In this document: positions 1 through 64,000 of the stretch, piece after piece
How positions within the stretch are numbered: the first letter of the stretch is position 1
How the letters are laid out: each line of letters opens with the position of its first letter
Assembly (NCBI RefSeq): GCF_900103975.1
Contig: NZ_FNIR01000012.1
Span: forward strand, 1 to 64,000
Source: Klenkia soli
GTDB lineage: Bacteria; Actinomycetota; Actinomycetes; Mycobacteriales; Geodermatophilaceae
Length of the DNA: 64,000 nucleotides
Reading direction: 5' to 3'
Notes under the pieces: generated by a model
What the model was told of the DNA's origin: nothing
What the model saw: only the letters and a program-made list of their open reading frames with translations
The model's database searches: none
Translations under genes and position numbers: made by a program

Positions 1-862
1 GCTGACCCATCGGCCGCTTGTCACCGCCCTTGCGCATGCTCGCGGCCAGGGCATCGATGACCTCCAGCTCAGCGGCGACATCAGCGGCGTCGGCCAGGTC
101 GGTGCGCAGCGAGGCCAGTCCATCGCCCTGGCCGAGGCTGGTGACGTTCTGGCGGCGCTTGCGGCGCTCGGCCCGCCGGTCGGCCTCGGCCGGGTCGGCA
201 GCGATCACCGCGCCGGCGATCCGGTCGGCCAGCGGGGTTGGGCCGACGCCCTCGCCGATCCAGCCCAGGCCCTGGGCGGCGATGGTGTCCACCACGTCAT
301 CGGGCAGCCCACCACCGAAGGACTGCTTGCGGTCGGCCAACCCATCCACGAGCACCTGGGCGCGGCGGACATCGATCCGCCCGTCGGCCAACGCCACCCA
401 CACCCCGGGCAGCTGCTCGAACAGTGCCCGCTGCTTGGCCACCAACACCGACGCCGACCCCACGCTGATGCCCAGCACCACCGCGACCTCGTCGGCCACC
501 CAGTCATCGGGACGGTCCGGGTCAGACGCGTCGTCGGCACGCGCACCGGGCAGCACGGTCTGCGCCGGCTGCAACTCGGCCAACCGAGAGATCGCCGCGG
601 CCTGCAGGGCGTGCAACTCGGCCTGGGCCTCGGCCACGTCGGCCAGCACCGCCTGCACCCCGGCCCGGGTCGTGGCAGAGGTGACCAGCAGCTCGGACAA
701 CCGCATCGGCCGGTGCACCAGATCAACCGGCACACCAGCGGCGACCTGCGCGGCCCGCTCGGCCTCCAGCACCACCGCCTTCGCCGCAGCCGAGGCGAAC
801 ACCTCCACCTGCGCAATGCCCAACGACAACCCGAACCGGGTACCGACCACCACCGGGCCCAC
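1..862 (-). CDS. DUF222/HNH (13E12-type) protein, 3' end cut off by window
   Basis: Only the N-terminal ~287 residues are in the window; the C-terminal HNH nuclease part must lie left of base 1. The visible part is the DUF222 domain of the 13E12 repeat family, with typical segments such as GVWVALADGRIDVRRAQVL and, at the window edge, MRKGGDKRPMGQ, where relatives read KADGDTRPIGQ. An in-frame TAA at 869-871 forces a start after it. The GTG at 862 is preceded by AAGGGG at a 9-base spacing, so I chose it. A near-perfect SOS box lies at 885-900. Family members are HNH-type nucleases or mobile-element-associated proteins of unproven function. Two more members are present at 17.5 and 45.7 kb. Confidence 0.85.
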   Translation of the reverse strand, partial: MGPVVVGTRFGLSLGIAQVEVFASAAAKAVVLEAERAAQVAAGVPVDLVHRPMRLSELLVTSATTRAGVQAVLADVAEAQAELHALQAAAISRLAELQPAQTVLPGARADDASDPDRPDDWVADEVAVVLGISVGSASVLVAKQRALFEQLPGVWVALADGRIDVRRAQVLVDGLADRKQSFGGGLPDDVVDTIAAQGLGWIGEGVGPTPLADRIAGAVIAADPAEADRRAERRKRRQNVTSLGQGDGLASLRTDLADAADVAAELEVIDALAASMRKGGDKRPMGQ

Positions 863-884
863 CGCACATTACCCCTTGCGCACG

Positions 885-900
885 TCGAACGTATGTACGA
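885..900 (-). promoter_or_regulatory. Candidate SOS box (LexA site)
   Basis: The plus strand reads TCGAACGTATGTACGA. The mycobacterial/actinobacterial LexA consensus is TCGAAC-N4-GTTCGA, so 11 of 12 specified bases match. It ends 22 bases before the GTG of the DUF222/HNH gene on the minus strand, where a repressor would block initiation. Some mycobacterial 13E12 genes are known members of the LexA regulon, which supports the reading. Confidence 0.65.
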
Positions 901-1178
901 ACACTACCGCATGTCGGCGCCGGTGGCGAGGTGAATGCACAGCTCAGGAGTCTGTCCACAGATGAGCGCCGGTCCTCGACACGGTGCTCGATCCCGTTCC
1001 CGACACCGGAGGACAGCGGGTCACCCGTGTCCCACCCGTGAGGACGACACGCGCGCGGAGCTGTGCACCGCCTGGCCGGGGATTGACCCCCGGCTCACCG
1101 GGCACGGACCACCCGGAGCCACGCCACCAGGCGTGGCCCGCCCGCGGTCACGACGGTGACCGGTGAGGAGGCAGCACC
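901..1178. other. Intergenic region with two short inverted repeats
   Basis: I see no gene here between the divergent DUF222 and antitoxin-like genes. A hairpin at 1118-1137 has an 8-bp perfect stem (GCCACGCC/GGCGTGGC) and an ACCA loop. A second perfect repeat at 1146-1161 (GGTCAC-GACG-GTGACC) directly abuts the ribosome site of the next gene. Either could be a repressor site or a 5'-leader structure; no function can be assigned from sequence alone. Confidence 0.4.
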
Positions 1179-1367
1179 ATGGCCGGACTCGGCGACAAGG
1201 CGAAGGACTTCCTGAACAGCGACAAGGGCGAGAAGGCGAGCGACTCGGCCCTCGACAAGGCCGCCCAGTTCGCGGAGGGCAAGGCCGGCGGCCATGCCGA
1301 CCAGATCCAGAAGGGCCGCGACGCGGCCGACGACCGCATCGGCACCGGCGGCGACGAAGGCCGCTGA
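1179..1367 (+). CDS. Small MT0933/Rv0909-type antitoxin-like protein
   Basis: The protein has 62 residues and is rich in Lys, Asp and Ala, with the N-terminal pattern MAGLGDKAKDFL followed by a helical charged stretch. This matches the actinobacterial family annotated as putative antitoxin (MT0933_antitox, Rv0909-like). ATG 1179 has GGTGAGGAG eight bases upstream. In mycobacteria some members sit next to a toxin gene; no toxin ORF follows here, because the next gene is the convergent permease. It may therefore be a solitary homologue with a different role. Family assignment is fairly safe; activity as an antitoxin is not shown. Confidence 0.75.
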   Translation: MAGLGDKAKDFLNSDKGEKASDSALDKAAQFAEGKAGGHADQIQKGRDAADDRIGTGGDEGR

Positions 1368-1373
1368 CCCGCA

Positions 1374-1402
1374 CGCGCGGGCCGGCCACTCCGGCCCGCG
1401 CG
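1374..1402. terminator. Strong hairpin terminator between convergent genes
   Basis: A perfect 12-bp inverted repeat (CGCGCGGGCCGG / CCGGCCCGCGCG) with a 5-base loop begins 6 bases after the antitoxin-like stop and faces the end of the ABC operon. There is no T-run, as is usual for high-GC actinobacteria, so it may serve both directions. Confidence 0.7.
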
Positions 1403-1446
1403 GCGGCGGCACATCAGAGCCCCGGCCCGCGCGGCGCCGGCACATC
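1392..1446. repeat. 24-bp direct repeat, two copies
   Basis: Bases 1392-1415 and 1423-1446 are the same 24-base sequence with a single G/C difference, spaced 31 bases start to start. The first copy overlaps the right arm of the terminator hairpin. It looks like a local duplication of the terminator arm; no function is evident. Confidence 0.6.
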
Positions 1447-1450
1447 GCGG

Positions 1451-4054
1451 TCAGCCCTCGCGGAGCACCTGCGCCAACGGCACCCGGCGGCGGGCGCGGG
1501 CCTCCCCCACCACGAGGACGACGACGGCGACCACCGGCGGCACCACCAGCCCGAGGACCGACCACGGGACGACGAGCCCCGGATCGGTGTCCTGCCCGGT
1601 CAGCTGGGCCAACCCGAGCGGACCGGCCACCAGCGCCGCCACCAGCGCACCGATCGCGATCCCCGGCAGCACGGTGGAGAGCACCCCCGGCAGCAGCTCG
1701 AGCAGCGCCACCGCACGGGCCTGGCGCTCCCCCAGCCCCAGCGTCCGCAGCACGCCGGACGTCGACCGTCGACGGCGCACCCCGGCGCTGCCGGCGAGCA
1801 CCACCGCGAGCACGGCCAGCACCCCGAGCAGCACCGCGGTGCCGCCGACCAGGCCGACCAACCCGCGGGTGAGCGGGGCGTCCTGCACCACCGCGAGCCG
1901 CGAGGACCGCATCTCGACGTCCCCGCCGGGCACGGATGCAGCGGCCGCCGCGGCGCCGGGACCGGTCAGCCACAGGGTGTCCGGGACGGCGAGGTCGGCG
2001 GGAACGGCGGACGCAGCCAGCAGCACCGTGGTGGGGCCGGCCGGCAGCGTGCCGACGACAGCGATCGGCACCTGGACGCCGTCCAGCAGCAGCGACCCGA
2101 CGGAGCCGACGACGTCCGGGGTGACCAGCGCACGCACCCGGTCGCCGTCGTAACCGAGGTCGTCCAGCCCGTCGACGTCGGGCAGCGGGGTGGCCTCGAC
2201 CAGGCGCGCGTAGGCGGTCGGGTCCACGACGACGACCCGGGTGCGGTCGCCGCCGGACGGGGTGGACAGCTGCACGCCGTCGGTCACCCGCGCCGGCACC
2301 GCGAGGTCGCCGCCGGTGGGGAGGTCCGCGGGCAACGGGTCCACGGTGACGGTGGCGTCGGCGCCGACCGCGGTCCAGGAGGCCTCGACCTGGCCGGCGG
2401 TCGTGGTGGCGCCCAGCGCGAGGGACAGCGTGGCCAGCGCGGTGATCGCGGTCAGCGCCACGGGGCCGAGCACGGCGCGGGAGCGGACCCCGGCCGCCGC
2501 CAGCAGCGGCACCGCACCCCGGGCGCGCAGCGCCCACCGCAGCAGCCCCGCCGACACCGCCGGCTGCACCCGGGCGACCAGCACCGCCCCGGCCAGCACC
2601 GCCAGCGCGGGTGCGGCCACCACGAGCGGACCGTCCAGCCCCCGCGCGGCCAGCGCAACGACCGCACCGACGGCCAGCAGCACCAGCGCGCCGTCCGCGG
2701 TCCACCGGCGCACCGAGCGGTCCCGGGCAGCGCGCAGCCGGGCCCGCCGGTCCAGCGGCACCCAGTCCCCGCCGGTGGCCCGGTCCGCGGCCCGGACGCC
2801 CAGCACCGGCAGCGCGAGCAGCCCGGCCAGCGCGGTCGGCACCACCCCGGCGACGACGGCATCCCCCGGCAAGGAACCCGACACGTAACCCGGCGCGAGC
2901 AGCAGACCGACCCCGAGCCCGACCCCGACCCCGACCGCGGTGAGGACGGCGGACTCCGCCAGCAGCGACACCCCGAGCCCGGGCAGCGACCCGCCGCGGG
3001 CCCGGATCGCGGCGAGCACGGTCCGCCGCCGGTCGACCAGCACGGCGGCGCCGAGCAGCAGCACCAGGCCGGTGGCCAGCACCCCGGCGGTCACCAGCAC
3101 CGCGGCCTGCGCGCGGGCGGCGGCGAGCTGGTCGGCGGCGGACAGCAGCACCGCACCCAGCCGGCTGTCGACGGTGGGCAGCGGGCTGATCCGCAGCGTC
3201 ACCGGGGACGCCCGCAGCGCGGCGACGGCCTCGGCCACCGCCTCGGCGCCGGCCGCGGTGAACGCCTCGGGCCGGGCGGCCAGGGTGATCGTGCGGGTGG
3301 CCTCGGCAGCGAGCCGGGCGTCGGGCACCGACGCGTCGGACACCAGGACGGCGACCGTGGTCCGCCGGTCGGCCCCCGCACCGCGGGTGCTGGGCGCCAG
3401 CAGGTCCGGCACCCCGGTCCACGCCGGATCGGCCTCGTCGGCAACCGCGAACACCCCCGTGACCAGCACGTCGACGCCCACGCCGGTGGCGGCGGCGCCG
3501 GTCAACCGGTCGCCGGGGGCCACCCCGAGGGCGGCGGCCACCGCGCCGGACACCCCTGCCTGCACCTCCCCGCCGGTGGCCGCGGCCGGCGCGCTGCCGG
3601 CGGTCCAGGTGACGGCGGCGCCGTCGGCCCGGTGCACCCAGTCGAACCGCAGCGAGGTCGGGCCCAGCTGCACGGCGGTCGCGGTGGGCAGGCTCAGCAC
3701 GACCGCACGGGTCTCGACGACGGCGACCGGCGGGGCCAGCACGGCGGCGAGGTCGGGCGCCAGCGAGCCGGGCAGGTCCTCGGCGAGGGCCACGGTGTCG
3801 GCGGCGGTGGAGGTCGGTCGCCGTCCCGGGTCGACGACGTCCTCGGCGAACGGTGCCGTCACCACGGTGTCCGCGCCGTCCCCGGCCACACGGACGGCGG
3901 CCCGCACGGCGTCGTCCGCGGTGACCGCCACCCCCGCCGGGACGACGACCGCCAGCACCGTCGCCAGCGCCACGACCAGCACCGACAGCAGCCACGCCCC
4001 CGGGGCATCCGCCACCCGGGCCCGCGTGCCGGCCAGCGGCACCCCCCACCTCAC
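1451..4054 (-). CDS. ABC transporter permease, FtsX/MacB type (second permease of operon)
   Basis: The 867-residue integral membrane protein begins with a transmembrane segment (AWLLSVLVVALATVLAVVVP), then a large extracytoplasmic domain, then clustered C-terminal membrane segments in which FtsX-type repeats are recognisable. The GTG start at 4054 overlaps the TGA of the upstream permease (GTGA), so the two are translationally coupled. In this family two long permeases pair with MacB/LolD-like ATPases and act as mechanotransmission exporters or lipoprotein/peptide extruders rather than channel transporters. The substrate cannot be told. It is the last gene of a four-gene operon. Confidence 0.88.
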   Translation of the reverse strand: MRWGVPLAGTRARVADAPGAWLLSVLVVALATVLAVVVPAGVAVTADDAVRAAVRVAGDGADTVVTAPFAEDVVDPGRRPTSTAADTVALAEDLPGSLAPDLAAVLAPPVAVVETRAVVLSLPTATAVQLGPTSLRFDWVHRADGAAVTWTAGSAPAAATGGEVQAGVSGAVAAALGVAPGDRLTGAAATGVGVDVLVTGVFAVADEADPAWTGVPDLLAPSTRGAGADRRTTVAVLVSDASVPDARLAAEATRTITLAARPEAFTAAGAEAVAEAVAALRASPVTLRISPLPTVDSRLGAVLLSAADQLAAARAQAAVLVTAGVLATGLVLLLGAAVLVDRRRTVLAAIRARGGSLPGLGVSLLAESAVLTAVGVGVGLGVGLLLAPGYVSGSLPGDAVVAGVVPTALAGLLALPVLGVRAADRATGGDWVPLDRRARLRAARDRSVRRWTADGALVLLAVGAVVALAARGLDGPLVVAAPALAVLAGAVLVARVQPAVSAGLLRWALRARGAVPLLAAAGVRSRAVLGPVALTAITALATLSLALGATTTAGQVEASWTAVGADATVTVDPLPADLPTGGDLAVPARVTDGVQLSTPSGGDRTRVVVVDPTAYARLVEATPLPDVDGLDDLGYDGDRVRALVTPDVVGSVGSLLLDGVQVPIAVVGTLPAGPTTVLLAASAVPADLAVPDTLWLTGPGAAAAAASVPGGDVEMRSSRLAVVQDAPLTRGLVGLVGGTAVLLGVLAVLAVVLAGSAGVRRRRSTSGVLRTLGLGERQARAVALLELLPGVLSTVLPGIAIGALVAALVAGPLGLAQLTGQDTDPGLVVPWSVLGLVVPPVVAVVVLVVGEARARRRVPLAQVLREG

Positions 4055-7000
4055 GAGCCGCCCTCCCGCAGGGCACCCGCGACGTCGACCCGCAGCAGCC
4101 CCCGCACCACCGGCAGCACGACGGCCGTGCCGAGCACGGCCAGGCCGACCACCAGCGCGGTCCACGACGACCACGGGAACTGCGCCTCGGCGGACGGCAC
4201 CGGCGACCCGGTGAGGGCGGGGCCGACCAGCACGGTGCCGACAACCCCGACGACCGCGCCCAGCAGCACGCCGACCACGGTGCCGATCCCGTGCTGGAGC
4301 AGCAGCACCGCGCGCACGGTCGCCCGCGGCACACCGAGGCCCAGCAGCCGGGCCACCTCGGCCCGGCGGCCGCTGCGCACGGCACCGGCCTGCAGCACCG
4401 AGCCGGTGACCGCCAGCAGCACCGCGCCCGCCCCGAGCAGCGCGAGGCCCAGCGGCAGACCCACGGCCAGCGGCCCGCCGCGGAGGTCCGCCGTGAGCCC
4501 GGCGCGGGTGACGGCGTCGGGGAGCCCGGCGGCGGCCAGCGCACCGACCGCGCCCGGATCCGGGGCGGCCACCCACCAGGCCTGCGGGGCGACGTCCAGG
4601 TCGCCGGCGGCGACCAGCACCCGGGCCAGGGTGGCGGCGTCGGCCAGCACGGCCGGCCCGCCCGGCACCGAGGGGACGTCGGGCACGACCCCGGCCACCT
4701 CCACCGGCACCCCGGTGTCCCCCACGGCCATCGACAGGTCGTCCCCGACGTCCGCGCCCAGGTCGTCGGCCAACCCGGCGGACAGCAGGACGGGGACGGC
4801 GTCCGGTGCCCGGGAGGGCGTGAGCAGCACCCGCTGGCCGGTCGGCGGCAGGGCGCCGAGCACGAGACGACCGCGGAACCCGATCCCGCCGTCCACCGCC
4901 TCCAGCCCGCTCAGCAGCTGGTCGGCGCCCTGCTGCCCGCGCGGCAGGGTCGCGACCCAGCCCGGGACCGAGCCGGGCAGGGTGACGGCCAGGTCCACCC
5001 GCGCGACCCGGTCGGGGTCGTCGTCCGGCCCGGGCGCCAGGTCCACCGCGACGGCGACCACCGTGCCGTCCCCGTCGACCACGACCGAGCGGGGCAGGCC
5101 GTCCAACGGGACCGCGGGCAGCGCCGTGGTCGTCCGCGCGCCGGTCGGGTCGGCGAGCACCAGGGTCAGGACGGCGGTCAACCCGGTCCCCGCCGCCGTG
5201 CCGGTGACCACCACGGATCCACCGGACAGCGGCACCCCCTGCTCGGGGTCGCCGGCCGGCAGCCCGGCGGTCGCGCCGGCCCAGTCGGTGCCGGGCAGCC
5301 GGCCGCGCAGGACGCCGGCGGTGGTGTCGACGGCGACCAGCCGGGTGGCGTCGCCGTCCTCGTCGCGCAGCAGCGACCCCAGCGCGACCGGCCGCGCCAC
5401 CACCGGGGAGACGGCTCCCCCGCCCGCGGCCGCGACGACCGGGCCGGGGATCCCGCCGACCGCGGGGACGGCGAGGTCGGCGCCCACCCGGAGGTCGGCC
5501 TGGTCGGCCTGCGACACCGACCAGGTGGCCCCGATGCCGCCGGCGGCGACCGCCGCCGCGGTGGCCAGCACCAGCAGCGCGGTCGCCCCGCCGGCCAGCG
5601 ACCGGCGGGCCAGGTCGCCGGCGACCAGCACCGGGGCCAGCGCGCGACCGCGGGCCGCACGCCGGTCGGCGAGGTGGGCGAGCCGCGGCGGCAGCCGCAG
5701 CGACAGCGCGCACCCGGCCAGCAGCACCAGCGCGGGGGCGACGACCAGCAGCGGGTCGGTGCCGACCGTCCCACCCAGGCTGAGCACGGCCACGACGGCC
5801 AGGCCGACCAGCAGCAGGTCCGCGCCCGACCGGGCCACCGCCCCGCGACCGGTGGTGCGCCCCGGCGTCGCCGCACGCGTGGCGCCCACCGCCAGCAGCG
5901 CGACCAGCACCACGACACCGGCGGCCACCGCGCCCAGCAGCCCGGCCGGCAGCAGCGGACCGGGGTCGGACCCCGGCAACCGGTCGGCCAGCGCGGCCCG
6001 GGTGGCCACCACCGCCAGCGGCACGGCCAGGACGGCGGCCGACCCGACCAGCAGCGCGGCCTCGGGGAGCGCCCGCCGGGCCAGCTGGGGTCCGGTGGCC
6101 CCGCGGGCCCGCAGCAGCGCGGTCTCGGCCAGCCGGCGGTCGCCGAGCACCCGGGCAGCGGTGCCCAGCGCCACGACGGTCAGCAGCACGGCCAGCAGAC
6201 CGGCGGCGAGCACCGCGGTGCGGCCGGTGGCCAACCGGGCGTCGGCAGCGGCCAGGGTCGCGGCCAGCGGGTTCACGACCCGGCTGGTGGCTGGTCCACC
6301 CGAGACCGCGGCCCGCACGTCGCGGGTCAGCGTGCCGAGCTCGTCGGTGATCCGGTCCACCGCCGCCGGGGACGCCGCGGCGACGTCGGGGGCGGCGACC
6401 AGCGCGACCTGCTCGAGGCCGGGCCCGGCGGCCAGCAGCGTCGCCGGGTCGACCAGGAACGGTCCGGCCGCGGGCAACCGGGTGCCGCCGAACACCCCGA
6501 ACTCCAGGTCGGGCACCGCGCCCGCACCGGCCAACCGGTCCTGCGCCCACGCCCCGGCCCGCGGCTGCACCAGCCCGACCAGCTGCACGGTCACCGGCGC
6601 GGTCGCCGCGGCGTCGGCCAGTCCGGTGGTGGGGTCCAGCACGACGGTGTCGCCCGGGGCCAGACCCAGCGCGTCCGCGGCGGCCACCGGCAGGGCGGCC
6701 GGCCACGGTGCGCCCGGCTCCGGCACCCCGGGCCAGGTCCCCGCGACCAGGTCGGCCCGGGCGGTGAGGTCGTCGATGCCGGCCAACCAGCCCAGCCGCC
6801 GTCCGCCGTCCGCCCCGGGCGGCACGTCGCGGACGGTCGAGGTCAGCCAGGTCGACGTCCCCGGCGCTACCGGGGCCAGCGCCGCCGTGAGGGCACCGCC
6901 CGCGGCCTCGACCGCCGGGCCCGGGTCGTCGCCGAGGTCGGTGAGCACCACCTGCACGGTGGTGTCGTCGACGGCGGCCTGGCCGAGGGCGGCCTGCCGG

Positions 7001-7125
7001 GCCCGGTCGGCGCCGGTCGTGAGCAGCAGGACGCAGCCGGCGAGCACCGTCAGCCCCGCGACCAGGACCACCAGGACGACGCCGAGCAACCGCAGCTGCA
7101 CCCGGCTCCGGGCGCCGGCGCTCAC
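4051..7125 (-). CDS. ABC transporter permease, FtsX/MacB type (first permease of operon)
   Basis: The 1024-residue membrane protein starts with one transmembrane helix (RLLGVVLVVLVAGLTVLAG) and a long extracytoplasmic region. A block of membrane helices lies near residues 280-480, a second periplasmic-type domain follows, and the C-terminal FtsX helices end with VDVAGALREGGS. This duplicated FtsX arrangement is typical of ~900-1000-residue actinobacterial permeases. GTG 7125 overlaps the stop of the upstream ATPase as GTGA, and its own stop overlaps the next permease in the same way. With the partner permease it would form the membrane part of an export or mechanotransmission ABC complex. Substrate unknown. 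Confidence 0.88.
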   Translation of the reverse strand: MSAGARSRVQLRLLGVVLVVLVAGLTVLAGCVLLLTTGADRARQAALGQAAVDDTTVQVVLTDLGDDPGPAVEAAGGALTAALAPVAPGTSTWLTSTVRDVPPGADGGRRLGWLAGIDDLTARADLVAGTWPGVPEPGAPWPAALPVAAADALGLAPGDTVVLDPTTGLADAAATAPVTVQLVGLVQPRAGAWAQDRLAGAGAVPDLEFGVFGGTRLPAAGPFLVDPATLLAAGPGLEQVALVAAPDVAAASPAAVDRITDELGTLTRDVRAAVSGGPATSRVVNPLAATLAAADARLATGRTAVLAAGLLAVLLTVVALGTAARVLGDRRLAETALLRARGATGPQLARRALPEAALLVGSAAVLAVPLAVVATRAALADRLPGSDPGPLLPAGLLGAVAAGVVVLVALLAVGATRAATPGRTTGRGAVARSGADLLLVGLAVVAVLSLGGTVGTDPLLVVAPALVLLAGCALSLRLPPRLAHLADRRAARGRALAPVLVAGDLARRSLAGGATALLVLATAAAVAAGGIGATWSVSQADQADLRVGADLAVPAVGGIPGPVVAAAGGGAVSPVVARPVALGSLLRDEDGDATRLVAVDTTAGVLRGRLPGTDWAGATAGLPAGDPEQGVPLSGGSVVVTGTAAGTGLTAVLTLVLADPTGARTTTALPAVPLDGLPRSVVVDGDGTVVAVAVDLAPGPDDDPDRVARVDLAVTLPGSVPGWVATLPRGQQGADQLLSGLEAVDGGIGFRGRLVLGALPPTGQRVLLTPSRAPDAVPVLLSAGLADDLGADVGDDLSMAVGDTGVPVEVAGVVPDVPSVPGGPAVLADAATLARVLVAAGDLDVAPQAWWVAAPDPGAVGALAAAGLPDAVTRAGLTADLRGGPLAVGLPLGLALLGAGAVLLAVTGSVLQAGAVRSGRRAEVARLLGLGVPRATVRAVLLLQHGIGTVVGVLLGAVVGVVGTVLVGPALTGSPVPSAEAQFPWSSWTALVVGLAVLGTAVVLPVVRGLLRVDVAGALREGGS

Positions 7126-7811
7126 GCCCCCGCCGGGCCGTCGACCAGCCGGCCGTCGACCACCCGCACCGCCCGGTCGGCCAGCGCGATCATCACCGGG
7201 TCGTGCGTCGAGACCAGCGCGGTGACCCCCTCGGCCTCGACGATGCCGCGGACCAGCGCCATCACGGCCAGGCCGGTCTCGCGGTCCAGCTGGCCGGTGG
7301 GCTCGTCGGCGACCAGCAGCCGCGGCGAGGCGGCCAGCGCCCGGGCCAGGGCGACCCGCTGCTGCTGCCCGCCGGAGAGCTCGTCGGGGCGCTGGGTCGC
7401 GTGCGGCGTCAGGCCGACCAGGTCGAGCAACCGGGCCACCCGCTGCTCCCGCTCGTCGGCGGGCAGCCGGCGCAGCCGCAGCGGGACGCCGACGTTCTCC
7501 GCCGCGCTGAGCACCGGCACCAGCCCGAAGGTCTGGAACACCGAGGAGACGACGTCGCGGCGCAGGGCGACCAGACCGTCGTCGTCCAGCGCCCCGACGT
7601 CCGTGCCGGCCACGTGCACGGTGCCGGCGTCGGGTCGGTCCAGCCCGCCGACCAGGTTCAGCAGCGTGGTCTTGCCCGACCCGGAGCGGCCGACGAGGGC
7701 GACCAGCTCGCCGGGGGCGATGTCCAGGGACACCCCGCGCAGGGCGTGCACCGCGGTCGGCCCGGACCCGAAGGAGCGGTGCACGTCGCGCACCTCGACG
7801 AGCGGGCTCAC
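7122..7811 (-). CDS. ABC transporter ATPase, MacB/LolD type
   Basis: The 229-residue nucleotide-binding subunit has a Walker A (VGRSGSGKTT), the signature LSGGQQQRVALARAL, a Walker B (RLLVADEPTGQLD) and the H-loop STHDP. This is the compact MacB/LolD/FtsE architecture that energises FtsX-like permeases. GTG 7811 overlaps the TGA of the preceding ATPase gene (GTGA), and its own TGA overlaps the permease start. Two different ATPases with two permeases suggest a heteromeric complex, or two complexes made from one mRNA. Confidence 0.92.
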   Translation of the reverse strand: MSPLVEVRDVHRSFGSGPTAVHALRGVSLDIAPGELVALVGRSGSGKTTLLNLVGGLDRPDAGTVHVAGTDVGALDDDGLVALRRDVVSSVFQTFGLVPVLSAAENVGVPLRLRRLPADEREQRVARLLDLVGLTPHATQRPDELSGGQQQRVALARALAASPRLLVADEPTGQLDRETGLAVMALVRGIVEAEGVTALVSTHDPVMIALADRAVRVVDGRLVDGPAGA

Positions 7812-8671
7812 GGGGCGCCCGCGTCGCGGTGCACGGCGACGTGGTCGGCCTCCAGCGTCAGCCGCACCCGACGGGTGAGGTCCAGCGCCGTGCGGTACTC
7901 GGCGGGCAGCTGCAGCCGCCCGGCCCGGTCCAGCACGGCGAACTCCTCGGCGACCACCGGGGCGCCGTCGTCGGTGGCCCGGCGCAGCACCTCGCTGGCG
8001 GTGCGGCCGTCCCGGATCGCGACGGTCCGCTCGACCTGCTCGGACACCGTGGGGTCGTGGGTGACCACCACGACCGTCGTCCCCAGGTCGCGGTTGACCG
8101 TGCGCAGCGCCTCGTAGACCTGCTGCGAGCTGGTGGTGTCCAGCTCGCCGGTGGGTTCGTCGGCCAGCAGCAGCTCCGGGGCGTTGGCCAGCCCGACGGC
8201 GATCGCCACCCGTTGCTGCTCGCCGCCCGAGCAGGCCGCCGGACGCCGGTCGGCGACGTCCCGGACGCCGACCAGGTCGAGCAGCTCGGCCGCCCGGGCG
8301 GCCCGGGTGCGGCGCGGGGTGCCGGCCAGCGCCAGCGGCAGGACGACGTTCTCCGCGGCGGTCAGGTAGGGCACCAGGTTGCGGGCGGTCTGCTGCGCCA
8401 CGACGCCGACCATCGAGCGCCGGTAGGCGACCCGGTCGGCCCGGGACAGCGCGGTGAGGTCCCACCGGCCGACCGTGACCCGGCCCGCCGTCGGGGCGTC
8501 CGTGCCGGCGAGCACGGCCAGCAGCGTGGACTTGCCCGACCCCGACGCGCCGACCACGGCGACCACCTCGCCCGCGTCGACCTGCAGGTCGAGGCCCTGC
8601 AGCGCCTGCACCTCGACCGACCCGGTCCGGTGGACGCGCACCAGTGACTCGCACACGACGAGCGCCGTCAT
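7808..8671 (-). CDS. ABC transporter ATPase with AbrB-like C-terminal tail
   Basis: The protein has 287 residues. The ATPase core has Walker A GASGSGKST (residues 41-49), signature SGGEQQRVAIA (148-158), Walker B LLLADEPTGELD and H-loop VTHDP. Unlike its 229-residue neighbour it carries ~45 extra residues. Residues 243-283 (VLDRAGRLQLPAEYRTAL and onward) resemble a SpoVT/AbrB swapped-hairpin domain, which normally binds DNA or mediates oligomerisation. ATG 8671 was chosen over an in-frame GTG at 8698 because only the former has a G-rich purine tract (GGTGGGGGTGGG) upstream, although the spacing is tight. It is the first gene of the four-gene operon. Confidence 0.88.
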   Translation of the reverse strand: MTALVVCESLVRVHRTGSVEVQALQGLDLQVDAGEVVAVVGASGSGKSTLLAVLAGTDAPTAGRVTVGRWDLTALSRADRVAYRRSMVGVVAQQTARNLVPYLTAAENVVLPLALAGTPRRTRAARAAELLDLVGVRDVADRRPAACSGGEQQRVAIAVGLANAPELLLADEPTGELDTTSSQQVYEALRTVNRDLGTTVVVVTHDPTVSEQVERTVAIRDGRTASEVLRRATDDGAPVVAEEFAVLDRAGRLQLPAEYRTALDLTRRVRLTLEADHVAVHRDAGAP

Positions 8672-8752
8672 CCCACCCCCACCGGTTGCACCGTGCACCC
8701 GGGGCGGGATGTTAGCGGTCTCACACCTGGAGCGGACGGAGCCGTTCCGGCG

Positions 8753-9247
8753 TCAGGTGGTCCGGGACAGCGCCCGGCCGTACACCAGGAGGTCCGTGCC
8801 GGGGAGCGGCGACCAGTCCCGCTCGGGCAGGCGGGTGAAGCCCAGCCGCGCGTAGAGCCGGTGCGCGGCGTGCATGCGCGGGTCGGTCGAGAGCACCATC
8901 GCCGTGCGCCCGGCATCGGCGGCCCGCTGCAGGCAGGCCCGCACCAGGGCCTCGCCGATGCCCTGCCCGCGCACCGTGGTGTCGACGACGAGCATGCGGA
9001 AGGCCGCCTCGTGCGGACCCGCGGTCACCTCGCCGAACTCGCCGTCGAGCACCAGCGCGACGCTGCCCACGAGCGCCCCGTCCAACCGGGCCACCAGCAG
9101 CTCGGCCTGCGCGGCCCGGCCCGCGACGTCGGCCAGCTTCTCCTGGTACTCCGGCGGCGCCCACCCCTGCGAGACGTAGGTCTGCAGGGTGAGGTCGGCG
9201 ATGGTCGGGAAGTCGGCGGGCTGCGCGGGTTCGACGACGAGGGTCAC
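8753..9247 (-). CDS. GNAT-family N-acetyltransferase
   Basis: This 164-residue protein is a single GNAT domain. The acetyl-CoA loop is V-R-G-Q-G-I-G-E-A-L (motif A, R/QxxGxG/A), preceded by the beta-strand MLVVDTTV and followed by the C-terminal STDPRMHAAHRLYARLGF typical of the family. The substrate is not predictable. GTG 9247 gives the normal GNAT length, but its ribosome site is weak, so the start is uncertain. It is a monocistronic gene beside the ABC operon, separated from it by ~80 bases that contain nothing recognisable. Confidence 0.85.
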   Translation of the reverse strand: MTLVVEPAQPADFPTIADLTLQTYVSQGWAPPEYQEKLADVAGRAAQAELLVARLDGALVGSVALVLDGEFGEVTAGPHEAAFRMLVVDTTVRGQGIGEALVRACLQRAADAGRTAMVLSTDPRMHAAHRLYARLGFTRLPERDWSPLPGTDLLVYGRALSRTT

Positions 9248-9429
9248 GCGGTGAGACGGTAACCCGCGCACCCCACCCGTCCCACGGGTCCCAGATCGGC
9301 GGGGTCGCCGGTGTGGCGAGCGGACCGGTCCCTCCGTCGTCCCTAGGTTCGCAGGCACGCCACCGCAGGACCGGCCGCCGACGCCCGGACCGACGCACCC
9401 CGAGCCCATCGTCACCCCCGGAGTACACC

Positions 9430-9705
9430 GTGATCCGTCTCAAGAAGTCCCCCGCCGACGTCGCCGTCACCTTCGCCCTCGACGAGCAGGCCGCCCCCGG
9501 CCCGGTCTCCGTCGTCGGCGACTTCAACGGCTGGACCCCCGGCACCCACACCCTGAAGAAGCGCAGCAACGGCACCCGCAGCGTCGTCGTCAAGCTGCCG
9601 GTCGGCGAGCAGGTCCGCTTCCGCTACCTGGCCGACGGCGGCGTGTGGCTGGACGACCCGCAGGCCCACGCCCACGACGAGCAGGGCTCGCTGCTGCACC
9701 TGTAG
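9430..9705 (+). CDS. Stand-alone isoamylase N-terminal / CBM48-like domain protein
   Basis: The 91-residue protein is made of one early-set domain. The glycogen-binding-type signature SVVGDFNGWTPGTHTLKKR is followed by FRYLADGGVWLDDPQAHAHD, matching CBM48/AMPK-beta-like domains of branching and debranching enzymes. No catalytic domain is attached. Such free-standing proteins are common in actinobacteria and of unclear role; polysaccharide binding is the inference. The GTG start at 9430 gives an intact domain. A 21-bp perfect palindrome follows immediately as terminator. The 182 bases upstream hold only a small hairpin (9275-9289). Confidence 0.85.
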   Translation: MIRLKKSPADVAVTFALDEQAAPGPVSVVGDFNGWTPGTHTLKKRSNGTRSVVVKLPVGEQVRFRYLADGGVWLDDPQAHAHDEQGSLLHL

Positions 9706-9714
9706 AGCCACGCA

Positions 9715-9756
9715 CGACGGAGCCCCGTACCGCAGCTGCGGTACGGGGCTCCGTCG
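9715..9756. terminator. Very strong bidirectional hairpin
   Basis: The sequence is palindromic over 42 bases: 9715-9735 is the exact complement of 9736-9756, with the core CCGCAGCTGCGG. It begins 9 bases after the CBM48-like stop. Without a T-run it is an actinobacterial-type intrinsic terminator and should insulate this gene from the small membrane gene downstream. Confidence 0.8.
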
Positions 9757-9834
9757 CGTCCGGGGTGGCGAGACCGCCCGGTCCCGGTGCACACTCCCCC
9801 TCCACCCTCGGGGGTGGGTACCGGGGGGTGCGCG

Positions 9835-9969
9835 ATGGGTGAGGTGCTGCTGGTCGGGATGGCCCTGGGGGCGCTCGGCGGGGGCTGGATCGGCTACTGG
9901 CTCGGCCAGGTCCGGGCCGCGAGCCGGGCGGCGGGCAACACCTACCGCTCGGTCCGCGGGAAGGGGTGA
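9835..9969 (+). CDS. 44-residue predicted membrane protein
   Basis: The short ORF has one hydrophobic segment with a glycine-zipper look (LLVGMALGALGGGWIGYWLG, residues 5-24), then a basic C-terminus (RVRGKG-like end, YRSVRGKG). ATG 9835 is preceded by GGGGGG at 6 bases. It lies between the strong palindrome and the convergent desaturase stop at 9985. The length, ribosome site and clear topology argue for a real gene, but I know no family for it. Confidence 0.55.
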   Translation: MGEVLLVGMALGALGGGWIGYWLGQVRAASRAAGNTYRSVRGKG

Positions 9970-9984
9970 CCCCCGCCCGGCGAC

Positions 9985-11187
9985 TCAGGCGGCGCGCTGC
10001 GCCCGGTCGTAGGCGCGGCGGACCTTGGGCCCACCGGTGGTCAGCTTGTACAGCTGGGCCACCTGCTGCGGGGCGTTCTTCGGGGTGGTCGCGGCCATCC
10101 AGCCGTTGGGCAGCGACAGCCGGAAGACCTTGTGCCACGCGCTCGCGACCTGCTTGGGCAGCGACGCGGTGTGGTACCGCAGGCCGTACTCGTCGAAGAT
10201 CGCCTTGACCTTCGGGGCGATCTCGGCGTAGCGGTTGCTCGGCAGGTCGGGGAACAGGTGGTGCTCGACCTGGTGCGACAGGTTGCCGGTCATGATGTGC
10301 ATGGCCTTCGAGCCCGAGATGTTCGCCGAGCCCAGCATCTGGCGCAGGTACCACTCACCGCGGGACTCGCCCTCGATGGAGGTCTTCTCGTAGGTCTCGA
10401 CACCCTCGGGGAAGTGCCCGCACATGATCACCGAGTGCGACCACAGGTTGCGCACCAGGTTGGCCACGAAGTTGGCGGCCAGGGTGGGCACGAAGCTCGG
10501 GCCCGACAGCGCGGGGTGCACCAGGTAGTCCTTGGTCGCCTGCTTGCGGATCTTGCCCAGCACCTGCTTGGCGGCGGCCTTGAACTTCGGGTCCTTGCGA
10601 CGCTCGGGGGTGGCCAGGTTCTTGCCCAGCTCGAGGTCGTAGGCGGCGATGCCGTACTCGAAGAAGCACGCGTTGACGAAGTTCCACAGCGGCTGCGCCA
10701 GGTACAGCGGGATCCACTTCTGGTCCTCGTCGACCCGCATGATCCCGTAGCCGAGGTCGTTGTCCTTGCCGATCACGTTCGTGTAGGTGTGGTGCAGCTC
10801 GTTGTGCGAGTGCTTCCACTGCGCGGCCGGGCTGGCCATGTCCCACTCCCACGTCGTGGAGTGGATCTTCGGGTCGCGCATCCAGTCCCACTGGCCGTGC
10901 AGGATGTTGTGCCCGATCTCCATGTTCTCGAGGATCTTGGCGACCGACAGGCCCGCTGTGCCGAGGATCCAGGCCGGGGGGAACTTCGAGAGCAGCAGCA
11001 CCGCGCGGCTGGCCAGCTCGAGCTTGCGCTGGACGTCGATGACCTTGCGGATGTAGGCCGCGTCGTCGGCCCCGCGGCTGTCGGCGATCTCCTTGCGGAT
11101 CGCGTCCAGGCGGCGGCCGATCTCCTCGACGTCGTCGGCGGACAGGTGGTCGATCGGGCTGGTGGGCTTGCTCTGCAGTGCGGTCAC
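9985..11187 (-). CDS. Membrane acyl-CoA (DesA3-type) fatty acid desaturase
   Basis: The 400-residue integral membrane di-iron desaturase has the three histidine boxes: HNILHGQ, HSHNELHHT and HQVEHH. It would introduce a cis double bond into stearoyl/acyl-CoA using electrons from the adjacent reductase. In mycobacteria the equivalent pair is Rv3230c-Rv3229c (DesA3), in the same order. GTG 11187 has GAGGAG at good spacing, while the longer upstream reading has no ribosome site. It is the second gene of a two-gene operon, 46 bases downstream of the reductase. Confidence 0.92.
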   Translation of the reverse strand: MTALQSKPTSPIDHLSADDVEEIGRRLDAIRKEIADSRGADDAAYIRKVIDVQRKLELASRAVLLLSKFPPAWILGTAGLSVAKILENMEIGHNILHGQWDWMRDPKIHSTTWEWDMASPAAQWKHSHNELHHTYTNVIGKDNDLGYGIMRVDEDQKWIPLYLAQPLWNFVNACFFEYGIAAYDLELGKNLATPERRKDPKFKAAAKQVLGKIRKQATKDYLVHPALSGPSFVPTLAANFVANLVRNLWSHSVIMCGHFPEGVETYEKTSIEGESRGEWYLRQMLGSANISGSKAMHIMTGNLSHQVEHHLFPDLPSNRYAEIAPKVKAIFDEYGLRYHTASLPKQVASAWHKVFRLSLPNGWMAATTPKNAPQQVAQLYKLTTGGPKVRRAYDRAQRAA

Positions 11188-11233
11188 GGTGGTTCTCCTC
11201 AGCTCGTGGGAGGTGGCTCGGGGGAACAGGTGG

Positions 11234-12307
11234 TCAGTGGTCGATGTCGCAGTCGCCGGCCGCGGCGCTGACGCAGGTCTGCACCAGCACGCCGTCACCG
11301 GGGGCGGCCACGGTGAGCTCGCCGTTGCGCAGGTCGCGGACGGCGCCCTCGCGCAGCGGGAGGACGCAGCCGTAGCAGATGCCCATGCGGCAGCCGCTGG
11401 GCATGATCAGCCCGGCCTCCTCGGCGGCGTCCAGGATCGGGGTGGCGCCGTCCGACGGCACCGTCGTCCCGGTCTGGTTGTAGGTGACCGAGCCGCCCTC
11501 GCCGGTGACGAGCACCCGCGGGCGGAACTGCTCGATGAGCAGCTGGTCGGAGATCTCCTCGGCGGCCCAGTGCTCCTCGAGCGCCTCGAGCAGGCCGGCC
11601 GGGCCGCAGGCCCAGGTGGTGCGCTCGGCCAGGTCGGGCACGAGCTCCTCGAGCTCGGCGGGCTTGAGGAAGCCGTCGACCTCGGTGTGCCGCTCGACGA
11701 GCCGGAGTCGGCCGGAGGCGGCCATGGCGCGCAGCTCGGCGCCGAAGACGACGTCGTCGGCGGTGGGCGCGGAGTGCACCAGGACGGCGTCGGGCAGCTC
11801 GTCGAGGTGGTTGCGGAGCATGCCCATGACCGGGGTGATGCCGGAGCCGGCGGTGACGAACAGCGCCTTGACCGGCCGCTGCTCGGGGAGGGTGAACTCG
11901 CCGGTCGCCTGGTCGAGCTGGACGACGGTGCCCGGCCGGAGCTCGCGGACGACGTGGTTGCTGACCTTGCCGCCCGGGATGGCCTTGACGCAGATGCTGA
12001 TGGTGCCGTCGGCGGCCGCGCGGTCGGAGGTGACCGAGTAGGCCCGCCACTGGCGGACGCCGTCGACGTCGACGCCGATGCGGACGTACTGGCCGGGGAC
12101 GTGCTCGCGCCAGCCGCGACCGGGACGCAGCACGACGGTGGCCGCGTCGGCGGTCTCGGACCGGACGTCGACGACCTTGGCGCGCAGGTCGGCGCCGCTG
12201 AGCAGCGGCGCGAAGACGTCGAGGTAGTCGCGGGGCAGCAACGGCGTGGTGGCCGCCTCGACGAAGCGCATCGCACGCTCGCGGAGGCCGGGTCCGGTCG
12301 TCGTCAT
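11234..12307 (-). CDS. Ferredoxin-NADP reductase-type oxidoreductase, desaturase electron donor
   Basis: The 357-residue protein has an FAD-binding barrel (residues ~40-140, with RAYSVTS as flavin motif), an NAD(P)-binding domain (VTAGSGITPVMGML, ~170; CGPAGLLE, ~240) and a C-terminal plant-type [2Fe-2S] ferredoxin domain with the cysteine set CRMGICYGC plus a distal TC. This is the Rv3230c architecture: NAD(P)H to FAD to 2Fe-2S to desaturase. ATG 12307 keeps the whole N-terminus conserved in the family (RAMRFVEAATTPLLPRDYL). It is divergent from a PucR-type regulator, with 119 bases between starts. Confidence 0.92.
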   Translation of the reverse strand: MTTTGPGLRERAMRFVEAATTPLLPRDYLDVFAPLLSGADLRAKVVDVRSETADAATVVLRPGRGWREHVPGQYVRIGVDVDGVRQWRAYSVTSDRAAADGTISICVKAIPGGKVSNHVVRELRPGTVVQLDQATGEFTLPEQRPVKALFVTAGSGITPVMGMLRNHLDELPDAVLVHSAPTADDVVFGAELRAMAASGRLRLVERHTEVDGFLKPAELEELVPDLAERTTWACGPAGLLEALEEHWAAEEISDQLLIEQFRPRVLVTGEGGSVTYNQTGTTVPSDGATPILDAAEEAGLIMPSGCRMGICYGCVLPLREGAVRDLRNGELTVAAPGDGVLVQTCVSAAAGDCDIDH

Positions 12308-12393
12308 GCATCGATCATGTCCTGCACCAGGGGTGAATACCTGTGCCCTGGACGTGAATCGGGGAGTAGTTTTCACACCCGGCGAACAACGAT

Positions 12394-12409
12394 CCGGGGA
12401 ACTCCCCGG
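12394..12409 (+). promoter_or_regulatory. Inverted repeat in leader of PucR gene
   Basis: A perfect repeat, CCGGGG-AACT-CCCCGG, lies just upstream of the ribosome site (GAGGAG, 12415-12420) of the PucR-type gene. A second weaker repeat (CAGGG-N13-CCCTG) lies near 12329-12351 in the same divergent region. Either could be the regulator's operator. The assignment rests only on symmetry and position. Confidence 0.35.
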
Positions 12410-12426
12410 TCAGCGAGGAGATCACG

Positions 12427-13575
12427 GTGCCCGAGACCCGCACGCTGTCGCCGACCGTGGCCCGGGCCATCCGCCGCGAGCTGCCCCAGGTCGCCGAGGC
12501 CACCGTGGCCACCATCGTCGCCGAGGTGCCCGCCTATGCCGGCGCGTACGCCGACGGCATGAGCGCGACCATCGAGAACGCGGTGCAGCTGGCCCTGGGC
12601 GGGTTCCTCGAGCTGGCGACGACCCGTGGCGCGGCCGCCGCCGACACCCCCATCCAGCCGGCGCTGGACGCCTCCTACGCCCTGGGTCGGGGCGAGGCCC
12701 GGGGCGGCCGGTCGATGGACGCGCTGCTCGCGGCGTTCCGGGTGGGCGCGCGGGTGGCCTTCCGCGGGCTGGCCGACCGCGCGGTGGCCGCCGGCTTGTC
12801 GGCGGCGCAGCTGGCCCGCTTCGCCGAGCTGGTCTTCGCCTACATCGACGCGCTGACCGCCGCGAGCGTGGCCGGGCACAGCGACGAGCGGCAGGCCAGC
12901 GGCCGGGTGCGCAGCCGGCTGCTGGAGAAGCTCGGCCTCCGGTTGCTCTCCGCCGCACCCCAGGACGAGCTGCTGGCCGCCGCCGAGCGGGCCGACTGGG
13001 CGCCCCCGCGCACGCTGACCGCCGTCCTGCTGCCGGCCGGCCGGGTGCGCGGGGCGCTCGCCCTCCTGGACCCCCGCACGCTGCAGCCCGGCGACGAGGA
13101 CGTCTCGGTGCTGCTGGTCCCAGATGCCGAGGGGTCCGCGCGGGCGGCACTGCTGCGCGCGCTCGAGGGCAAGGAGGCCGTGGTCGGGCCACCCCGGCCG
13201 TGGATCGACGCCGCGGCCTCGCACCGGCGGGCGGTCCGCGTGCTGGAGCTGGACCCGACCGCGCCCGGTGCCGTGCCGGTGGACACCCAGCAGCGGCTGT
13301 GCGAGCTGGTGCTGCGTGCCGACGAGGACGCCCTCGCCGACCTGCGCGCGGCCGCCCTCGCCCCGCTGGACGAGCTCTCCGAGGGTGCCCGCGAGAAGCT
13401 CACCGAGACGCTGCGGGCCTGGCTGCTGCACCACGGCCGCCGCGACGCCGTCGCCGCCGAGCTGTTCGTGCACCCGCAGACCGTGCGCTACCGCATGGGC
13501 CAGCTGCGCGAGCTGTACGGCGACCGCCTCGAGGACCCGCGCACCGTCCTGGAGCTGACGCTGGCGCTGGCCTGA
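12427..13575 (+). CDS. PucR-family transcriptional regulator
   Basis: The 382-residue protein has an N-terminal RsbRD/sensory-like helical region and a C-terminal PucR helix-turn-helix (residues ~325-382: LRAWLLHHGRRDAVAAELF, then HPQTVRYRMGQLREL). GTG 12427 follows GAGGAG at 6 bases. It is transcribed away from the reductase-desaturase operon. A PucR protein in this place is a recurring arrangement in actinobacteria, which suggests control of membrane-lipid unsaturation; the effector is unknown. Confidence 0.9.
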   Translation: MPETRTLSPTVARAIRRELPQVAEATVATIVAEVPAYAGAYADGMSATIENAVQLALGGFLELATTRGAAAADTPIQPALDASYALGRGEARGGRSMDALLAAFRVGARVAFRGLADRAVAAGLSAAQLARFAELVFAYIDALTAASVAGHSDERQASGRVRSRLLEKLGLRLLSAAPQDELLAAAERADWAPPRTLTAVLLPAGRVRGALALLDPRTLQPGDEDVSVLLVPDAEGSARAALLRALEGKEAVVGPPRPWIDAAASHRRAVRVLELDPTAPGAVPVDTQQRLCELVLRADEDALADLRAAALAPLDELSEGAREKLTETLRAWLLHHGRRDAVAAELFVHPQTVRYRMGQLRELYGDRLEDPRTVLELTLALA

Positions 13576-13579
13576 GCGC

Positions 13580-14098
13580 CTAGGGGGTGTCCGGCGCGGC
13601 GGCCGACCGGGGGCGTCGCGGCCTGGCCGACCGCGGCGGGACCGACCGCATGTGCTCCTTGAGCGAGCCCAGCAGCCGGGCCAGCGTCGCGGTGTCGGCC
13701 GGGTCCAGGCGGTCGAAGAACAGCTCGCCGACGACCTCGACGTGACCGGGCAGCACGCGGTCCAGCAGCGCCTTCCCGTCGTCGGTGAGGCTGACGGCCA
13801 CCCCGCGGTCGTCGTCGGCAGCCGCCGCCCGGGTGACCAGGCCGGCCTTCTCCAGCTGGTCGGCCTGGTAGGTGAGGCCGCTGCGGCTGTACACCACACC
13901 GTCGGCCAGCTCGGTCATGCGCTGCGTGCCCCCAGGGGCATCGCCCAACCGGGCGAGGAGCTGGAACTGCACGTAGCTCAGGCCGCCGGCCTCGCGCAGC
14001 TGCGCCTCCACCGCGTGCCGCAGCAGGCCGACCACCTCGACGAGGTCGAAGTACGCGCCCAGCTGGACGGGGTCGGGACGACGGGCTCCACCGGACAT
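13580..14098 (-). CDS. MarR-family repressor
   Basis: The 172-residue winged-helix protein has the recognition part ELADGVVYSRSGLTYQADQL, the wing motif AAADDDRGVAVSLTDDGKAL and flanking dimerisation helices, plus a basic Pro/Arg tail ([12 protein letters not shown]). I used ATG 14098; an in-frame ATG at 14131 would place the first operator inside the gene, and neither has a good ribosome site. It is divergent from an MDR oxidoreductase, with two identical-type palindromes between them, so it very probably represses both. Confidence 0.88.
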   Translation of the reverse strand: MSGGARRPDPVQLGAYFDLVEVVGLLRHAVEAQLREAGGLSYVQFQLLARLGDAPGGTQRMTELADGVVYSRSGLTYQADQLEKAGLVTRAAAADDDRGVAVSLTDDGKALLDRVLPGHVEVVGELFFDRLDPADTATLARLLGSLKEHMRSVPPRSARPRRPRSAAAPDTP

Positions 14099-14112
14099 GC
14101 CCGCAGCGTACT

Positions 14113-14164
14113 TGCTTCGGGTTCGAAGCATGCTACGGTCGCCAGGTGCTTCAGCTTCGAAGCA
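14113..14164. promoter_or_regulatory. Twin MarR operator
   Basis: Two copies of TGCTTC-N6-GAAGCA occupy 14113-14130 (N6 GGGTTC) and 14147-14164 (N6 AGCTTC), 34 bases apart centre to centre. They lie between the divergent MarR and oxidoreductase genes, which places them over both promoters. MarR dimers bind imperfect palindromes of this size, so these are the likely binding sites. Confidence 0.75.
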
Positions 14165-14188
14165 CATTCGTCGCAGAGAGGTCCCGCC

Positions 14189-15103
14189 ATGAAGGCAGTC
14201 CGGTTCCACGAGTACGGCTCCGCCGACGTCCTGCGCCTCGAGGACGCCCCCGACCCGGTCCCCGGCCCCGGGGAGGTGCGGGTCCGGGTCGCCGGGGTGG
14301 CCTTCAACCCGGTCGACGCCGGCATCCGCGGCGGCTGGGTCCGGGAGGCCTTCCCCATCGCTTTCCCGCACGTGCCCGGCTACGACGCCTCGGGCGTGGT
14401 CGACCAGCTGGGCCCCGACGTCACCGACCTCGCCGTGGGCGACCGGGTCGTCGGGTTCCTCCCGATGGTGGCCGACGGCGCGGCCGCCGAGCTGGTCGTC
14501 GCCCCGGAGCAGGCCTGGGTGGCTGCACCGACGTCCGTCCCGCTGGTCGACGCAGCAGCACTCCCCTCGCCCGCGACGACCGCGTGGCAGGCGGTCGTCG
14601 CCGACGCCGGGCTCACGGCCGGCCAGCGCCTGTTCGTCAACGGCGCCGGGGGCGCGGTCGGCAGCTTCGCCGTGCAGCTCGCGGCGGCCGCCGGCATCGA
14701 GGTCACCGCCGCCACCGGCGCGGCCGGGGCCGAGCACGTCCGGGCCGAGGGCGCGCAGCACGTCGTCCAGCACGGGCAGGACCTCGGCGAGCTCGGGCCG
14801 TTCGACGCCGTCCTCAACCTCGGCCGGGTCGACGCGGACGCCGCGCGCGGCCTGCTGGACCTGCTGCGCCCCGACGGCGTCCTGGTCAACACCGTGCCCG
14901 GGGTGCCGGTGCCCGACGACCCGCGGGTGGTGGGCCTGTTCGTGCGTCCCGACCGGGCCGCGCTGCGCCGTCTGGTCGAGATGGTCGACCGGGGTGAGCT
15001 GCACGTCGACGTCGCGCAGCGGCTCCCGCTCGCCGAGCTGGCCGGTGTGCACGCCCGCTCGGACGACGGCGGCCTGCGCGGCAAGGTCGTCCTGGTGCCC
15101 TGA
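14189..15103 (+). CDS. NADPH-dependent quinone-oxidoreductase-like MDR enzyme
   Basis: The 304-residue medium-chain dehydrogenase/reductase lacks zinc ligands. It opens with MKAVRFHEYGSADVLRLEDA, the GroES-like domain contains VPGYDASGVVDQLG, and the Rossmann motif is NGAGGAVGSFAVQLA at ~residue 152. It belongs to the quinone oxidoreductase/zeta-crystallin-like group that reduces quinones or enones with NADPH. ATG 14189 has AGAGAGG upstream. Paired with the MarR gene, it is probably an electrophile- or quinone-inducible detoxification enzyme. Confidence 0.9.
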   Translation: MKAVRFHEYGSADVLRLEDAPDPVPGPGEVRVRVAGVAFNPVDAGIRGGWVREAFPIAFPHVPGYDASGVVDQLGPDVTDLAVGDRVVGFLPMVADGAAAELVVAPEQAWVAAPTSVPLVDAAALPSPATTAWQAVVADAGLTAGQRLFVNGAGGAVGSFAVQLAAAAGIEVTAATGAAGAEHVRAEGAQHVVQHGQDLGELGPFDAVLNLGRVDADAARGLLDLLRPDGVLVNTVPGVPVPDDPRVVGLFVRPDRAALRRLVEMVDRGELHVDVAQRLPLAELAGVHARSDDGGLRGKVVLVP

Positions 15104-15104
15104 A

Positions 15105-16685
15105 CTACCCCGCGACGGCGGGGCCCTCCGGCATGCGGGCGACCAGCAGGACGTGGGTGACGGGCCAGTCCAGCTGCTCGCCCGTGACCGGGTCGAGCAG
15201 CTGGGCGACCGGGGCGAAGACGTGCTCGACCAGCCAGTCGTTGCGCCAGGCCCCGACCCGCGGGTCGACCTGGAACCCGGCGTCGGTGACCAGCCGGGTC
15301 CAGGCGGCGCCGTCCAGCGCGCAGAACTGCTCGTGGGTCTCGCTGAGCCAGTTGTCGGTGTAGCTGCGCTTGGACAGGAACTCCATGGCGTCGGCCAGCG
15401 AGAGCAGGACGTCGCCGCCGTCGGTGGTGAACGGGAACGGGACGCCGGCGCCGCGCCGGAAGTCCACGGCGAACTGGTCGAACCGGGCGCGGGTGGACAA
15501 CCGGTCCAGGTGGGCCTTCGGGTCCGGCAGGGCGGCCAGGTCCACGGGACCCTCCGGCCGGGCGCCGTCGTCCGTGCGCAGGCGGAGGCGCACCGGCCGG
15601 TCGCCGTCGGCCGGGCCGCAGACGTCGGAGTTGATCCACACCCCGCCGGGGGCGGTGTGCGCGGCGACGGACCGGGCCAGGTCGCGGACGGCGGCCACCC
15701 CGCCGCCGTAGCTGAGGATCTCGTGGGTGAGGGCGAACGTGGTGGTGGTGTCCACGGTGCCGTCGGGGAAGACCGACCCGTTGAGCACGTTCGCCTGCAC
15801 GAAGAAGGTGTTCGGGTTGGCCGCGAACGCACCCTGGGCCTTGCGGTGCTCGCACTCGTCGTAGAGGTGCCGGGCCACCTCCACGCCGAAGAGGTCGGAC
15901 TCGTGCAGGGTCGGCTCGGCCGCGGCCAGCTCGAGCATCGCCCCGGTGGCGCAGCCGACGTCCACGATGCGGCCCGGGCGCACCCACGGCCGGGCCTGGT
16001 CCCACTTGCGCTGCGCCGCGGCCTCGAACGCCGCGATGTACGAGCGGTACTCGCGCGTGGCGGTCAGCCCGCCCTCGTCGCCCACCACGGGGTCGGTGCA
16101 GATCAGCCGGGTCGCCTCGGCCAGGCCGTAGCGGTCGAACACCGACAGCGTGGCCGGGTGGGCGAGGTCCCGCCAGCGCTCGTCCCCGGCCACCAGCATG
16201 CCGAGCACGTCCCAGGGCCGGGCCGGGTCGTCGGGGTGCCCGGCCTCGACCGGGACGACGCGGAACCCGAGGTCGCGGTACATCGCGGTGACCGCCGCGG
16301 TGGAGCAGGCCACCACGGTGTCGGCCGGGGTGGGGGTGCGCCGTCCCCCGGTCTCGTGCGCGACGGTCTTCACGGTGAGCTCGGCGAACCGGTCGGTGGG
16401 GGCGACGTCCACGACGCCGACCACGATGCTCTCGATGCCCTCGGTGAGCGCGAACCGCTCGATCGCGGCCTCGCGCCGGGCCGCGGGCACCGGGTTGCGG
16501 CGGGTGCCGCGGTGGTTCGCCGAGGTGACCGCCCAGACGACGGCGGCGTCGGGCGCCATCGCGACCGGCTCGCCCTCGGTGTCGGTGACCTCGCCGGCCA
16601 GGAGCGCGCGTAGGTAGTCGGCCTGGAAGCGGGTCAGCACGTGGTGCCGTCCGGGAAGCAGGACGGTGCGGAAGGGCTGGTTCAC
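15105..16685 (-). CDS. Class I SAM methyltransferase fused to a nucleotidyltransferase-like domain
   Basis: The protein has 526 residues. Residues ~5-150 resemble an NMN-adenylyltransferase/cytidylyltransferase-like Rossmann fold: TVLLPGRHHVLTRFQADYL at the N-terminus, then TSANHRGTRRNPVPAARR, as in NadM-type enzymes. The catalytic (H/T)xGH motif is not intact; the aligned position reads TRFQ. Residues ~205-526 are a class I methyltransferase with motif I GRIVDVGCATGAML (238-251). The SAM domain should be active; the front domain may be catalytically dead or altered. The GTG start at 16685 leaves only 15 bases to the divergent next gene, suggesting leaderless transcripts. Substrate unknown. 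Confidence 0.8.
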   Translation of the reverse strand: MNQPFRTVLLPGRHHVLTRFQADYLRALLAGEVTDTEGEPVAMAPDAAVVWAVTSANHRGTRRNPVPAARREAAIERFALTEGIESIVVGVVDVAPTDRFAELTVKTVAHETGGRRTPTPADTVVACSTAAVTAMYRDLGFRVVPVEAGHPDDPARPWDVLGMLVAGDERWRDLAHPATLSVFDRYGLAEATRLICTDPVVGDEGGLTATREYRSYIAAFEAAAQRKWDQARPWVRPGRIVDVGCATGAMLELAAAEPTLHESDLFGVEVARHLYDECEHRKAQGAFAANPNTFFVQANVLNGSVFPDGTVDTTTTFALTHEILSYGGGVAAVRDLARSVAAHTAPGGVWINSDVCGPADGDRPVRLRLRTDDGARPEGPVDLAALPDPKAHLDRLSTRARFDQFAVDFRRGAGVPFPFTTDGGDVLLSLADAMEFLSKRSYTDNWLSETHEQFCALDGAAWTRLVTDAGFQVDPRVGAWRNDWLVEHVFAPVAQLLDPVTGEQLDWPVTHVLLVARMPEGPAVAG

Positions 16686-16700
16686 GGGTTGGATGGTGCC

Positions 16701-17339
16701 GTGCTGAAGGTGCAGAACTTCACGGTGTCCGCCGACGGCTACGGCGCGGGCGAGGGCCAGAGCCTCGAACGACCCTTCGGGACGGCGAACCCGGGCGAGC
16801 TGATGGCCTGGGCCTTCTCGACCGCCTCGTTCCCCGGCCCGTCGAACGGCGAGGACACCCGCGGCGTCGACGACCTGTTCACCCGCGACTACGCCGTCGG
16901 CATCGGCGCCGAGATCATGGGCGCGAACAAGTTCTCGCCGCACCGGGGCCCGTGGACCGACCACGAGTGGCAGGGCTGGTGGGGCGACGAGCCGCCGTTC
17001 CGCACCCCCGTGTTCGTCTGGACCCACCACCTGCGGCCCTCGTTCACCCTCGGCGACACCACCTTCCGCTTCGTCGACGGGCCGCCGGCCGAGGTCCTCG
17101 CCAGGGCCACCGAGGCGGCTGGGGGCCTCGACGTCCGGCTGGGCGGTGGCGCCACGACGGTGCGGGCGTTCCTCGACGCCGGCCTGGTCGACACGCTGCA
17201 CGTCGCGGTCGCGCCGGTGACGATCGGCGGCGGGTCGCGGTTGTGGACCTCGCCCGACGAGCTCGACGACCGCTACCACCACGAGCAGGTCGCCAGCCCG
17301 ACCGGCCGCGCGGTGCACCACCTCTACTGGCGCCGCTGA
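16701..17339 (+). CDS. Dihydrofolate-reductase-family (RibD C-terminal) protein
   Basis: The 212-residue protein starts KVQNFTVSADGYGAGEGQSL, matching the opening strand of the DHFR/RibD-C fold, and ends with VAPVTIGGGSRLW, the conserved strand-loop of the family. It is predicted to be a small NADPH-dependent reductase; the real substrate of these stand-alone RibD-C proteins is generally unknown. GTG 16701 is preceded by GGATGG and aligns with the family start. It is divergent from the methyltransferase fusion. Confidence 0.85.
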   Translation: MLKVQNFTVSADGYGAGEGQSLERPFGTANPGELMAWAFSTASFPGPSNGEDTRGVDDLFTRDYAVGIGAEIMGANKFSPHRGPWTDHEWQGWWGDEPPFRTPVFVWTHHLRPSFTLGDTTFRFVDGPPAEVLARATEAAGGLDVRLGGGATTVRAFLDAGLVDTLHVAVAPVTIGGGSRLWTSPDELDDRYHHEQVASPTGRAVHHLYWRR

Positions 17340-17509
17340 CCCACCGCGGCGCACCGAGCACGAGGAGCTGACCGAGGACGTCGGGGGCGGAGACCAGCAC
17401 GAGACCCGCCACGGTGCAGGGCAGCGCCCACGCCGTCGTCCGGGTGAGCGCCCGGACCTCGAGCCCCGACGCGGGGGGACATCCAGCCCCTGCAGCTCAG
17501 CCCCGAATT

Positions 17510-17522
17510 TGTCGTACCCCTC
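17510..17522 (+). promoter_or_regulatory. Conserved upstream element of DUF222/HNH gene (copy A)
   Basis: TGTCGTACCCCTC lies 16 bases before the ATG of this DUF222/HNH gene. The third DUF222/HNH gene has TGTCCTACCCCTC 15 bases before its ATG (45715-45727), 12 of 13 bases identical, while the rest of the two leaders differs. A shared promoter or regulator site is the simplest explanation. The surrounding ~200 bases (17340-17538) hold no clear gene. Confidence 0.5.
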
Positions 17523-17538
17523 CCCTAGCGTGCCGGTC

Positions 17539-19293
17539 ATGGAGACGCGGGCGCGACTGGGGGTGGCCTTGCAGATCGCCGTCGTCAGCCCCCCGCCTCC
17601 CTCCCCGACCGAGGTCCTCGACCGCCCGCAGCGCCTCTGCGAGGTGCTCGCCCCGCGCATGCTGGACGACGCCGCCTGCGCCGGCGAGCTGCAGCGCATC
17701 ACCGACCTGCGGGCACGCCTCGACGCCTACGAGGTCGGCGTGGTCGCGCGATTGGCCGACCTCCGTCCCGACCTCTGGGAGCACGGCGACCACCCCGGTG
17801 GTCCCGTCGACGGCTGGTCACCCGCCCGTGAGTTCCCCGGGGTCAGCGAGTTCTTCGTCGACGAAGTGGCCGCCGTGCTGGGTGTCTCCCGCACCCGGGC
17901 GCACACGATCGCCAACACCGCCCTGGTGCTCGTCCACCAGCTTCCCGCCACCTGGCACGCCCTGGCCGACGGCCGCATCGACCTACCGCGCGCCCGGGCG
18001 CTGGTGGCCGTGCTCGGCCGGCAGCAACCCGAGGTCGACGCCGACGTCATCGCCGCTGTCGAGGCCGAGGCGCTGGCCTGGGCGATCTCGGGTGAGGGCC
18101 CCTACCGGCTGCAGGACCGCACCGCCGCCCTGCTGCTCGAGCACGACGCAGCAGCCGCCGACCGCGCCCGCAAGCAGGCCGAACGCGACGCCGACGTCCA
18201 GGTCCGCGGTCGCCGCGACGGGCTGGCCGACCTCGTCGTCACCCTCGATCCCGCCACGGCCGCCGCCTGCCGCGACGCCACCGACCGCTACGCCCGGATG
18301 TACAAGGCCGACGGCGACGACCGGCCGATCGGCCAACTGCGCACTCTGGTGGCCGCTGACCTGCTGCTGCGGGCGTGGGACACCACCCGACCACCGGCGA
18401 CCGCGCACATCACCATCCACGCGCCGCTGCCATCCCTGTTCCCACCACGGCCCACGACCGACATCCCGGGGCCGGGCACCGGCCCCGACGACGTCCCGGA
18501 GGCGGGCCCCAACCCCGACGACGCCGCGGAATCGGGTGAGCCCGAGCCTCACGGCACGGTGGGCGGGCTGTGCGTCACGGCCGCGCACCTGCGCGAGTTG
18601 CTCCGGAACTGGTCCGATGCCGGCCTCGACGAACTGCACGCCCCCGACGGCGGCTCGCTGGACATCGCACTCACCGACCCCGGCACCGGTCGGCTGCGCG
18701 CCGTCGTCACCGAGCCCGAGCTCCGTCGGGCCGCCACCCGAGGCTGCCCGCGGCACCCTCGCCCGACCGCCACGTGCCGGTCCGCGATGTCATCGCCGGA
18801 GCACACTGCCTGCGCCTGCCCGGCGCTCGATGTGCCACCGGCCACGACGGCCTACCGACCGACCGCTGCCCAGCGGCGGTTCATCGCCGCTCGCGACCGC
18901 GGGTGCCGCCACCCTGCATGTCCCCGGCCGGCGATCTGGACCGATGCCGACCACGTCGTCGCCCACCACCACGGCGGTGAGACCGACTGCGGCAACCTGT
19001 GCACCCTGTGCCGCCGGCACCACCGGCTCAAGACGCTGGCCCCCGGGTGGCGGTTCGAGATGACCCCCGACGGTGTGCTGTCGGTGACCACCCCGTCCGG
19101 GGTCACCCGCGTCACCCGCCCACCAGGCATGGGTCACGGCATCGACCACCTGATCGTCGCGGGTCTGCTCACCCGCGACGACCCCGGCTCTGACCAGCGC
19201 ACGCTGCCCGCCCCGGACGCCGCCGCGCAGTGCGACGACCCCGCCGACGACCCGGACCGGGTGGAGCGGGTGGACGATCCCCCACCGTTCTGA
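17539..19293 (+). CDS. DUF222/HNH endonuclease-like (13E12-type) protein
   Basis: The 584-residue protein has an N-terminal DUF222 region (HALADGRIDLPRARALVAVL; KADGDDRPIGQLRTLVAADL) and a C-terminal HNH nuclease domain (CRHPACPRPAIWTDADHVV, then CGNLCTLCRRHHRLKT). ATG 17539 (METRARLG) gives the family start; an upstream TTG is less likely. The last residues VDDPPPF match the end of the third copy (DDPPPF), so the genes share a conserved tail. The HNH zinc-binding cysteines and DH/HRHH set look intact. Biological role unproven. Confidence 0.9.
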   Translation: METRARLGVALQIAVVSPPPPSPTEVLDRPQRLCEVLAPRMLDDAACAGELQRITDLRARLDAYEVGVVARLADLRPDLWEHGDHPGGPVDGWSPAREFPGVSEFFVDEVAAVLGVSRTRAHTIANTALVLVHQLPATWHALADGRIDLPRARALVAVLGRQQPEVDADVIAAVEAEALAWAISGEGPYRLQDRTAALLLEHDAAAADRARKQAERDADVQVRGRRDGLADLVVTLDPATAAACRDATDRYARMYKADGDDRPIGQLRTLVAADLLLRAWDTTRPPATAHITIHAPLPSLFPPRPTTDIPGPGTGPDDVPEAGPNPDDAAESGEPEPHGTVGGLCVTAAHLRELLRNWSDAGLDELHAPDGGSLDIALTDPGTGRLRAVVTEPELRRAATRGCPRHPRPTATCRSAMSSPEHTACACPALDVPPATTAYRPTAAQRRFIAARDRGCRHPACPRPAIWTDADHVVAHHHGGETDCGNLCTLCRRHHRLKTLAPGWRFEMTPDGVLSVTTPSGVTRVTRPPGMGHGIDHLIVAGLLTRDDPGSDQRTLPAPDAAAQCDDPADDPDRVERVDDPPPF

Positions 19294-19348
19294 CCAGCAG
19301 TCCAGGAATGCCGTGGCAGCGCTGTCGCAGCTCGGCCACAGTGCGCGC

Positions 19349-19762
19349 ATGACCTCACCCGCACGGTTCAAGGACCTCTGCATCGACGCCCGCGACCACC
19401 AGGCCCTGGCCGACTGGTGGTGCGCGGCGATGGGCTACGTCCGCCGCGACGACCTGGAGCCCGCCGACGACGGCTGGGTCCGCCCCCGCGACTGGCCGGT
19501 CCCCATCACCGACCCCGCCGGCCGGGCACCGCTGATCTGGGTGGTGCCGGTCAGCGACCCGAAGGTCGTGAAGAACCGCATGCACCTCGACGTCGTCGGG
19601 GACACCGCAGCGTTGGTCACCCTCGGCGCGACCGTCGTGCGCGGCAAGGACGGCGACGACGTCGACCCCGAGACCGGCGGCATCGAGTGGGACGTGCTGG
19701 CCGACCCCGAGGGCAACGAGTTCTGCTGCTTCGCCCCTTCGGAGCCCTCTCCCACGGCCTGA
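19349..19762 (+). CDS. VOC-family (glyoxalase-like) protein
   Basis: The 137-residue single-domain protein has the vicinal-oxygen-chelate pattern FKDLCIDARDHQALADWWC at the start, VKNRMHLDVV in the middle and DPEGNEFCCFAP at the end, which is the glyoxalase_6-type subgroup. It may bind a metal through His and Glu, but the substrate is unknown. ATG 19349 was chosen over an upstream GTG because it begins the conserved strand. It is followed after 18 bases by the MFS gene on the same strand. Confidence 0.85.
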   Translation: MTSPARFKDLCIDARDHQALADWWCAAMGYVRRDDLEPADDGWVRPRDWPVPITDPAGRAPLIWVVPVSDPKVVKNRMHLDVVGDTAALVTLGATVVRGKDGDDVDPETGGIEWDVLADPEGNEFCCFAPSEPSPTA

Positions 19763-19780
19763 CCGTGCGAGCATCCCGGG

Positions 19781-20971
19781 GTGGCCGACCGGGGCAGGGC
19801 ACCGCTGCCCCGCGAGGTCCGGGTGCTGGCCGTCGTGGCCTTCGTCGTCGCCCTCGGGTTCGGCATCGTCGCGCCGGCCATCCCGGTCTACGTCCGCTCG
19901 TTCGGCGTCGGCACCACGGCGGTCGGCCTGGCGGTCAGCTCGTTCGCGTTCTTCCGCTTCGTCTCGGCGTTCGGCGGCGGCGCGCTGGTCGAGCGGTTCG
20001 GCGAGCGGGTGGTGCTCACCGCGGGTCTCGTCGTCGTCGCGCTCACCACCGGCGCGGCCGGGTTGGTCGGCAACTTCCCGCTGTTCCTGGTCCTGCGCTC
20101 GGCCGGCGGCGTGAGCAGCGCGATGTTCACCGTCGCGGCGCTGTCGCTGCTGCTGCGGGTGGCCCCGCCCGAGCACCGCGGGCGGTCGGCGGCGACGTTC
20201 CAGGGAGGGTTCATCCTCGGCGGCATCGCCGGCCCGGCCGCCGGTGGGCTCCTCGCGGCGCTGTCGCCCCGGTTGCCGTTCTTGCTCTACGCCGGGTTCC
20301 TGCTCGTGGCCGGGGCCGTCGCGATGGCCCAGCTGCGCACGCCCGGGAGCAGCGCGCCCGGTGGGAAGGCCGCCGCCCCCGACACCCCGCAGGCCGCGCC
20401 CCCGCTCCCCCTCGCCGCGGCCGTCCGCAACCGCGCCTACGTGGCCGCGCTGGTGGTCAACTTCGGGGTGGGCTGGATGCTGTTCGGCGTCCGCAACTCC
20501 CTCGTGCCGCTCTACGTGACCGAGGACCTCGGCCGCACCGTCGCCTGGGCCGGCGCCGGCCTGCTGGTCGGGTCGGTCGCCCAGGCCGTCGGCCTGCTGC
20601 GGTCGGGCCGCCTCGTCGACGGCTGGGGACGGCGGCCCTCGCTGGTGCTGGGCACCGCCCTGGCCACCGGTTCGGTCGCCCTGCTGGCCGGTCCGCCCTC
20701 GACCGCGGTGTTCCTGGTGTCCATGGCGGTGTTCGGCCTCGGCGCCTCGCTGCTGGCCAGCGCCCCGGCCGCGCTCGTGGCCGACGTCAGCCCGGCCCGC
20801 GGCGGACGCGTGGTCGCGGTGTTCCAGATGGCCTCGGACCTCGGCGGGATCCTCGGCCCGCTGGCCGCCGGTGCGCTGACCGACGCGGTCGACTACCAGC
20901 TGGCCTTCGGCGTCACCGCCGCCGTGCTCGCCGCCGGCCTGGTCGCCGCCCTCGCCCTCCCCCGGCGTTGA
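19781..20971 (+). CDS. MFS transporter
   Basis: The 396-residue protein has twelve predicted membrane helices and MFS loop motifs (GGGALVERFGERVVL after helix 2, GRLVDGWGRRPSLVLG after helix 8). It opens with a cytoplasmic DRGRAPLPREVR segment and has a long Pro/Ala loop in the centre. It belongs to the drug/H+ antiporter-like DHA1 group by overall look. GTG 19781 is the only start that keeps the first helix. Substrate unknown. Confidence 0.88.
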   Translation: MADRGRAPLPREVRVLAVVAFVVALGFGIVAPAIPVYVRSFGVGTTAVGLAVSSFAFFRFVSAFGGGALVERFGERVVLTAGLVVVALTTGAAGLVGNFPLFLVLRSAGGVSSAMFTVAALSLLLRVAPPEHRGRSAATFQGGFILGGIAGPAAGGLLAALSPRLPFLLYAGFLLVAGAVAMAQLRTPGSSAPGGKAAAPDTPQAAPPLPLAAAVRNRAYVAALVVNFGVGWMLFGVRNSLVPLYVTEDLGRTVAWAGAGLLVGSVAQAVGLLRSGRLVDGWGRRPSLVLGTALATGSVALLAGPPSTAVFLVSMAVFGLGASLLASAPAALVADVSPARGGRVVAVFQMASDLGGILGPLAAGALTDAVDYQLAFGVTAAVLAAGLVAALALPRR

Positions 20972-21053
20972 TCGTGCAGTTCCGCACCGAGGCCACGCCG
21001 GAGCGCGGCGCGCCGTCGTTGCCGTTGTGCATGGTCAACGCGCAGGGGCGACC

Positions 21054-22469
21054 TCAGCGGCCGGGGATGCGCAGGTCGTACTGGTGGATCTTGCGGTAGA
21101 GCGTGGCCCGGGAGATGCCGAGCTCGGTCGCAGCCTGCACCGCGGTCGCACCCGGCGCCGTGAGGCAGCGCAGGATCTCGTCGCGCTCGAGCTGCTCGAG
21201 CCGGGTCAGCGACCGGCTACCCCCGGCCAGCACCTCCGGACGCAGGTGCGCGAGGTCGACGACGTCGGTCCGCCCGGCCGCCTCGCGCACGACCGAGCGC
21301 AGCTCGCGCACGTTCTCCGGCCAGCTGTAGCCGGCCAGCGCGCGCAGCGCCCGGGGCGTGAACTGGACGTCGCGGTGCCGGTGCTCGCGGGCGAACGAGC
21401 GGGCCAGGGTCTCGACGTCCTCGGGCCGGTGCCGCAGCGGCGGGACCTCGACGACGGCGCCCACCACCGCCCCGAGCCGCTCGGGCAGCGCGTCGAAGGA
21501 CGACGCGGTGAACACCACCGGGGGTGCGGCACCGCGGGGCACCGCACCGGCCAGCTGCTCGGCCGCCCAGGCCGGCAGCGCGTCGGCGCCCGCAACCACC
21601 ACGCAGGTGTCGGGGGCGGCGAGCTCGGGGGTCCACAGCGCGAGCCACGCCTCGACCTCACCGCTGGCCGGCGGCCGGGCGACCAGCACCCGCTCGCGCC
21701 GGGCGACGGCCTGCCGGGCCAGCGCGGCGACCGCGGTCTTGCCGGTGCCGGGCTCACCCACCACCGTCAGCAGCCGACCGGCCCGGACGGCGGCCCGGGC
21801 CTCCTCGACCGCGCGCGACCAGACCCGGGAGACCAGCGCCTCGGTGCCGGCCAGGCGGTCGGCGACCACGTGGAAGACCTCGCCGCGCGGCAGCGGACGC
21901 GCCACCTGGCCGCCGGCGCGGGCGTGCATGAGCGCCGCGGTGTTGCCGGCCGCGGACTGCGCCAGGGCGAGCAGCAGGTCGGAGGACTCCTCGGACCAGG
22001 TGGTCATGTTGATCGTGCCGGTGAGGTCGCCCGAGCGGGGGTCGAGCACCGGAACGGCCGCGCAGGTGTACCGCCGCAGCGGGGCGACGAAGTGCTCGCC
22101 CGACCGCACGAGCGAGGGTGACCGGTCGGCCAGCGCGAGGGCCAGCCCGTTGGTGCCCGCGGTGCGTTCGCCGAAGTAGAAGCCGGGCGCCAGGTGCACC
22201 CGGTCCAACGACCTGTTCATGTCCGCGTCGACCGACCAGCGGGCCAGCACCAGGCCCTCGTGGTCGGTCATCATCAGCCCGACCGGCTCGGTGCCCAGGG
22301 TGTCGTGCAGCGCGCCGAGCACCTCGGCGGCGCACCGGTAGAACAGCGACCCGGTGTCGACCGAGCCGGTGAACACCGGCTCCACGGCCTCGGGCGAGAC
22401 GCCGTAGCGCTCGCTGCGCACCCACGAGGCCCGCACCCGGGGCGGCACGACGTCCAGCTCGCGGTCCAC
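21054..22469 (-). CDS. GAF / AAA+ / Fis-type activator, MimR-like
   Basis: The 471-residue protein has a GAF sensor region (~60-210, GTEPVGLMMTDHEGLVLARW), a degenerate AAA+ module with Walker A GEPGTGKTAV but no GAFTGA loop and a weak Walker B (CVVVAGADALP), the region VPPLRHRPEDVETLARSF, and a C-terminal Fis HTH (ATELGISRATLYRKIHQYDL). This is the actinobacterial AcoR/MimR group that activates propane/ketone monooxygenase operons. Without GAFTGA it should not need sigma-54. GTG 22469 has GGTGGGG at 6 bases; GTGs at 22475 and 22481 are alternatives. It is divergent from the amidohydrolase operon it probably controls. Confidence 0.85.
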   Translation of the reverse strand: MDRELDVVPPRVRASWVRSERYGVSPEAVEPVFTGSVDTGSLFYRCAAEVLGALHDTLGTEPVGLMMTDHEGLVLARWSVDADMNRSLDRVHLAPGFYFGERTAGTNGLALALADRSPSLVRSGEHFVAPLRRYTCAAVPVLDPRSGDLTGTINMTTWSEESSDLLLALAQSAAGNTAALMHARAGGQVARPLPRGEVFHVVADRLAGTEALVSRVWSRAVEEARAAVRAGRLLTVVGEPGTGKTAVAALARQAVARRERVLVARPPASGEVEAWLALWTPELAAPDTCVVVAGADALPAWAAEQLAGAVPRGAAPPVVFTASSFDALPERLGAVVGAVVEVPPLRHRPEDVETLARSFAREHRHRDVQFTPRALRALAGYSWPENVRELRSVVREAAGRTDVVDLAHLRPEVLAGGSRSLTRLEQLERDEILRCLTAPGATAVQAATELGISRATLYRKIHQYDLRIPGR

Positions 22470-22525
22470 GGCCACCCCCACCGACGCCCCGTTGCGTCGC
22501 GCCCAACCTACCTGGCGTGACCCGC

Positions 22526-22540
22526 GTCTCAAAGTGAGAC
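22526..22540. promoter_or_regulatory. Candidate operator of the GAF/Fis activator
   Basis: A perfect inverted repeat GTCTCA-AAG-TGAGAC lies between the divergent activator and amidohydrolase genes, 57 bases from the activator start and 98 bases from the amidohydrolase start. Size and position suit a Fis-type dimer upstream of an activated promoter. Binding is inferred. Confidence 0.5.
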
Positions 22541-22638
22541 AGGTCGACCCATCTGCACCTCTGCATGCCGCCCTAGCGTCACCGACGAGCGATCCGGCCC
22601 CCACCGACGGTGACCGGAGCCCGGCCAGAGGAGGCCCC

Positions 22639-23688
22639 GTGTACAGCAAGGACGGCACCGACTACTTCGTCGTGGACGCGCACATCGCACTGTGGGACGC
22701 CCGCCCGGAGAACCAGCGGAACATCCACGGCAAGCAGTTCATCGACTGCTTCTACGACTACCACCGCAACCTCTCCCCCGAGTCGGAGGTGTGGGGCTAC
22801 GACGAGTACCTCTACCAGGGCGGCGAGCGGCTCATGCGCGACGTCTTCGCCGACGGCATCGTCGACCACGCGATCTTCCAGCCGGCCCGGCTCAAGGAGT
22901 TCTACTCGAAGGGCTTCGGGCAGACCGAGGAGGCCTTCCAGCTCTCGCAGGCCCACCCGGACAAGCTGACCTACAACCACTACTTCGACCCCCGCGACGG
23001 CGAGAACGGCCTGGACCGGCTCCGCGAGGACGCCGAGACGATGCACCTCAAGGGCGTCAAGCTCTACACCGCGGACTGGCACGGCGAGAGCCGCGGCTGG
23101 AAGCTCAACGACCCGATGGCCTACAAGTACTTCGAGGTCTGCCGCGAGCTCGGCATCACGAACATCCACGTGCACAAGGGCCCCACCATCCGCCCGCTGG
23201 ACCGCGACGCCTTCGACGTCGCCGACGTCGACGCCGTGGCCAGCGACTTCACCGACCTCAACTTCATCGTCGAGCACGTCGGCCTGCCCCGCCTCGAGGA
23301 CTTCTGCTGGATCGCCACCCAGGAGCCCAACGTCTACGGCGGCCTGGCCGTGGCCATGCCCTTCATCCACACCCGACCCAAGTACTTCGCCCAGATCCTC
23401 GGCGAGCTCCTGTACTGGATCGGCGAGGACCGGATCCTGTTCTCCAGCGACTACGCCATCTGGACGCCGAAGTGGCTGGTCGAGAAGTTCGTGGACTTCC
23501 AGATCCCGGCGGAGCTGGGCGAGTACGCCCCGCTGAGCACCGACCAGAAGAAGAAGATCCTCGGTCTCAACGCGGCCAAGCTCTACGACATCCCGGTGCC
23601 GGCCGCGCTGCAGGTGGCCGAGGCCGACGCCACGGCGACCGGTCCGCGCGACCCCGACGCCGCCGACAAGAACCTGGCGATGGCCTGA
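22639..23688 (+). CDS. Amidohydrolase-family protein, monooxygenase-accessory type
   Basis: The 349-residue TIM-barrel amidohydrolase (Amidohydro_2 type) has the metal-binding start VVDAHIAL, HVHKGP, IVEHVG and FSSDYAIWTP. It is the close type found right after the hydroxylase genes in propane (prm/mim) monooxygenase operons, where its deletion affects activity and a maturation role is assumed. GTG 22639 has a strong GAGGAGG. It is the first gene of an operon; its TGA overlaps the next ATG by one base. Confidence 0.88.
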   Translation: MYSKDGTDYFVVDAHIALWDARPENQRNIHGKQFIDCFYDYHRNLSPESEVWGYDEYLYQGGERLMRDVFADGIVDHAIFQPARLKEFYSKGFGQTEEAFQLSQAHPDKLTYNHYFDPRDGENGLDRLREDAETMHLKGVKLYTADWHGESRGWKLNDPMAYKYFEVCRELGITNIHVHKGPTIRPLDRDAFDVADVDAVASDFTDLNFIVEHVGLPRLEDFCWIATQEPNVYGGLAVAMPFIHTRPKYFAQILGELLYWIGEDRILFSSDYAIWTPKWLVEKFVDFQIPAELGEYAPLSTDQKKKILGLNAAKLYDIPVPAALQVAEADATATGPRDPDAADKNLAMA

Positions 23689-24452
23689 TGACGGCGGTCC
23701 TGCCGCGCATCTCCGAGGCCGACGTCCGCACCGCCCTGGACGCCGTCGTCGACCCCGAGCTGGACGAGGCCATCACCGACCTCGGCTTCGTCAGCTCGGT
23801 GTCCGTCCACGGGGTGGACGGCTGCGACGTCGAGGTGCACCTGCGGCTGCCCACCTCGTTCTGCGCGCCCAACTTCGCCTGGCTGATGGTCAGCGACGCC
23901 CGGGACGCCGTCCGCGGCGTCCCGGGCGTGGGCCGGGTGGTCATCGAGCTCGACGACCACCACGACTCCGAGCTGATCAACCGCGGCCTGGCCGCGGACG
24001 CCGACTACCGCGGCACCTTCGGCCACGAGGCCGAGCACTCCCTCGACGACCTGCGGGCCACGTTCCACCGCAAGGCGCACACGGCCGCGATGGAGCGCGC
24101 GCTCACGTCGTGGGTGCGGGCCGATCCGAACCGCACCGAGGACGACGTCGCCGCCGTCCGGCTCTGCGACCTGCCGGCCGGGAGGGAGCGGGATGCCCTG
24201 CTCGACCGGCGGGCCGCTCTCGGGCTCCCGCTGGCCCCGACCTCGCCGGTCCTGCTCGGCCCCGACGGCAGGCCGCCCTCGAGGGACGCGGTCGCGCTGA
24301 CCTTCCGCAAGGCCCGGTCGGTGCGCGTCTCGGTCGACGGCAACGCGCACTTCTGCCGGGGCCTGCTCACCACCCGCTACCCCGGGTCGGACGCCGACCA
24401 GGTGTTCCGCCCGTCCATCGACCACGCACTCCCCCTGGAGGTCCTGAAGTGA
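23688..24452 (+). CDS. DUF59/MIP18-type Fe-S assembly domain protein, monooxygenase-accessory type
   Basis: The protein has 254 residues. Residues ~8-100 form a DUF59 (MIP18/SufT-like) domain (LDAVVDPELDEAITDLGFV) with one conserved cysteine in TSFCAPNF. The remaining ~150 residues (HDSELINRGLAADADYRGTF and onward) are peculiar to the monooxygenase-linked subfamily. It probably helps metal or Fe-S loading of a partner enzyme. It is translationally coupled on both sides: TGATG with the amidohydrolase and GTGA with the dehydrogenase. Confidence 0.85.
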   Translation: MTAVLPRISEADVRTALDAVVDPELDEAITDLGFVSSVSVHGVDGCDVEVHLRLPTSFCAPNFAWLMVSDARDAVRGVPGVGRVVIELDDHHDSELINRGLAADADYRGTFGHEAEHSLDDLRATFHRKAHTAAMERALTSWVRADPNRTEDDVAAVRLCDLPAGRERDALLDRRAALGLPLAPTSPVLLGPDGRPPSRDAVALTFRKARSVRVSVDGNAHFCRGLLTTRYPGSDADQVFRPSIDHALPLEVLK

Positions 24453-25474
24453 AGGCCGTCCGCGTCACCGGCTACCACCAGAAGCTCGAGCTGACCGACA
24501 TCGACAAGCCCGAGGTCACCGGTCCGCACGACGTGGTCGTGAAGATCGGCGGCGCCGGGGTGTGCCGCACCGACCTGCACATCCTCGAGGGCCAGTGGGC
24601 CGAGAAGAGCCAGGTGCAGCTGCCGTACACGATCGGCCACGAGAACGCCGGCTGGGTCGACGCGGTCGGCTCGGCGGTCACCAACGTGGCGGTCGGCGAC
24701 AAGGTGATCCTGCACCCGCTGATCACCTGCGGGCTCTGCCGCGCCTGCCGCTTCGGCGACGACGTGCACTGCGAGAACTCGGCCTTCCCCGGCATCGACA
24801 CCAACGGGGGCTACGCCGAGTACCTCAAGACCTCGGCCCGCAGCTGCGTGAAGATCGACGACGGGCTCGAACCGGCCGACGTGGCCGCGCTGGCCGACGC
24901 CGGCCTCACCGCCTACCACGCGGTGGCCAAGGCGGCCCGCCGCCTGCACCCGGGCGACCGGCTGGTGATGATCGGCTCCGGCGGCCTGGGCCACATCGGC
25001 ATCCAGGTCGCCAAGGCGCTCACGCCGGCCGAGCTCATCGTGATCGACCGCAACCCCGACGCGCTCAAGCTGGCCGAGTCGATCGGCGCCGACCGCGGGG
25101 TGCTCGCCGACGGCACCCAGGTCGAGCAGGTGCTGGAGCTCACCGGCGGCCACGGCGCCGAGGTGGTCGTCGACTTCGTGGGCGAGAACGGCTCCACCAA
25201 GGAGGGTCTGGCGATGACCCGCCGGGCCGGTGACTACTCGGTGGTCGGCTACGGCGAGAACGTCGACGTCCCGACCATCGACCTGGTCTCCACCGAGGTC
25301 AACGTCATCGGCAACCTGGTCGGCTCCTACAACGACCTGGTCGAGCTCATGGCGCTCGCCGCCGCGGGGCGGGTCACCCTGCACACCCAGAAGTACGGCC
25401 TGGACGACTTCCAGAGCGCCGTCGAGGACCTGGACAACGGCCGCGTCCGCGGCCGCGCCATCCTCATTCCCTGA
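24449..25474 (+). CDS. Zinc-dependent NAD(P) alcohol dehydrogenase
   Basis: The 341-residue MDR enzyme has the catalytic zinc ligands Cys in GVCRTDLHIL and His-Glu in IGHENAG, a structural-zinc lobe CGLCRACRFGDDVHC and the Rossmann motif GSGGLGHIGIQ. It belongs to the group found in propane/isopropanol pathways, oxidising secondary or primary alcohols to ketones or aldehydes. GTG 24449 overlaps the previous TGA. It is the third gene of the amidohydrolase operon and its only clearly catabolic enzyme. Confidence 0.9.
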   Translation: MKAVRVTGYHQKLELTDIDKPEVTGPHDVVVKIGGAGVCRTDLHILEGQWAEKSQVQLPYTIGHENAGWVDAVGSAVTNVAVGDKVILHPLITCGLCRACRFGDDVHCENSAFPGIDTNGGYAEYLKTSARSCVKIDDGLEPADVAALADAGLTAYHAVAKAARRLHPGDRLVMIGSGGLGHIGIQVAKALTPAELIVIDRNPDALKLAESIGADRGVLADGTQVEQVLELTGGHGAEVVVDFVGENGSTKEGLAMTRRAGDYSVVGYGENVDVPTIDLVSTEVNVIGNLVGSYNDLVELMALAAAGRVTLHTQKYGLDDFQSAVEDLDNGRVRGRAILIP

Positions 25475-25488
25475 GAGGGAGGGACGCG

Positions 25489-26013
25489 ATGAGGCGTCTC
25501 GTCGCCCTGGGCATCTCCATCGGGGTGCTCGCCGGGCTGTTCACCTGGGTCGCCGGCAGCATCACGGCGATCGGGTCGTTCACCGCCCCGCTGGTGGTGT
25601 GGGTCGGCTTCGCGGCCTGGGCGGTGTTCTACGCCGCCGGGGGCCGCACCGCCGGGCTGGTCTCGACGCTGGGCTCCACGCTCAGCGGCCTGGTGTGGGG
25701 GTGGCTGATCCTGAGGGCCACCCTCGGCATCAGCGCGGCGGGCTCCCCCGCCGTGCTGGGGCTGATGGTGGCGATCGGCGCCTTCGCGATGTGCGTGCAG
25801 GCCGGGGTGAAGCCGCTGGCGTTCATCCCCGGTGCCTTCGTCGGGGCGGCGTGCTTCTTCGGCAACGCCGGGCTGTTCTGGGCCACGGCGGTCTCGCTGG
25901 TCGGCGGCGCCCTGCTCGCCTACGTCTCCGAGGTGCTCGGCGACGTCGTGGAGCGGGCCCTGGGCGGCACGTCCGCGGCGGCACCGGCCGCCGGGGAGAA
26001 GGCCACCGCCTGA
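25489..26013 (+). CDS. DUF1097 membrane protein
   Basis: The 174-residue protein has about five hydrophobic helices with many small residues, starting LVALGISIGVLAGLFTWV; it ends in a soluble Ala-rich tail. The pattern fits DUF1097, a family of unknown function sometimes called inner-membrane YgdD/YcdZ-like. ATG 25489 follows GAGAGGGAGGG, 14 bases after the dehydrogenase stop, so it is probably part of the same operon. It could be a small permease for the operon's substrate or product. Confidence 0.8.
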   Translation: MRRLVALGISIGVLAGLFTWVAGSITAIGSFTAPLVVWVGFAAWAVFYAAGGRTAGLVSTLGSTLSGLVWGWLILRATLGISAAGSPAVLGLMVAIGAFAMCVQAGVKPLAFIPGAFVGAACFFGNAGLFWATAVSLVGGALLAYVSEVLGDVVERALGGTSAAAPAAGEKATA

Positions 26014-26024
26014 CCCGCGCGTCC

Positions 26025-26054
26025 CGGGCCCGGCCTCCTCGGGGGTCGGGCCCG
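26025..26054. terminator. Hairpin terminator between convergent genes
   Basis: An 11-bp stem (CGGGCCCGGCC / GGTCGGGCCCG, one G-T pair) with an 8-base loop lies just after the DUF1097 stop and before the convergent GGDEF-EAL stop. It would end transcription from the amidohydrolase operon, and perhaps from both sides. Confidence 0.7.
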
Positions 26055-26061
26055 AGGTGCG

Positions 26062-28752
26062 TCAGGTGACCGGGGCACCCGAGACCGCAGCGCGGAACAG
26101 GTCGCCGGCCGACCCCGCCGGCAGCGGGACCGACAGGTGGAAGCCCTGGGCGGCGTCGCAGGCGTCGGCGGCGAGCCGGTCCAGCACGGCCGCGTGCTCG
26201 ACGCCCTCGGCCACCACGGTCAACCCGCTGGCGTGCGCGGTGGCCACCATGAGGGCGACCAGGCGCTGGTCGGCGGGGTCGGCAGAGACGAAGCTGCCGT
26301 CGACCTTCAGGGTGTCCACGGGCAGGTGGCGCAGGGCGCCGATCGACGTGGTGCCGGTGCCGAAGTCGTCCAGCGCCACCCGCACCCCGAGGGCGCGCAG
26401 CGCCGCCAGGTGCGCCAGCAGCAGCGGGGCCTCCACGACGGCCCGCTCGGCCACCTCCAGCACCAGGCAGGACGACGGCAGCCCGGCGTCGACCAGGCAC
26501 CCCAGCACGGTGTCGGTGACCCGGGGGTCACCCAGGAACCGGGCCGAGACGTTCACCGACACGGTCGGGCCGGCGTCGTCCCGGCCCAACCCGTGCGCAG
26601 CCCGCCAGTCGGCCAGCTGGCCGACCGCGCTGCGCAGCACCCACCGGTCCAGCTCGCACACCAGGTCGCTCTGCTCGGCGACCGGGACGAACGCCTCGGG
26701 GGACAGCAGCCCGACACCGGGCCGCTCCCAGCGGGGCAGGGCCTCGAACCCCACGAGCGCGCCGCCGGCCACCTCCACCACCGGTTGGTAGAGCACGTGC
26801 ACCTCGCCGTCGGCCAGCCCGCGGCGCAGGGCGACCTCGACGTCCCGACGCTCCTCGATGTGGCTGCGCAGCTGGTCGTCGAAGACCTCCACCCGACCGC
26901 GGCCGGCGTGCTTGGCGCGGTAGACCGCGGCGTCGGCCTGGGCCAGCAGCTGGTCGCCGTCGACCTGGCCGTCCTGGGCCAGGGCGACCCCGATGCTGGC
27001 GCCGACGGCCACCGCACGGGCACCGGTCGGCGAGGTCACCGTCATGGACTGCGAGATCGCGGCCACCAGCCGCTCCCCCAGCGCGACCAGCTCGCCGACG
27101 TCGGCGACGGCCTCGACCAGCACCACGAACTCGTCGCCCCCGAGCCGGCAGACGGTGTCCCCGGCCCGCGCCTCCTCCCGCATGCGGGTGGCGACCGTGC
27201 GCAGCACCTCGTCGCCCGCGGCGTGCCCGGCGCGGTCGTTGACGGCCTTGAACCCGTCGAGGTCCACGAACAGCAGGCCGGTCGCCGCACCCGCCCGCTG
27301 CGCCCGGTGCAGGGCGGCGGTGGTCAGGTCGAGGGCCCGGGCGCGGTTGGGCAGGTCGGTGAGCGGGTCGTGCGCGGCCTGGTGCACCAGCGCGCTCTGC
27401 AGCCGCTCGCGCTGCCGGATGGAGGTGACCAGCTGGTCCACCGAGGAGTGCAGCAGCTCGCCCAGCGGACCCGGGACGGCCTCGTCGAGCACGGGGTCGC
27501 CGAGGTCACCGCGGGCCACGGCCCCGGCCTGGTCCTGGATCCGACGGAGGCTGCCGACGGCGGCGCCCAGCGCCCGACCCACCGACCGCACCTCGCGGGG
27601 GCCGCGCTCGGCGACGTCCACGAGCCGGCCCTGGCTGATCTCGTCGGCGGCGTCGGCCACCCTGCCCAGCGAGCGGGTCATCCGGCGGCCCAGGACGCCG
27701 AGCACGACCAGGGTCAGCAGCACCGCCCCGGCGGCCGCGGCCATCGTCGCGTCGCGCGTGCCGTCGGCGTGCTCGCCGTCGGTCGCCGCGGCAGCGGCGG
27801 CCAGCCCCACGGCGCGGTCGAGGACGTCGGAGGTCTCGCCGGTGACGCTCAGGACGCCCTCGATCAGGCTCTGCAGCTGGGTGATGGACGGCGAGACGGG
27901 CGTGCTGCCCATGGCGCGGTCGTAGACGGCGGCCACGTCCAGCGCGTCCGGGGTCCTCGAGAGGTCCAGACCGGCCCGCCGGACGGCGGGGTCGGAGATG
28001 GTCGTGAGCTGGGCGCGGGCGGTCTCGACCGCCCCGTGGGACTGCAGCCACTGCCAGCTGTACCGGCCGCCGAACACGCCGCCCTCGTAGAGCTGCCAGC
28101 CGAGGAAGTCCACGACGTCGGGGGTGATGGACGCCGACAGGTCGGCCAGCAGCCGCACGTCGCGGATGGCCGAGACGGTCGCGGTGGAGCCGGCCTGCGA
28201 GGCCGCCGAGACCACCATGCGGGCCTGGGCGCGGTGCAGCCGGTCGGCCACCGCGCTCCAGCGGTCGCGGACGGTGGTGAGGTCCAGGGCACCGTCGCCG
28301 TCCACCCAGGCGCGCACGCCGGCCACCTCGTCCTGCACCTGGGCCGCGACCTCGGCGGAGTCCGGGAGGTCGCGCGCGGCGGCCAGGCGGGCGTCGGTCT
28401 CGGTGCGCACGTCGGCCACCGCGCCGGCGAGCACGCCCTGGGCGGCAGCGGCGAACGCCGGGGTGATGCCCAGTCGCTGCACGGCCAGCGGGTTGTCCAT
28501 CGAGGCCAGCACGACGACGGTGACCAGCTCCTGGTCCACCGCGCTGGCTGCCTGGGAGAGCACCCCGAACGCCTGCACCTGCTCGGCCGCGGCGGTGGAG
28601 GACGCCACGGCGTCGGCGGCGCGGCCGGCGAGGACGACGGCGAAGGCGCCCATGCTGCCCAGCGGGAGCAGGACGAGCACGAGGAGCAGCGCCCACAGGG
28701 GAGCGCCCCTGCCCGCCCCCCGGCGGGCGGACCAGTTGGCTGGAGTCCACAC
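26062..28752 (-). CDS. GGDEF-EAL cyclic-di-GMP enzyme with periplasmic sensor
   Basis: The protein has 896 residues. A membrane helix lies at ~20-42, then an extracytoplasmic helical domain (~45-335) resembling nitrate/nitrite-sensing NIT domains, a second helix (~337-355), HAMP, a GGDEF domain with intact GGDEF (538-542) and an inhibitory-site RxxD (RAGD, 529-532), and an EAL domain (FEALPRW at ~669; DDFGTG; DTLKVDGSF). Both catalytic motifs look complete, so synthesis and breakdown of c-di-GMP are both possible. GTG 28752 keeps the first helix but has a weak ribosome site. Monocistronic. Confidence 0.9.
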   Translation of the reverse strand: MWTPANWSARRGAGRGAPLWALLLVLVLLPLGSMGAFAVVLAGRAADAVASSTAAAEQVQAFGVLSQAASAVDQELVTVVVLASMDNPLAVQRLGITPAFAAAAQGVLAGAVADVRTETDARLAAARDLPDSAEVAAQVQDEVAGVRAWVDGDGALDLTTVRDRWSAVADRLHRAQARMVVSAASQAGSTATVSAIRDVRLLADLSASITPDVVDFLGWQLYEGGVFGGRYSWQWLQSHGAVETARAQLTTISDPAVRRAGLDLSRTPDALDVAAVYDRAMGSTPVSPSITQLQSLIEGVLSVTGETSDVLDRAVGLAAAAAATDGEHADGTRDATMAAAAGAVLLTLVVLGVLGRRMTRSLGRVADAADEISQGRLVDVAERGPREVRSVGRALGAAVGSLRRIQDQAGAVARGDLGDPVLDEAVPGPLGELLHSSVDQLVTSIRQRERLQSALVHQAAHDPLTDLPNRARALDLTTAALHRAQRAGAATGLLFVDLDGFKAVNDRAGHAAGDEVLRTVATRMREEARAGDTVCRLGGDEFVVLVEAVADVGELVALGERLVAAISQSMTVTSPTGARAVAVGASIGVALAQDGQVDGDQLLAQADAAVYRAKHAGRGRVEVFDDQLRSHIEERRDVEVALRRGLADGEVHVLYQPVVEVAGGALVGFEALPRWERPGVGLLSPEAFVPVAEQSDLVCELDRWVLRSAVGQLADWRAAHGLGRDDAGPTVSVNVSARFLGDPRVTDTVLGCLVDAGLPSSCLVLEVAERAVVEAPLLLAHLAALRALGVRVALDDFGTGTTSIGALRHLPVDTLKVDGSFVSADPADQRLVALMVATAHASGLTVVAEGVEHAAVLDRLAADACDAAQGFHLSVPLPAGSAGDLFRAAVSGAPVT

Positions 28753-28837
28753 ACCGGGGTTGTCGGCGCGGGCGGGCCCCTCCTGGAGGCCCGGCCCACG
28801 CCCTCACCCCACCGGGTGGTGACCGCTGGACGTCGGG

Positions 28838-29866
28838 TCAGGCGTCGGCCACCGCGGGGGCCACCTCGGTGCCCAGCAGCTCGATGCCGCGCAGCAGGTC
28901 CGCGTGCGCCAGCCGGGGGTTGGTCATCTGGATCGACAGCCGGTCGACCCCGCCGAGCTGGTCGGAGATCCGCCGGATCTTCTCGGCCACGGTCCGCGGC
29001 GAGCCCATGAAGAACGCGCCGTCGGGGCCGGAGGTGGCGTCGAACTGGGCCCGGGTGGGCTGCCGGAACCCGCGCTCGCGGCTGACCTTGGTGAACATCT
29101 CGTGCCAGCCGGGGTAGATGGTGTCCGAGGCGGCCTCGGTGCTCTCGCCGACGTAGCCGAACACGTGCAGGCCCACCTGCAGCTTCTCCGGCGCGTGCCC
29201 CGCCTGCGCACCGGCCCGGCGGTACAGGTCGATCAGCGGGGCGAACTGGCGCGGCTCACCGCCGATGATGGCGACCATCAGCGGCAGGCCGAGCAGCCCG
29301 GCGCGGGCGAAGGACTCGGGGCTGCCGCCGACGCCGACCCAGATCGGCAGCTGCTCCTGCGCGGGTCGGGGGTAGACGCCCTGGCCGGTCAGCGCGGGGC
29401 GGTGCCGGCCCGACCAGGTGACCTTCTCGGACTCGCGGATCTGCAGCAGCAGCTCGAGCTTCTCGGTGAACAGCGAGTCGTAGTCGGCCAGCTCGAGGCC
29501 GAACAGCGGGAAGGCCTCGGTGAACGAGCCCCGGCCCACCACCAGGTCGGTGCGACCGCCGGAGATCAGGTCCAGGGTGGCGAACTGCTGGAACACCCGC
29601 ACCGGGTCGGCGGCCGAGAGCACGGTGACCGCGCTGCCCAGCCGGATGCGCTCGGTGCGGGCCGCGGCGGCGGCCAGGATGATCGCCGGGGCCGAGTCGT
29701 AGTACTCGGGCCGGTGGTGCTCGCCGATCCCGAACGAGTAGAGCCCGACCTGGTCGGCCAGGGCGATCTCCTCGAGCAGGTGGGCCATGCGCTGCTGCGG
29801 GCCCACGGCCTCCCCGGTGGTGGGGTCGGTCACCGCGGCCACGAAGCTGTCGACGCCGATGTGCAT
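28838..29866 (-). CDS. LLM-class (luciferase-like) flavin-dependent oxidoreductase
   Basis: The 342-residue TIM-barrel flavoprotein has LYSFGIGEHHRPEYYDSAPA, the family's EHH signature near residue 50, plus SAVTVLSAADPVRVFQQFAT and GRGSFTEAF. It uses FMNH2/F420-type chemistry on an unknown substrate. ATG 29866 has GAGGAGGA at 5 bases, much better than the longer reading at 29893. Upstream (29867-29906) lies a short leader with two GTTGA repeats that might be an operator. Confidence 0.88.
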   Translation of the reverse strand: MHIGVDSFVAAVTDPTTGEAVGPQQRMAHLLEEIALADQVGLYSFGIGEHHRPEYYDSAPAIILAAAAARTERIRLGSAVTVLSAADPVRVFQQFATLDLISGGRTDLVVGRGSFTEAFPLFGLELADYDSLFTEKLELLLQIRESEKVTWSGRHRPALTGQGVYPRPAQEQLPIWVGVGGSPESFARAGLLGLPLMVAIIGGEPRQFAPLIDLYRRAGAQAGHAPEKLQVGLHVFGYVGESTEAASDTIYPGWHEMFTKVSRERGFRQPTRAQFDATSGPDGAFFMGSPRTVAEKIRRISDQLGGVDRLSIQMTNPRLAHADLLRGIELLGTEVAPAVADA

Positions 29867-29906
29867 GGGGTCCTCCTCAGGATCACCGTCCATGGTAGTT
29901 CAACGC

Positions 29907-32687
29907 TCAACCGTCCTGCGCGCGGTGCATTCCCTCCGCGAGGACCTCGGCCAGGTGCCGGGCGCGGACGTCGGCCAGCTGGTCCAGCTGCGTGCGGCAG
30001 CTGAACCCGTCGGCGAGCACGGCGGCACCGGCCCCCGCGGCCCGGACGGCGGGCAGCAGCGCGGTCTCGGCCACCGCCACCGACACCGCGTGGTGACCGG
30101 CCTCGGCGCCGAAGTTCCCCGCCAGCCCGCAGCAGCCGCCCACCGCGGTGACGTCGGCACCGGCCCGGGCGAGGAGGGCCCGGTCGGCGTCCCAGCCCAG
30201 GACGGCGTGCTGGTGGCAGTGCGGCTGGGCCACGCCGCGCACGCCGGTGAGGTCCGGGGGCGTCCAGCCCGGCCGGGTGGCCAGCAGCTCGGCCAGCGTG
30301 TGCGTCGCCGCGGCGACCCGCTCGGCCGCGGGGCCCGGCACCAGCTCGACGGCGTCACCCCGGAGCACCGCCGTGCAGGACGGCTCGAGCCCCACGACCG
30401 GCAGGCCCCGGTCGAGGGCGGCCACCGTGCGGGCCAGCTGGCCGCGGGCGGTGTCGAGCTGCCCGGTGGAGATCCAGGTCAGCCCGCAGCACACCGGCGC
30501 GGACAGCTGCACCGCGAACCCGGCGTCCTCCAGCACCGCCACCGCGGCCCGGCCCACCTCGGGGGTGAAGTGGTCGGTGAAGGTGTCGACGAACAGCAGC
30601 ACCGGGTCGCCGTCCCCCGTCGGCTGCCCGGCGAACCAGGCGCGGAAGGTCTCGGGGGCGAAGCGGGGCAGCTCGCGGTCGCGGTCGATGCCGCCTGCCG
30701 CCCGGGCGAGCGCACCACCGGCCGCCGTCCCCAGGAGGGCGTTCACCAGCCGCGGCGCGCGGGAGGCCAGCCGGGCGGTGAGCGGCAGCCAGCCCAGCGA
30801 CCAGTGCGTGCGCGGACGCCACCAGCGGCGGTAGCGGGCGTGCAGCACCTCGGCCTTGTAGGTGGCCATGTCCACCCCGGTCGGGCAGTCGACCGCGCAG
30901 CCCTTGCAGGACAGGCAGAGGTCCAGGGACTCCAGCACCTCCGGGGCGCCCAGGCCGCCGACAAGCGTGCCGTTGGCCGCCTCCTGCAGCACCCGGGCCC
31001 GGCCGCGGGTGGAGTCGCGCTCGTCGCCGGTGGCCAGGAACGAGGGGCACATGACCCCGCCGGTGGCGGTGGCGTCGGCCCGGCAGCGGCCCACCCCGGT
31101 GCAGCGGTGCGCGGCCACGGACAGGTCGCCGCCGTCCTCGGGCAGGGCGAACGCCCGGGCGCGCAGCGGGTGGGCACCCGGCAGCCGGAGGGTGGCGTCC
31201 AGCGGTTCGGGCTCGACCAGCACCCCGGGGTTGAGCAGCCCGGTCGGGTCGAAGGCGTGCTTGACCGCGGCGAACGCGCCCAGCAGCTCGGGGCCGTACA
31301 TGCGCGGCAGCAGCTCGCTGCGGGCCCGGCCGTCGCCGTGCTCGCCCGAGACCGACCCGCCGTACCGGGCCACCGCGTCGGCGGCGGCCTCGACGAACCC
31401 GCGCAGCACCTGCGGGCGGGCGGCCAGCGGGAAGTCGATGCGGGCGTGGACGCACCCGTCGCCGAAGTGGCCGTAGACCAGGGCGTCCAGCCCGTGCGCG
31501 TCGAGCAGGCCGCGGAAGTCGCGCAGGTAGGCGCCCAGGTGCTCGGGCGGGACGGCGGCGTCCTCCCACCCGGGCCAGGCCGGCGCCCCGGCGGGGGTGC
31601 GCCCGCCCAGCCCGGCGCCGTCCTCGCGGATCCGCCACAGCCTCAGCGCGTCGGGGCCGGTCACCACCAGGGAGTCCAGCGCCCCGGCGTCGGCGGCGAG
31701 CCGGCGGGCGGCGTCCTGGGCCGCGGCGGCCGACTCCCCCGCCACCTCGACGAACAACCAGCCCTCCCCGCGGGGCAGGTCCGGGACGGCTGCCGCACCG
31801 CGCCGACGGCGGACGACGTCGACCAACCGGGCGTCCATGCCCTCGACGGCCCGGGGGGCGTGCGGCAGCAGCGCGGGGACGGCGTCGGCCGCGGCCGGCA
31901 TGTCGGGGTAGCCGAGGACGACGAGCGCGGTGGCGGCGGGCACCGCGGCCAGGGAGACCGTCGCCTGAAGCAGGACGGCGAGCGTGCCCTCGGAGCCGGC
32001 GAGGAAGCGGCCCACGTGGCGGCCGTTCTCGGGCAGCAGGTGCTCCAGCGAGTAGCCCGACACCTGCCGGCGGAACCGGCCCGACCCGGTGCGGATCGCC
32101 GCCAGGTGCGCGTCGACCACCGGCCAGAGGTCGACCGGGCCGGCATCGCGGGGGCCAGCGTCGAACACCGCTCCCCCGGCGGTGGCCACCTGCAGCGACA
32201 CCACGGTGTCCGCGGCCCGGCCGGCGCTCATCGCGTGCGCGCCGCACGCGTTGTTGCCGATCGTGCCGCCGATGGTGGCCCGCGAGTGGGTGGAGGGGTC
32301 GGGGCCGTAGGCCAGCCCGTGGGGTGCGCCGGCGTCGGTGACCCGGTCCAGCACGACCCCGGGCTGGACGACGGCGGTGCGGGCGACCGGGTCCAGCGCG
32401 ACGATCCGGGTGAGGTGGCGGGAGGTGTCCAGCACCAGGCCCGGACCGATCGCGTTGCCGGCGATGGAGGTGCCGCCGCCGCGCATCGTCAGCGGCGTGC
32501 CGAGGTCCCGGCAGACCGCCAGGGCGGCGAGCACCTCGTCGGCGTCGCGCGGGTAGGCCACCGCGGTGGGCACCACCCGGTGGTTGGACGCGTCGGAGCT
32601 GTACTCGGCGCGCCGCCGGACGCCGTCCTCGACCTGGGCCAGCCCGGCGGCCCGCAGGCCGGCCACCAGCCCGCGGACGTCGGTCAC
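29907..32687 (-). CDS. FAD- and Fe-S-binding 2-hydroxyacid dehydrogenase
   Basis: The protein has ~926 residues. The N-terminal FAD_binding_4 domain (~40-215) contains TMRGGGTSIAGNAIGPGL and ATIGGTIGNNACGAH; an FAD-oxidase C-terminal domain extends to ~500. Cysteine clusters follow at ~525 (CTGVGRC...C) and ~590 (CLSCKGCAVDCP), and two CCG domains (CCGLTWIS ~731, CCGLAGNFGAE ~848). This single-chain glycolate/D-lactate/D-2-hydroxyglutarate dehydrogenase (YdiJ/Dld-like) sends electrons to the quinone pool or a carrier. GTG 32687 or 32705 may start it. Confidence 0.88.
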   Translation of the reverse strand: MTDVRGLVAGLRAAGLAQVEDGVRRRAEYSSDASNHRVVPTAVAYPRDADEVLAALAVCRDLGTPLTMRGGGTSIAGNAIGPGLVLDTSRHLTRIVALDPVARTAVVQPGVVLDRVTDAGAPHGLAYGPDPSTHSRATIGGTIGNNACGAHAMSAGRAADTVVSLQVATAGGAVFDAGPRDAGPVDLWPVVDAHLAAIRTGSGRFRRQVSGYSLEHLLPENGRHVGRFLAGSEGTLAVLLQATVSLAAVPAATALVVLGYPDMPAAADAVPALLPHAPRAVEGMDARLVDVVRRRRGAAAVPDLPRGEGWLFVEVAGESAAAAQDAARRLAADAGALDSLVVTGPDALRLWRIREDGAGLGGRTPAGAPAWPGWEDAAVPPEHLGAYLRDFRGLLDAHGLDALVYGHFGDGCVHARIDFPLAARPQVLRGFVEAAADAVARYGGSVSGEHGDGRARSELLPRMYGPELLGAFAAVKHAFDPTGLLNPGVLVEPEPLDATLRLPGAHPLRARAFALPEDGGDLSVAAHRCTGVGRCRADATATGGVMCPSFLATGDERDSTRGRARVLQEAANGTLVGGLGAPEVLESLDLCLSCKGCAVDCPTGVDMATYKAEVLHARYRRWWRPRTHWSLGWLPLTARLASRAPRLVNALLGTAAGGALARAAGGIDRDRELPRFAPETFRAWFAGQPTGDGDPVLLFVDTFTDHFTPEVGRAAVAVLEDAGFAVQLSAPVCCGLTWISTGQLDTARGQLARTVAALDRGLPVVGLEPSCTAVLRGDAVELVPGPAAERVAAATHTLAELLATRPGWTPPDLTGVRGVAQPHCHQHAVLGWDADRALLARAGADVTAVGGCCGLAGNFGAEAGHHAVSVAVAETALLPAVRAAGAGAAVLADGFSCRTQLDQLADVRARHLAEVLAEGMHRAQDG

Positions 32688-32798
32688 CGGGCCAGTCTCG
32701 CCCACCGGCGGCAGCTGTTCACCCGGAGGTCAGCTGCCGGTGACCCGGGTCGCGCAGGGTCGGGTGGTCCGCACGCCACCTGTCCACGGGGGACCACC

Positions 32799-34565
32799 AT
32801 GACCGCACCGCTGACCCGCCGCGCCGTCCTGCAGGGCGGTGCGATCGGCGCCGCCGTCCTCGCGCTGGGGTCGCTGAGCACCGAGCAGGCCCGGGCCGCG
32901 GTGGCGGACCAGGCCCGGTCGGGGGTCTTCGGGTTCGGCGTCGCGTCCGGGGACCCGACCGCCACCGAGGTGTTGCTGTGGACCCGGGTCACCCCGACCC
33001 CGCAGGCGGTGCCGGGCAGCGGGCTCGGGCCGGCCAGCCAGGTCCGGTGGGAGGTGGCCGCCGACCCCGCGTTCCGCCGGGTCGTGCAGCGCGGCACGGT
33101 GCGCATCGACGCGGCCCGCGACCACACGGTCAAGGTCGTCGTCCCCCGGCTGACCCCCTACACCCGGTACTGGTACCGCTTCACCTGCCGCGGGGCGACG
33201 TCCCCGGTGGGCCGCACGCAGACCTCCCCCGACGAGCCGGGCCGCACCCACGCGCTGCGGCTGGCGTTCGTCTCCTGCTCGAACTTCACCGGCGGCTACT
33301 TCACCGCCTACCGCGGGCTGGCCGCCCGCGACGACCTGGACGCCGTGCTGCACCTGGGCGACTACCTCTACGAGTACGGCAACGCCGAGGACCGCTACGG
33401 GCCGGCCGAGCTGGCCGGCACCCGGGACCACCAGCCGGCCACCGAGATGGTGTCCCTGCCCGACTACCGGCTGCGGCACGCGCTCTACAAGACCGACCCC
33501 GACCTGCAGGCGGCGCACCAGCAGCACCCGTGGATCACGATCTTCGACGACCACGAGGTCACCAACGACGCCTACGCCACGGGCGCGGAGAACCACGAGG
33601 CCCAGGACGACCCGGACACCTCCTACACCGGCCCGGGCGAGCCGGCCGGGGTGCGCGCCGAGGGCGATTTCCTGGCCCGCCGGGCGGTGGCCTACCAGGC
33701 GTACCTGGAGTGGATGCCGATCCGCGAGCCCGGCTGGCAGCCCGCACCCCACCGGGGCACCCAGTTCTTCCGGCGGTTCTCCTTCGGCGACCTGGCCGAC
33801 CTGTCGATCGTCGAGACCCGGCAGAACCGCAGCCAGCAGGTGCCGACGACGGTGGGCGGGCAGGTCAACCCGGCGCTGGCCGACCCCGGCCGGCACCTGC
33901 CCGAGCCCGAGCAGCTGCGGTGGCTGACCGACGGCATCACGCGCAGCCGCAAGCCCTGGCACCTGGTCGGCAACCAGACGGTGCTCACCCGGCTGTTCGC
34001 CGTGCCCCGGGTGGGGGTGCTGGGCGGGCAGGTCTACAACGCCGACCAGTGGGACGGCTACCAGGCCGACCAGGCGACGCTGATCGCCGCGATGGGTCGG
34101 GGCGGCACCGACCCGGTCGTGCTCACCGGCGACATCCACTCCTCGTGGGCCAACGACCTCCCGCCCGCCTTCGACGTGGCCCGGTACACCGCGGCGCCGT
34201 CCTCGGTGGGCGTGGAGTTCGTCTGCCCCTCGGTGACCAGCAACGGGTTCAAGGAGTCGCTGGGGAACTCGGCGGCCGCGGCGGTGGCGGCGACCACCGC
34301 GTTCCAGGCGGCCAACCCGTGGATCCGGTACCTGGAGGGCATCGGGCACGGTTTCGCCGTCCTCGACGTGACCCCCGACCGGGTGCAGACCGACTTCTGG
34401 TTCATCCGCTCGGGCGGGGACAAGGGCCTGGCCGTCGACCCCCGGGTGGACCCGCAGGCGACGGTCGGGTTCGAGTCGGCCTGGCAGTCGGTGCGGGGCT
34501 CGCGCCGGATCAGCGGCCCGGTGGCCCAGCTGGGTCCGCGCAGCGACCGGCCGCGCGGGGCCTGA
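32799..34565 (+). CDS. PhoD-like alkaline phosphatase, Tat-exported
   Basis: The 588-residue protein has a twin-arginine signal (LTRRAVLQGGAIGAAVLALG, cleavage after ARA). The PhoD N-terminal domain contains FGFGVASGDPTATEVLLWTR; the metallophosphatase core has HLGDYLYEYG, IFDDHEVTND and LTGDIHSSW. It should hydrolyse phosphodiesters or monoesters outside the cell with a Ca/Fe centre. ATG 32799 has GGGGGA upstream. It converges with a second Tat-exported phosphatase-type gene, suggesting a phosphate-scavenging pair, although no Pho box was recognised. Confidence 0.92.
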   Translation: MTAPLTRRAVLQGGAIGAAVLALGSLSTEQARAAVADQARSGVFGFGVASGDPTATEVLLWTRVTPTPQAVPGSGLGPASQVRWEVAADPAFRRVVQRGTVRIDAARDHTVKVVVPRLTPYTRYWYRFTCRGATSPVGRTQTSPDEPGRTHALRLAFVSCSNFTGGYFTAYRGLAARDDLDAVLHLGDYLYEYGNAEDRYGPAELAGTRDHQPATEMVSLPDYRLRHALYKTDPDLQAAHQQHPWITIFDDHEVTNDAYATGAENHEAQDDPDTSYTGPGEPAGVRAEGDFLARRAVAYQAYLEWMPIREPGWQPAPHRGTQFFRRFSFGDLADLSIVETRQNRSQQVPTTVGGQVNPALADPGRHLPEPEQLRWLTDGITRSRKPWHLVGNQTVLTRLFAVPRVGVLGGQVYNADQWDGYQADQATLIAAMGRGGTDPVVLTGDIHSSWANDLPPAFDVARYTAAPSSVGVEFVCPSVTSNGFKESLGNSAAAAVAATTAFQAANPWIRYLEGIGHGFAVLDVTPDRVQTDFWFIRSGGDKGLAVDPRVDPQATVGFESAWQSVRGSRRISGPVAQLGPRSDRPRGA

Positions 34566-34576
34566 CCGCGGAAGGC

Positions 34577-35839
34577 CTAGGGGCGGAACGCCTCGCGGCG
34601 GGCCGTGCCGTCGTAGCCGCCGCGGGGCGCGGGCAGGCCGAACAGCGACCCGACCGTGGGCGCGACGTCGACGGTGCGGGCCTGGGCGGTGGAGATCCCC
34701 TGCCGCACGCGGGGGTGCCCGCCGGCCACGAAGAACGGGATCGGCTCGGTCGCGGGGTGGCCGTGGTTGCCCGGGATGGGGTTGCTGACCACGGTGGGGT
34801 CGCTGAACCGCCACCCGGGCCGGCAGTACGCCACCAGGTCCCCGGCCTCCGGGCCCAGCCGCAGCTCCGCCGGCGGCTGCACCGAGAGCACGCCGGGGTG
34901 GACCCGCACCAGGTCGGCCACCTGCCGCAGCCCGGCGGCCCGACCGGCGGCGGGGCCGGTCCAGTACACGAGGTCGGCGCCGCCGTTCTGGCCGATCTGC
35001 ACGCTGCCCCGCAGGTCGGGGCGGGCCTGCAGCACCAGGTCGACGGAGATCACGTTCGTCGGCACCGACCAGTCCATGGAGTGGTCGGCCAGCACCACCA
35101 GCACCGAGCTGGCCCAGCGGCCGGTGGTCTGCAGGTGGGTGACGAACCGGGCGACCTGGGTGTCCTGGGTCAGCAGCGCGGCCCGGCGGGCGGCCTGCAG
35201 GCCGTAGGGCCCGGTGACGTCGGAATGGCCCACCCGGTCGACGTCCCCCAGGTTGACGAACACCAGGGCGGGGTCGAACTCGTCGACCACGGCGATCGCG
35301 GCGTCCGTGGTGGCGACGTCGGGGGCGTGCCCGGTGACCGGCAGCAGCGGGAAGGGCTCCCAGCGGTGGGTGGCCCGGGTGCCGAAGACGCCGTAGAGGT
35401 AGTCCTTGCTGAGCACGCTGCCCGTCGTCCGCCCGGTCGCGGCCAGCCGCTCGAGCAGGGTCGGCGCCTTCAGGTCGGTGGCCCGGTCGAGGGTGCGGAC
35501 GGCGCCCTCGGCCCGGTCGTACACGGAGTTCGCCGGGACGCCGGACCGGTCCGGCCGCACCCCGGTCATCATCATCACGTGGTTGGGGATGGTCTCCATC
35601 ACCGGCAGCGAGCGGGCCTGGGGGAACGTCGTCCCGGCCTGCTGCAGCGACCACAGCGTCGGCGTGCTCAGCGGGGTGACCTCGTCCGGGCGCATGCCGT
35701 CGACGACCAGCACGTACACCCGGAGGTCGCCGACCCCGGCCCGGGCGGGGGTCGTCCCGGCGACGGTGGACAGCAGCACCCCCGCCCCGCCGGCGGCGGT
35801 GACCTGGAGGAAGCGGCGGCGGGTGAGGGCGTCGGCCAT
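34577..35839 (-). CDS. Alkaline-phosphatase-superfamily phosphodiesterase/nucleotide pyrophosphatase, Tat-exported
   Basis: The 420-residue protein has a Tat signal (LTRRRFLQVTAAGGAGVLLS). The catalytic domain of the type I phosphodiesterase/NPP family shows VLVVDGMRPDEVTPLSTPTL, the metal and nucleophile region with NHVMMMTGVRPDRSG, NLGDVDRVGHSD and, near the end, NHGHPA. It is predicted to cleave nucleotides or phosphodiesters outside the membrane. ATG 35839 begins the signal. It converges with the PhoD-like gene (12 bases between stops) and is divergent from the riboswitch operon. Confidence 0.88.
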   Translation of the reverse strand: MADALTRRRFLQVTAAGGAGVLLSTVAGTTPARAGVGDLRVYVLVVDGMRPDEVTPLSTPTLWSLQQAGTTFPQARSLPVMETIPNHVMMMTGVRPDRSGVPANSVYDRAEGAVRTLDRATDLKAPTLLERLAATGRTTGSVLSKDYLYGVFGTRATHRWEPFPLLPVTGHAPDVATTDAAIAVVDEFDPALVFVNLGDVDRVGHSDVTGPYGLQAARRAALLTQDTQVARFVTHLQTTGRWASSVLVVLADHSMDWSVPTNVISVDLVLQARPDLRGSVQIGQNGGADLVYWTGPAAGRAAGLRQVADLVRVHPGVLSVQPPAELRLGPEAGDLVAYCRPGWRFSDPTVVSNPIPGNHGHPATEPIPFFVAGGHPRVRQGISTAQARTVDVAPTVGSLFGLPAPRGGYDGTARREAFRP

Positions 35840-35929
35840 GCCCGGGTCAACGTCGCCCGCCCGGCCCGGTTGCGGCTCCCGACCAGGTGTCGCCGGGAGT
35901 TCACCGGCGGGTCACCCCTAGGGTGGGTG

Positions 35930-36114
35930 GCGCAGCTGGTCCGGCCGCCGCGAGGTGGCCGGGGCAAGAGGGAACCCGGTGCGAGTCCGGGACTGCCCCG
36001 CAGCGGTGAGCAGGAACGACCGCCGTCAACGAAGCACTGGGTGCACCAGCACCTGGGAAGCGACGGCCAGTAGGTGGGTCCCCGGGCCCGTGCCCGCGAG
36101 TCCGAAGACCTGCC
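35930..36114 (+). ncRNA. Cobalamin (B12/AdoCbl) riboswitch
   Basis: The region holds the conserved core AAGAGGGAACCCGGTGCGAG, continues with TCCGGGACTGCCCCGCAGCG, and closes with the B12 box GAGTCCGAAGACCTGCC (36098-36114). The 5' segment GGCGCAGCTGGTC can pair with GACCTGCC to close the central junction (P1). All sequence hallmarks of the class are present. It lies 134 bases before the start of the transporter operon, so high cobalamin should shut off that operon. Ends are approximate. The rest of the 408-base gap (35840-36247) shows no gene. Confidence 0.95.
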
Positions 36115-36247
36115 AGCCGTGGCCGCGCGGGACCTCCGCGTGGTCGGTCGGCGACCTCGTGGGCGGGTCCGGACGACGGCGGGTCACCCCTGCCCGGTCT
36201 CCCCCCGCGGTGCCGCAGACCCCCTGCCGCTCGCGAGGAGAGAGCCG

Positions 36248-37714
36248 TTGAGACGCACCGCCCTGGGCATCACCGCCCTGCTGGCCCTGACCGCCTGCGG
36301 GGGCGGCACGACCGCCGCGGGCAGCGACCGCATCCGGTTGGCCTACGCCTTCGTGCCGGTCGCCGGGCTGTCGCCCTACAGCGACGACGCCGTGACCGGC
36401 TACGGGATCGGGGCCACCGAGACGCTCGTCAAGCTGGACCCGGCCGGCGCCCCCCAGCCGCTGCTGGCCGAGTCCTGGACCCAGGTCGACCCGTTGACCT
36501 GGCGGTTCGACCTGCGCGACGACGTCACCTTCCAGGACGGGACGGCGATGACCGCCGACGTGGTGGCCGCGGGCCTGCAGCACGCGGTCGACGCCGACCC
36601 CACCCCGCGGGCGCTGTCCGGGGTGGACCTCTCGGTCGCCGTGGCCGACGAGGACACCCTGACCCTCACCACCGCCGCGCCGGACCCGGTGCTGCCCCAG
36701 CGGCTGACCTCCCCGGAGCTGGTGGTGCTCTCCCCCGGCGCCTACGCCGACCCGTCGTCCCCGGACCTGGTCGGCACCGGAACCGGGCCCTACGAGCTGG
36801 TCTCGGTCGACGGCACGACCGGCGCCGAGCTCGACGCCTACGCCGGTTACTGGGGCGGCACCCCGGCCGCCGCCGGGGTCGACGTCCGCTTCCTCTCCGA
36901 GGGCGGTTCCCGGACGGCGGCCCTGCGCGCCGACGAGGTGGACGTCGCGCAAGCGGTCCCGGTCTCGCAGATCGGCACGCTGGGCGCCGACGACGAGCTG
37001 CAGTCGGTGCCGCTCCCCCGCACCGTGTCGGTGCACCTGACCCAGACCTCGCCGGTGTTCGCCGACCCGGGCCTGCGCGAGGCCGCCCGGCAGGCGATCG
37101 CCGGGTTGGACATCGCCGGCACCGTGTACGAGGGCCAGGCCGACGCCCCCGAGGGCCTGTTCGGGCCGACGTCGACCTGGGCCGCGGACCGGCAGCCCCC
37201 CGACCACCCGACCGCCACCGCGCCGAGCGGGCAGGCGATCACGCTGGCCACCTTCTCCGACCGGGCCGAGCTGCCCGAGGTGGCCGCGGCGGTCGCCGAC
37301 GCGCTGCGCACCGCCGGCTTCGACGTCGACCTGCGGGTCGGGCTCTACACCGACATGGAGGCCGACTACCTCGCCGGCACGTACGACGCCGTCCTCATGA
37401 GCCGGTCCTACGGCCAGGACACCGCCGACCCGCTGTCCTACCTGTCCTCGGACTTCGGCTGCGCCGGGGGCTACGACCTGTCCCGCTACTGCGACCCCGC
37501 CGTCGACGCGCAGCTCGCCGCCGGCTCGCCGCTGGCCGACGTCGACGCCCGCAACCAGGTCGCGCTCGCCGTCGAGCGCACCGTGCTGGGCGCCGACGCC
37601 GTGGTGCCCGTCGTGCACGACCGCACCCGGTTCGGGGTGTCCCAGCGGGTGGCCGGGCTGGCCGCCGACCCGTGGGAGCGGTCGATCATCACCGCCGACA
37701 CGTCGGTGGGCTGA
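36248..37714 (+). CDS. Dpp/NikA-type substrate-binding lipoprotein under B12 control
   Basis: The 488-residue SBP_bac_5 family protein has a lipoprotein signal (TALGITALLALTACGGG, lipobox LTAC) and the family motif SWTQVDPLTWRFDLRDDVTF with FQDGTAMTADVV. TTG 36248 is the start; GAGGAG lies 7 bases upstream, and no ATG/GTG alternative fits. Being the first gene after a cobalamin riboswitch, it probably binds cobalt, nickel-like metal chelates or a corrinoid rather than peptides. It is followed after 5 bases by the ATPases and the fused permease. Confidence 0.9.
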   Translation: MRRTALGITALLALTACGGGTTAAGSDRIRLAYAFVPVAGLSPYSDDAVTGYGIGATETLVKLDPAGAPQPLLAESWTQVDPLTWRFDLRDDVTFQDGTAMTADVVAAGLQHAVDADPTPRALSGVDLSVAVADEDTLTLTTAAPDPVLPQRLTSPELVVLSPGAYADPSSPDLVGTGTGPYELVSVDGTTGAELDAYAGYWGGTPAAAGVDVRFLSEGGSRTAALRADEVDVAQAVPVSQIGTLGADDELQSVPLPRTVSVHLTQTSPVFADPGLREAARQAIAGLDIAGTVYEGQADAPEGLFGPTSTWAADRQPPDHPTATAPSGQAITLATFSDRAELPEVAAAVADALRTAGFDVDLRVGLYTDMEADYLAGTYDAVLMSRSYGQDTADPLSYLSSDFGCAGGYDLSRYCDPAVDAQLAAGSPLADVDARNQVALAVERTVLGADAVVPVVHDRTRFGVSQRVAGLAADPWERSIITADTSVG

Positions 37715-37719
37715 GCCGC

Positions 37720-38460
37720 GTGCTCGTCGAGGTCACCGGGCTCGCCGTCACGGCCGGGGACCGTCGGCTGGTCGGCCCGCTGGACCTCGCGGTGGCCGAG
37801 GGCGAGCGGGTCGGCCTGGTCGGACCGTCGGGGTCGGGCAAGTCGCTGACCGTGGCGGCGGTGCTCGGCGAGGTGCCCGCCGACCTGCGGGTGAGCGGTG
37901 CGGTCCGGGTGGCCGGTCGTCCGGCCGGCGACCCGTCGCTGCGCGGCCGGGTCGCCGGGGCGCTGTTCCAGGACAGCGCCACCGCGCTGGACCCGCTGGC
38001 CCGGGTGGGTGCGCAGCTGGCCGGCCCCGCCCGGCGCCTGCACGCCCTGACCCGCGCCGCGGCCCGCGTGCAGGCGCGCGAGGACCTGGCCCGGCTGGGG
38101 TTCGCCGACCCCGAGGACGTCGCCCGGGCGTGGCCGGCGACCCTGTCCGGTGGTCAGCGGCAGCGCGTGGCACTGGCCCTGGCGCTGGCCGGGCGGCCCC
38201 GGCTGCTGGTCGCCGACGAGCCCACGACGGCGCTGGACACCGTCAGCCAGGCCGCCGTGCTGGACCTGGTCGACCGGCTCGCCCCCGCCCTGCTGCTGGT
38301 CAGCCACGACCTGGCCGTGGTCGCCCGCTGCTGCACCCGCGTGCTGGTCCTGTCCGACGGCCGGGTGGTCGAGGAGGGGGCGACCGCGGCCGTGCTCGCC
38401 GCGCCGCAGCACCCCGTGACCCGCGCGCTGGTGGCCGCCGCCCGGGCCGGGCCGTCGTGA
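37720..38460 (+). CDS. ABC ATPase, DppD/NikD type
   Basis: The 246-residue ATPase has Walker A GPSGSGKSLT, signature LSGGQRQRVALALAL, Walker B RLLVADEPTTALD and H-loop SHDLA. It is shorter than typical DppD (~320) and lacks the C-terminal Fe-S/oligopeptide tail, as in NikD. GTG 37720 lies 5 bases after the binding-protein stop. It pairs with the following ATPase for the heterodimeric engine of the riboswitch-controlled importer. Confidence 0.9.
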   Translation: MLVEVTGLAVTAGDRRLVGPLDLAVAEGERVGLVGPSGSGKSLTVAAVLGEVPADLRVSGAVRVAGRPAGDPSLRGRVAGALFQDSATALDPLARVGAQLAGPARRLHALTRAAARVQAREDLARLGFADPEDVARAWPATLSGGQRQRVALALALAGRPRLLVADEPTTALDTVSQAAVLDLVDRLAPALLLVSHDLAVVARCCTRVLVLSDGRVVEEGATAAVLAAPQHPVTRALVAAARAGPS

Positions 38461-39194
38461 TCGAGGTCCACGGGGTGGTCCGGCGCTACCGCCGGCACGG
38501 CGCGCCCGCGCTGGACGGCGTCGACCTGGAGCTCCCCGCCGGGCGCGACCTGGCGCTGGTGGGCAGCTCGGGGGCCGGCAAGAGCACCCTGCTGCGCGTG
38601 CTGCTGGGCCTCGAGCCCGCCGACGCCGGCACGGTGCGGGTGCTCGGCCGGCCCGTGGCCCCCGGGTCGGCCCGGTCGCTGCGCTGGCTGCGGGCGGCGG
38701 TCGGGGTGGTCGCGCAGGACGCCGGCAGCTCGCTGGACCCGCGCTGGCCGGTCGGCCGCAGCGTCGCCGAGCCGCTGCGGCTGCTGGACCTGCCCGGTGA
38801 CCCCGCCGCTCGGGTCCGCGAGGTGCTGACCGCGGTCGACGTCGACCCCGGCGCCGCCGACCGGCGGCCCGCGGCGTTCTCCGGTGGGCAGCGGCAGCGG
38901 ATCGCGCTGGCCCGGGCCCTGGTCCACCGCCCGACGCTGCTGGTCGCCGACGAGCTGCTCTCGGGGGCGGACGCCGTCCTCCGCGGCCACCTGCTGGCGC
39001 TGCTGACGGGGCTCGGGACCCAGCTGCTGCTGGTCACCCACGACCTCGCGCTGGCCGGCGCGCTGGCCGGCGACGTCGCCGTCCTCGCGGCCGGCCGGGT
39101 GGTCGAGCACGGTCCCGCGGTCGACGTCCTGCGCGCTCCGGTCGCCGCCGAGACCCGGCTGCTGCGCGACGCGGTGCTGCGGTTGCCGGCATGA
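38457..39194 (+). CDS. ABC ATPase, DppF/NikE type
   Basis: The 245-residue ATPase has Walker A GSSGAGKSTL, signature FSGGQRQRIALARAL, and H-loop VTHDLA. The Walker B region reads TLLVADELLSGAD, where the usual DEPxSxLD has become DELLSGAD, so Pro is lost but the catalytic Glu stays. GTG 38457 overlaps the previous TGA (GTGA), and its own TGA overlaps the permease ATG (ATGA), so the operon is tightly coupled. Confidence 0.9.
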   Translation: MIEVHGVVRRYRRHGAPALDGVDLELPAGRDLALVGSSGAGKSTLLRVLLGLEPADAGTVRVLGRPVAPGSARSLRWLRAAVGVVAQDAGSSLDPRWPVGRSVAEPLRLLDLPGDPAARVREVLTAVDVDPGAADRRPAAFSGGQRQRIALARALVHRPTLLVADELLSGADAVLRGHLLALLTGLGTQLLLVTHDLALAGALAGDVAVLAAGRVVEHGPAVDVLRAPVAAETRLLRDAVLRLPA

Positions 39195-40888
39195 GGGGGC
39201 TGCGCAGCGGGCTGGCGGTGGTCGGCACCGCACTGGCCGTCGTCCTGCTCCTGGCGGCGCTGCCGTGGCTGCGCGGGGAGGACCCGGCGGTCACCGTCTT
39301 CCGGGCCCTCTACGCCGAGCGGACCCGGGACCCCGCCGTCGTCGAGGCGCTGCGGGTCGACCTCGACCTGCCCGCCGGGCCGGTGTCGGGGGCGTGGCAG
39401 TGGCTGTCCCGGGCCCTGCGCGGCGACCTGGGCGTGAGCTGGGTGGACCGCGAGCCGGTGGCCCCCGAGGTGCTGCGGGCGGTCGGGGTCTCCGCCGGGC
39501 TGGCCGGGGCCGCGGTCGGGGTCGCCGTCCTCGTCGCCGCGCTCCTGCTGGTGCCGGCGACGGTGCGCGCGGTGCGCCGAGGCCGGCCACCGGGCGGGTG
39601 GGCGCCCACCGCGCTGGCCGCCGTCCCCGAGGTGGTGCTCGGCGTGCTGCTGCTGACCGGGGCCGCGGTCGGGCTGGGCTGGTTCCCGACCTCGGGGTGG
39701 GGCACCCCGGCCCAGGTCGTGCTCCCCGCGCTGGCGCTCGGGCTGCCCGGCGGTGGGTTGCTGGCCCGGGTGCTGGGGAGCACGGTCGCCGCCGCGGTGG
39801 CCGAGCCCTGGGTGCGCACCGCCCGGGTCAACGGCGCGGGCACCAGCGCGGTCGCCCGGTCGGTGCTGCGCCGGGCGGTCGCCGTCGCGGCACCCCAGCT
39901 GGCGCTGGTCGGGGTGGGGGTGCTCGGGTCGTCGGTCGCCGTCGAGCAGCTGTTCGCGGTGCCCGGCGCGGGCCGGACGGCGTTGCGGGCGGTGCTCGCC
40001 CTGGACCTGCCGCTGCTGCAGGGCTGCGTGCTGGCGCTCGTGCTGCTGGGCCTGCTCGTCGGGCTCGCCGGCGGTGCCGCCCACCGGTGGCTGCTGCGCC
40101 CGGCCCTGGGCGCCGGGGACCTCGTGGCGCCCGTGCCGGTGGCGGCGCGCGGCACCGCCGTCCCGCTGGTCGCCGCCGGGGTGCTGCTGGTCGGGGTCGC
40201 CGCGGGGGTGCTGCGGGACGGGGCGGTGGTGCTCGGCGACCGGTTGGCCCCGCCTTCCTGGTCGCACCCGCTGGGGGCCGACGCCGTCGGGCGGGACGTG
40301 CTGGCCCGCTTCGGTGCGGGGGCGCTGCTGACCGTCGGGGTCGGCGTCGCGGTCACCGCGCTGGCCACGGTGCTGGCCCTGCTGGTCGCGGCGACCGCCC
40401 GGGACACTCGGCCGGGGGTGCCCGACGTGCTCAACGCGCTGCCCGGGGTGCTGGTCGGCGTGGTGCTGGCGGCCGTCACCGGGCCGGGCCTGCTGCCGGC
40501 GGCGCTGGGCGTGCTGGTCGTGGCGTGGGTGCCGCTGGCGGTGCACGGCCGGTCGCTGGTGGTGCTGGGCCTGGCCGGGGCGCCGGTGCGGGCCGCGGTG
40601 CTGGCCGGGGCCGGGCGGGGCCGGGTGCTGCGGTCGCACGTGCTGCCCGGCGTCGTCGGCCCCCTGGTGCGGCACGCGCTGGCCCGGGTGCCCTCGGCGT
40701 CGCTGGCCCTGGCGTCGCTGAGCTTCCTGGGCCTGGGGGCGGCCACCGACTCCCCGGAGTGGGGCGCGATGCTCGCCGAGGGCCTGCCCTACCTCGAGCG
40801 CGCCCCGTGGGTGGCCGGCGCCCCCGTCGTCGGCCTCCTGCTGCTCGGCGTCGTCGCGGGGACGGCGACCGCACCCCGCCGACGCTGA
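39191..40888 (+). CDS. Fused DppB-DppC type ABC permease
   Basis: The 565-residue chain joins two permeases that are normally separate. Residues ~1-300 are DppB-like, with the EAA-loop region EPWVRTARVNGAGTSAVARS and LGSSVAVEQLFAVPGAGRTA. Residues ~310-565 are DppC-like, with HPLGADAVGRDVLARFGAGA, RSHVLPGVVGPLVRHALAR and SFLGLGAATDSPEWGAML. No stop or frameshift lies between the halves. ATG 39191 overlaps the upstream ATPase stop. The single protein can supply both transmembrane halves of the importer. Confidence 0.88.
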   Translation: MRGLRSGLAVVGTALAVVLLLAALPWLRGEDPAVTVFRALYAERTRDPAVVEALRVDLDLPAGPVSGAWQWLSRALRGDLGVSWVDREPVAPEVLRAVGVSAGLAGAAVGVAVLVAALLLVPATVRAVRRGRPPGGWAPTALAAVPEVVLGVLLLTGAAVGLGWFPTSGWGTPAQVVLPALALGLPGGGLLARVLGSTVAAAVAEPWVRTARVNGAGTSAVARSVLRRAVAVAAPQLALVGVGVLGSSVAVEQLFAVPGAGRTALRAVLALDLPLLQGCVLALVLLGLLVGLAGGAAHRWLLRPALGAGDLVAPVPVAARGTAVPLVAAGVLLVGVAAGVLRDGAVVLGDRLAPPSWSHPLGADAVGRDVLARFGAGALLTVGVGVAVTALATVLALLVAATARDTRPGVPDVLNALPGVLVGVVLAAVTGPGLLPAALGVLVVAWVPLAVHGRSLVVLGLAGAPVRAAVLAGAGRGRVLRSHVLPGVVGPLVRHALARVPSASLALASLSFLGLGAATDSPEWGAMLAEGLPYLERAPWVAGAPVVGLLLLGVVAGTATAPRRR

Positions 40889-40895
40889 GCCCGGT

Positions 40896-42017
40896 TCAGG
40901 CCGCGGCCGGCACCCGCGCCCCGGTCAGCCGGTCCATCACCAGCGTGGCCGGGTCGGGGTGCCGCCGGCGCGGCCGGGGACGGGCGGCCGCCGCGACCAC
41001 GGCGGCGGCCAGCTCGGCGCGGGTGGTCGTCCAGGGGGCGAGGCCGGCGTCGGCGAGGACCGCGGCGTTGGCCCGGCCGTGCCCGGGGATCGGCCGGTGG
41101 GTGATCATCGGCAGCCCGGCGACCAGCGCCTCGGTGCAGGACATCCCGCCGGCGTTGTGCACCAGCACGTCGGCGGCGGCCATCAGCTCGGGCACGTCGT
41201 CCCGCCACCCGAGCGCGACCACGCCGGGCAGCGCGGCCAGCCGGTCCCGCCGGGCCGCGTTGCGCCCGCACAGCACGACCGGTGCGGCACCGACCGCGCA
41301 CAGGTCGGCCACCGTGGTCGCGACGTCGCCCAGGCCCAGGGACCCGGCGACGACCAGCGCGACCGGGTGCCCGCCGGCCAGCCCCAGCCCCAGCCCCAGC
41401 CCGGCACGCAACCGGGTCCTCGTCGTCGCCGGGACCGGCCGGGCGAAGCGGGCCGGCACCAGCGGACCGGCCACGGTCATCGGCACCCCGTAGCGCACCA
41501 GACCGTGCCGGGCGGTCGCCGCGGTGACGGTCAGGTGGTCGTCCACGGCCGGGTGCAGCCAGGTGCGGTGCACGGCCGGGTCGGTGAGGTAGGTCAGCAC
41601 GGGGACGGCGAGCGTGCCCGCGGCCCGCAGGTCGCCGAGGGTCTGCGAGGCCAGCGGGTGGGTGGAGACGACGACGTCGGGTCCGGCCGCACGCACCCAC
41701 GCCTCGACGGCCGGGCGGGCCGCGGTCGCCGTCCGGCGGGCCGCGCGGCGGAGCAGGCCGTCGCGTTCCAGGCCGCGGACCAGCAGGTCGAACGCGGCGG
41801 GGACGCGGTTGACGCACGGGCCGTAGGCATCGCCGACCACGCGGCGCAGCGGCCCGGGCAGCGCGGTCAGCAGGTCCTGCACCTGCACCGCGGCACCGGC
41901 CAGCCGCAGCCGTAGGGCCAGCTCGGCTGCAGCGGCGTCGTGGCCGGCGCCGACACCGGCGGACACGACGAGCACGCGGGGGCCGGTCGGGGGCGGGGGG
42001 GCCAGGACACGGCGCAC
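40896..42017 (-). CDS. MGDG-synthase-like glycosyltransferase (GT28 type)
   Basis: The 373-residue GT-B fold enzyme begins with a glycine-rich N-terminal loop (VLVVSAGVGAGHDAAAAELA), has the MGDG_synth helix region DAYGPCVNRVPAAFDLLV, and a C-terminal donor-binding motif HNAGGMSCTEALVAGLPMI. It probably transfers a sugar to a lipid or other acceptor at the membrane. GTG 42017 has GAGGAG at 6 bases, so the longer reading from 42146 is rejected. It converges with the fused-permease gene (7 bases between stops). Confidence 0.85.
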   Translation of the reverse strand: MRRVLAPPPPTGPRVLVVSAGVGAGHDAAAAELALRLRLAGAAVQVQDLLTALPGPLRRVVGDAYGPCVNRVPAAFDLLVRGLERDGLLRRAARRTATAARPAVEAWVRAAGPDVVVSTHPLASQTLGDLRAAGTLAVPVLTYLTDPAVHRTWLHPAVDDHLTVTAATARHGLVRYGVPMTVAGPLVPARFARPVPATTRTRLRAGLGLGLGLAGGHPVALVVAGSLGLGDVATTVADLCAVGAAPVVLCGRNAARRDRLAALPGVVALGWRDDVPELMAAADVLVHNAGGMSCTEALVAGLPMITHRPIPGHGRANAAVLADAGLAPWTTTRAELAAAVVAAAARPRPRRRHPDPATLVMDRLTGARVPAAA

Positions 42018-42201
42018 GATCGTCTCCTCGGTGGTCGGGGCTCCACGACAGGCGACGCTGCACGGCCCGGGTCGACGGGTGGGGGTCGGCCGCTGACCGG
42101 TCGGCGAACAGCGCGTGGCCGGCCGGCGGGCCACGGCACCCTTCATCCCCCGTTCACCCGGGGATCGGCTGGCGGACGCCGGCTCCGTGGAGCATGCGGC
42201 G

Positions 42202-43164
42202 GTGCCCCCTCTGGACGTGCCCTCCGCTCCCCACTACGTCGCCGACCCCGACCAGCAGGAGCAGCTGGACGACCTGGCCGGCTGGCGGTTGGCCCCGCTC
42301 CCGGACGAGAACTCCGACGAGGACTGGGACGACGACCGAGAGCTGCTGGCCCCCGACGGCACCCTGGTGCAGACCTGGCGCGAGGACTACCCCTACGACA
42401 CCCGCCTGGGTCGCCGCGAGTACGAGATCGAGAAGCGCCGCCTGCAGATCGAGCTGCTCAAGCTGCAGGGCTGGGTCAAGGAGACCGGGCATCGGGTGGT
42501 GGTCGTGTTCGAGGGCCGCGACGCCGCCGGCAAGGGCGGCACGATCAAGCGCTTCGCCGAGCACCTGAACCCCCGCGGCGCCCGGGTCGTGGCGCTGGAC
42601 AAGCCGACCGAGCGCGAGCGCGGCCAGTGGTACTTCCAGCGCTACGTGGCCCACCTGCCCGCGGCCGGCGAGATCGTGCTCCTCGACCGCTCCTGGTACA
42701 ACCGCGGCGGCGTCGAGCGGGTCATGGGCTACTGCACCGACGACGAGTACCAGCTCTTCCAGCGGCAGGCGCCGGAGTTCGAGCGGATGCTGGTCGACAG
42801 CGGCATCCGGCTGGTCAAGCTGTGGTTCTCGGTCTCCCGCGGCGAGCAGCGCACCCGGTTCGTCGTGCGGCAGATCGACCCGGTGCGGCAGTGGAAGCTC
42901 TCCCCCACCGACCTGGCCTCGCTCGACCGGTGGGCGGACTACACCCGGGCCAAGGAGGCGGTGTTCGCCGCCACCGACACCGACCACGCGCCGTGGACCG
43001 TCGTCCGCAGCAACGACAAGAAGCGCGCCCGGCTGGAGGCCATGCGGCACGTGCTGTCGGTGATGCCCTACACCGACCGGGACGAGGCGGTCGTCGGCAC
43101 GCCCGACCCGCTGGTGGTCGTGTCGGCGCACGACGTGCTGGAGGCCGACGCCCGACCCGCCTGA
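42202..43164 (+). CDS. ppk2: Polyphosphate kinase 2
   Basis: The 320-residue PPK2-family kinase has Walker A FEGRDAAGKGGTIKRF, lid/Walker B region LLDRSWYNRGGVERVMGYCT, and the C-terminal TVVRSNDKKRARLEAMRHVL. It transfers phosphate between polyphosphate and nucleotides (NDP/NTP or NMP level). The start is uncertain: in-frame GTGs at 42115, 42187 and 42202 are possible. 42202 has GGAG at 9 bases and gives the normal family length, while the conserved part starts well downstream of all three. Confidence 0.93.
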   Translation: MPPLDVPSAPHYVADPDQQEQLDDLAGWRLAPLPDENSDEDWDDDRELLAPDGTLVQTWREDYPYDTRLGRREYEIEKRRLQIELLKLQGWVKETGHRVVVVFEGRDAAGKGGTIKRFAEHLNPRGARVVALDKPTERERGQWYFQRYVAHLPAAGEIVLLDRSWYNRGGVERVMGYCTDDEYQLFQRQAPEFERMLVDSGIRLVKLWFSVSRGEQRTRFVVRQIDPVRQWKLSPTDLASLDRWADYTRAKEAVFAATDTDHAPWTVVRSNDKKRARLEAMRHVLSVMPYTDRDEAVVGTPDPLVVVSAHDVLEADARPA

Positions 43165-43184
43165 CGCAGGTACCGTCGGCGCCC

Positions 43185-43991
43185 ATGGGGGCTCGACGGG
43201 GTGTCCTCGCCGTGCTGGCGGGGCTGGTGCTGGGTGCCCTCGGCGCGCCCGGCGTGGCCACGGCCGACACCGGGGTGGGCTACGACGTCTCCCACCCCCA
43301 GTGCGGCGAGCCGCTGCCGGCCGTCGCGGCCTTCGGCGTGGTCGGCGTCAACGGCGGGGTGGCCACGACCGGCAACCCGTGCCTGGCCGAGCAGCTGGCC
43401 TGGGCCGCGGGGCTGCCCGGGTCGCCGGGGCTGCAGGTCTACGTCAACACCGCCAACCCCGGTCGACTTGATCCGCTGCCCGGCACCTGGCCCGACACGG
43501 GCGACAGCCCCTACGGCAGCTGCCACGGCGACGCCGGACCGGCGTGCTCCTGGGTCTACGGGCAGGCCCGCGCCGTCGTCGACGTCCAGGGGTTCCTGCT
43601 GCCCGCCGCCGCGCGGGCCGGCGTCCCCGTGGTGGCCGCCGACGTCGTCTGGTGGCTGGACGTCGAGACGTCCAACACCTGGCAGACCGGGTCCGCCCGG
43701 GCCCAGGCGAACAACCGGGCCGCGCTCGAGGGCATGGTCGACCACCTGACCGCCTCCGGCGCGGAGGTGGGCCTGTACTCGACCGGCCAGCAGTGGCGCG
43801 AGATCGTCGGCTGGGTGCCGCCGGGCTCGCCCCTGCACGAGCTGGACAGCTGGCTGGCCGGCGCCCTGGACCCCCTCGGTGCCGCCGAGCTCTGCGGGCT
43901 CCCCGCCCTCGTCGGGGGTGGTGAGGTCGTGCTCGCCCAGTTCGTCACCGAGCTCGACGGCCGCCCGCTGGACCACGACCTGCCCTGCTGA
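43185..43991 (+). CDS. Secreted GH25-like TIM-barrel protein
   Basis: The 268-residue protein has a Sec signal (VLAVLAGLVLGALGAPGVATA, residues 6-26). The mature part starts GVGYDVSHPQCG, has FGVVGVNGG, AADVVWWLDVETSNTW (an acid pair at the strand end as in GH25 lysozymes) and GLYSTGQQW. This fits secreted glycoside-hydrolase-25/DUF1906-like domains of actinobacteria. It has no cell-wall-binding module. Peptidoglycan hydrolysis is possible but unproven. ATG 43185 begins the signal. Confidence 0.65.
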   Translation: MGARRGVLAVLAGLVLGALGAPGVATADTGVGYDVSHPQCGEPLPAVAAFGVVGVNGGVATTGNPCLAEQLAWAAGLPGSPGLQVYVNTANPGRLDPLPGTWPDTGDSPYGSCHGDAGPACSWVYGQARAVVDVQGFLLPAAARAGVPVVAADVVWWLDVETSNTWQTGSARAQANNRAALEGMVDHLTASGAEVGLYSTGQQWREIVGWVPPGSPLHELDSWLAGALDPLGAAELCGLPALVGGGEVVLAQFVTELDGRPLDHDLPC

Positions 43992-44005
43992 GCAAGACTG
44001 CCGGC

Positions 44006-45055
44006 ATGGACGACGGTGCGGTGCGGTGCGGCTTGGTGGGCTACGGGTTCGGCGGGCGGTACTTCCACGCGCCCCTGCTGGCGGCGGCGTCCGGGGTGGA
44101 CTTCCTGGGCGTGGTGACGACGTCGGCGGAGCGGCGCGCCCTGGTGGCCGCCGAGCACCCGTCGGCGGCGTGCTTCGACTCGCTGCAGGCCCTGGTGGAC
44201 GCCGGTGCCGAGGCGGTCGCGATCTCGACCCCGGCCGACACCCACAGCCCGCTGACCGACCAGGCGCTGGACCTGGGGCTGGCAGTCGTCTGCGACAAGC
44301 CGTTCGCCCTGGACGCCGGTGCGGCGCAGGCGTCGGTCGACCGCGCCGCGGCGGCCGGGCTGGCGCTGTCGCCGTACCAGAACCGCCGCTGGGACTCCGA
44401 CTTCCTGACCCTGCGCCGGCTGGTGGCCGACGGGTCGCTGGGCGAGGTGCGCACGTTCGAGTCCCGGTTCGAGCGGCACTCGGACGGCGACGGTCCCGGC
44501 GCCGCCGGCGGTGGCACGCTGCGCGACTTCGGCAGCCACCTGGTCGACCAGGCGCTGGTTCTGCTCGGCCCGGTGGCGACGGTGTTCGCGCGCTGGTCGC
44601 TGCGCTCGACGGGCCTGGACGACGACGTCCTGGTCGTGCTGGACCACGTGGGCGGTGCGCGGTCGGTGCTGGGCGGCAGCTGGCGCTCGGGGGCACCGGG
44701 CCCGCGGTTCCGCGTGACGGGGACGGCGGGGTCCTACGTGGTGGGCGACGCCGTGCTCGAGAACGGCATGGGCGCGATGGACGGCCAGGAGTTCGCGCTG
44801 ATCGCGGGTACCTCCCCCGCGGTCGAGGACTGGGGCACCGAGCCGGAGTCGGCGTGGGGCCGGCTGCAGCGCGGGGCGTCGTCGTCCGTGGTGCCCAGCG
44901 AGCGCGGGCGGTGGGACACCTTCTACCCCGCGTTCGCCGCCGCGGTCCGGGGCACCGGCCCGGTGCCGGTCGACCCGCGGGACGCCGTCGCGACCGCCCG
45001 GGTGCTGGACGCCGCGCGGCGCAGCGCCACCGAGGGCGGCGTGGTGTCGCTGTGA
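44006..45055 (+). CDS. Gfo/Idh/MocA-family oxidoreductase
   Basis: The 349-residue NAD(P) enzyme has the N-terminal Rossmann motif CGLVGYGFGGRYFHAPLL, the EKP-type signature replaced by VVCDKPFALD, and a C-terminal alpha/beta domain with YQNRRWDSDFLTLRRLV and FGSHLVDQALVL. It is close to the scyllo-inositol/glucose-fructose-like group (YdgJ/IolW type) and probably dehydrogenates a sugar or polyol. Its TGA overlaps the start of a nucleoside deaminase. Confidence 0.9.
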   Translation: MDDGAVRCGLVGYGFGGRYFHAPLLAAASGVDFLGVVTTSAERRALVAAEHPSAACFDSLQALVDAGAEAVAISTPADTHSPLTDQALDLGLAVVCDKPFALDAGAAQASVDRAAAAGLALSPYQNRRWDSDFLTLRRLVADGSLGEVRTFESRFERHSDGDGPGAAGGGTLRDFGSHLVDQALVLLGPVATVFARWSLRSTGLDDDVLVVLDHVGGARSVLGGSWRSGAPGPRFRVTGTAGSYVVGDAVLENGMGAMDGQEFALIAGTSPAVEDWGTEPESAWGRLQRGASSSVVPSERGRWDTFYPAFAAAVRGTGPVPVDPRDAVATARVLDAARRSATEGGVVSL

Positions 45056-45531
45056 GCCTGACCGAGGTCGACCGCCGGCACCTGGCCCGCTGCGTCGAGC
45101 TGGCCGAGGAGGCGCTCGACGCCGGCGACGAGCCGTTCGGGTCGCTGCTGGTGGGCGCCGACGGCACCGTGCTGGCCGAGGACCGCAACCGCGTCGCCGG
45201 CGGCGACGCCACCCGGCACCCAGAGTTCGAGCTGGCCCGCTGGGCCGCCGAGAACGTGCCCGCGGCCGAACGCCCGGCGGCGACGGTCTACACCTCCGGC
45301 GAGCACTGCCCGATGTGCTCGGCCGCGCACGCCTGGGTGGGGCTCGGTCGCATCGTCTACGCCAGCTCGTCCGCCCAGCTGGCCGGCTGGTTGGCCGAGC
45401 TCGGGGTGGCGCCCGGCCCGGTGGCCACCCTGCCGGTGCGAGCCGTGGCGCCCGGCATCCCGGTCGACGGACCCGACGAGGAGCTGTCCGCCCGGGTGCG
45501 CCAGCTGCACGCCCGGCTGCACGGGAGCTGA
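45052..45531 (+). CDS. Nucleoside deaminase (CDA-like, zinc)
   Basis: The 159-residue cytidine/deoxycytidylate-deaminase-fold protein has the zinc site HPEFELARW (H-P-E instead of the more common H-A-E) and a second zinc motif with two cysteines, SGEHCPMCSAAHAWVG. The N-terminal EPFGSLLVGADGTVLAEDRN is typical of guanine/purine deaminase-like members. GTG 45052 overlaps the oxidoreductase stop. Its exact substrate is not clear. Confidence 0.88.
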   Translation: MSLTEVDRRHLARCVELAEEALDAGDEPFGSLLVGADGTVLAEDRNRVAGGDATRHPEFELARWAAENVPAAERPAATVYTSGEHCPMCSAAHAWVGLGRIVYASSSAQLAGWLAELGVAPGPVATLPVRAVAPGIPVDGPDEELSARVRQLHARLHGS

Positions 45532-45742
45532 TCGACGCCGCCTCGGTACAGCGTTGATCAGGGGGGTGCACGGAACTCCCGCCTCCCCGGGCAGATCTGG
45601 TGCGGGAGGACGGACCACGGGGCGGGAGGACAGATGCAACCATCTCGTCACCGCGAGCAGCCCCGCTCCAGCAGGAAGTGTGCTGGTCAGCGGTGCGCTC
45701 GGGGGGCCCGGAACTGTCCTACCCCTCTGGTGGACTGGGTCC
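45532..45742. other. Intergenic region with hairpin and DUF222 upstream element (copy B)
   Basis: I see no gene here. CTCCCGC (45576-45582) and GCGGGAG (45602-45608) can form a 7-bp stem with a 19-base loop after the deaminase gene. GCGGGAGGAC occurs again a little downstream. TGTCCTACCCCTC at 45715-45727 is the counterpart of the element before the DUF222/HNH gene at 17.5 kb. Confidence 0.45.
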
Positions 45743-47689
45743 ATGACGGCGACGGCGGAGCGGTTCTGGGTGGAGGTCACCCCGCGCCGTGCTGCCGTCC
45801 GCACCGATGGCCCGGTGGTGCTGCCGCGGTTGACCGGGCTGGCTGCGGCGGCTGGTCTGGAGGGTGCCGAGCTGGATGCGGAGTTGGCGTCGGTGCACCG
45901 GCAGATGTCGGCGCTGGCGGCGTACCAGGCCGGTCTGGTGGAGCGCAAGGCCACCCAGGGGGCTCAGCACCCGTTGCCGTTCGCGCCCGGTGCCCGCACC
46001 GACACCCGCCCCGACGCCGATGACCCGTCCCTGCAGGCGGCCGATGACTTCCTGCCCGAGGAGGTCGCGGTCCTGCTGAACATGTCGGTCGCCTCGGCCC
46101 GGTACCTCGTGGACGACGACCTGGCGCTGGTGCGGCAGCTGCCGGTGGTGTGGCATGCGTTGGCCGATGGCCGGATCGACGAGGCCCGGGCGAGGGTGAT
46201 CGTGAAGGCGTTGCGCTACCAGGCCGCCTCGTGGGGTGGGCCGGTGGACGACACGGTGATCGATGCGATCGCCGCCCGCGGGGTGGAGTGGGCGGCGGCC
46301 GGGTGCCCGCCGACGACGTTGCGGGAGCGGATCGACGCTGCGTTGATCGCGGCTGATCCCGAGGCGGCGGATCGGCGGAAGGCGCTGCGCAAGCGGGAGG
46401 CCGGGGTGCGGGTGACCGGCACTGGTGACGGGTTGGCCGATCTGCGGGCCACGGACCTGGAGGCCGCCGACGCGAAGTTGGTGAAGGCGCAGCTGGGCGC
46501 CTTCGTGCGCAAGCTGAAGGCCGATGGGGACACCCGCCCGTCCGGGGAGATCGAGATCGAGCTGGTGGTCACGTTGCTGACCCGGCCGTGGGAGCAGCTG
46601 GACCCGGTGATCGCACACCTGACCATCAACGCCGACCTGGCCGACCTGCTGGTCCCCGACCTGAGCGACCTCATCGCCGACGCCGACAGAGCCGCTGAGA
46701 GCGACGCCGACAGCGACAGCGACACGGACGTCGACGTCCATCCTGGCTTCGGACCGACCGCCGACCCCGACGAAACCGCCGATGCCGACGGTGGGGATGT
46801 CGACGACGGCGACGTCGAGGCCTACGCCGCGCCCGCAGACGACGCCGGAGCCACGGCTGGGACCGCCGCTGCCCCGACCGGGGACGGGGGCGCGCGGCCG
46901 ACCGACCCCGATGAACCCGATGACGGGACAGGTGTGCCCGTCGCATGGACCGGTGTGTCCGGAGCCGGGACCGCGGTGCCCGGTGCAGGTCCACCGGACG
47001 GGACCGGTGTGTCCACGGGAGGGACGAGTCTGCCAGCGGCAGGTCCGCACGGTGACCGGGCAAGTCTGCTCGCCGCGGGTCCAGGAGCCTGCAGGGGTGC
47101 GCAGGTGGGGCACGTGGATGGGCTGCCGGTCACCCCGGCCGCGGTCCGGTCCCTGCTGACCTGGATCGACGCCCTGGGCCTGACCCACCCCGACGGCGGC
47201 GGAGAGCTCGCCTTCACCATCACCGGCCACGGCGGTCGGCTGCTCGCCGTCGCCACCCCCGAGGAACTCGCCGCCGCCGCCAACGCCGGCCGCGGGATCG
47301 GACCACCACCAGCAGCACCGGGCTACACCCCCACAGCCGCCCAGTACCGGTACCTGCGCGCCCGCGACCGGCATTGCCGGTTCCCCGGCTGCCGCCAGGT
47401 CGCCCGAGCCTGCGACGCCGACCACGTCACCCGCTACGACCGCCACAACCCCGCTGCCGGCGGGCCCACCTGCGTCCGCAACCTGGCCATGCTCTGCCGC
47501 CGGCACCACCGGCTGAAGACCCACGCCCGCGGCTGGCGGTTCGCCGTGGACGCCGACGGCACCCTGCACGTCACCACACCCGGCGGCACCACCCGCACCA
47601 CCCGACCACCAGCCATGGGCGAGGTCCTCGACCTCGAGACCGGACCCCCACCGCGCTACGACCCCGCCGACGACCCACCGCCCTTCTGA
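45743..47689 (+). CDS. DUF222/HNH endonuclease-like (13E12-type) protein with long linker
   Basis: The 648-residue protein has DUF222 at ~20-310 (WHALADGRIDEARARVIVKA; KLKADGDTRPSGEIEIEL) and an HNH domain at ~535-600 (CRFPGCRQVARACDADHVT, then LAMLCRRHHRLKT). Between them residues ~310-450 form an acidic then Gly/Pro/Thr-rich low-complexity linker with repeated TGV and GTAVPGAGP-like units, absent from the 17.5-kb copy. ATG 45743 is the start. Zinc-binding and catalytic residues look complete. Cellular role unproven. Confidence 0.9.
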   Translation: MTATAERFWVEVTPRRAAVRTDGPVVLPRLTGLAAAAGLEGAELDAELASVHRQMSALAAYQAGLVERKATQGAQHPLPFAPGARTDTRPDADDPSLQAADDFLPEEVAVLLNMSVASARYLVDDDLALVRQLPVVWHALADGRIDEARARVIVKALRYQAASWGGPVDDTVIDAIAARGVEWAAAGCPPTTLRERIDAALIAADPEAADRRKALRKREAGVRVTGTGDGLADLRATDLEAADAKLVKAQLGAFVRKLKADGDTRPSGEIEIELVVTLLTRPWEQLDPVIAHLTINADLADLLVPDLSDLIADADRAAESDADSDSDTDVDVHPGFGPTADPDETADADGGDVDDGDVEAYAAPADDAGATAGTAAAPTGDGGARPTDPDEPDDGTGVPVAWTGVSGAGTAVPGAGPPDGTGVSTGGTSLPAAGPHGDRASLLAAGPGACRGAQVGHVDGLPVTPAAVRSLLTWIDALGLTHPDGGGELAFTITGHGGRLLAVATPEELAAAANAGRGIGPPPAAPGYTPTAAQYRYLRARDRHCRFPGCRQVARACDADHVTRYDRHNPAAGGPTCVRNLAMLCRRHHRLKTHARGWRFAVDADGTLHVTTPGGTTRTTRPPAMGEVLDLETGPPPRYDPADDPPPF

Positions 47690-47809
47690 CCTCACCGACC
47701 GCACGCCCTGAGCTCAGGACCTCGCGCACGGGCCGTCCCCGCCGCGACACGGGCGTTCCGGGTCGCGGGGGTCTCGACCACCGGGGCGGGGTCGAGTTCA
47801 CTGGCGGCG

Positions 47810-49594
47810 ATGGTCACCACGGGGGACGTCGCACGAGCGCAGTGGCGTGACCTGCTGCCCACCGCGTACCTCCTCACCGGCGACCAGGCCACCGCGCGGG
47901 GTCTCGTCGTCCGCACCCTGGCCCGCACCCGACGGGCCGACCCGGGCGACCGGGACGCCGCACTCGCGGCGCTGGTCGCCACGCACCGCAGCCGCTGGCG
48001 GACCACCGGCCGCACGACGATCCAGGGCGACACCCCGACCCCCTGGTGGGCCGCGCCGGAGGACGTCGCAGCCGCGCACCGCCTGGCCGACGAGCTGGCC
48101 GCCCTCGACCGCGACGAGCGCACCGCCGTCGTCCTCCGGTGGTCCGAGGACTGGCCACCCGACCGCGTCGCCGCGCTGCTGCCCGACGTCGACCCCGACG
48201 CCGTGGTCCGCCGGCTCACCGTCGACCCGGCCGACCTCCCCCGCCGGCTCGACGCCCTGGCCGCCCTCGCCGACCCGGCCGGGCTGGACGACGACGAGGT
48301 CGTCGCCGCCGTCCGCCGGGTCACCGGCCGACGCATCCGCCGCACGGCGCTCGCCGCCGCCTCGCTGGTGGCCGTCGTCGCCCTCGGCGTGTGGGCACCG
48401 ACCGTCCCCACCACGGCCGGCCGCGGCGGAGCCGCCGGCACGAGCACCGCCGTGCGGACACCGGTGACCCCACCCCTCACCGGCCTCTTCGCCCTGCCCC
48501 CTCGCGGGTCGCTGGTCGACGACGACGAGCTGCTGGCGGGGCTCCAGCGGCGGATCACCGCCGACGGGGTGGCCGGCGAGGGCTACCGGGTCCTCTACGG
48601 CGACGACGTCGAGGGCGTGCGGGTGGTGCTGATGATGGACCCGGTCGGCCCCCGGGTCGACCTCGCGTGGTTGACCGGACCCGCCGGCGCGGACCCTGCC
48701 GACCTCGACGTCAGCCGGTTCGACGGCTCCTTCCCCGCGGCCGACACCGCGGTGGCCGTCTGGGTCGAGGACCCCGCCGGAGGGCCGGCCCGCCTGGTCG
48801 TCGTGACCGACGCGGGCACCGACGTCAGCGTGTCCACGGGCATCGACGTCGACCCGGTCACCGGCCTCGCCGGACGCTCCTACGCACCCGCCACCGCGAC
48901 CGACGGCGTCGTCGCCCTGACCCTCGACCGGCCGAGCGGTCGGGGTGTCCGCCTCCGGGTCGACGCCGGCCGCGCGCTCGGCGACGGCCGGTCGCCCCTG
49001 GTCATCGGGCCCGACTGGTTCCCCGCCCCCGACGACGGACCGGGCCCACCGAGCCGCTCCGGCACCCCGACCGCCTCCCCGTACGCCTACGGGAGGGCCC
49101 TGGCCGACATCACCGCGGCGACCGGCTGGACCGCCGAGGACCTGGACGTCGTCGTGCTCGGCGCGGGGCCGGCCCCCGACCGCGGAGGGGGCGCGGAGGA
49201 CGTCGTGAGCCTCGCCGTCGTCCTGCCCGGCGGGGGCGTGGTGACCACCACCGGCATGGGGGCCACCTCCTCCACCGCGACCAGCACCTGGAGCTCCTGG
49301 ACCACCTGCGGCAGCAGCAGCTACCCCGCCGGCACCGACCCGGCGTCGCTGGTCGTGGCGGCCACCTGCCCGACGCCGTCCAGCGCGGCCACCGGCGAAC
49401 GGGCCGCGCTGGTCACCGCCGTCCCCGGGCACGCCGTCGTGCTGACCGGCCCCGACGGCAGCACGATCACCCCCGAGCTGGTGGACGGGTTCGGCTGGGC
49501 CACCTACGTCGCCGCCCAGGACCTCGCCACCGCGACCGACGGCGGCGTCGTGTTCCCGGTGGCCGGTCCCTCGAACGACGCCCTGCTCGGCTGA
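47810..49594 (+). CDS. Membrane protein with ECF-sigma-like cytoplasmic domain
   Basis: The protein has 594 residues. Residues ~10-65 (WRDLLPTAYLLTGDQATARG) resemble sigma region 2 of actinobacterial SigE-family ECF factors. Residues ~88-125 (ADELAALDRDERTAVVLRW, then WPPDRVAALL) resemble region 4.2. A single helix at ~178-198 follows, then ~390 residues outside the membrane without recognised family (CGSSSYPAGTDPASLVVAATC contains two cysteines). The sigma parts look degenerate. It could be a membrane-tethered regulator or a domesticated sigma fold; I do not know a characterised relative. Confidence 0.65.
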   Translation: MVTTGDVARAQWRDLLPTAYLLTGDQATARGLVVRTLARTRRADPGDRDAALAALVATHRSRWRTTGRTTIQGDTPTPWWAAPEDVAAAHRLADELAALDRDERTAVVLRWSEDWPPDRVAALLPDVDPDAVVRRLTVDPADLPRRLDALAALADPAGLDDDEVVAAVRRVTGRRIRRTALAAASLVAVVALGVWAPTVPTTAGRGGAAGTSTAVRTPVTPPLTGLFALPPRGSLVDDDELLAGLQRRITADGVAGEGYRVLYGDDVEGVRVVLMMDPVGPRVDLAWLTGPAGADPADLDVSRFDGSFPAADTAVAVWVEDPAGGPARLVVVTDAGTDVSVSTGIDVDPVTGLAGRSYAPATATDGVVALTLDRPSGRGVRLRVDAGRALGDGRSPLVIGPDWFPAPDDGPGPPSRSGTPTASPYAYGRALADITAATGWTAEDLDVVVLGAGPAPDRGGGAEDVVSLAVVLPGGGVVTTTGMGATSSTATSTWSSWTTCGSSSYPAGTDPASLVVAATCPTPSSAATGERAALVTAVPGHAVVLTGPDGSTITPELVDGFGWATYVAAQDLATATDGGVVFPVAGPSNDALLG

Positions 49595-49613
49595 CCGGCC
49601 CGGCAGGACGCAC

Positions 49614-49644
49614 GACGCCCCCGGGACCGGGTCCCGGGGGCGTC
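49614..49644. terminator. Hairpin terminator between convergent genes
   Basis: A 14-bp perfect stem (GACGCCCCCGGGAC / GTCCCGGGGGCGTC) with a 3-base loop lies between the sigma-like membrane gene and the convergent five-CSD gene. It probably ends both transcripts. Confidence 0.8.
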
Positions 49645-49666
49645 GGTGGTGCTGGTCGTGCAGGCG

Positions 49667-51064
49667 TCAGAGGGGCTCGACGGCGTCGGCCTGCGGGCCC
49701 TTCTGGCCGGGGCTGGCGGTGAACTGCACCCGCTGGCCCTCCTCGAGGTCGCGGTAGCCGCCGCGGTCGGCGATCGCCGAGAAGTGCACGAAGACGTCGT
49801 CGCTGCCGTCGTCGGGGGCGATGAAGCCGAAGCCCTTCTCGCCGTGGAACCACTTCACGGTGCCCTCCTGCCCACCCTCGATGGGCACCGGCACCGACCG
49901 GGCGGCACTGCGGGAGCGCTCGCGCGGGGTGGACCGACCGGGGTCGCGGCGCGCCTCGCGGCGGGCCGGGTCGCGGCGCGGCGGGGGGCCGGCGGAGTCC
50001 AGCGGCCGGACGACGTCGGCCTGCGGCCCGCGGTCGCCCTGGCTGGCGGCGAACTCCACCCGCTGGCCCTCCTCGAGGTCGCCGTAGCCGCCGTCGTCCT
50101 CGATGGCCGAGAAGTGCACGAAGACGTCGCGCGAGCCGTCGTCGGGCTCGACGAACCCGAAGCCCTTGTCGGCGTTGAAGAACCGCACCGTGCCCTGCGC
50201 CAGGCCCGAGCCGCCGCCGTAGCCGCCGGCCGGCGCACGCCCACCGCCCGCGGAGCCCAGGGGCTGCACGTGGGTGGCCTGCAGACCGCGGTCGCCCTGC
50301 GCTGCCTCGAACTCCACGCGCTGGCCCTCGTCCAGCGAGCGGTAGCCGCCGTCGTCCACGATCGCGGAGAAGTGCACGAAGACGTCGTCGCCGCCGTCGT
50401 CGGGCTGCAGGAAGCCGAAGCCCTTCTCGGCGTTGAAGAACCGCACGGTGGCCTGCGGCAGACCCGAACCGGTGGCCGGGGCGTCGTACCCGGAGTCGTA
50501 CCCACCGCCGCCGGCGAGGGGCTCGACGTGGGTCGCCTGCAGACCGCGGTCGCCCTGCGCTGCCTCGAAGAGCACGCGCTGGCCCTCGTCCAGCGAGCGG
50601 TAGCCGCCGTCGTCCACGATCGCCGAGAAGTGCACGAAGACGTCGTCGCCGCCGTCGTCGGGGGTGATGAAGCCGAACCCCTTCTCGCCGTTGAAGAACC
50701 GCACCGTGCCCTCGGCGCCGCCACCGGCCGACCGCGGCTCCTCGCGTCGCGGGGCCTCCCGCCGGGGTGCCTCGCGACGGGGCGCCTCACGCCGGGGCGC
50801 CCGGTCGTCGCGGCGGACCTCGCGCGACTGCGAGCGGTCGACCTGCACCGGCGGGCCACCCAGGGGGCTCACCCGGTCGGCCTGCAGGCCGCGCTGGCCC
50901 GGGCTGGCCTCGTACTCGACCCGCGCACCCTCGTCCAGGCTGCGGAACCCACCGGACTCCTCGATGGCCGAGAAGTGCACGAAGACGTCCTCACCGCCGT
51001 CGTCGGGCCCGATGAAACCGAACCCCTTCTCGGCGTTGAACCACTTCACGAACCCCTGCGGCAT
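49667..51064 (-). CDS. Penta-cold-shock-domain protein
   Basis: The 465-residue protein contains five complete cold-shock domains, at ~3-68, 118-183, 205-268, 290-355 and 400-465. Each has RNP1 (KGFGFI/L/V) and RNP2 (VFVHFSAI). Ordinary bacterial Csp proteins are one domain of ~67 residues. The linkers are low-complexity: REAPR repeats (~85-112), Gly/Tyr-rich stretches (~184-204, 269-289) and an Arg/Ser/Pro basic segment (~358-395). It should bind single-stranded RNA/DNA multivalently. ATG 51064 has AGGAG at 8 bases. It lies 70 bases downstream of the YbhN-type gene on the same strand. Confidence 0.93.
50268..50698. repeat. Near-identical CSD repeats within the five-CSD gene
   Basis: Bases 50268-50440 and 50526-50698 (offset 258 bases) are almost identical over ~170 bases. 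They encode the bulk of the third and second cold-shock domains. The other three domains are clearly more diverged, so this pair reflects a recent duplication or gene conversion. Confidence 0.75.
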
Positions 51065-51134
51065 GCCCTGCTCCTGCACTCGACTGCTCTGCGAAACCTG
51101 CGTCTGTCCGGCACCAGCGTCCCACCCGACGCGA

Positions 51135-52199
51135 TCACCCCTCCGCAGGGTGCACCGGTCGCGGCGCCAGCACCAGGCACAGCGCCCCGATCGCGGCCAG
51201 CAGCCACAGGCTGACCAACCGGTAGACGACCACGGTGGGCACGGCCTGGGCGGCCGGCATGCCCGCGGCGACCAGCGCGGAGGCCAGCGCCGCCTCGACG
51301 ACGCCGATGCCCCCGGGGGTCAACCGCGTGGAGGACACCAGCGCGCCGGCCGCCCAGGCCAGCACCACCCCCTGCCACGGCAGCCCGGAGCCCACGGCCA
51401 GCGCGGCGAGGCCCAGGGCGACGGCGTCCAGCACCCAGTTCATCAGCGCCAGCACCCCCGCCGCGCAGGCGTTGCGCACACCGGGGCGGATGGCACCCAG
51501 CGAGGTCAGCGCGTCCTCGACGGCCGGGCCGACGACCGCCGGGCGCAGCACCTTGAACCACCGCGACAGCGGCGCCAGCACGGCCATCAGCACCGTGACC
51601 ACCAGGTGCTTGGCCTCGGGGCTGCGGGTGACCGCCAGCAGGGTCAGGACCGGGACGACGGCCGCGACCGACGCGACGGAGGCCACGACCGCCCCGGCCG
51701 TGCTGCCGGTGGCCGCCGAGCTGACCGCGACGACGCCGGCCAGGGCGACCGTCGAGCACACCCCGGAGACGGCGAGGGTCCAGCTGACCAGCACCGCGCT
51801 GTTGCCGAGGTCGCGCATGCGGCGGAACGCGTAGGCGACGCTGGCCGCCGACCCCGCCAGCGGCAGGCCGACCGCGATCGCGTTGCCGCCGTAGACCGTG
51901 GCCGTGAGGCTGCCCTGCGGTGCGGTGCCGCCGCCCGAGCGCAGCAGCAGCTGCTGCTGCCACACCAGGCACTGCATCGACAGCAGCTGGACGGCGGCCG
52001 CGGCGAACGCCCAGCGCAGGTCGGTGCCCGACAGCGTGCGGAACCACCCGACGACGGACTGCCAGAAGACGACGACGAGCACCACGGTGCCCACGGCCAG
52101 CACGATCCCGAGGGCGGGGCGCCACCACCGCGCCACCGGGCCGGGGGCGGGTGCGGCGCCGGGGCCGCCCGGGGTGTCCGGGTCGGGGCCGCTGGTCAT
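51135..52199 (-). CDS. YbhN/LPG-synthase-type membrane protein (UPF0104)
   Basis: The 354-residue protein has about eight membrane helices and the family's late motif [20 protein letters not shown], shared with lysylphosphatidylglycerol synthase flippase domains and YbhN. It lacks the soluble aminoacyl-transferase half of MprF, so it is more likely a lipid flippase-like or unknown-function member. ATG 52199 has no good ribosome site, and the start could differ. It is upstream of and co-oriented with the five-CSD gene. Confidence 0.82.
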
Positions 52200-52355
52200 C
52201 GGGAGGAACGGTAGCGACCCGGGTCGCGGGCCGGGGCCGGCCTGCCCCGCACGGGTGAGGCGCCCCGCCCACCGGCGACGGATCGTCGTGCGTTCTTCAC
52301 CGTGCGCACACCCGGTGCTGGTCCGCCGCTGGCCCCGCCGGTCACACCATTCCCC

Positions 52356-52598
52356 GTGACCGCCACGGTTCCCGTCCTCGTCCGCCGACCACCCGCGCCA
52401 GCTGCCCGCACCGACCGGACGGTTCCCTGGGACGACGCCGGGTGGCAGGTGGTGACCGTGCTGCTGGGGCCGGTGGCCGCGCGCAACCCCGACGTGGCCA
52501 TGGCGCTGCTGGCCGGCGCGGACGAGGCGGTCGCCGCCGGCCGCGCCCGGTGGCGGCGCTGCGCGTCGCTGCTCGTCGCGGGCCGCGCCCGGAGCTGA
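52356..52598 (+). CDS. Small hypothetical protein, 80 residues
   Basis: This short ORF lies between the divergent YbhN-type gene and RNase J. It encodes VPWDDAGWQVVTVLLGPVAA, then a helix-rich AGADEAVAAGRARWRRCASL. I do not recognise a family. GTG 52356 is taken as the start; GTG 52302 is also open. It ends 53 bases before RNase J. The coding look is fair but not compelling. Confidence 0.45.
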   Translation: MTATVPVLVRRPPAPAARTDRTVPWDDAGWQVVTVLLGPVAARNPDVAMALLAGADEAVAAGRARWRRCASLLVAGRARS

Positions 52599-52651
52599 CC
52601 CCCCGGGGCCGTCGCCCGGTCCTGTCGGTGGGTGCCCGTAGCGTGACACCC

Positions 52652-54337
52652 ATGAGCCGCACGCACCCCGAGCTGAAGACCCCGCCGCCCCTCCCGGAGG
52701 GGGGCCTGCGGATCGTCGCGCTGGGTGGGCTGGGCGAGATCGGCCGCAACATGACGGTCTTCGAGTACGCCGGCAAGCTGCTGGTCGTCGACTGCGGCGT
52801 GCTGTTCCCCGAGGAGCACCAGCCCGGGGTCGACGTCATCCTGCCCGACTTCACCTCCATCCGTGACCGGCTGGACGACATCGAGGCGATCGTCCTCACC
52901 CACGGCCACGAGGACCACATCGGCGGCGTGCCCTACCTGCTCCGCGAGCGCCGCGACATCCCGCTGGTCGGCTCCAAGCTGACGCTGGCCTTCATCTCGG
53001 CCAAGCTCGAGGAGCACAAGATCAAGCCCGTGCTCCGCCAGGTCGGCGAGGGCGAGACGCTGCAGCTGGGCCCCTTCGAGACCGAGTTCCTCGCGGTCAA
53101 CCACTCCATCCCCGATGCCCTGGCCGTGGCCATCCGCACGCCGGCCGGCCTGGTGCTGCACACCGGCGACTTCAAGATGGACCAGTTCCCGCTCGACCGC
53201 CGCATCACCGACCTGCGCGGGTTCGCCCGGCTGGGCGAGGAGGGCGTCGACCTCTTCCTCACCGACTCCACCAACGCCGAGGTGCCCGGCTTCACGATGA
53301 GCGAGGGCGACCTCATCCCCGCCATCGACACCGTGTTCCGCACCGCCCCCAAGCGGGTCATCGTCTCCAGCTTCGCCAGCCACGTGCACCGCATCCAGCA
53401 GGTGCTCAACGCCGCGCACGCGCACGGGCGCAAGGTGGCCTTCGTCGGCCGGTCGATGGTCCGCAACATGGGCATCGCCCGCGAGCTGGGCTACCTCGAC
53501 GTGCCGCAGGGCCTCGTGGTCGACCTCAAGCAGATGGACAAGCTGCCGGCCGACCAGGTCTGCGTGGTCTGCACGGGGTCGCAGGGCGAGCCGATGGCCG
53601 CGCTGTCCCGCATGGCCAACCGCGACCACGTCATCCGCATCTCCGAGGGCGACACCGTCCTGATGGCCAGCTCGCTGATCCCGGGCAACGAGAACGCGAT
53701 CTACCGCATCATCAACGAGCTCACCCGCTGGGGCGCGAACGTCGTGCACAAGGGCAACGCGAAGGTGCACGTCTCCGGCCACGCCAGCGCCGGCGAGCTC
53801 GTCTACTGCTACAACATCGTCAAGCCCCGCAACGTCATGCCGGTGCACGGCGAGTGGCGCCACCTCAAGGCCAACGGCGAGCTGGCGATCAAGACCGGTG
53901 TGCACCCCCGCGGGGTCGTGCTCGCCGAGGACGGCAACGTGGTCGACCTGGTGGGCGGCAAGGTCCGCATCACCGGCAAGGTCAGCGCCGGCAACGTCTA
54001 CGTCGACGGCGCCACCGTGGGCGGGGCGACCGAGGCCTCGCTGAAGGACCGGCGCAACCTGGCCGAGGAGGGCGTGATCACCGTGGTCGCGATCGTCGAC
54101 GCCGACACCGGCCTGCTGGCCGAGGCGCCCGACTTCCTGGCCCGCGGGTTCGTGCACGACGAGGACACCTTCGACGGCGTCGTGCCCCTGATCGAGAAGG
54201 CGCTGGCCAAGGCGGCCGAGGAGGGCGTGGGCGGCGCGCTCCAGCTCGAGCAGCTCATCACCCGGGCGGTCGCGACCTGGGCGCACCGCAACGGCCGACG
54301 CAGCCCGATGATCATCCCCGTCGTCATCGACGCCTGA
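52652..54337 (+). CDS. rnj: Ribonuclease J
   Basis: The 561-residue metallo-beta-lactamase/beta-CASP nuclease has the zinc motif LTHGHEDHIGG (H84, H86, D88, H89), a later LHTGDFKMDQ, LTDSTNAEVPG, and the beta-CASP signatures FASHVHRIQQ and SGHAS, followed by MPVHGEWRHL. It matches in length and in the characteristic start LRIVALGGLGEIGRNM. It is the 5'-exo/endonuclease of rRNA and mRNA processing. The usual actinobacterial neighbour dapA is not present here. ATG 52652 is the start, with a strong hairpin downstream. Confidence 0.97.
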   Translation: MSRTHPELKTPPPLPEGGLRIVALGGLGEIGRNMTVFEYAGKLLVVDCGVLFPEEHQPGVDVILPDFTSIRDRLDDIEAIVLTHGHEDHIGGVPYLLRERRDIPLVGSKLTLAFISAKLEEHKIKPVLRQVGEGETLQLGPFETEFLAVNHSIPDALAVAIRTPAGLVLHTGDFKMDQFPLDRRITDLRGFARLGEEGVDLFLTDSTNAEVPGFTMSEGDLIPAIDTVFRTAPKRVIVSSFASHVHRIQQVLNAAHAHGRKVAFVGRSMVRNMGIARELGYLDVPQGLVVDLKQMDKLPADQVCVVCTGSQGEPMAALSRMANRDHVIRISEGDTVLMASSLIPGNENAIYRIINELTRWGANVVHKGNAKVHVSGHASAGELVYCYNIVKPRNVMPVHGEWRHLKANGELAIKTGVHPRGVVLAEDGNVVDLVGGKVRITGKVSAGNVYVDGATVGGATEASLKDRRNLAEEGVITVVAIVDADTGLLAEAPDFLARGFVHDEDTFDGVVPLIEKALAKAAEEGVGGALQLEQLITRAVATWAHRNGRRSPMIIPVVIDA

Positions 54338-54344
54338 GGAAGGA

Positions 54345-54389
54345 CCCCCTCGCCCCCCACGACGCACGCCGCGGGGCCCTGCGAGGGGG
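54345..54389 (+). terminator. Hairpin terminator of rnj
   Basis: CCCCCTCGC (54345-54353) pairs with GCGAGGGGG (54381-54389). The stem can be extended by AAGG/CCTT with one bulge. The loop of 27 bases is long. It begins 8 bases after the RNase J stop and sits before the convergent small gene. Confidence 0.65.
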
Positions 54390-54392
54390 CCT

Positions 54393-54698
54393 TCAGGCGG
54401 CGCGGCCGTACCAGGTGTCGAGGAGGTCGTGGCGCACGGCCGGGGGCAGCGCGCCCCAGCGCAGCAGGGCCGCGCGGGCGGGCAGCTGACTGGCCCTGGC
54501 CAGCCGGCCCAGCTCGCGGACCCGGTGCGCCGGGCTGGTCAGCGCCGACCGGGCACCGACGAGGCGGAGGGTGGCGACCGGCCCGGTGAGGGCCTCGCAC
54601 AGGGAGTCGTACGCCGCCGTGATCGCGGCCTGGTGCGCGGGGTCGGACCAGTGCGGGCATCGCCCGGGGTGTCCGACGGAGGCTGCGTGAGCGCTCAT
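54393..54698 (-). CDS. Hypothetical protein, 101 residues
   Basis: This soluble helical protein starts MSAHAASVGHPGRCPHWSDP and contains TAAYDSLCEALTGPVATLRL and ends LLDTWYGRAA. I recognise no family. A Cys-Pro-His-Trp cluster near the start might bind metal. ATG 54698 has no ribosome site. It is convergent with rnj and divergent from the ECF sigma operon. Confidence 0.6.
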   Translation of the reverse strand: MSAHAASVGHPGRCPHWSDPAHQAAITAAYDSLCEALTGPVATLRLVGARSALTSPAHRVRELGRLARASQLPARAALLRWGALPPAVRHDLLDTWYGRAA

Positions 54699-54815
54699 GC
54701 CCGACTTATCGGTAGCGCACAGCCAGATCGTGACCACCCTGTGACCCGGTGGCGGTGAACGCGGGCGCACCGGCCGCCGTACACCCCGCGGACGACGGGG
54801 ACGGGAGGGTGCGGC

Positions 54816-55373
54816 ATGGTCGGTGGGGTGCGCACGCGACGCCTGAGGTCGGTCCCGGCACCGGCCGAGGTGTTCGACGCCCGGGCTGCCTACGCCGCCC
54901 ACGGGCCCGAGCTGTACCGCTTCGCCCTGCGCCAGCTCGGTGACGACGGTGCTGCGCAGGACGTCGTCCAGGAGGTGTTCCTGCGCGCCTGGCGGGCCGC
55001 CGGCTCCTACGACCCGCAGCTGGCGAGCCTGCGCACCTGGCTGTTCACGATCGCCCGCAACGTGGTGGTGGACGAGGCCCGTCGGTTCGCCGTCCGCCCC
55101 TGGCAGCGGGACCTCGCCGACGACGTCGGCACCGACGTGCCGGTGGGCGGCGGGCTCGACGAGCGGGTCGTCGACACCTGGGTGGTCGAGGAGGCGCTCG
55201 GCCGGCTGGGCGTCGACCACCGGGTGGCGATCGTGCAGACCCACCTGCGCGGCCGGCCGCACGCCGAGGTGGCCGCCGAGCTCGGCATCCCGGTGGGCAC
55301 ACTGCGCAGCCGGGTGTTCTACGGGTTGAAGGCACTGCGGTTGGCGATGGACGAGATGGGGGTCGAGCTGTGA
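54816..55373 (+). CDS. ECF sigma factor
   Basis: The 185-residue sigma-70-family protein has region 2 (ELYRFALRQLGDDGAAQDVV, then FLRAWRAAGSYDP, LRTWLFTIARNVVVDEAR) and region 4 (VEEALGRLGVDHRVAIVQTH, then AAELGIPVGTLRSRVFYGLK). ATG 54816 has GGGAGG upstream. It is translationally coupled (GTGA) to an anti-sigma factor and is most like the SigK/SigL-type zinc-anti-sigma-controlled group. Confidence 0.94.
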   Translation: MVGGVRTRRLRSVPAPAEVFDARAAYAAHGPELYRFALRQLGDDGAAQDVVQEVFLRAWRAAGSYDPQLASLRTWLFTIARNVVVDEARRFAVRPWQRDLADDVGTDVPVGGGLDERVVDTWVVEEALGRLGVDHRVAIVQTHLRGRPHAEVAAELGIPVGTLRSRVFYGLKALRLAMDEMGVEL

Positions 55374-56026
55374 GCACGCACCGGGAGCTCCGCGAGCAGC
55401 TCGGCGTCTACGCCCTGGGGCACGGCGAGCCGGCCGAGCGGGCCGCGCTGCGCGCGCACCTCGACGGGTGCACCGACTGCCGGGCCGAGCTCGCGACCAT
55501 CGCCCCGCTCCGCGACCGGCTGGCCGGGGTCGACCCCGATCGGCTCGACGAGCTCCCCGTCCCCCCGGTCGGGCTGGGTGACCGGGTGCTGGCCGGGATC
55601 GCCGCCGAACGCGTGGCCGTCCCGACCCGCCCGCACCGGCGTCGCCGGGTGCCGGCGGCCGCCGCGGCGGGGATCGCGGCGGCCGCCTTCGGGGTGGGGT
55701 GGCTGGTCCGCCCGGTGCCCGACCCGTTGCCGCTGGAGCCGGTCGCGGTGCAGGTCGCCGCGCCGCAGGTGCAGGCCACCGCCGACGTCGTCCCGCACAC
55801 CTGGGGCATGGAGGTGCAGCTGCACGGCGAAGGCTTCACCGCGGGCGAGGTGTACCGCGCCCAGGTGACCGAGGACGACGGCCGCGTCGTGTCGGCCGGT
55901 GAGTTCCTCGGCACCGGGCCGGCGGAGATGGTGTGCAACCTGAACAGCTCGGTGCTGCGGGAGGACGCGGCGTCCTTCGCCGTCCTGGACAGCTCGGGCG
56001 CGGTGGTGCTCAGCTCGTCGCTGTAG
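55370..56026 (+). CDS. Zinc-finger (ZAS) anti-sigma factor
   Basis: The 218-residue protein has an N-terminal ZAS domain with HLDGCTDC (H-x3-C-x2-C) at ~residues 30-37, a membrane helix (~95-112, AAAAAGIAAAAFGVGWLV), and an extracytoplasmic part (~115-218). GTG 55370 overlaps the stop of the sigma gene. It should hold the ECF factor inactive at the membrane until an external signal arrives. Confidence 0.9.
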   Translation: MSTHRELREQLGVYALGHGEPAERAALRAHLDGCTDCRAELATIAPLRDRLAGVDPDRLDELPVPPVGLGDRVLAGIAAERVAVPTRPHRRRRVPAAAAAGIAAAAFGVGWLVRPVPDPLPLEPVAVQVAAPQVQATADVVPHTWGMEVQLHGEGFTAGEVYRAQVTEDDGRVVSAGEFLGTGPAEMVCNLNSSVLREDAASFAVLDSSGAVVLSSSL

Positions 56027-56096
56027 GCGGTGAACGCGGAGCGGGTGGGCGCCGTATGCCCCGGGGACAGCGACCACCGAGCACTGGAGCCCGACG

Positions 56097-56813
56097 ATGT
56101 CCCGCACCCGCACCGCACTCCTCCGCACCGCCGTCGTCACCGGCGCGGCCGGCGCCCTGGCCCTCACCGCCGTCGGCCCCGCGTCCGCCGAGACCGAGGT
56201 CGCCGAGCCGGCCACCTTCACCAGCGCGTTCACCGCGATGGCCACCCCGGACATGGTGATCAACAACGACGGGGTGGCCACGCCGGGCGAACCGGGCGCC
56301 AGCGGCACCTTCACCTACCGGATCAACTCCGACACCGAGGTGATCTGCTACGACATCTCCCTGACCGGGGTCACCCCGCCCTACCAGTCGCCGGCGAAGA
56401 CCGCGACGCACATCCACCAGGGCGACGCCGGCCAGGCCGGCCCGCCGCGGATCGCGTTCCCGAACCCCGAGGACGACGGCAGCGGTCGGCTGGTGAGCTC
56501 CGGCTGCCTCCAGGGCCCCTTCACCACCGGGGTCGCACCCGACGGCACCGACACCGGGCAGGGCTTCACCCTCGACCAGATCGAGGCCGACCCGTCGTCG
56601 TTCTTCACCGACACCCACACCTCGGCCTACGCCGCCGGCGCCGTGCGCGGGCAGCTGGTCGAGATCCCGGTCGGCGGCGTCGAGACCGGCGCCGGTGGCA
56701 CCGCCGCGGCGGGGTCGAGCACCTCGACGCCGCTCGTGGCTGCGCTGGGCGGCACGGCGCTGCTGGCCGCCGGTGGCGCGGTGGCCCTCCGCCGCCGGGT
56801 GCAGCAGCAGTGA
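56097..56813 (+). CDS. Secreted CHRD-domain protein with C-terminal anchor helix
   Basis: The 238-residue protein has a Sec signal (residues ~1-31, ending GPASA) and a CHRD (chordin) domain with SGTFTYRINSDTEVICYDIS, THIHQGDAGQAGPP and AYAAGAVRGQLVEI. A C-terminal hydrophobic helix (AALGGTALLAAGGAVALRRR) ends in basic residues, like a sortase substrate or membrane anchor, but no LPxTG/LAxTG motif precedes it. It lies 70 bases after the anti-sigma gene and its TGA overlaps the sortase GTG. Confidence 0.88.
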   Translation: MSRTRTALLRTAVVTGAAGALALTAVGPASAETEVAEPATFTSAFTAMATPDMVINNDGVATPGEPGASGTFTYRINSDTEVICYDISLTGVTPPYQSPAKTATHIHQGDAGQAGPPRIAFPNPEDDGSGRLVSSGCLQGPFTTGVAPDGTDTGQGFTLDQIEADPSSFFTDTHTSAYAAGAVRGQLVEIPVGGVETGAGGTAAAGSSTSTPLVAALGGTALLAAGGAVALRRRVQQQ

Positions 56814-57436
56814 CCACCCGCGGGTTCCGCCCCCTCGTGCTGGCCGTCGGGGCCGTGCTGGCGCTGTCGGCCTGCGCGGGGACGGCGGAGCCCGCGGCCG
56901 CACCACCTCCGTCGTCCGCCGCGACCCCCTCCCCGGGACCGGCGACCGCCGTCCCCACCTCTGCCCTCACCCCCGTCCTCGACCCGGCGTCGGTGCCGGC
57001 GCCGACCGCGGTGTCGATCCCGGCGCTGGGGGTGCAGCAGGACCTGATCGGTCTCGGCGTGGCCGACGACGGCACCGCCGAGGTGCCCGCCGACTTCGAC
57101 GACGTCGGCTGGTTCACCCCCGGTGGCCGACCCGGCGCCCGCGGGCCGACGGTGCTGATGGGCCACGTCGACTCCACCACCGGCCCGGCGGTGTTCTACG
57201 CACTGCGCGACCTGGCGCCCGGCGACACCGTGGAGCTGACCACCGCCGACGGCTCGACGCCGACCTACACGGTCACCGGCACCGAGCAGGTCGCCAAGGA
57301 CACGTTCCCGACCGCGGCGGTCTTCGGCGCCACCACCGACGACGTGCTCCGGTTGATCACCTGCACCGGGGCGTTCGACGCCGGCGCCCGCAGCTACACC
57401 GACAACCTCGTGGTGACGGCGGTCCGCACCGGCTGA
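56810..57436 (+). CDS. Class F sortase
   Basis: The 208-residue membrane-anchored transpeptidase has a lipobox-like N-terminus (AVLALSACAG), and a sortase fold with VSIPALGVQQDLIGLGV, catalytic His in GPTVLMGHVDS, and catalytic Cys in LRLITCTGAFD. The Pro/Ala-rich linker (~25-60) is typical of class F. GTG 56810 overlaps the CHRD protein stop, so the two are translationally coupled and may work together, for example in attaching the CHRD protein to the wall. Confidence 0.9.
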   Translation: MTTRGFRPLVLAVGAVLALSACAGTAEPAAAPPPSSAATPSPGPATAVPTSALTPVLDPASVPAPTAVSIPALGVQQDLIGLGVADDGTAEVPADFDDVGWFTPGGRPGARGPTVLMGHVDSTTGPAVFYALRDLAPGDTVELTTADGSTPTYTVTGTEQVAKDTFPTAAVFGATTDDVLRLITCTGAFDAGARSYTDNLVVTAVRTG

Positions 57437-57451
57437 GTAGGGTCGCCGCCC

Positions 57452-58315
57452 GTGGCGAACGTCCTCTCGATCCAGTCCCACGTGGCCTACGGGCACGTCG
57501 GCAACGCCTCCGCGGTGTTCCCCCTGCAGCGCCTGGGGCACGAGGTCTGGCCGGTGCACACCGTCCAGTTCTCCAACCACACCGGCTACGGGTCGTGGAC
57601 CGGGCGGGTCTTCGACGGGCAGGCCGTCGACGAGGTGGTCGACGGGATCGCCGAGCGCGGGGTGCTGGGCACCTGCGACGCGGTGCTGTCGGGCTACCTG
57701 GGCTCGGCCGACATCGGGCACGCCGTCGTCGGCACGGTCGCGCGGGTGCGCGCGGCCAACCCGTCCGCCGTCTACTGCTGCGACCCGGTGATCGGCGACG
57801 TCGGCCGCGGCGTGTTCGTCCGGCCCGGGATCGCCGAGTTCATGCGCGACGTCGCCGTCCCGGCCGCCGACGTCGTCACCCCCAACCACTTCGAGCTGGA
57901 CCTGCTCACCGGCCGGACGACGACCACCCTGCCGCAGGTCCTCGACGCCGTGGCGGCGCTGCAGGCCACCGGCCCGCGCGTGGTGCTGGTGACCAGCCTG
58001 GACGTCGAGGACACCCCGGACGACGCGGTCGACCTGCTTGCCGCCGAGGCCGGGCGGGCGTGGCGGGTGCGCACGCCCGAGCTCGGGCTCTCGGTGAACG
58101 GCGCCGGCGACGCGATCGCCGCGCTGTTCCTGGCGCACTGGATGTCGACCGGGTCGGCCGCGCAGGCGCTGGGGTCGGCGGCGGCGTCGGTCTTCGGGCT
58201 GCTGCGCATGACCGCCGAGGCCGGCAGCCGGGAGATCCTCACGGTCGCCGCGCAGGAGGAGTTCGTCTCCCCCACCCGCACGTTCGAGGTCGTCGAGGTG
58301 CACGGCGCAGAGTAG
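57452..58315 (+). CDS. pdxY: Pyridoxal kinase PdxY
   Basis: The 287-residue ribokinase-like enzyme begins with VLSIQSHVAYGHVGNASAVF (the pyridoxal-kinase start), has YCCDPVIGD, TPNHFELDLLTG and the active-site GAGDAIAALFLAH. It phosphorylates pyridoxal in the vitamin B6 salvage pathway. GTG 57452 is the start, 16 bases after the sortase stop. Confidence 0.95.
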   Translation: MANVLSIQSHVAYGHVGNASAVFPLQRLGHEVWPVHTVQFSNHTGYGSWTGRVFDGQAVDEVVDGIAERGVLGTCDAVLSGYLGSADIGHAVVGTVARVRAANPSAVYCCDPVIGDVGRGVFVRPGIAEFMRDVAVPAADVVTPNHFELDLLTGRTTTTLPQVLDAVAALQATGPRVVLVTSLDVEDTPDDAVDLLAAEAGRAWRVRTPELGLSVNGAGDAIAALFLAHWMSTGSAAQALGSAAASVFGLLRMTAEAGSREILTVAAQEEFVSPTRTFEVVEVHGAE

Positions 58316-58334
58316 GACGCCCGACCAGGACGGT

Positions 58335-58359
58335 TGACCCACACTGGTTGCGTGGGTCA
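58335..58359. promoter_or_regulatory. 8-bp inverted repeat between pdxY and MFS gene
   Basis: TGACCCAC and GTGGGTCA form a perfect 8-bp repeat with a 9-base spacer. It lies 19 bases after the pdxY stop and ~50 bases before the MFS start. It could be a terminator or a TetR/GntR-type operator for the transporter. Confidence 0.45.
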
Positions 58360-58409
58360 CCCTCACCGCACCGGCGCCCAGCAGGACGCCCGCCGACGAG
58401 GAGCCCGGG

Positions 58410-59618
58410 ATGACCGATCGAGACACGGCCGCTCCCCGCACGACGGCGGGCGCCACCGCCCTGGTCGTCGCGTTCTGCGCCCTGGTCGCCGCCACGCAGG
58501 TGCTGTGGCTGACCTTCGCCCCGGTCACCGACGAGTCGGCCCGCGCCCTGGGGGTGGGCACCGGGGCCATCGCCAACCTGGCCGCGGTCAACCCGCTGGT
58601 CTTCGTCCTGCTCGCGGTGTCCGCCGGGCGCTGGCTGGACCGCAGACTGGTCCAGGCGCTCACCGCCGGTGCCGCGCTGACGGCGCTGGGGGCCGTGGTG
58701 CGGGCCGTCGACGTCCACTCCTACGGCGTGGTCCTCGGCGGCCAGCTGATGGTCTCGGCCGGGCAGCCGCTGGTGCTGGGGGCGACCACGGTGCTCGCCG
58801 TCCGCTACGTCGCCCCGGCCGCCCGCACCGCCGCCATCTCGGCGGCCAGCGCGGCGCAGTTCGTCGGCATCCTGGTGGCCGCCCTGGTCGCCGGTCCCGT
58901 GGTCGACGCGGTGGGCCTGCCCGGGCTGCTGCGCGCCGAGGCCGTCGCCGTGCTCGCGGTCGGGGTGGTGTTCGTCGTCCTGGTGCGCCGCGTCCCCGCC
59001 CGCGGAACGCCCCCGGCCGCCGTCGCACCCGGTGCACCCGGGCTCCTGCGCGACCGGCTGCTGGTGGGCCTGGCCGTCATGCTGTTCGTCGGCGTGGGGG
59101 TGTTCAACGCGGTCGCGACCTGGCTGGACCCCGTGCTCGGCGACCTGGGTCGTCCGGGGCTCGCCGGACCGCTGATCGCGGGCATGACCGTGGCCGGCAT
59201 CGCCGGTGCGGCATCCCTGCCCGCCTGGGCCGCCACCCGCGACCGGCGGCGGGTCGTGCTGCTGGCCGCCGCCCTGGCCAGCGCCGGCGGCTTCGCGGTC
59301 GCGGCCGTCGTGCCCGCCGGCGCGGCCACCGGCGTCCTGCTGGTCGTCCTGCCGCTGGTCGGGTTCGTGCTGCTCGCCGGCCTGCCGGTCGCCCTCGAGT
59401 GGGCCGAGCTGCACGTCGGGGCCGACCGTGCCGCGCGGGCCACCAGCCTGCTGCTGCTGGCCGGCAACGCCGGTGGGGTGGTGTTGGTGCTGGCGGTCGA
59501 GGTCGCCGGCGGTCGCGCCGCACCGACCCTGCTCACCCTGGCGCTGCTCTCGCTGCCGGCCGTGGCCGCCGCGTGGTCGCTCCCCCGCCGGGCCACCTCC
59601 GCCGCGGCTCCCCGATGA
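58410..59618 (+). CDS. MFS transporter
   Basis: The 402-residue protein has twelve predicted membrane helices and an MFS-like loop SAGRWLDRRLVQALTAGAAL. The N-terminus resembles FLVCR/DIRC2-type members (VLWLTFAPVTDESARALGV). ATG 58410 has GAGGAG upstream. It is convergent with the TIGR03943 gene. The ligand is unknown; a heme-, choline- or B6-related cargo would be speculation, although pdxY is just upstream on the same strand. Confidence 0.85.
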   Translation: MTDRDTAAPRTTAGATALVVAFCALVAATQVLWLTFAPVTDESARALGVGTGAIANLAAVNPLVFVLLAVSAGRWLDRRLVQALTAGAALTALGAVVRAVDVHSYGVVLGGQLMVSAGQPLVLGATTVLAVRYVAPAARTAAISAASAAQFVGILVAALVAGPVVDAVGLPGLLRAEAVAVLAVGVVFVVLVRRVPARGTPPAAVAPGAPGLLRDRLLVGLAVMLFVGVGVFNAVATWLDPVLGDLGRPGLAGPLIAGMTVAGIAGAASLPAWAATRDRRRVVLLAAALASAGGFAVAAVVPAGAATGVLLVVLPLVGFVLLAGLPVALEWAELHVGADRAARATSLLLLAGNAGGVVLVLAVEVAGGRAAPTLLTLALLSLPAVAAAWSLPRRATSAAAPR

Positions 59619-59660
59619 CGAGCTCGACCACGACGCGGCCTGGGCCGGGCAGCGGGTCGC

Positions 59661-60353
59661 TCAGTCCTCGTAGCCGTCGGCCGGCGCGGGGACCGGCGTG
59701 ACCGTGTCCGGCGTCAGGGTGGGCTCGGGGTAGCCCAGACCGGGGTGCGGCGACGACGGGGCGTAGCGGCCCACCACCTCCACCCACTGGTCGGCCGTGC
59801 CGTGCACGTCGCCGTCGAGCACCACCTGGACGGCGGTCGCGTCGGCCGCGCAGCAGGCGATGCGGATGCGCGCGAGGTACCAACCCCCGCCCTCGCGGGG
59901 GGACAGGAACCCGACCAGCCGGATGGTGCGTCCCTCCAGCGGGGAGGTGTCGGTCTGCTGGGTGCGGATCGCGTACCCCGACAACGTCATCGTGCGGTGG
60001 TCCGCACCCGGGTCGTCGGCCCCGATCCCGAGCGGCACCTCGGTGGCCGGTGCGCTGACCGGGGCGGCCTGGCGCTGGGCGGTGAAGGCGCCCAGCGGTC
60101 CGGGCGCGACGACCAGCAGGACGGCCACCGGCGCCACCAGCAGCCAGGCGACCCGCGGGCCCGGGTGCTCCGTGGTCCCGGGCCGGCCGCGCAGCACGCC
60201 GAGCACGCCGACCGCCAGCACCGCGGCACCCGCGGCGACCAGCAGCGGGCGGAACCCGGCCTGGACGTAGGCCAGGTACCCCTGGCCCAGCGCCACCCGC
60301 AGCGTCACCCCGCCCAGCAGCACCAGCAGCAGGTGCTGCGTCAGCCGGTTCAC
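59661..60353 (-). CDS. TIGR03943-family (YcgQ-like) membrane protein
   Basis: The 230-residue protein has N-terminal membrane helices (HLLLVLLGGVTLRVALGQGY; then AVLAVGVLGVLRG) and a soluble C-terminal half containing RTIRLVGFLSPREGGGWYLA and ARIRIACCAADA. It is the accessory protein that always accompanies COG0701 permeases. The Cys pair and His-rich surroundings may bind metal. GTG 60353 overlaps the permease stop (GTGA). Confidence 0.85.
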   Translation of the reverse strand: MNRLTQHLLLVLLGGVTLRVALGQGYLAYVQAGFRPLLVAAGAAVLAVGVLGVLRGRPGTTEHPGPRVAWLLVAPVAVLLVVAPGPLGAFTAQRQAAPVSAPATEVPLGIGADDPGADHRTMTLSGYAIRTQQTDTSPLEGRTIRLVGFLSPREGGGWYLARIRIACCAADATAVQVVLDGDVHGTADQWVEVVGRYAPSSPHPGLGYPEPTLTPDTVTPVPAPADGYED

Positions 60354-61327
60354 AGCAGCCACCAGCCGACCAGCGACGCCGAGGCGACCGCGACGCCGAA
60401 GGTGACCGGCGCGAACCGGACGGCGAAGCGGGACCTGAACGTGCCGGCCTGCAGGGCCACCAGCTTGACGTCGACCGCCGGTCCGACCACCAGGAAGGCC
60501 AGCCGCGCGGTGAGGGAGAACGAGGTCAGCCCGGCCGCGACGAACGCGTCGGCCTCCGAGCAGATGGCCAGCAGCACGGCGAGGGCGGCCAGCACGAGCA
60601 CCGCCAGCACCGGTTCGGCGGCCAGGGCGTCCAGCCAGGCCCGGGGCACCAGCACGTTCAGCGCGGCCGCGGTCAGCCCGCCCACGACCAGGAACCCGCC
60701 GGCGTGCACCAGGTCGTGCTGCACCACGCCGAGGAACGCCGCCGCGCGACCGTCGCCGGGCGGGTGCTCGTGGCGGGTCGGCAGCCGCAGCCACTCCCCC
60801 CGCCCGAACGCCGTCCACAGCCAGCCCATCACCAGCGCCACAGCCAGCGAGGCCACGAACCGGGCGACGACCACCGCGGGGGCGTCCGGGAAGGCGACCG
60901 CGGTGGCCACCAGCACCACCGGGTTGATCGCCGGTGCCGAGAGCAGGAACGCCAGCGCCGCGGCCGGGGTGATGCCGCGGCGGACCAGGCTGCCGGCCAC
61001 GGGCACCGACGCGCACTCGCACCCGGGCAGCACCAGACCGGCGGCCCCGGCGACCGGTACCGCCAGCGCCGGACGCCGGGGCAGTGCCCGGGCGAAGAAC
61101 GAGGCCGGGACCAGCGTGCTGATCGCCGCCGACAGCAGGACGCCGAGGACCAGGAACGGCAACGCCTGCAGGCACACCGCCACGAACACCGTCGACCAGG
61201 CCTGGACGACCGGCGCGTCGAACGCCCCGGGGAGGAGGAACCGGGCGGCCACGACGAGCAGGAGCAGGACCACCAGCACGTCGGTGGAGCGCACACGGTG
61301 CCCCGTGACCTGCGCCTCGTCCAGCAC
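60350..61327 (-). CDS. COG0701/DUF318-type permease (YcgR-like)
   Basis: The 325-residue protein has eight or more membrane helices and the family signature LPGCECASVPVAGSLVRRGI followed by AFLLSAPAINPVVLVA, the same fold as ArsP-like permeases. The Cys-Glu-Cys could bind metal or arsenical. GTG 61327 has GGAGGAG at 6 bases; an ATG at 61348 is possible but has no ribosome site. It is divergent from the PacL-like/CtpC pair, so a shared metal-related role is plausible. Confidence 0.83.
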   Translation of the reverse strand: MLDEAQVTGHRVRSTDVLVVLLLLVVAARFLLPGAFDAPVVQAWSTVFVAVCLQALPFLVLGVLLSAAISTLVPASFFARALPRRPALAVPVAGAAGLVLPGCECASVPVAGSLVRRGITPAAALAFLLSAPAINPVVLVATAVAFPDAPAVVVARFVASLAVALVMGWLWTAFGRGEWLRLPTRHEHPPGDGRAAAFLGVVQHDLVHAGGFLVVGGLTAAALNVLVPRAWLDALAAEPVLAVLVLAALAVLLAICSEADAFVAAGLTSFSLTARLAFLVVGPAVDVKLVALQAGTFRSRFAVRFAPVTFGVAVASASLVGWWLL

Positions 61328-61407
61328 CCGGCTCTCCTCCATGAACATGGTTCCCAGTACCGTGTCGGCGCACAGCGTCGCACGCCGAACCAGGACGAGG
61401 AGTCCCC

Positions 61408-61719
61408 GTGGCCGAGTCGAAGAAGTCCCGCACCGCCGGGGCCGGGTCCCTGCTCCGCAAGGCCGTGGGCACGGTCGCCACCGGCGTCGTCGGGGTGGTG
61501 GTGGTCCGCGCGGCCGAGCGCGGGGAGTCCGGCAGCCTGCCGTCGAAGGTCGCCGTCGGCGCCACCAAGCTCGGCATCCTGGGCGCCCGGCGGGCCGAGA
61601 AGGCCGTGGAGAAGGCCCGCCTGGCCGCCGGCGACGTCCGCGCCAAGGCCTACGCCGACCTGGGCGAGCAGGCCCCGCCGCCGGCCGACCGCTCCGCCGG
61701 GCACGACCACAGCCACTGA
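61408..61719 (+). CDS. PacL-like (DUF1490) metal chaperone
   Basis: The 103-residue protein has one membrane helix (~22-38, VATGVVGVVVVRAAERG) and charged helices, and ends in a His/Asp-rich motif, SAGHDHSH. This is the PacL1/Rv3269 architecture: membrane-bound partners that assemble with the zinc ATPase CtpC and bind Zn through a C-terminal metal-binding motif. GTG 61408 has GAGGAG. Its TGA overlaps the ATG of the CtpC-like gene by one base. Confidence 0.85.
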   Translation: MAESKKSRTAGAGSLLRKAVGTVATGVVGVVVVRAAERGESGSLPSKVAVGATKLGILGARRAEKAVEKARLAAGDVRAKAYADLGEQAPPPADRSAGHDHSH

Positions 61720-63839
61720 TGCTCGTCGCCGACGCCGGCGGTCGTCTGCGGCTGGCCGTCCCCGAGCTCGTCGGGTCCCCGTCGCGGGCCGTGCTGGTCG
61801 AGGACGCCCTCGACGAGGTGCCGGGCGTGCTCGCCGTCCAGGCGTTCCCGGTGACCGGGCACGTCGTCGTGTGGACCGCTCCCGGCACCGACCGGGAGGC
61901 CGTCCTGGCCGCGGTGGTCGAGGCGTCCACCCGTCCGGCCGACGCCGTCGTGGCCCGCCGTCCCCGGTCGGCCGACGTCGGCAACGGCGAGCTGCTGCGG
62001 ATCGCCGTCGGCGGGGCGGCGCTGGTGCTGCTCGGCGTCCGCCGCTACGTGCTGGGCCGGCCCCCGGTGCTGTCCGGGCAGTCGCGGCTGGCCGCCACCG
62101 CGGTCACGGTCTTCACCGGGTACCCGTTCATGAAGGGTGCCGTGGGCGCCCTCACCGGTCAGCGCACCGCCGGCACCGACGCGCTGGTCACGGCGGCGAC
62201 GGTGGCCAGCCTGCTGCTGCGCGAGAACGTCGTCGCGCTGACCGTGCTGTGGCTGCTCAACATCGGCGAGTGGCTGCAGGACCTCACCCTGCGGCGCACC
62301 CGCAACGCCATCTCGGCCCTGCTGGCCGGCACCGAGTCCACCGCCTGGGTCCTCGCCGCCGAGGGCGTCGAGCAGCAGGTCGACCTGGCCCGCCTGCGCG
62401 TCGGTGACCTGGTGGTCGTGCACGAGCAGGCGACGATCGCCGTCGACGGCGAGGTGGTCGAGGGCGAGGGCGTGGTCGACCAGGCCGCGATCACCGGCGA
62501 GCCGCTGCCGGTCACCGTGCGGGCCGGTTCGGTCGTGCACGCCGGGTCGGTGAACCTGCGCGGGCGGATCGTCGTCCGGGCGTCGGCCACCGGTGCCGAC
62601 ACCGCGATCGGCCGGATCATCGCCAGGGTCGAGCAGGCCCAGGACGACCGGGCACCGATCCAGACCGTCGGCGACGAGTTCTCCCGGCGCTTCGTGCCCG
62701 CCTCCTTCGCGCTGGCCGCGGCCACCTGGCTGGTCACCCGGGACGTCCGCCGCGCGATGACCATGCTGCTGGTCGCCTGCCCGTGCGCGGTCGGCCTCTC
62801 GACCCCCACCGCCGTCAGCGCCGCCATCGGCAACGGCGCCTCCCGCGGGGTGCTGATCAAGGGCGGCGCCCACCTCGAGGCCGCCGGCCGGGTGGACGCC
62901 GTCGTGTTCGACAAGACCGGCACGCTCACCGTCGGCCGCCCGGTGGTCACCAACGTCGTCTCCTTCGACGCGGGGTGGACGCCGGAGCAGGTGCTGGGCT
63001 ACGCGGCGTCGTCGGAGATCCACTCCCGGCACCCGCTGGCCCAGGCGGTGATCCGCTCCACCGAGGAGCGGCACGTGTTCATCCCGCCGCACGAGGAGTG
63101 CGAGGTGCTGCTCGGGCTGGGCATGCGCACGCAGGCCGACGGCCGGGTGCTGCTGCTGGGCAGCGAGGCGCTGATGGCCGCCGAGGGCGTCCCGGTGCCC
63201 GCCGACGCGGTGCGGTGGCTGGCCGACCTGCGGGCGCAGACCGAGACGCCGCTGCTGCTGGCGGTCGACGGCGAGCTCGTCGGGCTGGTCAGCCTGCGCG
63301 ACGAGATCCGGCCCGAGACCCCGGAGGTCCTGGCCCGGCTGCGGGCGACCGGGGTGCGGCGGATCGTGATGCTGACCGGCGACCACGCGACCGCGGCCGC
63401 AGCGGTGGCGGCCGAGCTGGGCATCGACGAGTGGCGCGCCGAGGTGCTGCCCGAGCACAAGCAGGACGTCGTCCGCGCCCTGCAGGCCGAGGGTCACGTG
63501 GTCGCCGTGGTCGGCGACGGCACCAACGACGCCCCGGCCCTGGCCAGCGCGGACATCGGCATCGCCATGGGCGTCTCGGGCACCGACGTCGCGGTGGAGA
63601 CCGCCGACGTCGCGCTGGTCGGCGACGACCTGCGGCACCTGCTCGACCTGCGCGACCTGGGCGGGCGCACCCTGCACATCGTGCGGCAGAACTACGGCAT
63701 GTCGATCGCGGTCAACGGCGTCGGCCTGGTGGTCGCCGGCGGCGGGGCCCTGTCGCCCGTGCTCGCGGCGGTCCTGCACAACGCCAGCTCGGTCGCGGTG
63801 GCCGCCAACAGCGCCCGGCTGGTCCGCTACCGCCGCTGA
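61719..63839 (+). CDS. ctpC: P1B-type metal efflux ATPase, CtpC-like
   Basis: The 706-residue ATPase has a degenerate N-terminal HMA-like domain without CxxC, ITGEPLPV (~258-265), the transport motif ACPCAVGLSTPTA (C354-P-C356), the phosphorylation site DKTGTLT (398-404), HP motif SRHPLAQAVI, and VVGDGTNDAPALASADIGIA. Together with the PacL-like gene it matches the mycobacterial Rv3269-ctpC pair for zinc (also reported Mn) export. ATG 61719 overlaps the chaperone stop. Confidence 0.92.
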   Translation: MLVADAGGRLRLAVPELVGSPSRAVLVEDALDEVPGVLAVQAFPVTGHVVVWTAPGTDREAVLAAVVEASTRPADAVVARRPRSADVGNGELLRIAVGGAALVLLGVRRYVLGRPPVLSGQSRLAATAVTVFTGYPFMKGAVGALTGQRTAGTDALVTAATVASLLLRENVVALTVLWLLNIGEWLQDLTLRRTRNAISALLAGTESTAWVLAAEGVEQQVDLARLRVGDLVVVHEQATIAVDGEVVEGEGVVDQAAITGEPLPVTVRAGSVVHAGSVNLRGRIVVRASATGADTAIGRIIARVEQAQDDRAPIQTVGDEFSRRFVPASFALAAATWLVTRDVRRAMTMLLVACPCAVGLSTPTAVSAAIGNGASRGVLIKGGAHLEAAGRVDAVVFDKTGTLTVGRPVVTNVVSFDAGWTPEQVLGYAASSEIHSRHPLAQAVIRSTEERHVFIPPHEECEVLLGLGMRTQADGRVLLLGSEALMAAEGVPVPADAVRWLADLRAQTETPLLLAVDGELVGLVSLRDEIRPETPEVLARLRATGVRRIVMLTGDHATAAAAVAAELGIDEWRAEVLPEHKQDVVRALQAEGHVVAVVGDGTNDAPALASADIGIAMGVSGTDVAVETADVALVGDDLRHLLDLRDLGGRTLHIVRQNYGMSIAVNGVGLVVAGGGALSPVLAAVLHNASSVAVAANSARLVRYRR

Positions 63840-63857
63840 GCCCCCGCTCCCCGATGA

Positions 63858-64000
63858 TCACGGTGGGGGGTGGAGGAGGGCCGCGCGGAGCGCCGAGACC
63901 AGCTGCTCGTCGGTCCAGCCGGCGGCCCGGCCCACCCGCACCAGGTCGGCGGCCGCACCGGCGACCAGGTCCGCGGAGGCGTCCGGACGGCGGTCCACCG
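63858..64000 (-). CDS. Partial ORF running off the right end
   Basis: An open frame ends at TGA 63858-63860 and continues past the window. The visible C-terminal 46 residues end AAGWTDEQLVSALRAALLHP plus two Pro. The high third-position GC and sensible helical composition suggest a real gene convergent with the ATPase, but no family can be named from this much. Confidence 0.5.
   Translation of the reverse strand, partial: VDRRPDASADLVAGAAADLVRVGRAAGWTDEQLVSALRAALLHPPP

Follow-up and report, generated by a model that had tools for sequence, protein, structure and literature searches.

Nik-type importers behind cobalamin riboswitches have a precedent in clostridia, where B12-riboswitch control has been predicted for members of the NikABCDE family in Clostridium tetani and Desulfitobacterium hafniense (PMC2667541, its reference 47). 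Another described case is CbtJKL of Sinorhizobium meliloti, an ABC importer of cobalt that depends on a binding protein and is controlled by an AdoCbl riboswitch (PMC7689651). Cobalt acquisition for B12 in actinobacteria is only partly known. Here, we analyzed a 64-kb stretch of DNA from Klenkia soli (hereafter, the window), in which a cobalamin riboswitch precedes four genes of the peptide/nickel importer family. We favor, with a probability of roughly two in three, the reading that these genes encode a Nik/Opp-type importer of cobalt, probably in chelated form, which would be repressed by adenosylcobalamin. This reading is based on the conserved pairing of riboswitch and operon, the Zur boxes of relatives, the structural match to Staphylococcus aureus NikA, and a host predicted to make B12.

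Searching the whole window against Rfam with cmscan resulted in a single match, the cobalamin aptamer RF00174 (76.3 bits, E 5e-17; gathering score 31.5). It contains the B12 box and the conserved core and lies 5' of and co-directional with a gene, as expected of a member of this family, and is predicted to act as a cobalamin-binding expression switch. The genes behind it are tightly arranged, with 4-nt overlaps between genes 2 and 3 (GTGA, the start of ATPase 2 overlapping the stop of ATPase 1) and between genes 3 and 4 (ATGA), and the flanking genes on both sides are on the opposite strand. Thus, the four genes constitute a single operon immediately 3' of the riboswitch, which most likely controls no gene beyond these four. 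The original prediction of a complete B12 riboswitch directly before a binding protein, two ATPases, and a permease was thereby borne out by the aptamer score, the B12 box, and the operon structure. Elsewhere in the window (45554-47689), a long frame with an HNH-like motif at its end (RDRHCRFPGC...DADHV) was read by eye as a DUF222/HNH protein.

Table 1. Features of the riboswitch-operon locus and cobalamin riboswitches at other loci. Positions are those of the window unless a locus is named.
Feature	Position	Strand	Basis or remark
Cobalamin (AdoCbl-type) riboswitch aptamer, RF00174	35933..36120	+	cmscan
B12 box GCGAGTCCGAAGACCTGCC	36096..36114	+	sequence
Leader 3' of aptamer, presumed expression platform	36121..36247	+	alignment and consensus fold
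Shine-Dalgarno GAGGAG, 7 nt 5' of TTG start	36235..36240	+	sequence
Substrate-binding lipoprotein, NikA/Opp5A-like (SBP family 5), TTG start, lipobox-like LTAC	36248..37714	+	Pfam SBP_bac_5, 181 bits
ABC ATPase 1, NikD/OppD-like	37720..38460	+	Pfam ABC_tran; Walker A GPSGSGKS, LSGGQ
ABC ATPase 2, NikE/OppF-like, GTG start	38457..39194	+	Pfam ABC_tran; Walker A GSSGAGKS, FSGGQ
Fused permease, NikB/DppB-like half then NikC/DppC-like half, 565 aa	39191..40888	+	two BPD_transp_1 stretches
Cobalamin riboswitch before unfused Nik-type operon	L085 4811-5012; L188 10631-10815		
Host riboswitch before chlI/D-like chelatase gene, cobO, cbiA, and aminotransferase gene read as cobC			
Host riboswitch before cobN			
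Host riboswitch before cbtB-cbtA			CbtB slightly under cut-off, CbtA clear

The gap between the end of the aptamer and the start of the binding-protein gene is 127 nt. Directly 3' of the aptamer, a hairpin (about 36121-36146) is kept in five orthologues (described below), with two stem pairs changed on both sides, and past this hairpin a stretch of the leader is conserved in the window and the orthologous loci L038 and L084. The letters of the B12 box core GAGTCCGAAGACCTGCC are the same in all five orthologues, and GCGAGGAGAG at the Shine-Dalgarno is conserved in all five as well. While the aptamer of the window shares 92.6-95.7% identity with those of two orthologues, the 60 nt 5' of it share only 56-65%. 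As established for this riboswitch class, binding of AdoCbl should switch the operon off. In most orthologues, the predicted folds place the Shine-Dalgarno in a paired region. This sequestering is strong in two orthologues (0 and 2 of 100 shuffles as high) and indistinguishable from that of shuffles in the other three, the window among them, whose leader fold was no better than shuffled controls. Translational control via sequestering of the Shine-Dalgarno is at most suggested by these folds, and the riboswitch of Mycobacterium tuberculosis metE, which works in such a translational, Shine-Dalgarno-sequestering mode (PMC11260477), may serve as a lead for the window leader.

Altogether, the operon encodes a complete Dpp/Opp/Nik importer set, namely a family-5 binding protein, two OppD/F-type ATPases, and two BPD_transp_1 units in one chain. 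The permease of the original prediction is a fusion of both usual halves, with residues 10-293 matching Opp1B/Opp2B and residues 346-551 matching Opp2C (NCBIfam). Best NCBIfam matches were Opp5A_nikA for the binding protein (169 bits, cut-off 600), NikD for ATPase 1 (185 bits), and NikE for ATPase 2 (about 176 bits), all of them below cut-off. In particular, none of the NikABCDE equivalog models reached its cut-off (NikA 63.9 of 393 bits, NikB 107 of 447, NikC 93.5 of 358, NikD 185 of 319, NikE 175 of 333). According to Pfam, the proteins of the operon are not of the ECF type.

Orthologues of the operon, the window included, were found in 5 of 112 genomes of the family; four of these belong to the window's genus, for which nine genomes were covered, and the fifth is that of Geodermatophilus chilensis. 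Their binding proteins are 70-84% identical, and identity falls from 70% to 50% for the next relatives. A search for the same pairing in other genomes had been proposed with the original prediction; RF00174 was found directly 5' of the operon in all five orthologues (76-90 bits), which rules out a chance riboswitch match. Among the neighbors of the window operon that were tested, three are kept at L084 and none at L038, L039, and L089, so that riboswitch and operon have remained paired in a minimum of two genomic settings and probably in four. Since the clade is present in only 5 of 112 family genomes, the operon is dispensable. Of the four genomes in the genus that have an orthologue, two carry CbiM as well, and a strict complementarity of the operon with CbiM was rejected on this ground. 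As a separate observation, one locus of Geodermatophilus chilensis (L169, 5960-12824) harbors three cobalamin riboswitches inside 7 kb.

A scan of named genomes resulted in 80 loci with relatives at 43-84%. In a tree of 103 distinct binding proteins from these and further loci, the five riboswitch-bearing ones formed one clade (SH-aLRT 99). Upstream regions were compared with the published Zur box consensus tGaNNatSatNNtCa of 15 bp (PMC5472717), where a Zur-type box was called at one mismatch or less and 430-bp windows of the same loci served as random control. Of the 97 operons lacking a B12 riboswitch, 42 have such a box, compared to about 2% of random windows; these 42 include all 31 Streptomyces loci on the tree, and the boxes are mostly located 35-135 bp 5' of the operon. 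The two-mismatch matches before 14 more operons are less sure, since a best match of this kind occurs in about 6% of random windows. Before the five operons of the riboswitch clade, no Zur box was found (best matches with 4-5 mismatches); the best match upstream of the window operon has 4 mismatches, as in random stretches. Furthermore, some relatives are located close to genes for Fur-family, ArsR, P-type ATPase, or ZnuA-like proteins (ArsR and ZnuA-like read from sequence only), and an MFS gene is common to 20 loci of relatives. Zur boxes and metal-gene neighbors thus point to transition metals, perhaps chelated, as cargo of the family, and the boxes themselves point to zinc elsewhere in the family. 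At loci L103-L168 (Streptomyces and others), the box lies about 100 bp before the binding-protein gene, and these operons are candidate importers of zinc or a zincophore. A gene resembling, by eye, one for a TauD-type dioxygenase was noted on the minus strand of L043 (about 9371-10180), between two divergent family operons.

These boxes, together with the NikA-like fold of the binding protein, would also agree with import of chelated zinc or nickel, which the riboswitch would raise at low B12, e.g., for a B12-independent zinc enzyme such as the methionine synthase MetE. However, full-length MetE was not found in the host, where Meth_synt_2 matched only weakly, in frames of 366-428 aa, and MetH is present, which weakens the case for zinc supply to MetE. 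Moreover, the window clade lacks a Zur box and shows binding-protein substitutions of its own. Thus, we regard zinc or nickel as an unlikely cargo of the window operon.

An AlphaFold model of the binding protein (pLDDT 89.4) revealed as its best matches in the PDB two S. aureus proteins, 3rqt (Z 41.0) and NikA 4xkr (Z 40.8; rmsd 2.9 over 446 residues), with most other proteins of this fold behind them at Z 32-37. Among the structural matches are also peptide binders and the SapA-heme complex (7ofw), and the modelled fold alone would not give the function. In a profile alignment, the ligand residues Arg137, Tyr402, and His416 of Escherichia coli NikA have no counterpart in the binding protein, so that the binding mode cannot be read off, while Arg97 possibly corresponds to Arg121 with a one-residue shift. 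Missing ligand residues and failed equivalog cut-offs together rule out that the operon is orthologous to NikABCDE, or its binding protein to E. coli NikA. The riboswitch clade is uniform at 27 positions at which it differs from the residue common to at least 75% of relatives, including residues 51, 53, 174, 263, 265, 366, 390, and 393. Gly53, for instance, stands against Arg in 97% of relatives, and an altered SRSYGQDTADP stretch adjoins the segment aligned with NikA Trp398-Tyr402. The clade-specific residues may lie in the binding pocket, and they offer a testable handle on the choice of metal or chelator.

The riboswitch was also detected before other Nik-type operons. A second, unfused operon of this type, whose binding protein is 32% identical to that of the window over part of its length, is preceded by a riboswitch in both family genomes having it (78.3 and 72.2 bits). 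In addition, a 44% relative in Arachnia propionica, encoded in an operon for two ATPases, an MFS protein, the binding protein, and a fused permease, has an aptamer (L138, 3999-4068) that ends about 50-75 nt before the first ATPase gene; at 30.6 bits (E 3.9e-6) it is just under the gathering score of 31.5 and is a probable cobalamin riboswitch. The Arachnia case stands apart from the window clade on the tree, where supported branches force two changes. Behind the long riboswitches retrieved from other actinobacteria, no further Nik-type operons were found. Several of the riboswitches examined there precede FecCD-type permease-like genes, as read from the sequence, and in the relative G153 CbiM lies behind the same long riboswitch form.

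Transport of peptides or other organic solutes, with the riboswitch being incidental or serving an unrelated purpose, would fit the Pfam assignment, which gives only the broad peptide/nickel family, and the peptide binders among the structural matches. With the riboswitch present in five of five orthologues and on other Nik-type operons too, and with metal-regulator boxes in relatives, we consider this highly improbable. A further explanation is import of a corrinoid or its precursor (cobinamide, cobyrate, B12), where a Nik/Opp-type binding protein would take the place of BtuF. Such importers are often under cobalamin riboswitches, as the FecCD-type permease-like genes behind several of them in other actinobacteria illustrate, and family-5 binding proteins can hold a tetrapyrrole, as SapA does with heme. 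In contrast, the make-up of BtuFCD (FecCD permease and BtuF-type binding protein) is absent from the operon, which has SBP_bac_5 and BPD_transp_1 proteins instead. Moreover, the Zur-type boxes of relatives do not fit corrinoids, the binding protein is structurally closest to a nickel-chelate binder and to a related protein of S. aureus, and in the host, genes for de novo B12 synthesis lie behind riboswitches and four FecCD permeases are already encoded. Corrinoid import is therefore improbable to us. The suggestion of a non-classical transporter is thus best supported for cobalt or a cobalt chelate and has little support for a corrinoid precursor.

The host assembly (4.76 Mb, 25 contigs) contains four cobalamin riboswitches including that of the window, and based on the de novo B12 genes behind them (Table 1) the host is predicted to make B12. 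CbiM had no match in the host genome, and one NicO-type permease and the four FecCD permeases are not located at a riboswitch. A second fused-permease operon of the host (L044, 3632-9654, contig C14; permease 53% identical) includes an MFS gene and showed neither Zur box nor riboswitch.

For import of cobalt, we propose that plentiful AdoCbl would bind the leader RNA and repress the operon. At low B12 levels, its genes would be expressed and cobalt would enter, most likely complexed with a small chelator, and would feed the host pathway (the CobN cobaltochelatase and other cob genes, also riboswitch-linked) to give more B12. Within a fused-permease family whose operons often follow a Zur box, this clade has a B12 riboswitch instead. 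Several points speak against cobalt: the Cbt and NicO transporters of the host could already supply it, CbiM is present in two orthologue-bearing genomes, the clade is dispensable, three NikA ligand residues lack a counterpart, and the Zur boxes of relatives point to zinc. One might speculate further that the cargo of the operon is the complex of a dedicated cobalt metallophore ("cobaltophore"), in which case one branch of the zincophore importers would have swapped zinc-dependent regulation for a B12 riboswitch and the zinc complex for a cobalt complex, but we hold this to be unlikely.

Control of a Dpp/Nik system by a B12 riboswitch is less unusual than initially thought, since the systems of C. 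tetani and D. hafniense had already been predicted (PMC2667541). What appears new is a fused-permease family with Zur-box relatives and an actinobacterial riboswitch-bearing branch; by title or abstract, none of the open-access papers found to combine Zur, the cobalamin riboswitch, cobalt, and ABC transporters treats this pairing, which is weak evidence. The B12-riboswitch control predicted for Nik-type importers of two clostridia thereby extends to actinobacteria, where the pairing occurs in two or three lineages that are separate from each other. One family with Zur-box branches and at least one B12-riboswitch branch also offers a natural comparison, in which the regulator hints at the metal.

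Like the window operon, the C. tetani and D. hafniense systems are Nik-type importers behind cobalamin riboswitches, and they were set apart from the nickel-specific ones (PMC2667541). They are clostridial and were counted as NikA orthologues, whereas that of the window is actinobacterial and non-orthologous, with a fused permease and Zur-box relatives. S. aureus NikA (Opp5A; 4xkr, 4ofj) shares the fold and the best NCBIfam model with the window binding protein, which is, however, only 20% identical, far under the equivalog cut-off, and encoded with a fused permease under riboswitch control. The staphylopine importer CntABCDF (Opp1), a Nik/Opp-type importer of chelated metal, also resembles the window family, though the CntA model gave only 58 bits on the window binding protein (cut-off 800). 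Staphylopine clusters have an MFS gene (PMC7438024), as is found near many relatives of the window family but not near the window operon. CbiMNQO and CbtAB are likewise cobalt transporters under cobalamin riboswitches (cbtBA in the host, a CbiM gene in a relative), but they belong to protein families unrelated to those of the window and have no family-5 binding protein. Finally, the binding protein of CbtJKL is BtuF-like, while that of the window is of the Nik/Opp type.
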